A DNA stretch of 38,038 nt, taken from the NCBI GenBank assembly GCA_938041655.1, contig CALISW010000206.1, forward strand, positions 1-38,038, read 5' to 3'. The notes under the pieces are model-generated. The model ran no database searches. It had not been told where the DNA came from and saw only the letters and a list, made by a program, of their open reading frames with translations. The translations under genes and the position numbers were made by a program. The DNA comes from an uncultured Thiotrichales bacterium. Lineage in GTDB: Bacteria; Pseudomonadota; Gammaproteobacteria; CAZUMV01. Of this stretch, positions 1 to 38,038 are shown one piece after another; the first letter of the stretch is position 1, and every line of letters starts with the position of its first letter.

Positions 1-1
1 A

Positions 2-496
2 GCAACGCTTGAGAAAAAGAAAGCTGAAGAAGTAGTTCTCAAGAAAACGTTTGAAGAGAAGTATCACAAATCAGCCAACCTTGAAATCTATAAACAGCAG
101 CTCGAGGATATGCAGGTTAACTTTGGTGAGATGTTGCGCCAACTTCCCGGCAAGTCTGAAATACCCGGTGTTGTTGATGATGTCTCACAAACCGGCCTGG
201 CGAGCGGTCTTGAAATTGTACTGTTCAGACCTGCGGCTGAAGTGGAAAAAGGCTTTTATGCTCAAAAACCTATTCAAATAAATGTCACCGGCACGTTTGA
301 AGAAATGGCAAACTTTGCCTCGGGCATTGCGGCACTGCCTCGAATTGTTACCTTGCATAACATCACTCTAACGCCGGCAAAAGCTACAAAAAAGAATTCC
401 AGAAACACAAACAACAATCGATCTAATGCGCAACAACTGTCGATGGGCGTAGAAGCCAGAACTTACCGCTATCTGGACGATGAGGAGGATGAATAA
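2..496 (+). CDS. pilO: Type IV pilus assembly protein PilO, C-terminal part (5' end outside window)
   Basis: Open frame from base 2 (ATLEKKKAEEVVLKKTFEEKYHKSANLEIYKQQLEDMQ...) continuous with the listed ORF 110..496; PilO-like sequence (LRQLPGKSEIPGVVDDVSQTGLASGLEIVLFRP...EKGFYAQKPIQINVTGTFEEMANFASGIAALPRIVTLHNITL); followed directly by pilP and pilQ. Confidence 0.93.
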   Translation, partial: ATLEKKKAEEVVLKKTFEEKYHKSANLEIYKQQLEDMQVNFGEMLRQLPGKSEIPGVVDDVSQTGLASGLEIVLFRPAAEVEKGFYAQKPIQINVTGTFEEMANFASGIAALPRIVTLHNITLTPAKATKKNSRNTNNNRSNAQQLSMGVEARTYRYLDDEEDE

Positions 497-1062
497 TGAA
501 TCCTATTCTCTCAAGCTGTAATTCCGCACTGAAAATCACAACCCTGTTGCTTGCCACTTCATTACTGTTTGGTTGTAGTAGCAACATGGGCGAGCTGGAA
601 GATTATGTTCAGGAAATTAAAGACAGCCCACCCGGTGAAGTTTCAGAGCCGCCTGAAATTCAAACCTATGAAACGTTTGTCTACCCGGGGCATGAAAGAG
701 ATCCTTTTGACACTAATGTGCTGGCAGCCGAAATCATTGTAACTCCCGAGGGCCTCACCAAACCAGTGAAAAAACCCGGTTCTGCAGTAATCGATGAAAA
801 CCGAGTCAAAGAATATCTGGAAGGATACCCACTGGACAGTCTTGGCATGGTTGGCACGCTCAATCAAAATAAAGAATTGTGGGCTCTGATACAAACTTCA
901 GACGGCACCATTCAGCGCGTCGGAGTTGGTAACTACATGGGTAAGAACCATGGAAAAATCACCAGCATTACCGAAAGCGAAATTAAACTGACAGAAAAAG
1001 TATCTGACCGAATCGGCGGCTACATTGAACGCCCGGCATCCATTGCGTTACCGGAAAAATAA
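496..1062 (+). CDS. pilP: Type IV pilus assembly lipoprotein PilP
   Basis: Lipobox-like LLFGC after a hydrophobic N-terminus; PilP-like YPGHERDPFD and LDSLGMVGTLNQNKELWALIQTSDGTIQRVGVGNYMGKNHGKI; position between pilO and pilQ. Confidence 0.95.
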   Translation: MNPILSSCNSALKITTLLLATSLLFGCSSNMGELEDYVQEIKDSPPGEVSEPPEIQTYETFVYPGHERDPFDTNVLAAEIIVTPEGLTKPVKKPGSAVIDENRVKEYLEGYPLDSLGMVGTLNQNKELWALIQTSDGTIQRVGVGNYMGKNHGKITSITESEIKLTEKVSDRIGGYIERPASIALPEK

Positions 1063-1074
1063 CGGATTATTACT

Positions 1075-3186
1075 ATGCAAAACTCTAATTCAATGATGAA
1101 TAATAAAAATACTGCCATGCAGCCTGGAAGAAAAACTATGCACATGAGAAGCCTTGTTCTTTTCGTTATTTTGCTGTTCGTATCTCATTTGGCAGTCGCC
1201 GAAAATGCGCTGCAATCTGTCAGCCATCAACGTCTGAGTGGCGACGAAATTCAAATTACTTTTGAATTTTCAGAGTACGCACCTGCACCGCTGTCATTTA
1301 CTATAGCCAATCCAGCGCGTATTTCTCTCGATTTCCCGAATGTTAGTAACAACTTAGCAAACCGTAACCACGATATAAATATCGGACAGACCCGCAGTGT
1401 TAGCACGGCTGAATCCAGTGATCGCACCCGTGCCGTAGTTAATCTCTCTTCACTGATCAGTTACGACACACGCACTGAAGGCAATTTACTCATTTTGACT
1501 TTGTCGCCTTCCGGCAGTTATTCCAGCGCTCCGGTGGCTACAACTCAAACTGACTATCAGACAGACAATTCATATAACACCTCGTCGGCCAGTTATGCTG
1601 GTCCTGCGAGGGTCACAAATGTAGATTTTCGTCGCGGCGCTAACGGCTCAGGCCGAATTATGCTGACCCTGTCTGATCCAAGCACCCCGATTAACATCAA
1701 ACAACAAGGAAGCAATATTATTGTTGATCTGTTGGAAGCTTCGGTATCCGCCGACTTACAACGACGCCTTGATGTGGTGGATTTTGGCACCCCGGTTGAT
1801 TCGATCAGCGTTACCGGTGGTAGTACTGGCTCACAAGTGTCCGTCAAAGCCTCTGGAAACTATACGCACCTGGCCTATCAGACAGACAATCTCTATACCA
1901 TTGAAGTTAAGCCACGTTCAGATCGTGAAATCGAACTGGAACAAAAGAAGGAGAAAACCTTCGACGGCGAAAAACTCTCACTCAACTTCCAGGACATTGA
2001 AGTTCGCTCGGTGTTACAGCTGATCGCAGACTTCACCGGCTTGAACGTAGTCGTTAGTGACAGTGTCGGCGGTAATGTAACTCTACGTCTTAAAGATGTT
2101 CCCTGGGATCAGGCGCTGGATATCATTCTCGATAGTAAAGGCTTGGGCATGCGCCAAAAAGGCAATGTACTTTATATTGCGCCGGCCACAGAAATCGCCG
2201 CACGCGAACAAGCTGCATTACAGGCTGAAAAGCAGAATGAAGAGCTGGCACCATTACGAACCGAGATGTTCACTCTCAATTATGCCGATGCTAACGAAAT
2301 GGCCACCCTGCTTCGATCCAATACAGGTGGTAGAGGTCGAGGTGATGATGATAATTCCATCGTATCTGGACGTGGTTCAGTAACCATCGATCAACGTACT
2401 AATACGCTACTAGTCAACGATACTGATCCAAAGCTGGAAGAAATCCGCAACCTGATCGAAACACTGGATCGCCCGGTTCGACAGGTATTGATTGAATCAC
2501 GCATCGTCAACGCCTCGGATGACTTCACCAAAGAGTTTGGTATTAACTTTGCATTATCCAATACCGAAAGAAATTCTAGTGAGACAATCACCAATGACTT
2601 TGCCGTCAATCTACCAGCGAGTAACATCGCAGGCAGCATTGGTTTGGCACTGGCAAAAATTCCATTGGGCACCAGCGTCGACCTGGAATTGTCAGCAGCA
2701 CAAATTGAAAGTAATGCCGAGATCGTCGCCAGCCCACGAATCATTACTTCGAATAAAAGTCAGGCTCGAATTGAGCAAGGTGTTGAAATTCCTTATCAAG
2801 AAGCTGCCTCCAGTGGTGCTACATCAGTATCATTCAAAAAAGCTGTATTGAGCATGGAAGTCACGCCGCAAATCACCAAAGATGACCGTATCAATATGGA
2901 TCTAGCGGTTAAAAGAGATACGGTTGGACAAGTGTTCAACAATATCCCGAGTATCGATACCCGGGAAGTTACTACCAAAGTCCACGTCGAAAACGGCCAG
3001 ACGGTCGTACTGGGCGGTATCTTTGAACAAACACTCAGCGAATCAAGCCGAAGAGTGCCCTTTTTATCAGACCTGCCGATCGTGGGTAGAGCCTTCCGCT
3101 CCAACCTGAATTCAGATCAACGCCGTGAACTGTTGATTTTCATCACACCGAAAATCATTGATGATCTAAGCACCCTCAGTCAGTAG
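1075..3186 (+). CDS. pilQ: Type IV pilus secretin PilQ
   Basis: AMIN-like N-terminal region, secretin/TonB short N-terminal domain (LSLNFQDIEVRSVLQLIADFTGLNVVVSDSVGGNVTLRLKDVPWDQALDIIL) and C-terminal secretin (VPFLSDLPIVGRAFRSN...RRELLIFITPKII). True start may be an internal Met (MHMRSLVLFVILL) preceding the signal peptide. Confidence 0.96.
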   Translation: MQNSNSMMNNKNTAMQPGRKTMHMRSLVLFVILLFVSHLAVAENALQSVSHQRLSGDEIQITFEFSEYAPAPLSFTIANPARISLDFPNVSNNLANRNHDINIGQTRSVSTAESSDRTRAVVNLSSLISYDTRTEGNLLILTLSPSGSYSSAPVATTQTDYQTDNSYNTSSASYAGPARVTNVDFRRGANGSGRIMLTLSDPSTPINIKQQGSNIIVDLLEASVSADLQRRLDVVDFGTPVDSISVTGGSTGSQVSVKASGNYTHLAYQTDNLYTIEVKPRSDREIELEQKKEKTFDGEKLSLNFQDIEVRSVLQLIADFTGLNVVVSDSVGGNVTLRLKDVPWDQALDIILDSKGLGMRQKGNVLYIAPATEIAAREQAALQAEKQNEELAPLRTEMFTLNYADANEMATLLRSNTGGRGRGDDDNSIVSGRGSVTIDQRTNTLLVNDTDPKLEEIRNLIETLDRPVRQVLIESRIVNASDDFTKEFGINFALSNTERNSSETITNDFAVNLPASNIAGSIGLALAKIPLGTSVDLELSAAQIESNAEIVASPRIITSNKSQARIEQGVEIPYQEAASSGATSVSFKKAVLSMEVTPQITKDDRINMDLAVKRDTVGQVFNNIPSIDTREVTTKVHVENGQTVVLGGIFEQTLSESSRRVPFLSDLPIVGRAFRSNLNSDQRRELLIFITPKIIDDLSTLSQ

Positions 3187-3203
3187 AATTAAAGACACTC
3201 CTG

Positions 3204-3233
3204 AATAAACCCGCTTTAAGCGGGTTTATTTTT
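3204..3233 (+). terminator. Rho-independent terminator after pilQ
   Basis: AATAAACCCGC-TTTAA-GCGGGTTTATT, 11 bp perfect stem followed by TTT, 18 nt after the pilQ stop. Confidence 0.8.
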
Positions 3234-3268
3234 GCCTGTGATAAATTACCGCATGGCATAATCTGGAC

Positions 3269-3808
3269 ATGAGTAAACAGCAACGCATCTTCCTGATTGG
3301 CCCCATGGGCGCTGGCAAGACTACTATTGGTAGAATGGTTGCCAGAGATATGGAGTTCGGGTTTGCTGATAGTGACGATCTGATTGAAGAAGGTACCGGG
3401 GTCGATATCACCACTATCTTTGACTATGAAGGGGAATCAGGCTTCCGGGACAGGGAGTCAAAAATGCTGAAAAAGCTCAGTATTGAAGATAAAAAAGTGA
3501 TCGCCACCGGCGGTGGGGCGGTACTCTCAGCAGACAATCGTGAGCTAATGAGAAATTCCGGATTTGTGGTCTATTTAAAAGTATCCATTAGACAAGCTAT
3601 TTTTCGTACCCGCAAAGATACCAAGCGCCCTATATTACAAAATGGGAATCCACGGGAAATCTTTACCCGCCTGGCAAAAGAAAGAAATCCGCTGTATGAA
3701 TCTATCGCCAGCTGCACAGTTGACACTGATAGACATAAAACAGCCAAGTTAAAAGATATTATTATCAATCACTATCAACAATCACTAACAGAGTCGACTG
3801 AAAAATGA
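3269..3808 (+). CDS. aroK: Shikimate kinase
   Basis: P-loop IGPMGAGKTTIGR, FADSDDLIEE, GESGFRDRE, ATGGGAVL motifs; adjacent to aroB. Confidence 0.96.
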   Translation: MSKQQRIFLIGPMGAGKTTIGRMVARDMEFGFADSDDLIEEGTGVDITTIFDYEGESGFRDRESKMLKKLSIEDKKVIATGGGAVLSADNRELMRNSGFVVYLKVSIRQAIFRTRKDTKRPILQNGNPREIFTRLAKERNPLYESIASCTVDTDRHKTAKLKDIIINHYQQSLTESTEK

Positions 3809-4881
3809 GGACGGTAGAAGTAGATCTGGGCGCAGCAAGTTACCCCATATACATTGGCAGTGGTTTACTTAAGAACGATTTTTGCCAACAACATATTGTT
3901 GGTAATTCCTGCATGCTGATCAGTAACACGACAGTTGCGCCACACTACGCCGAGGTATTAAGCCAACAAATCAAAATCGACAAGACCGGGGAATGCCTGC
4001 TCGAAGATAGCGAGCAATATAAAAACCTGGAAAGCCTGGAAAAAATCATCACTTCCTTGTTGGAGCAACACTTTGACCGCAACACTACACTGATCGCCCT
4101 GGGTGGCGGAGTGGTCGGCGATATCTGTGGCTTTGCGGCGGCAAGTTTCCAGCGCGGGGTTAACTTCATTCAAGTGCCAACCACCCTGCTGGCCATGGTG
4201 GATTCCTCTGTCGGTGGTAAAACAGCGGTGAATCACGCCCTGGGTAAAAACATGATTGGCGCCTTTCACCAACCTCAATGCGTGGTGATAGACATCGACA
4301 CCCTGCAAACACTCGAAGAACGAGAATATCGCGCCGGTTTGGCCGAGGTCATCAAGTACGGCCTGATCATTGATGCCGAGTTCTTTGACTGGCTGCAACA
4401 AAACATACAGCTGCTGATGCAGCGCGATTCAGAAGCATTAATCTACGCCATCGAACGCTCCTGCGCGATTAAAGCCGACGTGGTTTCCCAGGATGAAAAA
4501 GAACAAGGTATACGTGCCCTGCTGAATCTGGGTCACACCTTCGGGCACGCCATTGAAACCGGACTGGGTTATGGCGAATGGTTACATGGCGAAGCGATTA
4601 GTACCGGCATGATTTTGGCAGCGCGTTTGTCAGAAATGCTGGGTTTACTCAGTAAAACAGACGTTAAACGTACCACTGACATATTTAAGCAAACGGGACT
4701 GCCAACCCATATTCCCAACGCGATGACAGCTGATCGTTTCACCGAGCTCATGGCAGTCGATAAAAAAGTAAAAGACGGCGTATTGCGTTTGATCCTGATG
4801 GAGTCTATCGGCAAGGCTGTCATCAAAGACGATGTAAGCCCGGCTCAAATCAAAGCAGTTATTGAGACACATCCTGCCTGA
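3805..4881 (+). CDS. aroB: 3-dehydroquinate synthase
   Basis: ALGGGVVGDICGFAAASFQRGVNFIQVPTTLLAMVDSSVGGKTAVN and NLGHTFGHAIE motifs; overlaps aroK by 4 nt. Confidence 0.97.
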   Translation: MRTVEVDLGAASYPIYIGSGLLKNDFCQQHIVGNSCMLISNTTVAPHYAEVLSQQIKIDKTGECLLEDSEQYKNLESLEKIITSLLEQHFDRNTTLIALGGGVVGDICGFAAASFQRGVNFIQVPTTLLAMVDSSVGGKTAVNHALGKNMIGAFHQPQCVVIDIDTLQTLEEREYRAGLAEVIKYGLIIDAEFFDWLQQNIQLLMQRDSEALIYAIERSCAIKADVVSQDEKEQGIRALLNLGHTFGHAIETGLGYGEWLHGEAISTGMILAARLSEMLGLLSKTDVKRTTDIFKQTGLPTHIPNAMTADRFTELMAVDKKVKDGVLRLILMESIGKAVIKDDVSPAQIKAVIETHPA

Positions 4882-4889
4882 TCACTAGC

Positions 4890-6677
4890 ATGAGCCTTAT
4901 TCCACAACATTTTATTGATGAAGTATTAGCGAGGACTGACATTGTTGATGTTATAGAGCCACGTCTTACCTTGAAGAAAAAAGGCAGTGAATACTCAGCC
5001 TGCTGCCCTTTTCACAATGAAAAAACCCCTTCTTTTACCGTAAGCCAAACCAAACAGTTTTATCACTGCTTTGGTTGTGGTCAACATGGCACCGCGATTG
5101 GTTTTTTGATGGAACATGATCACCTCAGTTTTGTCGAGGCGATTGAAACGCTGGCTGAACTCAACAGTATGGAGATACCAAGAGAGTCCAGGCAAAACCA
5201 GCAAAAACAGGATGATTTAAAACCGATTTATGCGGCACTCGCAGATGCACAAACACTGTTCACCGACCAACTAAGTCAACACAAGCACGCTCAGGACTAC
5301 CTGAAACAGCGCGGCTTAACAGGGGCAATAGCTAAACAGTATGGTATCGGCTTTGCCGTTGATAGTTGGAACAGTCTGCTGAACTCGCTTAAGAAGAAAC
5401 ATCTGGAGAAAACATTAATCGCCGCTGGCTTACTTTCTGATAATGAGAAAGGCCGTATCTATGACAAGTTTAGAGATCGGATCATGTTTCCGATTCGGGA
5501 CCGTCGCGGACGGCCGATTGCTTTTGGCGGAAGAGTCATGGGCGATGGTACGCCCAAATACCTGAACTCACCGGAAACCAAAGTTTTTCACAAAGGTAAC
5601 ACGCTCTACGGACTCTACGAAGCACGCCAACATTCAAGCAAGCTTGATACGATTCTGGTGGTTGAGGGCTATATGGATAGCGTCGCACTGGGTCAGTTTG
5701 GCATCGCCAATACCGTCGCTACTCTGGGCACAGCGGTAACCAAAGATCATTTACAACAACTGATGCGGGTGGTGAAACACATCGTGATTTGTTTTGATGG
5801 CGATCGCGCCGGACGTAAAGCTGCCAAGCGTGCCCTGGAACAATCCATGCACGTCTTAAAAGATGGCATGCGAGTCGACTTTATGTTCCTGCCAGATGGT
5901 GAAGACCCGGACAGCCTGGTGCAAAAAACAGGCGCAGACGAATTTCGCAAGTTGATCGATCAGGCGACACCACTATCCAGCTATCTGATGCAATCATTAC
6001 AAGCTGAAAACTCCAAAGACAGTGCCGAGGGTCGCACCCTGATTGCTATGGAAGCACGTGAATTATTGAAGCCGCTGGATGCGACACACGCCAAACTTTT
6101 AAAAAAACAATTGCTCGATGAAATTTCACTCATCACGCAAACTGATCTGCAAGATCTGGACGTGGGAAAGACATTACCAGCGGCGCGTAGACCCAAAAGA
6201 ATTCGGAGTTATAATCGACAACGTCAATTGGAAATGACCGCCATGCGTCAGGCGATTGCCGTGATTTTACAACAGCCTGATACTGCCCGCTTGATCAACG
6301 ATGATTTACTGGTCAAGCTGCACCCGCTTCCAGGTGGTGCCTTGCTGGGTGACATTGTCGATATCTGCCGCGAACAATCCTCTATTAACAGCGCTATTTT
6401 GCTGGAGAATTTTCGAGAAACCAGCCATTTCGAATCGTTACAGCAGCTTAGTGCCTGGTCTCCTCCACCTGTTGATATGCAGGACATAGAAACTACTGAC
6501 GATTCCGATAAACCTGCCCAGAGCGATTTAAGTCATTTACTGGGCGATGCCATCACCCAATTGGAAAAACAGCATGTTTCCGCTCGAATCGAACAATTGG
6601 CACAGCTTGAAACCAGTACTGGCCTCACTGATGAAGAAAAGACGGAAATGAAGCATCTGCTGATGCTTCGCACGTAG
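4890..6677 (+). CDS. dnaG: DNA primase
   Basis: N-terminal zinc-binding domain CCPFHNEKTPSFTVSQTKQFYHCFGCG, TOPRIM core (VVEGYMDSVALGQFGIANTVATLGTA, CFDGDRAGRKAAKRAL). Confidence 0.97.
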   Translation: MSLIPQHFIDEVLARTDIVDVIEPRLTLKKKGSEYSACCPFHNEKTPSFTVSQTKQFYHCFGCGQHGTAIGFLMEHDHLSFVEAIETLAELNSMEIPRESRQNQQKQDDLKPIYAALADAQTLFTDQLSQHKHAQDYLKQRGLTGAIAKQYGIGFAVDSWNSLLNSLKKKHLEKTLIAAGLLSDNEKGRIYDKFRDRIMFPIRDRRGRPIAFGGRVMGDGTPKYLNSPETKVFHKGNTLYGLYEARQHSSKLDTILVVEGYMDSVALGQFGIANTVATLGTAVTKDHLQQLMRVVKHIVICFDGDRAGRKAAKRALEQSMHVLKDGMRVDFMFLPDGEDPDSLVQKTGADEFRKLIDQATPLSSYLMQSLQAENSKDSAEGRTLIAMEARELLKPLDATHAKLLKKQLLDEISLITQTDLQDLDVGKTLPAARRPKRIRSYNRQRQLEMTAMRQAIAVILQQPDTARLINDDLLVKLHPLPGGALLGDIVDICREQSSINSAILLENFRETSHFESLQQLSAWSPPPVDMQDIETTDDSDKPAQSDLSHLLGDAITQLEKQHVSARIEQLAQLETSTGLTDEEKTEMKHLLMLRT

Positions 6678-6694
6678 CCGCCCCCAGATTCTCA

Positions 6695-6703
6695 TGATAT
6701 AAT
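6695..6703 (+). promoter_or_regulatory. Putative extended -10 promoter for rpoD
   Basis: TGATATAAT: a TGn motif plus a perfect TATAAT in the dnaG-rpoD gap, 17 nt after the dnaG stop; no convincing -35. Confidence 0.5.
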
Positions 6704-6723
6704 TGCGCGCTTTTTCCCGCTAA

Positions 6724-8559
6724 GTGGTTGATATCGTGTCAAATACAGATTCAAAAGAACAACAGTCCAGACTTAAAGATCTGATTACCAAAGGAAAGGA
6801 TCAAGGTTACCTGACCTATGGTGAGGTGAATGACCACCTGCCCGATACGATTGTTGATCCGGAACAGATCGAAGACATCATTGGCATGATCAATGAGTTG
6901 GGCATCAAGGTCTATGAAAAGGCTCCTGAAGCTGATGACCTTTCCATGGCCGAATCGGATACCGATGAAGATGCCGCTGAAGAAGCCGCTGAAGCACTAG
7001 CGAGCGTTGACAGCGAGTTTGGACGCACCACCGACCCGGTACGTATGTACATGCGTGAAATGGGCACGGTTGAACTACTGACCCGTGAAGATGAAGTAGC
7101 CATTGCCAAGCGCATTGAAGAAGGCCTGTTGCAAAGCATGACTGCCCTGGCCTATTTCCCGGAAGCAATCAAAACCCTGCTGGATGACTGGGATCTGTTT
7201 CTGGCGGAAGAGAAAAGACTGACCGACATTCTTACCGGCTATATTGACCCAACCGTAGAAGCCGATATTCCCAAGCCAGTGCAAGTTAATGCTGAAACCA
7301 AAGCTAAAGATAAAAAAGACGAAGAAGTGGTCGATACCGGTCCTGATGTCGAAGTAGCGCGCGAAAAACTGGAAAACATCCGCGATCTGTACAAGAAAAT
7401 CAATCGCTGTAGAAGTGCCGGGCACAACAAGAAACTGGTTGAGCATCAACAGAATATTGCCGCTGCTGTGATTGAGTTAAAACTGATTCCAGTGGTGGTG
7501 CAAAAGCTCTCCAACCTGTTACATGTGAACGTAATAAAAATCAGGCAGCAGGAGCGCATCATCATGCAAGCCTGCATTCGCAAAGCGAAAATGCCAAAGA
7601 AAGATTTTATCGAGACCTTTTTATCCAATGAAACCGATAATGGTTGGGTAGAAAAAATCGCTCGCTCGCGCAAACCTTATGCCGCTGGCATTAAAGAAAA
7701 CATGGATCTGATTTTTAATGCGCAACGAAAACTGGGCTTGGTAGAAACTTCCACCGAACTTTCGATTGCCGAGATCAAGGACATCAACCGTCGCATGTCG
7801 ATTGGTGAAGCCAAAGCGCGTCGCGCCAAAAAAGAGATGATCGAAGCGAACTTGCGCCTGGTTATCTCGATTGCTAAAAAATACACCAACCGCGGCCTGC
7901 AATTCCTCGATCTGATTCAGGAAGGTAACATCGGCCTGATGAAAGCGGTCGACAAATTTGAATACCGTCGTGGTTATAAGTTCTCAACCTACGCTACCTG
8001 GTGGATACGTCAGGCCATTACCCGCTCTATTGCGGATCAGGCCCGCACCATACGAATTCCGGTGCATATGATTGAGACCATTAATAAGCTCAACCGCATT
8101 TCTCGACAAATGCTGCAGGAAATGGGACGCGATCCGACGCCTGAAGAACTGTCCGAACGCATGGATATGCCTGAAGACAAGATTCGCAAAGTTCTGAAAA
8201 TCGCTAAAGAGCCGATTTCTATGGAAACTCCGATTGGTGACGATGAAGATTCGCACCTGGGTGATTTCATCGAAGATCTCAATGCTACTTCGCCGGTAGA
8301 TACTGCTACCACCACCAGCCTGAACGACTCTACCCGCGAGGTACTGTCATCACTGACCCCTCGTGAGGCAAAAGTACTGAGAATGCGCTTTGGTATCGAT
8401 ATGAATACCGACCATACGCTGGAAGAGGTTGGCAAGCAGTTTGATGTCACCAGAGAGCGTATTCGCCAAATTGAGGCTAAAGCCCTGCGCAAGCTGCGTC
8501 ATCCTTCACGATCGGAGATGCTACGCAGTTTCCTGGACCTGGAGAGCGGTAAATCGTGA
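6724..8559 (+). CDS. rpoD: RNA polymerase primary sigma factor RpoD (sigma-70); start may be the GTG at 6736
   Basis: Region 1.1 ([25 protein letters not shown]), [112 protein letters not shown]. Confidence 0.98.
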
Positions 8560-8593
8560 TTTAGCGCTTACAGAACGTTAGATCAGACATTAC

Positions 8594-8670
8594 GGGCCCG
8601 TAGCTCAGTTGGTTAGAGCATCCGACTCATAATCGGCAGGTCGAAGGTTCAAGTCCTTCCGGGCCCACCA
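8594..8670 (+). tRNA. tRNA with CAT anticodon, probably tRNA-Ile2 (lysidine-modified) rather than elongator Met
   Basis: 77 nt cloverleaf GGGCCCG...CGGGCCC-A-CCA, D arm GCTCAGTTGGTTAGAGC, anticodon loop CTCATAA, T arm GAAGG-TTCAAGT-CCTTC, encoded CCA. C4 and C5 in the acceptor stem (GGGCCCG) agree with known TilS identity elements of tRNA-Ile2. Confidence 0.95.
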
Positions 8671-8713
8671 TTTATCCTTTTCAAGTGTATTACGAGGACT
8701 GACACAGACTGTA

Positions 8714-8814
8714 ACAAACGGCTTTCTTCCTACGTTTCTTCTGATTTTGTAGGTAAAATCTACCGTTTGTCGGAAACAAACCACAGATTGTGGTATTCGG
8801 TCACATTTAACCGA
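8714..8814 (+). promoter_or_regulatory. Structured leader upstream of the PEP-CTERM gene (candidate cis-regulatory RNA or operator array)
   Basis: Nested inverted repeats ACAAACGG(8714-8721)/CCGTTTGT(8763-8770) and CCTAC(8729-8733)/GTAGG(8749-8753); competing GTTTGT(8765-8770)/ACAAAC(8776-8781); CCACA(8781-8785)/TGTGG(8789-8793); TCGGT(8797-8801)/ACCGA(8810-8814). Confidence 0.4.
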
Positions 8815-8895
8815 CGAATGGTTGTAATCAGACCTGTAATTTAGGAATATAGGCTCCATCGAGTAATTGATACAAATTTTTTTGGGAGTATTAAA

Positions 8896-9210
8896 ATGAA
8901 GAAAACACGTACTATCACGGCAACCGCATTATTAACCTTTGCTTTACTATGTATTGCACCACCTATGGCTAGCGCTGGCGATCTTGGCTTTAAGTCAGTT
9001 TCACAGGCTACTTTTGCTGTAAAAGGCAAGCAACGCTGGTGGCACCGCATCCGCAAGGGTAACTTTAAGAAGAATGACTTCAAGAAGAAGAGTACCAAGA
9101 ACTCTGTAGATAACCCTGAGCCTATCACTGGCATGCTGGCTTTAGCTGCTGCAGGTGTTGGTGGCGCTGCAATGCGCAAGCGTAAGAAGCAGGATCAAGA
9201 TCAGGAATAA
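8896..9210 (+). CDS. Small basic PEP-CTERM sorting domain protein (candidate exosortase substrate)
   Basis: Signal peptide MKKTRTITATALLTFALLCIAPPMASA, short Lys/Arg/Trp-rich mature region, C-terminal NPEPITGMLALAAAGVGGAAMRKRKK = PEP motif + transmembrane segment + basic cluster; SD-like GGGAG at 8884-8888; followed by a terminator and an exosortase-family gene. Confidence 0.85.
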   Translation: MKKTRTITATALLTFALLCIAPPMASAGDLGFKSVSQATFAVKGKQRWWHRIRKGNFKKNDFKKKSTKNSVDNPEPITGMLALAAAGVGGAAMRKRKKQDQDQE

Positions 9211-9260
9211 AGCTGTAACAGGCCGGCCACCGCTCCCTGCGGTCGGTCAGTAAAAACAAG

Positions 9261-9291
9261 AGAGCAGTGTGTTAACACTGCTCTTTTTTTT
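9261..9291 (+). terminator. Strong Rho-independent terminator after the PEP-CTERM gene
   Basis: AGAGCAGTGT-GTTA-ACACTGCTCT, 10 bp perfect stem followed by T8; a smaller hairpin ACCGC-TCCCT-GCGGT lies at 9229-9243. Confidence 0.9.
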
Positions 9292-9334
9292 CGTCTAAAA
9301 TATCGTCTCTCGCACACCAAAAATCATTAAACTT

Positions 9335-9343
9335 TGCTATAAA
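9335..9343 (+). promoter_or_regulatory. Putative extended -10 promoter of the exosortase gene (possible leaderless transcript)
   Basis: TGCTATAAA (TGn + TATAAA) ends 8 nt before the ATG at 9352; no SD-like sequence between. Confidence 0.35.
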
Positions 9344-9351
9344 ATACAGCT

Positions 9352-10236
9352 ATGGACACCAGCATACTTAAACAATATACCCAAGACTTTCTTGGCAGCC
9401 CGATACGTAATCCTCTGCTGTTACTGGCAGCCGGATTAGCGTGTATCTCGTTCATAGGTAAAGAAGCCGGTGATTTCGCCATTTCGGCGTTAACTATCAT
9501 GGCTATTTTCAGCATGCTGGCTGATACCCCTGACCAACCGGACACCAACCAGCGACATTATATTTTGGCAGTCATTGCTTTGATTGTCGTTGCTCTTGTG
9601 GTTCGCTATGTGTGGACGGTCAAAGGCTTACCACTCGCCATGCGTGGTATGCCGTTATTATTTTTAAGCAGCTACTGGTGTTATCACTATGGTGGCCAGG
9701 TCTTGAGCAAACGCTGGAAAGAGCTGTTACTGCTAGCGGTACTGTTAATTCCGGATCGCGCCCTGATGTACCCTTTTGTCGCGCCTCTGCTAGCGCTTTC
9801 TGATATGCCGAGCCTAAGTCATTTGACCGCCAATATTGCCGCCGGTGTCACCTGGATACTCGGCCTGCCTGTTGAGCTTGAAGGCACCCACATCCATGCG
9901 CCAAACGTCATTGCCAATGTATTTAAAGGCTGTGACGGCGGCCGAATTCTGGATTTCATGGTGCGCCTGACACTCATTCTAATCATCGCGTTTCCGGTGA
10001 AGAAATATAAATGGCCGATCATTTTAATAGTCAGTATGTTTCTGGGATATCTGGTTAATGTGTTTCGTGTCTCAGCGATGGTTTTCGTCGCTAACACCGG
10101 TGACATGCAGGCTTTTGATTACTGGCATACCGGTGACGGCTCGAAGATCTTCAACCTGATAGCCATCATCCTGTTCTGCCTGGTCGGTTATTTTCAAATC
10201 ACGCCAGCCAAAAGCGTGAAACAAAGTAACGCCTGA
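9352..10236 (+). CDS. Exosortase/archaeosortase-family transpeptidase
   Basis: Polytopic membrane protein with the family's ordered Cys/Arg/His signature: NVFKGCDGGRILDF (C194), LVNVFRVSAM (R239), DYWHTGDGSKIFN (H259); adjacent PEP-CTERM protein. Confidence 0.88.
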   Translation: MDTSILKQYTQDFLGSPIRNPLLLLAAGLACISFIGKEAGDFAISALTIMAIFSMLADTPDQPDTNQRHYILAVIALIVVALVVRYVWTVKGLPLAMRGMPLLFLSSYWCYHYGGQVLSKRWKELLLLAVLLIPDRALMYPFVAPLLALSDMPSLSHLTANIAAGVTWILGLPVELEGTHIHAPNVIANVFKGCDGGRILDFMVRLTLILIIAFPVKKYKWPIILIVSMFLGYLVNVFRVSAMVFVANTGDMQAFDYWHTGDGSKIFNLIAIILFCLVGYFQITPAKSVKQSNA

Positions 10237-10274
10237 CCCCGCCAGAGCCAAAATTAGACTATGATTCTGCTCCT

Positions 10275-12011
10275 ATGAGCACACAACTTAGCAGCGGCTG
10301 TCAGCAATCACTGGCGCAACTATTTGAGCAACTTCAGTCCACGCTGGAAAAAAACAAGCGTGAGGATGCCAACTGGTTACAGCAGCGACAATCGCTGGCA
10401 TTAGCCAATGCGCTACTTCGTAATCATGGCTCTAACCCCGAAAAATCATCACGACATGTCGTTGTGGTCGGACCGACACAGGTAGGAAAGAGTACCGTTA
10501 TTAATCATTTGCTTGGCTCTGAACAAGCTGGAGTCAGCGCACTCGCCGGCTACACCAGACACGCGCAGGGGTTTACGGCGGCTACTGAAACAGAGCAATA
10601 CCAACAACTATTTCCGAATTGGAAGCTGGTCGCACAAAACCAGCTGGACCCGGACAACACCAGACAGTTTTCGATCAGCACCCGCACAGACATTACTGAT
10701 CAAGCCCAACAAGAAATAGTTTATTGGGACACTCCGGATTTTGATTCAGTCAGCTCACGCTCCTATCGCACTATCGTGCCAAACCTGAGCGCAATCGCTT
10801 CGGTGTTAGTGCTGGTCTTGAGTAAAGAGAAATACGCTGACAACAGTGTCTGGGAATTTCTTAAACTGTTGGCACCACTGCAATTGCCCTTGATCATTTG
10901 CCTGAATAAATCAGAAGCCGCGCATCTGGAAGTTATCACTCGTGAAATAGAACAACGCCTGAGTGACCTTAATTGCAAGCATCAGGCAATCATCAGCTTA
11001 CCGTGGCAACATCCCGACACGCCAACTCCATCTGAACGTATCCAGGCATTACAAAGCGCTGTTAGTACTACACTGACCGCAGCACCCCAGTCACCCAAAC
11101 TGACATATTACTTTCGCGATAATTGGCAAACGTGGTTAAAACCGGCCGTGGCAGAACATCAGGCTCGAACCGAATGGCAGGAAAGTGTAGCGCAGGCATC
11201 CGGGCAACTATTGAGCTATTACCGGGAACACTATTTACAACAAACCCGATACTCAGAAGCCCTGCAGCGTGCTATTAGCAAACTACTCGAATTACTCGAA
11301 ATACCCATCCTGGCTGGTACGCTGGGCACACTGAGAAAAGTGATTACCTGGCCGGTTCGCACCCTAGGTAAAACTATTCTCGACTCGGTCTCGGATACAC
11401 GTGATAAAACACAAACCAATGAAGTTATTATTCTCACTGAGGCGTATCAAAATGCGCTGGTAGACCTGATCAACAAGGCTCAGCAGATTGAAGCAGAGGA
11501 TCACCCACAACAAAAACTCTGGTGGACATCCATAAAACAAGGACTGGATCAACAACAGCAGGACTTACAAGCACGAGCCGAACACAATATCGCACAACTC
11601 CAGGATACTTTCGAACCTGAAATTGACGCCGCTGCCAATCGTCTCTATCAACAGCTTCAGGAGCAGCCAGCCACCTTGAATAGCCTCAGAGCGGCTCGGG
11701 TAACAACTGATGCGGCTGCTTTGGCACTCGCCTTTCATACTGGAGGGTTGAGCACGACTGATTTGGTACTGGCACCAGCCTTATTATCAGTAACCTCACT
11801 GATTGCTGAAAGTGCTGTCGGGCAACACATGAAAGTGATTGAAAAAGAACTCAAAGAAAAACAATTTGAACAAGTACAGCATGATCTGGTTACACCCTGC
11901 CTGGAACAGCCAATGCTTGAGCTATCTGAGCAGCTCACAACAGCTGATCTATACAATATCTCTGAGGCAGACTTACAGGCAGCAGAACAGTGCCTGAGTG
12001 AGTTGGAATAA
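10275..12011 (+). CDS. Dynamin/Era-like P-loop GTPase with C-terminal hydrophobic/amphipathic region (GTPase 1)
   Basis: G1 VVVVGPTQVGKST (10470-10496), G3-like YWDTPDFDSV (10728-10751), G4-like CLNKSE; hydrophobic segments IPILAGTLGTL and LVLAPALLSVTSLIAESAVG; begins 38 nt after the exosortase stop. Confidence 0.75.
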   Translation: MSTQLSSGCQQSLAQLFEQLQSTLEKNKREDANWLQQRQSLALANALLRNHGSNPEKSSRHVVVVGPTQVGKSTVINHLLGSEQAGVSALAGYTRHAQGFTAATETEQYQQLFPNWKLVAQNQLDPDNTRQFSISTRTDITDQAQQEIVYWDTPDFDSVSSRSYRTIVPNLSAIASVLVLVLSKEKYADNSVWEFLKLLAPLQLPLIICLNKSEAAHLEVITREIEQRLSDLNCKHQAIISLPWQHPDTPTPSERIQALQSAVSTTLTAAPQSPKLTYYFRDNWQTWLKPAVAEHQARTEWQESVAQASGQLLSYYREHYLQQTRYSEALQRAISKLLELLEIPILAGTLGTLRKVITWPVRTLGKTILDSVSDTRDKTQTNEVIILTEAYQNALVDLINKAQQIEAEDHPQQKLWWTSIKQGLDQQQQDLQARAEHNIAQLQDTFEPEIDAAANRLYQQLQEQPATLNSLRAARVTTDAAALALAFHTGGLSTTDLVLAPALLSVTSLIAESAVGQHMKVIEKELKEKQFEQVQHDLVTPCLEQPMLELSEQLTTADLYNISEADLQAAEQCLSELE

Positions 12012-13591
12012 TGCAGGATTTTAACCAACGCCATCAACAGTTAAGCAGCTGGGTGAAGCAAACCATCTCCGAGGGCTGGCTCACAGATCAGGCACAATTG
12101 AAATTCGATCAACTGGAGACCGCCAGCGCCGAGCAATTATTCAGTAATACAGCTATACGTCCATTAATAGTGGCGTTCTTTGGAGGCACAGGCACCGGTA
12201 AAAGCAGTCTTCTGAACAGACTGGCTGACGCCGATATCGCAGTAACCGGTGCTGCCAGACCAACCTCACATGAAGTCACTATCTACTTGCATCAAGACCA
12301 TCAGTTAAACGAAAGTTTAAAGAGACTGCCGATGCAACAAACGAGGATTCATTACCACCAGCTGGCACAACGCCAGCAAGTTGCCTGGCTCGATATGCCG
12401 GATTTTGACAGCGTTGAAAGTGCCAACCGAGATCTGGTTGAGCAATGGTTACCTTATATAGATTATCTGGTCTATGTCGTGAGCCCGGAACGCTATCATG
12501 ATGATCTGGGCTGGCAAATCCTGCAACAACGCCAACAACGACACCAATGGTTGTTTGTCATGAACCATTGGGATGAAGGCAAACCTGAGCAATATGAAGA
12601 CTTTCGCTCAAAACTCGATAAGGCCGGTTTTTCCAAGGCTGAATTATTGCGAACCAGCTGTGCAGCCAAACCAATAGATGATGAATTTGAAAAACTGGAA
12701 CAACACCTGAATCAAGCTATAGCGAGCAACGGCATCGAACAGTTACAAAAAACCGGAGCATTGGCACGCTTGCATGATCTGGATAAATTGGTGGCTGACT
12801 ACAGCCAGACACTAGGCACTCAAGCACAATGGCAAGCATTGTCCAAGTCACAACAGACGCTGTCTGCCACACATAACAAAGGACTGGTTTCGCTGCTGCG
12901 CGATCAGGCACAAGGTCTGCTGCAACCGTTGCAGGCAATTGAAGAAGACACACCCTGGTTCAGAAGCAAACAAAATCCAACGCGTTTGCCGAGTACCGGA
13001 GACATGATCGAATACCTGGGCAATCAACGTTGTGGTAATTATCTGCAGCGTATTATGCGCGAACAAGGGCAACATTGTCGTAAGCAACTATTACCTGAGC
13101 AAGCACTGACCAGAAAACTGTCAGGCCTTGCTGAAGAAACCACCCTGTCGCTTGAAGATAATATGACCACGTCCACGGCTAAAGCCATGGCCAAGCCCGG
13201 TACTGTCATACAACGTGCTGTCTATAAGCTTTGTAACTGGTTGAGCTTTTTGCTGCCTTTAGCTCTAGCTATCTGGGCAGGCTGGTTTTTATTTGCTCAC
13301 TATCGCGAAGGTATGCAAGGGAATGTCGAATTTTTAGGCACCAGCTTTATCACCAACACCTTGATGTTGATGGGTCTGGGCTGGTTTATTCCATGGCTGA
13401 TTAAAAGAAAAATTCAACCATCTTTAGTCTCGAGTTTCAAACGCGGCGTATTTAATGCCATCGAACAAACCGGCTTAGAGCTTGAGCAAAAACTCAATCT
13501 CGCTTGCGAGAAAGTGATTGAGGAACATCAAGATGTGCAGGACAAGCTGGCGCAGCTACAGCAAGATGCACCCACTAAAGAAGAGATTTAG
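12011..13591 (+). CDS. Second P-loop GTPase, related to the preceding one, with C-terminal transmembrane segments (GTPase 2)
   Basis: G1 FFGGTGTGKSS (12182-12208), G3-like LDMPDFDSV (12392-12415), G4-like MNHWDEG; two TM segments (LSFLLPLALAIWAGWFLFAHY, TLMLMGLGWFIPWLI). Start overlaps the previous stop (TAATG). Confidence 0.75.
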   Translation: MQDFNQRHQQLSSWVKQTISEGWLTDQAQLKFDQLETASAEQLFSNTAIRPLIVAFFGGTGTGKSSLLNRLADADIAVTGAARPTSHEVTIYLHQDHQLNESLKRLPMQQTRIHYHQLAQRQQVAWLDMPDFDSVESANRDLVEQWLPYIDYLVYVVSPERYHDDLGWQILQQRQQRHQWLFVMNHWDEGKPEQYEDFRSKLDKAGFSKAELLRTSCAAKPIDDEFEKLEQHLNQAIASNGIEQLQKTGALARLHDLDKLVADYSQTLGTQAQWQALSKSQQTLSATHNKGLVSLLRDQAQGLLQPLQAIEEDTPWFRSKQNPTRLPSTGDMIEYLGNQRCGNYLQRIMREQGQHCRKQLLPEQALTRKLSGLAEETTLSLEDNMTTSTAKAMAKPGTVIQRAVYKLCNWLSFLLPLALAIWAGWFLFAHYREGMQGNVEFLGTSFITNTLMLMGLGWFIPWLIKRKIQPSLVSSFKRGVFNAIEQTGLELEQKLNLACEKVIEEHQDVQDKLAQLQQDAPTKEEI

Positions 13592-14355
13592 TCAGCGCTA
13601 TTCGCCGGTTCACTGACCTTGTCAGTTTCTGGTTCCAATTTGACATTCCTGGCGAAAAATAATCCCACTTCAAACAAAATCCATATTGGTATGGCTAACA
13701 ATATCTGGGAAATTATATCCGGTGGCGTCAATAACATGCCGATAACAAAAGCAGCCACAATCACATAAGGTCGCGATTTTTTGAGCGTCTCCAGTTCCAC
13801 TAAACCCGCTGACACGACCAGGTACGTGGCAATTGGCACTTCAAACGAAAGACCAAAAGCAAAGAAGAGCTTGATGACTAAATCCAGATAGCGACTGATA
13901 TCCGTCATCACTGTCACACCAAACGGTGCTTCGCTAACAAAAAACCCAAAGACTAAGGGGAAGACCACAAAATAGGCAAATGCCATACCAGCATAAAAAA
14001 GCACCACACTGGAGACCAGCAATGGTATCGCGAATTTCTTTTCACGCTGATAAAGACCCGGCGCAATAAATGACCAGACTTGATGCAATAAAAATGGAAT
14101 GCACACGACCACAGCCAACATCAACACCATCTTGAAAGGGGCAAGAAAGGTAGAGGCTGGATCAATCGCAATCATTGAACTGGCTTCTGGCAAATGCTTA
14201 CGTAACGGCGCTGCTAGATAAGTATAGATTTCCTGACGGAACGGGAATAAACCAAGCAACACTACAAAAACGGCAATGACCATACGCAACAACCGATCGC
14301 GCAACTCAATCAAGTGACTAATTAAACTGGATTCTTCGAGCTGCTCTTCACTCAT
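13588..14355 (-). CDS. tatC: Sec-independent protein translocase TatC
   Basis: SLISHLIELRDRLLRMV, LLHQVWSFIAPGLYQREKKF, FGLSFEVPI, LTPPDIISQILLAIP; followed by tatB and tatA homologs upstream on the minus strand. Confidence 0.97.
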   Translation of the reverse strand: MSEEQLEESSLISHLIELRDRLLRMVIAVFVVLLGLFPFRQEIYTYLAAPLRKHLPEASSMIAIDPASTFLAPFKMVLMLAVVVCIPFLLHQVWSFIAPGLYQREKKFAIPLLVSSVVLFYAGMAFAYFVVFPLVFGFFVSEAPFGVTVMTDISRYLDLVIKLFFAFGLSFEVPIATYLVVSAGLVELETLKKSRPYVIVAAFVIGMLLTPPDIISQILLAIPIWILFEVGLFFARNVKLEPETDKVSEPANSAD

Positions 14356-14702
14356 GACTCACCTGCTTTGCCGGAGTCAATTTTCGCCATTTCTGCTGCC
14401 TCGTTTACCTCGGCCTGCATTTCTTCAGCCACATCAGTCGCTGTGGTGTTTAAGTGTTTACGGGTATCGTCAAGGACTTCTTTTAAATCATCAATCTGTT
14501 CGCTTTGATCTTTAAGAATTTGACGTAACTCATCTGCGTGTAATTCACGCTCAATATCCGACCTGACACCGGCTACAAAACGACGCGCCTTGGCAACATA
14601 CTTTCCCAGGGTTCTGGCAACTTGAGGTAACTTTTCAGGGCCGATCACCAAAAGTGCCACGATGAATACCATGGCCATTTCTATCAGGCCCATATCAAAC
14701 AT
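14352..14702 (-). CDS. tatB: Sec-independent protein translocase TatB
   Basis: MFDMGLIEMAMVFIVALLVIGPEKLPQVARTLGKYVAKARRFV. Confidence 0.95.
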   Translation of the reverse strand: MFDMGLIEMAMVFIVALLVIGPEKLPQVARTLGKYVAKARRFVAGVRSDIERELHADELRQILKDQSEQIDDLKEVLDDTRKHLNTTATDVAEEMQAEVNEAAEMAKIDSGKAGES

Positions 14703-14717
14703 TGATCATGGCTCCGG

Positions 14718-14924
14718 CTAGACTTTGTCTTTGTCTTCTACTTTTTGTTCAATCACCGTACCATCTTCGGCTGTGGCGTCTTCTTCCTTGACTGCCTTTT
14801 TGAAATTCTTGATCGCGCCGCCAATGTCACCACCGGCGTTGCGTAAGCGCTTGGTGCCAAACAACACCAGCACTATGGCCAAAATTAATATCAACGGCCC
14901 AATACCAATTCCACTAATACCCAT
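14718..14924 (-). CDS. tatA: Sec-independent protein translocase TatA/E (start trimmed to MGISGIG)
   Basis: MGISGIGIGPLILILAIVLVLFGTKRLRNAGGDIGGAIKNFKKAV; the longer listed ORF overlaps hisE and lacks TatA similarity upstream of this Met. Confidence 0.95.
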   Translation of the reverse strand: MGISGIGIGPLILILAIVLVLFGTKRLRNAGGDIGGAIKNFKKAVKEEDATAEDGTVIEQKVEDKDKV

Positions 14925-14937
14925 ACACCTAACTCCT

Positions 14938-15282
14938 CTATTCTGCGCTAGCGCGAGACAATTTCTCTTTGTGACCTGAGACACCAAAACGGCGCTCCAG
15001 TTCTGCCAATACCTGTTCGGGTCGCAAACCACGCTCGGTCAGTAACACCATGCAATGAAACCACAAATCAGCAACCTCATGAATAACGTGCTTATCATCT
15101 ACTTCTGCGGCGGCTTCTACAACCTCACCGGCCTCTTCAGTGATCTTGGCAGCAATCGCATCCGGCCCACCGGCTAATAAACTGGCAACGTAGGAGCTAT
15201 CCGGATCCATAGCGCGTCTTGATTCGAGCACATCAGCTAAACGTGAAATTACTTCGAGATCACTTTGATCTGTGTCATTCAT
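14938..15282 (-). CDS. hisE: Phosphoribosyl-ATP pyrophosphatase (start trimmed to MNDTDQ)
   Basis: YVASLLAGGPDAIAAKITEEAGEVVEAA...HEVADLWFHCMVLLTERGL; adjacent to hisF and tatA. Confidence 0.94.
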   Translation of the reverse strand: MNDTDQSDLEVISRLADVLESRRAMDPDSSYVASLLAGGPDAIAAKITEEAGEVVEAAAEVDDKHVIHEVADLWFHCMVLLTERGLRPEQVLAELERRFGVSGHKEKLSRASAE

Positions 15283-15341
15283 GCGGTTTATTGTAACAAA
15301 TCGACCCACTGAGAAAGCTTTATTTACGCCCTATAAAGACC

Positions 15342-16115
15342 TTAAAGACGGACGGTTATGCCGTGATCACGCATATATTGCTTGGCTTGTCCGACCGTAT
15401 ACTCTCCAAAATGAAAAATACTGGCCGCCAATACTGCATCTGCCTTACCTTCGAGCACCCCGTCTACCAAATGCTGTAAGTTCCCCACGCCACCGGATGC
15501 GATCACCGGAACGCTGACACCTTCGCTAACCGCCCGGGTCAAGGGTAAATTGAAGCCCACCCGGGTACCGTCTCTATCCATACTGGTGAGTAATATTTCA
15601 CCCGCCCCACGCTCCACCATTTGTTGCGCCCACTGCACCGCATCATGCCCGGTAGGTTTTCTACCACCATGGGTAAATATCTCCCAGCGCAAAGGCTCAT
15701 CCGGGCCACTGACTTGCTTGGCATCAATTGCCACCACAATACACTGTGAACCAACGCGCTGGCTGGCCGCACTCACTAACTCGGGATTAAATACTGCCGC
15801 CGTATTGATCGATACTTTATCGGCACCGGCATTGAGCAAGCGATGAATATCTTCAACCTCGCGAACCCCGCCACCCACCGTGAGGGGAATAAATACTGAA
15901 CTGGCCACCGCCTCTACCACTTTATAAATGGTATCCCGGTTGTCAGAGCTGGCAGTGATATCCAGAAAAGTAATTTCGTCGGCGCCTTCATCGTTATAGC
16001 GTTTGGCAATTTCCACTGGATCACCAGCATCACGAATATCGACAAACTTTACGCCCTTGACTACCCGACCCTGATCAACATCCAGACAAGGAATGATTCG
16101 TTTCGCTAATGCCAT
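15342..16115 (-). CDS. hisF: Imidazole glycerol phosphate synthase cyclase subunit
   Basis: [53 protein letters not shown]. Confidence 0.98.
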
Positions 16116-16555
16116 CAGCTATGCCACTCAATCACATGTTCAACCAGTTGCTGAGGATGCACTCCCAACTCAGACACGACTTTATCAGTCACCGGTATCC
16201 CTGCATCCCGCATGGCGTCACGCGAGCCTGTAAGCAATGGATGCCAGACTGGCAACGGTTTCTTCTCAGCCAGCAAGCGATACGCGCAAGTCGCCGGTGC
16301 AAAGTAACATTGCTCAAGATTTTCTGGACTCAACACCATACATTCAGGCACCAAGGTGACTCGTTCTGTATACACTTCACAGTGGCATTGCTCCTGCTCC
16401 AGGTATTGACACACCACATTGGTCACTGCGATTTCACCACTGTCTTCATCTTCAAGTTTGAGTCGACAACACAGACCGCAGCCATCGCACAGAGACTCCC
16501 ACTCGCTACGACTCATTTCCGTGAGTGATTTACTTTCCCAAAAATGCGTAGTCAT
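16115..16555 (-). CDS. ycgN: YcgN/UPF0260-family cysteine-cluster protein
   Basis: [54 protein letters not shown]...[21 protein letters not shown]. Confidence 0.88.
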
Positions 16556-17802
16556 TAAAAGAAATAACCCAGTCTGAATTCTACGTAGTCATCCTGCTGG
16601 ATAAAATACTGCGGGTCAGTAACATCAGAGATATCAAACAACTGGGCTTGTACCGATGCTTTGAAATGAGAACCTATTCTTCTACTACCTTCTATTCTGA
16701 AAAAAGCACTGTCATTATCGAGATCAAGATAACCTCCGGCTAACAGTTCGGTACTCTGCTCATCATTAAAACCCAGTCGAATACCGGCAAACAGATCATT
16801 CTGAAATATCGCGTTGTTGCTTTGACCACGTGTGTCATGGTGATACTCCAGCAACACACCTATATCCAGACCTTGCCCTAAATCAAAAAAGGTATATTCA
16901 AAGCCTGCTACCAGCGCCTGATAATCTTCAGGATTTCCACTACGGGCAATCGCTTCAAGCTTGAGTAACCATGAATCCAGTGTGGCCTGCAGGTCCAGAC
17001 CAACCTGATGGATTTGATTGTAACGAGGGGTAAGCACCGGTCCATCTGTTGAATTCTGCAATATCAACTCAGGTTCGCGCGCGGTGCCATTAAAGTAGTA
17101 AAGACCATAATCCCAGAAATTCGCCACAGTACCACTCAAGCGAATCGCCGCATCCACATGACCTGTCTCTATCTCAGATTCATACTGGGCGGGTGCAAAG
17201 CCAATTGTGGTTGTCGTTAAAAACTCGGGATTGTCGGTGTCCACAACCACAGGAGCGCGTAACCTTCCGTTAACACCAGCAAAAGTACGCTCACGAAAAT
17301 ATGGCAAGACAAAAAAGTTAAGCGCACCCCAATCCTGTAACCAGGTGATATTTACCATTGGTTGACCTAGCTTGTCTTCGGTATCGATATCCTCAACAAA
17401 ATCTGTTTGGTTAATGATATCAACCAGGTGCTGTGACTCGGTCACCCCCCAGAATACTTTCCCGACTCCTACCCGCCACTCCCAGTCACCACTGGCATAG
17501 GAAATCAGCAATTCACGAACATCGGCATGCGTGCGCTCGTCATCATGCTGATCGTAACGTACAAAGGGAGTGAAACTAAGGGTCAAGTCCTGATTACCCA
17601 TCAGGCTGGTAAAATAATTAATCTCGGCACTAATAGAAGAATACAGCTCTTCTTGATTGGAGAACAAAGCAGTCTCGGGGAAATAACGCGCTTCCAGAAT
17701 CAATTCACCACTCACTTCTGCAACAGCACTGCCCAGACTGGCCAGAGAAAGACCAATAATTATCGTGGTGGTAGAGACGAGTTTTAAAAGCATCCTGCAC
17801 AT
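16555..17802 (-). CDS. Predicted outer-membrane beta-barrel protein
   Basis: Signal peptide ending ...GSAVA, alternating beta-strand character, terminal aromatic residues (FRLGYFF); next to LolA-like and RND genes. Confidence 0.75.
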   Translation of the reverse strand: MCRMLLKLVSTTTIIIGLSLASLGSAVAEVSGELILEARYFPETALFSNQEELYSSISAEINYFTSLMGNQDLTLSFTPFVRYDQHDDERTHADVRELLISYASGDWEWRVGVGKVFWGVTESQHLVDIINQTDFVEDIDTEDKLGQPMVNITWLQDWGALNFFVLPYFRERTFAGVNGRLRAPVVVDTDNPEFLTTTTIGFAPAQYESEIETGHVDAAIRLSGTVANFWDYGLYYFNGTAREPELILQNSTDGPVLTPRYNQIHQVGLDLQATLDSWLLKLEAIARSGNPEDYQALVAGFEYTFFDLGQGLDIGVLLEYHHDTRGQSNNAIFQNDLFAGIRLGFNDEQSTELLAGGYLDLDNDSAFFRIEGSRRIGSHFKASVQAQLFDISDVTDPQYFIQQDDYVEFRLGYFF

Positions 17803-17844
17803 GCCGCGTATTATTGCAGATTTAGACTACTACTGCGCGATCAA

Positions 17845-18624
17845 TCAGCGCCCTTTGGAAAGCTTATCTTTAACGAAATCACGATCAACCAGGCCCGTGC
17901 CAAATTGATAGTTGGACCAAAACAATGTGGTCGATTTTTTTGTTTGGTGGTTGAGCATGTGCATTTCAGCTGGTCGCCAATGCTTGCCAGCATATTGTTG
18001 ATAGCCTTTCACTGACAGCGTTTTCAACAAACTATTCTTGCGGTCATAATAGTCAGTTCGCAATACCAGTAGTTGCTCTCGTTCTATCCAAACGACTTGT
18101 CTGGTATAACCGGAGTGATCGTATTCGGGATAACGTTCAACTACATCACAAACCATTCCTCCACACGATTCACTGCGTAGAAACTTGTAACGATACTTGT
18201 CAACTTCCTGCGAAGATAAATCCTCAAACGCAAACTCACTGCCTACAAACGGACCAGACTTGTTTTTAGAAGAAATTCTTTTAACCCGCTTAAGCGATGG
18301 CAAAAACAACCATTGATCATCGGCTCGAAGACTATGGGTATGACTCAACAACGCCGTATTACGAATATCTGCCGGTGCTTTAAAGGTGAGTAGTACTTTG
18401 TCACCATCACCCTCTACTTCCAGTCGCTGTGAACCAAGCTCCCTTTCTGCTTGATTCCCATTACTGTCACGCAACACCATTTTCAGGTCGGCGGTTACAT
18501 CAGCAAAACCGGAATGACGCTGGTCGGCTGCAGTGGCGATCTTAAAGCCCTTTGCTTCGGCTGTTTCAGCCTGCAATGGATTTAGCGCCAATATCAGTAC
18601 AATAAAAATAAGGATTTTATGCAT
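17845..18624 (-). CDS. Outer-membrane lipoprotein-sorting-like (LolA-fold) periplasmic protein
   Basis: Signal peptide MHKILIFIVLILALNPLQA; WLFLPSLKRVKRISSKNKSGPFVGSEFAFEDLSS is typical of LolA-like proteins linked to RND exporters. Confidence 0.8.
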   Translation of the reverse strand: MHKILIFIVLILALNPLQAETAEAKGFKIATAADQRHSGFADVTADLKMVLRDSNGNQAERELGSQRLEVEGDGDKVLLTFKAPADIRNTALLSHTHSLRADDQWLFLPSLKRVKRISSKNKSGPFVGSEFAFEDLSSQEVDKYRYKFLRSESCGGMVCDVVERYPEYDHSGYTRQVVWIEREQLLVLRTDYYDRKNSLLKTLSVKGYQQYAGKHWRPAEMHMLNHQTKKSTTLFWSNYQFGTGLVDRDFVKDKLSKGR

Positions 18625-18716
18625 ATCAGGATTTGTTCGTATTGGTAATCTTCAGACTACAATAATATGGGTTTATTCAATAATTTAGTGTTATTAAACA
18701 ATATTTTAATGTTATT

Positions 18717-21011
18717 TCACTCTGATTGTGATGCAGGCCTGTCTATTAACAGTAATAGCGGTGGTAATAATAGAAAATCCAGCAATAACGCCGCCGCAAT
18801 AGTAATTGCCGTCAACAAACCCATCTCTGCATTCAAGGCAAAATGCGAAAAGGTCAGAACCAGAAAACCAAGTACCAACACCACGGTATTTACCACCAAG
18901 GCGACACCTACGGTATCGAAGGCATAGCGTATTGCATCTTGAGGCGATAGATTCGCCTCATTACGAGCACGCTGGTACTTACTTAAAAAGTGTATCGTAT
19001 CATCCACTACAATTCCCAAGGTCACCGCTGCTACTACCGATGTAGCCAGACCCACCACCCCGTGCAAAATAGCCCACACCCCAAAACCGACTAACGCCGG
19101 TGCGATATTCGGAATCATACTGATCAAGCCTAACTTGAACGACTTCAATGCCACTATTAATACCAGTGACACCAACAATAATGCCACCAGAGTTCCACGC
19201 AACATACTCGCTACATTACGTTTACTAATTTGTGCAAACATGGTTGCAGGACCGGCACCAACCGAATCCAGCAATGGCGTGTTTTCATGCAGCCATAACT
19301 GTGATCGTTTTTCGAACTCGTTAATCTCACGACTATTCAAGGTATCAATATTGACGCCCACCTTGGCAGAGGTCTTATCCAGATCAACATGATTCGTCAG
19401 ATCGATACCGTAGGGCAAGGACAACTCATACAACAGCAAGTACTGCGCTGCCTGGTCACTACTCTCGGGTAGACGATAATAGTCAGTACGATCCTGATGC
19501 AGATTCTTATTCAGTCTCTTTAATGTTTGAGTAATTAAAGAAACGTGCATTACCTCTGGTTGTTGCTGCAACCAGCTATCAAACGCATCCAGCTGCTGCA
19601 AAAACTCCGGGTCAGTAACTTTTTTCTTCGCTGGCGCGGTGAATGAATAATTATGTGAATAGACGCCCGTTAGTTTCTCAACGATACGATCCGAGTCATG
19701 CCGGATTTCGGTTGACTCATCAAAGTAGTCAATCAAAACATCACTTAACTCTATGTTGCGTGTTTGTAGTGCAGCAAATACCACCAAAGCCATCAAACAA
19801 CAGAATAATAGCTTGTAGTTACGAATAACAAACTCAGCTACTGTCTTCATTGGCACATTAAAACCACCCATCGCAGCAGCCGGTCCCGCCGATACAGCAG
19901 AGGCTATTACCGGTAATAATGTAACACTCAGGAAAAAAGCGATGATTGCACCGAACGCGACGATAGTACCCAGTTCCCGGAACGGCGGGGAGTCACTGAA
20001 ATTCAGCGCGAAAAAACCAATAGCTGTAGTGACCGACGTTAAACAGATCGGCCAGAAATTAATTCTGAGACTTTCCTGAATAGCCTCATACTTACCCATA
20101 CCCTTCGCCATGAATTGCTTCATTCCCACCAGCAAATGCACTGCATCAGCTACAGCTACTGTGATGATAATAGTAGGTGCCATAATCGAGACAGAATTAA
20201 TATTGAAACCCAACCAACCCGACAAACCCAACGCAGCAACAATTGCCAGCAACACCAGCACAATCGTGGTAATCACCAACATCAATGAACGCAACAACAG
20301 CCACAAACACAAAGCGATCACTAACAACATCAGTGGTAACAAGGTTTTAATGTCTTTTAAAGCGTGACTGGAAAAAGCATCATTGAGTGGAATGACACCA
20401 CTAATGTGGAAATCAATATCGGGATGACTGGCGCGTAATGCTGCCAGCATGGTATTACTTGCTGCAATTACCTCCTTGGGTTCTTTGAGTGGCTCTATTA
20501 AGGGCAACTCCAAAGTGACGTTGACTGCCGCTGCACTCATATCCGCTGAGATCAATCGCCCGAGCAACTCAGGCTCATTGACTGCAACCTCTGCTATGGC
20601 GGCAAGCTCTTCGGCTGAATTACCCAACGGCTGGGAAACCAGGTCCTCGACAATCAACTCATCTTCTACGGCATAGGTGTGCTGAAAGTTAGTGAGTGAG
20701 TCAACCCGGCGTGAGTACGGGATTTGCCAGGATAGTTCTGTGAGTTGGTAAATCGCCAGCAACGTCTCTTGATTAAACACCTCACCCGATTTGGGCAAGA
20801 GCATGATTAATAAATTGTCACTCTTGGTGTAAGTTTCCTGCAACTGATTAAAAGTGTTGAGTTGCGGGTTATCCTCGCTAAAGAAAATACGATAATCACT
20901 TTCAATCGAGAGTTTGGTAACCCCCGCGCAAAGCAATGCAGTGACTAACAACGTCAGCACTACCGTGCTGGCACGATTGACCAGCATCCAGTCAATCCAG
21001 GATGTTTTCAT
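18717..21011 (-). CDS. RND superfamily / MMPL-type exporter
   Basis: About 12 TM segments with duplicated architecture; ISIESDYRIFFSEDNPQL periplasmic start, VADAVHLLVGMKQF and GIVVDDTIHFLSKYQRARNEA motifs of TM4/TM10 in this superfamily. Confidence 0.88.
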   Translation of the reverse strand: MKTSWIDWMLVNRASTVVLTLLVTALLCAGVTKLSIESDYRIFFSEDNPQLNTFNQLQETYTKSDNLLIMLLPKSGEVFNQETLLAIYQLTELSWQIPYSRRVDSLTNFQHTYAVEDELIVEDLVSQPLGNSAEELAAIAEVAVNEPELLGRLISADMSAAAVNVTLELPLIEPLKEPKEVIAASNTMLAALRASHPDIDFHISGVIPLNDAFSSHALKDIKTLLPLMLLVIALCLWLLLRSLMLVITTIVLVLLAIVAALGLSGWLGFNINSVSIMAPTIIITVAVADAVHLLVGMKQFMAKGMGKYEAIQESLRINFWPICLTSVTTAIGFFALNFSDSPPFRELGTIVAFGAIIAFFLSVTLLPVIASAVSAGPAAAMGGFNVPMKTVAEFVIRNYKLLFCCLMALVVFAALQTRNIELSDVLIDYFDESTEIRHDSDRIVEKLTGVYSHNYSFTAPAKKKVTDPEFLQQLDAFDSWLQQQPEVMHVSLITQTLKRLNKNLHQDRTDYYRLPESSDQAAQYLLLYELSLPYGIDLTNHVDLDKTSAKVGVNIDTLNSREINEFEKRSQLWLHENTPLLDSVGAGPATMFAQISKRNVASMLRGTLVALLLVSLVLIVALKSFKLGLISMIPNIAPALVGFGVWAILHGVVGLATSVVAAVTLGIVVDDTIHFLSKYQRARNEANLSPQDAIRYAFDTVGVALVVNTVVLVLGFLVLTFSHFALNAEMGLLTAITIAAALLLDFLLLPPLLLLIDRPASQSE

Positions 21012-21123
21012 GGCAAGCTAGGAAAAAACGGTGTGGACAAGTGGCAGACCCCTGTGAACATGGATAATTTATATCCACATAATTTTCCGGAGTATAACAA
21101 AGCCGCAGGAGTGCGCCCAAGAA

Positions 21124-21146
21124 AAAAGGGACAAAACGTCCCTTTT
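21124..21146 (-). terminator. Rho-independent terminator downstream of fba (minus strand)
   Basis: AAAAGGGAC-AAAAC-GTCCCTTTT perfect 9 bp stem, 3' of the minus-strand fba gene. Confidence 0.75.
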
Positions 21147-21180
21147 AACAATTACATAAAGGCGGAAAGGAATACCCGAA

Positions 21181-22245
21181 TTAATTTACTTTGGGCTCAA
21201 GCTCTCCACTTTTATAACGGTCAACCATAGTCTCCAACGACATTGGCTTGATTTTATCTGCCATACCTTCACAACCAAATGAAAGGTATCTGGCTTTACA
21301 GATTTCTTTCATGGCATTACGTGCTTCACCGAGGAATTTACGCGGATCAAATGCATCCGGCACATCATGGAAGAATTTACGGATTGAACCGGTAGAGGCC
21401 ATGCGCAAATCGGTATCAATATTTACTTTTCTAACGCCGTGCTTAATGCCTTCCTGTACTTCTTCCACCGGTACTCCATAGGTTTGACCCATATCACCAC
21501 CGTGATCATTAATGATCTTTAACCATTCCTGTGGCACCGCAGAGGAACCATGCATAACCAGATGGGTATCAGGTATGCGGGCATGTATTTCCTTGATGCG
21601 ATCAATACGCAACACATCACCGGTAGGTTTCTTGGTGAACTTATACGCACCATGCGATGTACCAATAGCGATCGCCAATGCATCCACACCGGTTTGCTTA
21701 ACAAAGTCTGCTGCTTCATCAGGTTCGGTCAAGAGTAAATCCATATCCAGAACACCTTCAGCGCCATGACCATCTTCTTCACCCATCATGCCGGTTTCCA
21801 AAGAACCAAGACAACCAAGCTCGCCTTCAACCGAAACGCCACCAGCGTGGGCAATGTCTACTACCGTTTTAGTAACATCAACATTGTATTCAAAATCGGC
21901 CGGGGTTTTCATATCCGGCATGAGTGAACCATCCATCATCACCGAGGTAAAACCAGACTGGATCGAGCGCAAACAAACCGCAGGCTCGGCACCATGATCC
22001 TGATGCATAACAACTGGCAAATGAGGATACTGCTCTACCGCGGCCTGAATCAGATGACGGATAAAGGGTTCGCCAGCATAGGCTCTGGCACCCGCTGAAC
22101 CTTGCATCAAGACCGGGCTATTGGTTTCATTGGCGGCGCTCATGATGGCCTGTACCTGCTCGAGGTTATTGACATTAAATGCAGGCATACCGTAGGCATG
22201 TTCGGCGGCATGATCGAGTAACTGACGCATTGAAATGAGTGGCAT
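21181..22245 (-). CDS. fba: Class II fructose-bisphosphate aldolase
   Basis: [73 protein letters not shown]. Confidence 0.95.
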
Positions 22246-22356
22246 TCTATTCTCCTGAATGTGTCTGAATTGTTAAGTGTTCTTATTTTGCTACGTATTC
22301 TAGCGTAATTTCAGTGCCGCTGTTTGAACCAAGCCTCAATTTTTGTGAAGACCTGT

Positions 22357-23799
22357 TTATTCTTCGAAAGTGGGCATATGACTGACATCAACGATTTTCA
22401 TGGCATTTGTTCCACCAACATCACCGACCATATCGCCTTTGGTGATAATGACGTGGTCATCCAATTTAACCACACCCTTCTGCATCAAATGTTTCACCAC
22501 ATAGTAGTTGGTTTTAGCGTGAGAATCGGCACGCACCGGAAAATAGCTGGGGTATACACCTCGATACAGTTTCACCTTTCGCAGTGTTTTCTCAATGCCG
22601 GATAAGGCGTAAATGGAAATACCTGAACTGATTCTCGACATCCATAAAGTCGTTGCACCTGTTTCGGTGAGCGCCGCAATAACTTCGACGTCCAGGTGAT
22701 TGGCGGTATACATAGAGGCCATCGCGACTGCTTCATCAGTACGTGTAAACTTGGTGTTGATACGATGACTTTTACCATCGATAACTCGTTGTTGCTCAGC
22801 ACTTTTACAAATACCCGCCATGGCATTGACCACTTTTACCGGGTACTTCCCGACCGCTGTCTCGCCAGATAACATAACCGCATCGGTGCCATCAATGACC
22901 GCATTTGCGACATCAAAGACTTCAGCACGAGTAGGTAATGGAGCATTGATCATACTCTCCATCATCTGGGTTGCGGTGATAACCGCCGTGTCTCTTTCTC
23001 TAGCTCGGTTGATAAGCATTTTTTGTGCTGCGGGCAATTCCGCATCACCGATTTCAACACCGAGATCACCACGTGCAATCATGATCGCATCAGACGCATC
23101 AATAATCTCATCGATACATTCAAGGGCTTCCGCACGCTCAATCTTGGCGATAATGCCAGCTTCACCTCCTGCTTGATGAAGCAACTCTCTGGCTAACTCT
23201 ACGTCTGCAGCACTGCGTGGAAATGAAATCGCCAGATAATCAACATCCAGCTCTGCTGCAATTTTAATATCAGCTCGATCTTTCTCGGTTAAAGCCTCAG
23301 CCGACAAGCCGCCACCACGGCGATTAATACCTTTGTTATTCGAAAGGGTGCCGCCGTTATAAACACGGGTATGAATTTGCTGACCTTCTATTTTCTCTAC
23401 ACCCAGCACAATTCGCCCATCATCGAGTAATAGCACGTCAGCTGGCTCCAAGTCCTGAGCAAGATTTTTATAGGTAACACCGACCCGCTCTTTACAACCT
23501 TGATCAAGCGGACAATTCAAATCAAGAATAAACTTGTCGTCATTCTCAAGCTCAATACTGCCATCAATGAATTTCCCGGTGCGAATTTTAGGCCCTTGCA
23601 TATCAGCCATAATGGCAACGATTTGATCAGCATCTTTGGCTGCTTTCTGAATCGTCTCGATACGCTGGCGATGATCTTCAGGCTCGCCATGTGAAAAATT
23701 CAATCGAACGACATCAACTCCAGCCTCTACCAAAGCGAGTAGAGACTCATAGGAAGTGGTTGCCGGTCCGAGCGTGGCAACTATTTTAGTACGACGCAT
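22357..23799 (-). CDS. pyk: Pyruvate kinase
   Basis: [108 protein letters not shown]. Confidence 0.97.
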   Translation of the reverse strand: MRRTKIVATLGPATTSYESLLALVEAGVDVVRLNFSHGEPEDHRQRIETIQKAAKDADQIVAIMADMQGPKIRTGKFIDGSIELENDDKFILDLNCPLDQGCKERVGVTYKNLAQDLEPADVLLLDDGRIVLGVEKIEGQQIHTRVYNGGTLSNNKGINRRGGGLSAEALTEKDRADIKIAAELDVDYLAISFPRSAADVELARELLHQAGGEAGIIAKIERAEALECIDEIIDASDAIMIARGDLGVEIGDAELPAAQKMLINRARERDTAVITATQMMESMINAPLPTRAEVFDVANAVIDGTDAVMLSGETAVGKYPVKVVNAMAGICKSAEQQRVIDGKSHRINTKFTRTDEAVAMASMYTANHLDVEVIAALTETGATTLWMSRISSGISIYALSGIEKTLRKVKLYRGVYPSYFPVRADSHAKTNYYVVKHLMQKGVVKLDDHVIITKGDMVGDVGGTNAMKIVDVSHMPTFEE

Positions 23800-24980
23800 T
23801 AGCCAGCCGCCCGTTGTTCCAACATCTCAACCACCGGTAATTTTTTACCTTCGAGAAACTCTAAAAACGAGCCACCACCGGTTGATATATAGGAAACCTG
23901 GTCAGCGATACCATACTTGTCAACAGCCGCCAGAGTATCGCCGCCACCAGCGACAGAGAATGCATCCGAGTCTGCGATTGCCATAGCAATCGCTTTGGTA
24001 CCAGCACCAAACTGGTCAAATTCAAACACACCCACCGGCCCATTCCATACAACAGTGCCTGCTGATTTGATTACATCGGCTAATGCAGCGGCGGTCTCCA
24101 GGCCTATATCAAAAATCATATCGTCATCACTGACACTTTTAACCGACATAGTAGTCGCGGCAGCTGCTTCAGAAAATTCCTTGCCACAGACAACATCTGT
24201 CGGCACTGGTATGTCACCGCCATTAGCCTGCGCTGCAGAGCGTAGCTCTTTGGCAACCGACACTAAATCCTCTTCATATAAAGATTTACCAACATTATGG
24301 CCTTCTGCCGCGATAAAAGTATTGGCGATACCTCCACCAACAATTAACTTATCTACTACTTTGGACAATGACTCCAGCACAGTCAGTTTGGTGGAAACTT
24401 TTGAGCCACCCACCAACGCAACCAATGGTCGTGCCGGGTTATCCATTGCTTTTGCGAGCGCTTTTAATTCACCATCCAACAGTGGTCCGGCTGTCGCGAT
24501 TGCTGCGTGCAAACCTACGCCATGGGTTGAAGCCTGGGCTCGATGCGCGGTACCAAAAGCATCCATAACATAGACATCGCATAGAGCTGCATACTGTTTG
24601 GACAAATTTTCATCATTAGCTTTTTCGCCCGGATTGAAGCGCACGTTTTCGAGTAACACCACTTCACCCGCCGCTACGTCAGGTGGGTTCTCAAGATACT
24701 CGCTGATCAAGCGAACCGGTTGACCGAGAAGCTCACTCATGTGCTCAGCTACCGGCGCGAGAGAAAACTCTGCCTCTGGCTGACCTTCTGCCGGACGCCC
24801 GAGATGTGACATCACCATCACACGCGCACCGGCATTAACTGCTTGCTGTATGGTCGGTAAAGACGCCCGGATGCGTTTATCACTAGTCACTTTGCTGTCT
24901 TTAATTGGCACATTAAGATCCTGCCTGATCAAGACGCGCTGATTAGAAATATCCAGTGATGCCATGGTTATGATAGTCAT
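23799..24980 (-). CDS. pgk: Phosphoglycerate kinase (start may be the internal Met MASLDIS)
   Basis: [85 protein letters not shown]. Confidence 0.97.
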
Positions 24981-25028
24981 ATGAAATCCATTATTTATAG
25001 GTGATGTAACTTAAACTCAACTGACAAA

Positions 25029-25062
25029 AAAATAGCCGCTGACCTAAGTGAGCGGCTATTTT
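25029..25062 (-). terminator. Rho-independent terminator downstream of gapA (minus strand)
   Basis: AAAATAGCCGCT / AGCGGCTATTTT 12 bp stem, 10 nt loop, with a U-run on the minus strand. Confidence 0.75.
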
Positions 25063-25097
25063 ACGCTTATCAGCGATGAAAAAAAGTGAACAGATGT

Positions 25098-26099
25098 TTA
25101 CTTTGCTTTCATTAGTGCAACTGTTGTATCCAACATGCGATTTGAGAAACCCCACTCGTTGTCATACCAGCTACAAACCTTCACCAGATTACCACTAACG
25201 CGGGTCATGCCAGCGTCAAAAGTGGACGAAGAACTGTCATGATTAAAATCACATGAGACTAATGGTTCATCTGTATACGAAAGCACCTTGCCATCAGCGG
25301 CGCGCTTCATAATACGATTCACTTCTTCAACAGTGGTATCTCTACCTGCTTCAAACACCAGATCCACCAGTGAGACATTAATGGTCGGCACACGTACCGA
25401 GAAACCATCAAGCTTGCCATTCAGTTCTGGCAACACCAGACCAACCGCTGCTGCTGCACCGGTCTTGGTAGGAATCATAGACATGGTTGCAGAACGCGCA
25501 CGACGCAAATCTTTATGGTAGACGTCAGTCAGCACCTGATCATTGGTATAGGAATGAATAGTAGTCATCAGACCTTTTTCGATACCCAGCTTATTGTGCA
25601 GAGCACTAGCCATTGGTGCTAAACAGTTAGTAGTACAGGATGCATTAGAAATAATTTTATGTGACTTCTTGAGCGTGTTGTCGTTAACACCGAAGACGAT
25701 GGTGTTATCAATGTCCGGCCCACCAGGTGCCGAAATAATGACTTTCTTGGCGCCAGCTTTTAAGTGCTTGCCGGCAGTATCACGAGTACGGAAGAAACCG
25801 GTACATTCATAAACCACATCAACTTTTAGTTTGCGCCAGGGAAGCTTGGCTGGATCACGCTGGGCAAATACGGCAATGCGATTGCGGTTAACAATAATAT
25901 CGCTGCCATCGACTCTGACTTTACCCGGGAACTTGCCGTGGGCCGTATCGTATTTGGTTAGATGCGCATTGGTTTCAGCGTCACCCAGATCATTGATCGC
26001 TACAATATCAATATTTCTGTTTTTAGATTCATACACGGCACGTAAGACGTTTCTACCGATACGACCATATCCATTAATCGCAACTCTGATTTTCTTCAT
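25098..26099 (-). CDS. gap: Type I glyceraldehyde-3-phosphate dehydrogenase
   Basis: [71 protein letters not shown]. Confidence 0.97.
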
Positions 26100-26122
26100 A
26101 CTATTCTCCTAAAAATAATCAA

Positions 26123-28129
26123 TTACAGCTGGCTGGTAACTGCCTCAACCACAGCTTCAGTGGTAATACCAAAATGTTTAAATAAATCGCCAGCTGGCGC
26201 TGACTCACCAAATGTATCCAGACCGACAACACTACCGGAAAGACCCACATACTTCGACCAGTAGTCTGTGACACCGGCCTCAACTGCGACTCTTGTGAGC
26301 ACATCAGCGGGTAATACAGATTGCTTATAAGCAGCATCCTGCTGATCAAATGCCGTGGTTGATGGCATCGAGACGACTCGAATGTTCTTACCGCTTGCAC
26401 TTAATTGCTCAGCCGCCTCGGTAGCTAAAGACACTTCCGACCCGGTGGCGATAATAATAGCATCCGGCGTTCCTTCGCAGTCTCTTAATATGTATCCGCC
26501 GCGCTCAATATCTTTAAGCTGTTGCTTGCTACGCTCCTGATGCACCAGATTTTGTCTCGAGAAGATCAATGAAGATGGCCCGCTTTCATTCAACACCGCC
26601 ATCTTCCACGCAACGGCCGACTCCACTGCATCACAGGGTCGCCAGACTGCCATATTTGGCATTAATCGCAAGGTCGCCGTTTGCTCTACCGGTTGATGGG
26701 TAGGTCCGTCTTCACCCAGACCAATCGAGTCATGGGTATACACCTGGATGCTACGAATTTTCATCAAGGCCGCCATGCGCAATGCATTTCTGGCGTACTC
26801 GGAAAACATCAAAAAGGTCGCGCCGTAAGGTATAAAACCACCATGCAATGCAATGCCATTATTGATCGCAGTCATGCCGAACTCACGCACACCGTAATAA
26901 ATGTAATTCGCTTTGGCATTGGTCGGTGTCAATGGCACCGAGTCCTCTACGATGGTCATGTTCGAGCCAGCAAGGTCAGCAGAGCCGCCAATGAACGGGG
27001 TCTTGGCAAACAGACCACGCAAGGCATTTTGCGATGCAATTCTTGAAGGAATAGATTTAGCTTCAGCATCAATCGCAGCAATCATTTGATCAGCGTGTTG
27101 CTCCCAGTCAGCATCCAGATCACCGGCGAGTCGTTGCTGTAATTCTTTTGCCAACTCAGGATGTTCCTCGCCATAACTGGACATCTTGTCTGCCCAGGCT
27201 TGCTCTGCTTTGGCGCCCGCTTCTTTTGCATCCCAGCCAGCATAAATATCATCCGGTATTTCGAATGCTGCATGCGACCAGTTTAATTTTTCGCGGGTTA
27301 ATTTGATTTCATCATCACCGAGTGGTGCGCCGTGACAATCTTCCTTACCTTCTTTGTTCGGCGAACCAAAGCCAATTACGGTTTTACAACATATCAATGT
27401 TGGCTTGGATGATTCCTTTCTTGCTTGATCTATGGCAGCTTTGATTGCTCCGTCATCATGACCATCCACATCGCTTACAACTTGCCAGCCATAGGACTCA
27501 AAACGCGCCGGGGTATTGTCAGTGAACCAACCCTCTACTTCGCCATCAATAGAAATATTATTGTCATCATAAAACACGATCAGCTTACCAAGACCCAGGG
27601 TGCCGGCCAGCGAACAGGCTTCGTGCGAGATACCTTCCATCAAACAACCATCACCGAGAAACACGTAGGTGTAATGATCGATGATATCGTGCCCGTCTTT
27701 ATTGTAAGTAGCCGCCAATACAGTCTCGGCAATCGCCATTCCTACTGCGTTGGAGACGCCTTGTCCCAGTGGACCAGTCGTGGTTTCAATCCCTGGCGCA
27801 TAACCATATTCAGGATGGCCCGGAGTTTTGGAGTGCAGCTGACGAAAATTTTTCAGCTCCTGCATGGGCAAGTCGTACCCAGTGAGATGCAATAAGGAAT
27901 ACGGCAACATCGAACCATGACCATTGGACATCACAAAACGGTCTCGGTTAGCCCATTGCGGATTGACTGGATTGTGTTGTAGGTAATCGTTGTAAAGGAC
28001 TTCGGCGATATCCGCCATGCCCATTGGGGCTCCCGGGTGCCCGGATTTTGCTTGTTGAACGGCGTCCATCGATAGGGCGCGAATGGCGTTTGCTAGTTCT
28101 CTGCGCGCTGGCATAGTGCTTGACTCCAA
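26123..28129 (-). CDS. tkt: Transketolase
   Basis: [80 protein letters not shown]. Confidence 0.98.
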
Positions 28130-28329
28130 GGTCCTGAGTGATCGTATTGTTATTGTATTGTGAGACTTGCGATAGCCAACCTCGCCAACGCGGCGTTATT
28201 TTCGCGCATTACTTTGATGCCAGCAAGAAATAAATGAAATTGAGAGCTGCTTGTTGTATTTAAATAGCCTAATTAGGGTAATATTCCACACCGAAACTTA
28301 AGATCACTTTATTTCAGGAATAAACACGT

Positions 28330-29487
28330 ATGAGTAGCAGCCTTTTTACGTCAGAATCAGTCTCTGGTGGCCACCCGGATAAAATTGCCGACCAAATCTC
28401 GGATGCAGTGCTCGATGCCATACTTGAGCAAGATCCAAATGCCAGAGTTGCCTGTGAAACCCTGATCAAAACCGGCGTTGTTATGATCGCCGGCGAAGTG
28501 ACCACCTCTGCATGGGTTGATCTGGAAGAAAAAGTACGAGATACGATTAAAGCGATAGGTTACAACAGTTCGGATGTCGGCTTTGATGGCGAAACCTGCG
28601 CGGTACTCAATGCCATCGGCAAGCAAAGCACGGACATAGCAATGGGCGTAGATCGTCAAAAAGAAGAAGATCAAGGCGCTGGAGATCAAGGCTTGATGTT
28701 TGGCTATGCCAGTAATGAAACTGATGTACTGATGCCAGCCCCCATTACCTACTCTCATCGTCTGGTAAAAAGACAGGCTGATTGTATGCACAACAATACT
28801 CTTTCCTGGTTACGACCAGATGCGAAAAGTCAGGTCACGTTCCGCTATGAAGACGCTAAACCGGCCGGCATTGATGCCGTTGTGCTTTCTACTCAACATG
28901 ACCCGGACGTAAGTCAGGCGGATTTACGCGAAGGCGTTATGGAACACATCATAAAACCGATACTACCTGAGCAATGGCTGGACAAGAATACCGCGATACA
29001 TATAAACCCTACTGGTCAATTTATCATTGGTGGGCCAGTGGGTGACTGTGGACTGACTGGCCGAAAAATTATTGTTGATACTTATGGTGGTATGGCGCGC
29101 CATGGTGGTGGTGCATTCTCCGGTAAAGATCCTTCTAAAGTAGATCGCTCGGCCGCTTATGCCTGCCGATATGTTGCCAAGAATCTGGTTGCTGCCGGAC
29201 TGGCTGAGCGTTGCGAAATTCAGGTTTCGTATGCTATTGGTGTTGCAGAACCCACATCGATTTCAGTCGAAACTTTCGGCACTGGTAAAATAGACGATGA
29301 AAAAATTGTTGCTCTGGTGCGTGAGCACTTTGATTTACGCCCGTATGGCTTGGTGAAGATGCTGGACTTGATTCGCCCGATTTATCAACAAACGGCAGCT
29401 TATGGTCACTTTGGCCGCGATGATATAGACCTGCCATGGGAAAAAGTTGACCGGGTTAACATCTTAAAGGACGCTGCAGGGCTTTAA
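28330..29487 (+). CDS. metK: S-adenosylmethionine synthetase
   Basis: [82 protein letters not shown]. Confidence 0.98.
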
Positions 29488-29518
29488 TTTATCTTGTAGT
29501 TTGCTAAAATAATCAGCA

Positions 29519-29587
29519 GATTGTTAAGGAGCACTGCATCGGGTTCCCGTCAGGCTTAACGATCTTCTTCATTTACAACGGTGCTCG
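29519..29587 (+). ncRNA. S-adenosylhomocysteine (SAH) riboswitch upstream of ahcY
   Basis: Long-range P1 GAGCAC(29529-29534)/GTGCTC(29581-29586); conserved-looking GAGCACTGCA, CAGGCT and ACAACGGTGCTC blocks; pseudoknot-type pairing GATTGTTAAG(29519-29528)/CTTAACGATC(29555-29564); located just upstream of ahcY. Confidence 0.85.
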
Positions 29588-29603
29588 CTCATGGAGAAAT
29601 ACT

Positions 29604-31019
29604 ATGAACGCAGTGCTTAACCCTGCCGATGACTTTATTGTTGCGGACCTCTCGCTTGCCGATTGGGGCCGTAAAGAACTATCTATTGCCGAAACCGAAA
29701 TGCCGGGCCTGATGGCCTTGCGCGAAAAGTTTGGCAAAAGCAAACCACTCAAGGGTGCCAAAATTGCCGGCTCCTTGCACATGACCATTCAGACTGGCGT
29801 GTTGATTGAAACACTCACCGCTTTGGGTGCAGAAGTCCGCTGGGCATCGTGCAACATTTTCTCAACCCAGGACCATGCCGCAGCTGCCATTGCAGCAACT
29901 GGTGTGCCTGTATTCGCCACCAAAGGTGAAACTCTGGAAGAGTACTGGCAGTACACCCATAAAATCATGGAATGGTCAGACGGCAGTTCTCCCAACATGA
30001 TTCTGGATGATGGTGGTGATGCCACCATGCTTCTCATTCTTGGCAGTAAGGCTGAGCAAGACATCAGTGTGCTCGATAAACCAGGTAGTGAAGAGGAAAT
30101 TGCATTATTTGCTTCGATTAAAGCGCACTTAGCCAAGCAATCAGATTATTACTCTACCAAGCTGGAAAAAATCAAAGGTGTTACCGAAGAAACCACCACC
30201 GGTGTGCATCGTCTTTATCAAATGATGGAGCGGGGCGAACTGCCCTTCCCGGCAATCAACGTCAACGACTCAGTCACCAAATCAAAATTTGATAATTTGT
30301 ATGGCTGTCGTGAATCCCTAGTTGATGGCATCAAACGAGCCACCGATGTCATGATCGCCGGAAAAATTGCGGTGGTCCTTGGTTATGGTGATGTCGGTAA
30401 AGGCAGCGCCCAATCACTTAAAGGACTTGGTGCCACCATCTGGATTACCGAGATTGATCCGATTTGTGCGCTACAAGCGGCAATGGAAGGCTTCAGAGTA
30501 GTCACCATGGACGAAGCCTGTTCACAGGGTGATATTTTCGTCACGGCTACCGGCAACTTCAGCGTTATTAATCATGATCATTTATTGAAGATGAAAGATC
30601 AGGCGATTGTTTGCAACATCGGTCACTTTGATAATGAAATTGATTGTGCCAGCCTGGAGCAATACGAGTGGGAAAATATCAAACCACAGGTTGATCACAT
30701 TATTATGCCTAGCGGTAATCGCATTATTTTGCTGGCACAAGGTCGGCTGGTTAATCTGGGTTGTGCTACCGGGCACCCAAGCTTCGTTATGTCGGCATCC
30801 TTCACCAACCAGACGCTGGCTCAAATCGAGATCTGGAATGATAACGACGGCAAGTACAAAAACGAAGTCTACGTCTTACCCAAGCATCTGGATGAAGAGG
30901 TAGCACGATTACACCTTGATAAAATAGGTGCCAACCTGACGGTCATGACCGATGAGCAAGCCAGCTACATCGACATACCAAAAGACGGCCCTTACAAACC
31001 AGAACACTATCGTTACTAG
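29604..31019 (+). CDS. ahcY: Adenosylhomocysteinase
   Basis: [98 protein letters not shown]-terminus. Confidence 0.98.
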
Positions 31020-31027
31020 GGATTCTT

Positions 31028-31867
31028 GTGGCAGGAAATAAAAACCTCAGCTTCGAGTTTTTCCCTCCTCGTAATGATGAAGCACTCGACGAGTTGGCCA
31101 AGACTGCAAAGGATCTTGGTCAACTCAACCCCGAGTTCTTTTCGGTTACTTTTGGTGCCGGTGGATCTTCACAAAACAAAACGCTGGAAACGGTGTTAAA
31201 GACCAGATCAGCGACGAATTTAAACGTCGCTCCACATCTTACCTGTGTAGGATCCAACAAAGAAAATATCAAAGCTCTGCTGGATGAATACCAAAGCCAT
31301 GGCATTGATCACCTGGTGTGTTTACGCGGTGATATACCGTCCGGGCTAATGCATCCTGGCGAGTTCATGCACGCCTCTGATCTGGTGAGTTTTATTCGTG
31401 AACACAGTGGTGAGCATTTCACCATTGACGTGGCGAGTTACCCTGAGCCACACCCGGAATCTTCCAGCCCGGATGAGGATATCAAGCACTTCATTAACAA
31501 AGCCAAAGCCGGTGCCAACAGCTCAATTACTCAATACTTTTATAATGTTGATGCTTATCTGTATTTTGTTGACAAGGTCAGAGCAGAGGGGCTGGATATT
31601 CCGATCGTGCCTGGCATCATGCCGATCACCAACTACAAAGGCTTGCTTCGTTTTTCTAACGCATGCGGTGCTGAAATCCCGCGCTGGATTCAACTCCGCC
31701 TGGAAGCCTATCAAGACGATAAAGATTCATTGATAGCATTTGGTGAAGATGTGGTGACCAATCTGTGCCAACAACTGATTGACAACGATGTTCCCGGGCT
31801 GCATTTCTACAGTATGAATAAATCAGCTCCTACTCTGAATATCTGCAGCAATCTTGATCTAGCGTAA
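31028..31867 (+). CDS. metF: Methylenetetrahydrofolate reductase
   Basis: LSFEFFPPRNDEALDEL, FFSVTFGAGGSSQNKT, HLTCVGSNKENI, LVCLRGDIP, ITQYFYNVDAYLYFVDKV; GTG start. Confidence 0.96.
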   Translation: MAGNKNLSFEFFPPRNDEALDELAKTAKDLGQLNPEFFSVTFGAGGSSQNKTLETVLKTRSATNLNVAPHLTCVGSNKENIKALLDEYQSHGIDHLVCLRGDIPSGLMHPGEFMHASDLVSFIREHSGEHFTIDVASYPEPHPESSSPDEDIKHFINKAKAGANSSITQYFYNVDAYLYFVDKVRAEGLDIPIVPGIMPITNYKGLLRFSNACGAEIPRWIQLRLEAYQDDKDSLIAFGEDVVTNLCQQLIDNDVPGLHFYSMNKSAPTLNICSNLDLA

Positions 31868-31873
31868 AACCCA

Positions 31874-32620
31874 ATGCGCAGTCAACGCAACATACGCGCC
31901 TATCTGCCCATCTCTTTTGAAAATGGTGCAACGATTGAGCTGGACAAACGCAACATTCATCATTTCCATACCGTACTTCGACTCAGACATAACGATCAGG
32001 TCACACTCTTTAATGGCGAAGAACAGCTTGAAGCCAAAGCAAGCATCACCTCATTGAATAAAAAAAGCGGCTCGCTACTCATTGAAGACATAATGCCTGC
32101 CAAGACGGAAAGCTCGTTAAATACCTGCTTATGGCAAGCCGTGAGTCGCTCGGATCGTATGGATTTTGCGATTCAAAAGTCTGTTGAACTTGGCGTTACC
32201 AGCATACAACCGGTTACCACAGAGCGCTCACCGTTACGTCTGAAAGATAAAAAATTGGAAAAAAAGATGCAACACTGGCACGGAATTATTATCAGTGCCT
32301 GTGAACAATCCGGTCGAACCGCATTACCATCGCTACACGCGCCAGTACTAATTGACGAACTTTTGAGCAAACGCGATTCGACAAACGCAGGAATACTACT
32401 GGACCCAGAAGCACACCGTAGTCTGCGAGAAATTGACTCGATTAATCATCCTGTAGATATTTTAATTGGTCCAGAGGGTGGACTTACAAACAATGAAATT
32501 GACACTGCAAAAAAGGCAGGATTTACTGACTATCAGCTTGGCCCGAGAATCTTGCGCACCGAGACTGCCGCCATTAGCGTATTAAGCTACTTACAAAATA
32601 TCTTTGGAGATGCGGCTTAA
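31874..32620 (+). CDS. rsmE: 16S rRNA (uracil1498-N3)-methyltransferase
   Basis: HHFHTVLRLRHNDQVTLFNG, QAVSRSDRMDFAIQKSVELGVTSIQPVTTERS, IGPEGGLTNNEI, LGPRILRTETAAISVLSYLQ. Confidence 0.95.
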   Translation: MRSQRNIRAYLPISFENGATIELDKRNIHHFHTVLRLRHNDQVTLFNGEEQLEAKASITSLNKKSGSLLIEDIMPAKTESSLNTCLWQAVSRSDRMDFAIQKSVELGVTSIQPVTTERSPLRLKDKKLEKKMQHWHGIIISACEQSGRTALPSLHAPVLIDELLSKRDSTNAGILLDPEAHRSLREIDSINHPVDILIGPEGGLTNNEIDTAKKAGFTDYQLGPRILRTETAAISVLSYLQNIFGDAA

Positions 32621-32625
32621 CGAAC

Positions 32626-33105
32626 TTAGTGGTGATGGCCACCAGGACCATGTACGTGCTTGTGTTGCAACTCTTCTTCCGAGGCATCTCTGACCTCAAG
32701 TACTTCAACATCAAACACCAACGTTTTTCCTGCCATTGGATGGTTACCGTCGATGGTAACTTCATCATCATCTGCGCTGACCACAGTTACAACCTGCACA
32801 CCCTGACTGGTTTGTGCCTGAAACTGAATGCCCGGCGCGACATCCATGCCCTCAAATAAACTGCGATCAACAACCTGCACCATATCGGCACTATGCTCGC
32901 CGTAAGCTTCCGCCGGCTCAACCGTAACCTCGAGCTTGTCCCCAACAGCTTTACCTGCCAGCTCTTTTTCCAGACCCACGATGATATTGCCATGCCCATG
33001 CAAATAGGCGAGAGGATCGGCATCAACTGAAGATTCCAGTACCGCACCCTCGGTATCCTTCAAGGTGTAGTTGAGTAGTACTGCTTTATCGTTAGCAATT
33101 TGCAT
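32626..33105 (-). CDS. slyD: FKBP-type peptidyl-prolyl isomerase, SlyD-like, with short His-rich tail
   Basis: MQIANDKAVLLNYTLKDTEGAVLESS...LAYLHGHGNIIVGLEKELAGKAVGDKLEVTVEPAEAYGE...NHPMAGKTLVFDVEVLEVRDASEEELQHKHVHGPGGHHH. Confidence 0.88.
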   Translation of the reverse strand: MQIANDKAVLLNYTLKDTEGAVLESSVDADPLAYLHGHGNIIVGLEKELAGKAVGDKLEVTVEPAEAYGEHSADMVQVVDRSLFEGMDVAPGIQFQAQTSQGVQVVTVVSADDDEVTIDGNHPMAGKTLVFDVEVLEVRDASEEELQHKHVHGPGGHHH

Positions 33106-33253
33106 AGTGAATCCCATTTATTTGAGTCAAGTGTACAGCAGAGCATCATTATTTCAATTAAACTGAAACATGAGTTTAAGGTTTGTTAAAATGGATCTGT
33201 TAACGATCCAGTAATCATTCGACGTTATTCCTTACTAGAGACGAGAGTTCACA

Positions 33254-34111
33254 ATGTTCAAAGCAAGCAAACACCCTTTCCTGGTTCCTAATGATGGTAG
33301 TTTTAACCTATCCGACAGCCCCACCAACATTGGTGAAGAACGTGACAAGAAAAACCTCAAATCCGAACTCAAAAAGACAGTTGCCGACATTGCTGATCTA
33401 CAAGAAGTGTTATATGCCGATGACCGTTATTCCTTACTACTGATTTTTCAGGCCATGGACGCAGCCGGAAAGGACAGCACCATTCGTAGTGTGTTGTCCG
33501 GCGTGAATCCTGCTGGCTGTCAGGTCTATAGTTTCAAGCAACCCAGTAGTGAAGAACTCGATCACGACTTCCTCTGGCGCACCGCACAATCGCTACCCGA
33601 ACGCGGACGCATTGGTGTTTTTAATCGCAGTTACTATGAAGAAGTATTGGTAATTCGCGTGCATCCGGAATATCTGTCTGGGCAAAAACTACCGTGGCAA
33701 CCCGATCTGAAAACTCTCTGGAAACAACGCTACGAGTCCATCGCCGATCACGAAAAACATTTGGCACGCAACGGCACAGTCATTTTGAAGTTCTGGTTAA
33801 ACGTCTCACAGGAAGAACAACACAATCGCTTTCGCAGCCGACTTGAAGTCCCGAAAAAGAACTGGAAATTTTCGGATAGCGATTTATCCGAGAGCAAACT
33901 CTGGGATCAGTATATGAATGCTTATGAGGAAATGCTTAACTCCACCGCAAAAGAATGGGCACCGTGGTATGCGATACCAGCCGATGACAAACCTGCTATG
34001 CGACTAATGGTGGCTGAGATTATTCGCGATACTTTGGCGACACTTGATCTAAACTACCCACAGGCTAAGATTGACATAGAAAAAGCACTCAAAGATATAG
34101 GAAAATCCTAA
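33254..34111 (+). CDS. Polyphosphate kinase 2 family protein
   Basis: LLLIFQAMDAAGKDSTIRSVLSGVNPAGCQVYSFKQPS, FLWRTAQSLPERGRIGVFNRSYYEEVLVIRVHPE, WYAIPADDKPAMRLMVAEII. Confidence 0.94.
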   Translation: MFKASKHPFLVPNDGSFNLSDSPTNIGEERDKKNLKSELKKTVADIADLQEVLYADDRYSLLLIFQAMDAAGKDSTIRSVLSGVNPAGCQVYSFKQPSSEELDHDFLWRTAQSLPERGRIGVFNRSYYEEVLVIRVHPEYLSGQKLPWQPDLKTLWKQRYESIADHEKHLARNGTVILKFWLNVSQEEQHNRFRSRLEVPKKNWKFSDSDLSESKLWDQYMNAYEEMLNSTAKEWAPWYAIPADDKPAMRLMVAEIIRDTLATLDLNYPQAKIDIEKALKDIGKS

Positions 34112-34131
34112 CAAACAATTGATTCAACTTT

Positions 34132-34590
34132 TTATTCAGGCCAGTTATCAATCCATGAATTTCCAGTTGCGACAAGACTATGCTGTTTTTTACCATTGGC
34201 AAAAATTCTGAAACGCTTATACTCATCTTCAGCCTGAGTATTAATAGCAGTCGCAACTAAAAGAAACCCTCCATTAGCTGCGTTCTCGTTCATCCATACC
34301 CTGTAGTTATCGTTATCAACTTTAGCGGTTTGTGCAGCACTACCATATTGAGGCAAACCCAAATCAGCAACCAGTTTGGTATAGGTGCGATTTTCAGAAA
34401 AATACTGCTCTTGTAAAGACGCGATATGCGTCAATGCAGTGAATGCTTCCACGCGCTTGGCTTTTCTCACGTGTCCACGATAGCTGGGAACTGCGATTGC
34501 CAAGATTATTCCTAAAATCACAATCGTGACCATTAACTCGATCAAGGTGAAACCAGACTGCTTATTTGTTCTACTTTTTTCCATTATCAT
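34132..34590 (-). CDS. pilE: Type IV pilin / minor pilin (PilE-like)
   Basis: Class III signal KQSGFTLIELMVTIVILGIILAIAVPSYRGHVRKAKRVEA; EYKRFRIFANGKKQH...WPE; overlaps the pilY1 stop. Confidence 0.88.
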   Translation of the reverse strand: MIMEKSRTNKQSGFTLIELMVTIVILGIILAIAVPSYRGHVRKAKRVEAFTALTHIASLQEQYFSENRTYTKLVADLGLPQYGSAAQTAKVDNDNYRVWMNENAANGGFLLVATAINTQAEDEYKRFRIFANGKKQHSLVATGNSWIDNWPE

Positions 34591-37500
34591 TCTTCCGTCG
34601 GGTCAGCCGTTTCATCTTCAACAAGATTTACACAAGTCGCTTCGTAATCAGCATGATCAGTGTCGAAGCGGCAATCCAGACCAGGCATTTTCGCTGTCTC
34701 TTTCCAATACACCTTATATGGCTCATCACAAATCTCCATTATGGTATTTTCACCAACACCTATTTCTACACACACCTCTTCATCATCAGACGACTCAGGC
34801 TCAGGCTCTTCACAGCTGGCATCAGCCGGATCACATGTTGGCACAGCATCACTCATCGCATAATCACTGGTATTCACACGAATATCTGTATCGATTGCTG
34901 TGGTAGTTGGAATATCAACAGAACGTACCGGGTCACCACCACCAGGTATTGGGTCTCCATTTTCATCAGTCTCTTCCAAATCACCTGAAGCAGTAGCATC
35001 AGTCAACTTCACCGAGTACAGCTTGTTGGTTGTAGGTGACACACCACAAGCACTAGTCTTAACAGCAGGTGTAAAAGTAGTAAAAAACACTCTGTTGAGG
35101 AAGATAGTAGGCGAACCCAGAGACTTTTCTCCTACCCATGCTGGTGAAGATGACTCATGCAAATCGATTCTCCAGCCTTTTCCAGTCAGCTTATCGAGAT
35201 TTTCTCCACTGGCTGTTGAGGTAACAACATCAGCTGTTGCATCATACAAAGAGGCTTCTGTAATTGTTGCGGCAGCAGTGCCCACAGAGTCATAAATCAT
35301 GTACAAACGATCTTGCACACTCGGTGTTTCAACTTCGACAGCAGGCACTTCGCTCTCATCTATTTTAGTTTGACCATCCAATGGATGGGCTCTAAACCCT
35401 GAGGCCGTAGCTATCGCCAGTTTTTCATTATTTACAAAAGCTACCGCAGGTGGGTAAAAGAAACGACGGTTACTTTCTAATGTTCGCTCACCTAGTGAAG
35501 CGTCTTTAGTCGCGTCACCAACACCTAAATTCGCTAACATCGAAACATTAAGAGAGCCTGTAGTATCCAGGTTATTATCGCTGTGGGATGACCCTGTATT
35601 TATATCAACACGCCATAATTGAGCACCCATGTCCCCAAAATATAAACGATCAGCAAATCCATCACCAGCAACACTGATAGCCCTGATTTCGCTCGGAATT
35701 GCATACTTGAGACCTGGCTCCAACATTTTTGTGGTGTCAACATCGCCTGAAGTTACCATTGGAACAATCGATTTAATTCTCTCGCCGGTAAGAAGATCGA
35801 CAAAATATACGCCGAGGCCAGTACTGTAATCACCAATCTCGGCCCGGGTCTGATCCGGCTTATCTTCCAGCTTATTGTATCCACCACCAAAGACGCCGAC
35901 GGCACGAGTTGTATCAGTTGCACCTTCTTTGACTCGAATCAGAGATAGTGGTGACCAACTTTCACCCAATAATTCAAAACCGGGGTCACCCGATTCTATA
36001 CGCCACTTTAAGGTTATAAATCCAGGATTTGTTACATCTAAACAATAATACGCCATGCCGCCACGACGCATACCGAAATACAAATATACAAAATCGCCAT
36101 CAGCGGTTTCGATATTACCATCTCCATCTACATCATTACGCCAAATTTTGAACTCTCCATCGATTCCATAAATGTGATCACCGGCACCAGAAGTCTGGTA
36201 CTGCTCCTTGATATTTGGAAGCAAGGAATGCGGCATCCAAGCAGTCAACTCTTCACCCTTTTGACTGTGACTTGAAGGCACAGTAAACGTGTGTAGCAAA
36301 CCGCGATTACTCACAGCAAAGAGATATTCAGCATCTCCATAGTCAACCACAGCTGGCTTGGCATGCAAACTATCAGCAAGCCCCTGCACCCTGAACCAGT
36401 CAATTAATTTGTTGCGGGTCTCATAATCACATAGATCACTGAGTCCAAAATTCTCAGGATCCAACCATGGTTCTGAATCCGGACTGGCACAACTCGCTGC
36501 CGTGGACTGCAATTCTACTGATTTAGCTCCAGTAGTTGGCCACTCCGCCTTTTCAAGGTAAATTTTCCGATTACTGGTGTTTTCTATCCAGGCATTAACT
36601 CCACCATCAGCCACACTAGAGGCATCACCCGAAGAACCAAAGCTACTGGTACCTGTACCGAGGACATAGTTTGCGCTTCCCGGTAAATTAGGATCTTCCT
36701 GTAAAAAGAAACCTTTAATATTACCATTCCAGATTCTGGCACCAGCCTCTGATTTGAACATGGGTACAAATACCCGATTCTTGGTTTGCAAGGTATTCTT
36801 GTCTAGCGAGAGCGAAATTGCCGGACGGTCTGGTGTTTCTTTACCAACGGCATCAATGATTTTTTCGATTGCCGTGGTTAAGGATTCAGCATTATCTGCC
36901 TCAATCGCTTTAGGTTCTGTAGGCGAGCCATCTGCACCCGGAATAAACCCCCCACCAGCTACTGCCAACGAATCCAGAAATGACTTCTCAGCACTGGCAC
37001 CACTCAAGGCAAAACCAATTGTGTAGGTTTTAATATTTCCATATTGACCAGAAAGTGGGTCTCCAGACGCATTTAAATCAAGAGCATCACCAGTGCGTAG
37101 GTCGTGCGTATACATATAATTGATTAAATCTGTACCACAGGCACCCGATTTTCTAATTTGGCACTCTATGCTTTCTGTTTTTGTTAGTAGATCAGGGTTT
37201 CCGGAGCACTTCTCATCAGTTACTGTTAAGTAAGTGAGAGGATCACAGGCTGCTACGGCCTGAGGATCATAAACGCCATCAGCATCATCCCAGAATATTT
37301 TTCGTATTAATCCGCCAGTCTCATACTTGCTCACTCTAGGGTCAGTCACATCCGTGGGGCTGACATAACTGAATGACGGGGTGTCATCAACATCGCTGCC
37401 TGTAGCGCCATTATCGACAATGTTGGCTGTTGGATGACCATCAGAAATTGTGATAATTACATTTGGTGAACACTCATCAATCGGCGATTCATAAGTAGCA

Positions 37501-38038
37501 ACTGATTCAAATCTGAAGTCACAATCGGCACTAAACTTATCAGGGTCCGGTGGTACCCAGGTACCATTACACGGTGCAGTACTACACACCACCGCACTAT
37601 TACAACTCGGCGCCTCAAATACGCAATTATCTTCTGCCGGGGTCTCACCGTCGAGACAAATTCGAGGTGACGAGGCTCCTGAACAATATCCGCTTCCTGT
37701 GTCAAACTCGCATTGTGCAATGTCGGTTGGTGCAGGCGAACCGGTGTTCAAACTAGGCAAATAAATATTACCCGTCTTTCTCCATAAAGACGTTTTATGT
37801 TGAGCCAATGTAAGTTCCGCAAATGGGAGATCAACAAGATTGCAATTGTTAAATGAATTTTTGCTCAGATAAGCTGCATCTTGTTCTGGTATAGGATCCC
37901 ATGTGTTGTATTCAGGACCTGCGGTATCAAAGTCACAGGAATAATCATAAATATCATCGCCTACATGTTGTGAGTCATCCCAGGCAGTCACCGGAATATA
38001 ATTACGTATCTTGCCAGAGACCTTGTTATAAGATGAGG
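34587..38038 (-). CDS. pilY1: Type IV pilus tip/biogenesis protein PilY1 (N-terminus outside window)
   Basis: VIITISDGHPT segment, C-terminal beta-propeller (LLHTFTVPSSHSQKGEELTAWMPHSLLPNIKEQY, FVYLYFGMRRGGMAYYCLDVTNP), Ca-binding-like DVDGDGNIETADGD at 36093-36134. The listed start at 37991 is an internal GTG; the frame stays open to the window edge (SSYNKVSGKIRNYIPVTAWDD). Confidence 0.95.
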   Translation of the reverse strand, partial: SSYNKVSGKIRNYIPVTAWDDSQHVGDDIYDYSCDFDTAGPEYNTWDPIPEQDAAYLSKNSFNNCNLVDLPFAELTLAQHKTSLWRKTGNIYLPSLNTGSPAPTDIAQCEFDTGSGYCSGASSPRICLDGETPAEDNCVFEAPSCNSAVVCSTAPCNGTWVPPDPDKFSADCDFRFESVATYESPIDECSPNVIITISDGHPTANIVDNGATGSDVDDTPSFSYVSPTDVTDPRVSKYETGGLIRKIFWDDADGVYDPQAVAACDPLTYLTVTDEKCSGNPDLLTKTESIECQIRKSGACGTDLINYMYTHDLRTGDALDLNASGDPLSGQYGNIKTYTIGFALSGASAEKSFLDSLAVAGGGFIPGADGSPTEPKAIEADNAESLTTAIEKIIDAVGKETPDRPAISLSLDKNTLQTKNRVFVPMFKSEAGARIWNGNIKGFFLQEDPNLPGSANYVLGTGTSSFGSSGDASSVADGGVNAWIENTSNRKIYLEKAEWPTTGAKSVELQSTAASCASPDSEPWLDPENFGLSDLCDYETRNKLIDWFRVQGLADSLHAKPAVVDYGDAEYLFAVSNRGLLHTFTVPSSHSQKGEELTAWMPHSLLPNIKEQYQTSGAGDHIYGIDGEFKIWRNDVDGDGNIETADGDFVYLYFGMRRGGMAYYCLDVTNPGFITLKWRIESGDPGFELLGESWSPLSLIRVKEGATDTTRAVGVFGGGYNKLEDKPDQTRAEIGDYSTGLGVYFVDLLTGERIKSIVPMVTSGDVDTTKMLEPGLKYAIPSEIRAISVAGDGFADRLYFGDMGAQLWRVDINTGSSHSDNNLDTTGSLNVSMLANLGVGDATKDASLGERTLESNRRFFYPPAVAFVNNEKLAIATASGFRAHPLDGQTKIDESEVPAVEVETPSVQDRLYMIYDSVGTAAATITEASLYDATADVVTSTASGENLDKLTGKGWRIDLHESSSPAWVGEKSLGSPTIFLNRVFFTTFTPAVKTSACGVSPTTNKLYSVKLTDATASGDLEETDENGDPIPGGGDPVRSVDIPTTTAIDTDIRVNTSDYAMSDAVPTCDPADASCEEPEPESSDDEEVCVEIGVGENTIMEICDEPYKVYWKETAKMPGLDCRFDTDHADYEATCVNLVEDETADPTEE

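Follow-up and report, generated by a model that had tools for sequence, protein, structure and literature searches.

Gene content of the locus

The window (the whole stretch of DNA analyzed, 38,038 nucleotides) belongs to the draft genome of an uncultured Thiotrichales bacterium (2.93 Mb, 84.6% complete; referred to here as G000). A first-pass annotation had proposed a self-contained exosortase system in which a small PEP-CTERM protein, an exosortase, and two GTPases act together. The four open reading frames are arranged as that annotation described: all lie on the plus strand, with a 38-nucleotide gap between the exosortase and GTPase 1 genes and a 1-base overlap between the two GTPase genes (Table 1). 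In addition to these genes, the window neighbors of the exosortase gene are rpoD, a tRNA gene, and tat genes. On inspection, no exopolysaccharide (EPS) genes were recognized among the window open reading frames, as had been stated; Wza-type export genes are present elsewhere in this genome and in those of its relatives. The closest relatives used for comparison were a congener, also a metagenome-assembled uncultured Thiotrichales bacterium (G001; 71% complete), and a member of a different genus in the same family (G002).

Table 1. Coding and noncoding features of the locus (window positions)
Feature	Position	Strand	Description
Conserved noncoding block upstream of substrate gene	8761..8859	+	Defined by alignment with the congener; probably regulatory
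Substrate gene	8896..9210	+	104-aa PEP-CTERM protein
GC-rich hairpin just 5' of terminator	9225..9248	+	Analogous hairpin in sister genus
Intrinsic terminator in substrate/exosortase gap	9258..9287	+	13-bp stem, T run
Exosortase gene	9352..10236	+	294 aa, single-domain, cyanoexosortase A-like
Dynamin-like GTPase 1 gene	10275..12011	+	578 aa; judged outside the exosortase system
Dynamin-like GTPase 2 gene	12011..13591	+	526 aa; pairs with GTPase 1; two hydrophobic segments at the C terminus; judged outside the exosortase system

A cyanoexosortase A-like enzyme in a gammaproteobacterium

The exosortase scored 100.5 bits against PF09721 (cutoff, 25.7) and 40.4 bits against TIGR04178 (cutoff, 23). 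The Cys/Arg/His signature noted at first pass was borne out, with Cys194, Arg239, and His259 aligning in 51/51 compared exosortases. With these ordered residues and eight hydrophobic segments, the protein has the features of the superfamily, whose members have about eight transmembrane segments. The best-scoring named subfamily was cyanoexosortase A (TIGR03763, CrtA), matched at 116.1 bits over nearly the full model. This score lies below the 150-bit cutoff of that model, and the enzyme passes the cutoff of no named subfamily. Like cyanoexosortase A, it is a single-domain enzyme of ∼290 aa with the Cys/Arg/His residues; unlike it, the window enzyme has one adjacent, tiny substrate. Another difference is that neither of two CrtA-associated genes, encoding an HpsJ-like protein and a TIGR03790 protein, adjoins the window gene, whereas both accompany the CrtA-like gene of another gammaproteobacterial genome, G241. 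There, a cyanobacterial-type cassette (L073, 8332 to 11341) lies downstream of a penicillin-binding-protein-like gene, with the cyanoexosortase A-like gene followed by the TIGR03790 and HpsJ-like genes.

The EpsH/XrtA systems of Proteobacteria (TIGR02602/TIGR03109) share with this locus the PF09721 fold family and a PEP-CTERM substrate whose gene is transcribed singly and has a large region upstream. In contrast to these systems, the window enzyme lacks an EpsI extension (most gammaproteobacterial matches lie in frames of ∼500 to 570 aa), and there is one substrate rather than many, without a surrounding EPS locus or the GG-N10-GC/TTTACA elements.

Among 369 sampled gammaproteobacterial genomes, a TIGR03763 score above 100 bits was found in three (G000, G001, and G241), and in a search of 399 genomes of the phylum (E up to 1e-15), a CrtA-like exosortase was retrieved from G000 only. 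In a tree built without cyanobacterial sequences, the three enzymes grouped together on long branches (support, 0.91). No plasmid-borne relatives of the exosortase or of GTPase 1 were found. The enzyme probably forms a dedicated pair with its neighboring substrate, within an unnamed subfamily that resembles cyanoexosortase A.

The substrate and its conservation

The signal peptide of the small protein ends at about residue 26 and is followed by a cationic segment of ∼50 aa (pI 10.6, charge about +9). The tail consists of NPEPITG (PEP at residues 74 to 76), a hydrophobic stretch, and MRKRKK. The protein thus carries the full set of PEP-CTERM features, namely, a signal peptide, a near-invariant PEP, a hydrophobic stretch, and a terminal basic cluster. 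Its tail narrowly misses the cutoffs of the curated models: 16.8 bits against PF07589 (cutoff, 20.7) and 14.6 bits against TIGR02595 (cutoff, 16). The C-terminal helix is mildly hydrophobic and is not called by a simple hydropathy scan. A 38%-identical homolog in G002 retains the signal peptide and each element of the tail (NPEPITG, the hydrophobic stretch, and MRKRKK), with conservation peaking in the tail. Because these features are kept in another genus, the tail is not a chance resemblance, and the initial description of a signal peptide followed by a PEP-CTERM tail stands.

The substrates of G000 and G001 share 99% identity, compared with 87% for the exosortases and 78 to 79% for the GTPases. 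The substrate gene, with a dN of 0.012 and a dS of 0.64 (dN/dS about 0.02), is thus under strong purifying selection, contrary to what a relic would show. Codon-use bias, considered as a sign of high expression and set aside, was 0.67 for the substrate gene versus 0.65 to 0.78 for other genes.

The substrate-exosortase pair was seen in three genomes, all from one family. The gene order in G001 is identical to that in the window (rpoD, tRNA, substrate, exosortase, GTPase 1, GTPase 2). In G002, the gene directly after the substrate homolog encodes an exosortase of which 55 N-terminal residues are present; because the contig ends there, an intact enzyme cannot be established for this genome. The G002 pair adjoins an AMP-ligase-like gene instead of rpoD, indicating that substrate and exosortase have stayed together despite changed surroundings.

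Noncoding elements flanking the substrate gene

Upstream of the substrate gene, 71 nucleotides (8761 to 8831) are identical between G000 and G001, compared with 53 to 74% identity at third codon positions of neighboring genes. This block is single copy in its own genome. Because it matched no Rfam family and its folding only weakly exceeded that of shuffled sequences (z = -2.3 in the window and z = -1.3 in G001), we regard it as probable regulatory DNA, either a promoter/operator or a structured leader. Neither motif 1 (TTTACA-ended) nor motif 2 (GG-N10-GC) occurs in positions 8671 to 8895, and a sigma-54/PrsR-type promoter for the substrate gene was rejected on the absence of its motif.

The gap downstream of the substrate gene (9211 to 9300) folds better than shuffled sequences (z = -5.1). 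The corresponding gap in G002 has the same two-hairpin layout in a different sequence, including a hairpin at L071:165-240 (z = -3.4). A plain substrate-exosortase operon is unlikely because of the strong terminator hairpin that lies in this gap; no plus-strand terminator was found between the exosortase and GTPase 1 genes. The layout matches that reported for PEP-CTERM genes, which mostly form operons of one gene, preceded by a large intergenic region (PMC1569441).

Number of substrates and enzymes

Within the 84.6%-complete draft, profile searches of the genome retrieved one exosortase and one detectable substrate, in keeping with the one-to-one system first proposed. The best PEP-CTERM match was the neighboring substrate, at 19.2 bits. 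At E values up to 10, with two models in the window's own genome and one model in the two relatives, no other C-terminal PEP tail was found; the remaining weak matches were either internal to longer proteins or came from a tiny open frame lacking a PEP tail. Further substrates may be absent from view because the two congeneric genomes are 84.6% and 71% complete, and other unusual tails could escape the models since the substrate itself scores under the curated cutoffs.

A single substrate is unusual yet precedented: in the 2006 survey by Haft and co-workers, the number of PEP-CTERM domains per genome ranged from 1 to 65 (median, 8), and Rhodospirillum rubrum was noted to have one PEP-CTERM gene (PMC1569441). 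The EpsH system of R. rubrum, with one exosortase and one detected substrate per genome, thus provides a precedent for a 1:1 ratio of enzyme to substrate. It differs from the window in that it lies in a 40-kb EPS-related region and that its PEP-CTERM gene is preceded by a motif-1 element (PMC1569441).

The two GTPases form a separate dynamin-like pair

Pfam analysis confirmed that both large proteins are GTPases (Dynamin_N/MMR_HSR1). Their AlphaFold models (mean pLDDT, 85 and 79) have helical C-terminal parts, and the top Foldseek matches of both are bacterial dynamins (BDLP and CjDLP1/2). We assign only the broad fold class, given the weak sequence similarity and the low whole-chain TM-scores (0.2 to 0.4). 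A GTPase domain, a long helical stalk, and tandem genes are all present, as in paired bacterial dynamin-like proteins. CjDLP1/2 of Campylobacter and LeoA/BC are likewise two related large GTPases encoded in tandem (PMC6104087 and PMC4159319), and bacterial dynamins are mostly encoded as pairs within operons (PMC6104087).

Homologs of GTPase 1 were found in 24 of the 369 sampled genomes of the class, counted outside the genus, and GTPase 2 adjoins GTPase 1 in 21 of these 24. In G002, the GTPase pair begins directly after rnfG, on a contig other than that of the substrate-exosortase pair, and the sole exosortase is the 55-residue fragment beside the substrate homolog. In the other 23 genomes, no exosortase lies near the GTPases: 14 have no exosortase at all, and 9 have one elsewhere, which is on the same contig in G204 (about 53 kb away) and G249 (534 kb away) and on other contigs in the rest. 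Since these neighborhoods lack an exosortase and the structural matches are to paired dynamins, the GTPases are an independent module, and their place behind the exosortase gene is a genus-level accident.

Alternative explanations

The proposal that both GTPases belong to the sorting system, where they would serve in delivering or localizing the sorted peptide or in remodeling membrane for it, draws on the tight gene order, which is kept in the congener and uninterrupted by a terminator, and on the known action of dynamin-like proteins on membranes (PMC6104087). The neighborhood data largely refute it, with the sister-genus pair behind rnfG on a separate contig and the homologs in 23 further genomes lacking a nearby exosortase, and we now consider it very unlikely. 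Comparison of neighborhoods divides the first-pass proposal of a self-contained system: the adjacency of substrate and exosortase is kept across two genera and this pair looks genuine and dedicated, whereas adjacency to the GTPases is lost in the sister genus and their role as a third part falls away. Even less probable is that the small protein is encoded next to the exosortase by chance, as a relic or as a protein with no link to that enzyme. Its low PEP-CTERM model scores would fit such an origin, but the gene is under strong purifying selection, its upstream block and terminator are conserved, and its homolog in another genus again stands beside an exosortase, with the tail as the best-conserved part.

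A more serious contender, although still unlikely in our judgment, is a general exosortase serving several substrates, some of them with unrecognized tails or encoded in the part of the genome that the draft lacks. Many substrates are usual in exosortase-encoding genomes, as in the survey cited above and in Nostoc punctiforme with 35 (PMC12188702); here, even the neighboring substrate falls under the cutoffs, and the genome is incomplete. Against this stand the permissive searches, which retrieved no second C-terminal PEP tail from this genome or its two relatives, and the adjacency of substrate and enzyme across genera, in contrast to scattered multisubstrate systems. The reading that we consider likely is a minimal exosortase unit of one enzyme and one substrate beside an unrelated dynamin-like pair.

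Proposed mechanism and implications

For the one-enzyme, one-substrate unit, the EpsH model for PEP-CTERM processing (PMC1569441) suggests by analogy that the 104-aa preprotein would be exported by Sec, its C-terminal helix anchoring it in the inner membrane, with the PEP motif shown to the exosortase at the periplasmic face. The exosortase, with Cys194 as the putative nucleophile alongside Arg239 and His259, would then cut at the PEP motif, and the cationic segment would be transferred or released to the cell surface or to exopolysaccharide, where its charge may favor binding to acidic polymers. Passage to the surface is also suggested by a Nostoc mutant in which loss of cyanoexosortase B altered extracellular PEP-CTERM proteins and abolished biofilm formation (PMC12188702); the floc-forming protein PepA offers an analogy for the substrate (PMC9850573). 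An exopolysaccharide acceptor is possible because Wza-type export genes occur elsewhere in these genomes. The substrate may be expressed from its own short transcript, ending at the strong terminator, and the exosortase by read-through or from a second promoter, an arrangement that would yield more substrate than enzyme.

A bolder reading, for and against which we find the case evenly balanced, is that the enzyme represents an unnamed exosortase subfamily, a cyanobacterial-type enzyme in Gammaproteobacteria, and that the pair is a true one-substrate unit outside EPS loci that matures a tiny cationic peptide, with the conserved terminator setting the substrate far above the enzyme.

Little is known so far about exosortase chemistry or the final acceptor, in part because hosts typically have many substrates. 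With one 104-aa substrate beside its enzyme, transfer of two genes to a laboratory strain is feasible and would permit direct questions about the position of the cut and the partner joined to the new C terminus. The analysis also does away with a misleading connection of exosortases to dynamin-like GTPases.

Additional observations on the GTPase loci

A defense role for the GTPases was considered and set aside, as matches to LeoA and similar models were weak and confined to the GTPase domain. Outside the genus, the GTPase-pair loci in the 24 genomes are L074 to L097 (e.g., L085, 8491 to 11789). In several other genomes, the pair lies near ubiA-type and comF-type genes, and in several it lies between them. 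On the minus strand of the window (16555 to 21011), adjacent genes encode 415-aa and 259-aa proteins with signal-peptide-like N termini and a 764-aa RND-type membrane protein; an RND homolog 47% identical to the last of these is encoded near the GTPase pair in L080.
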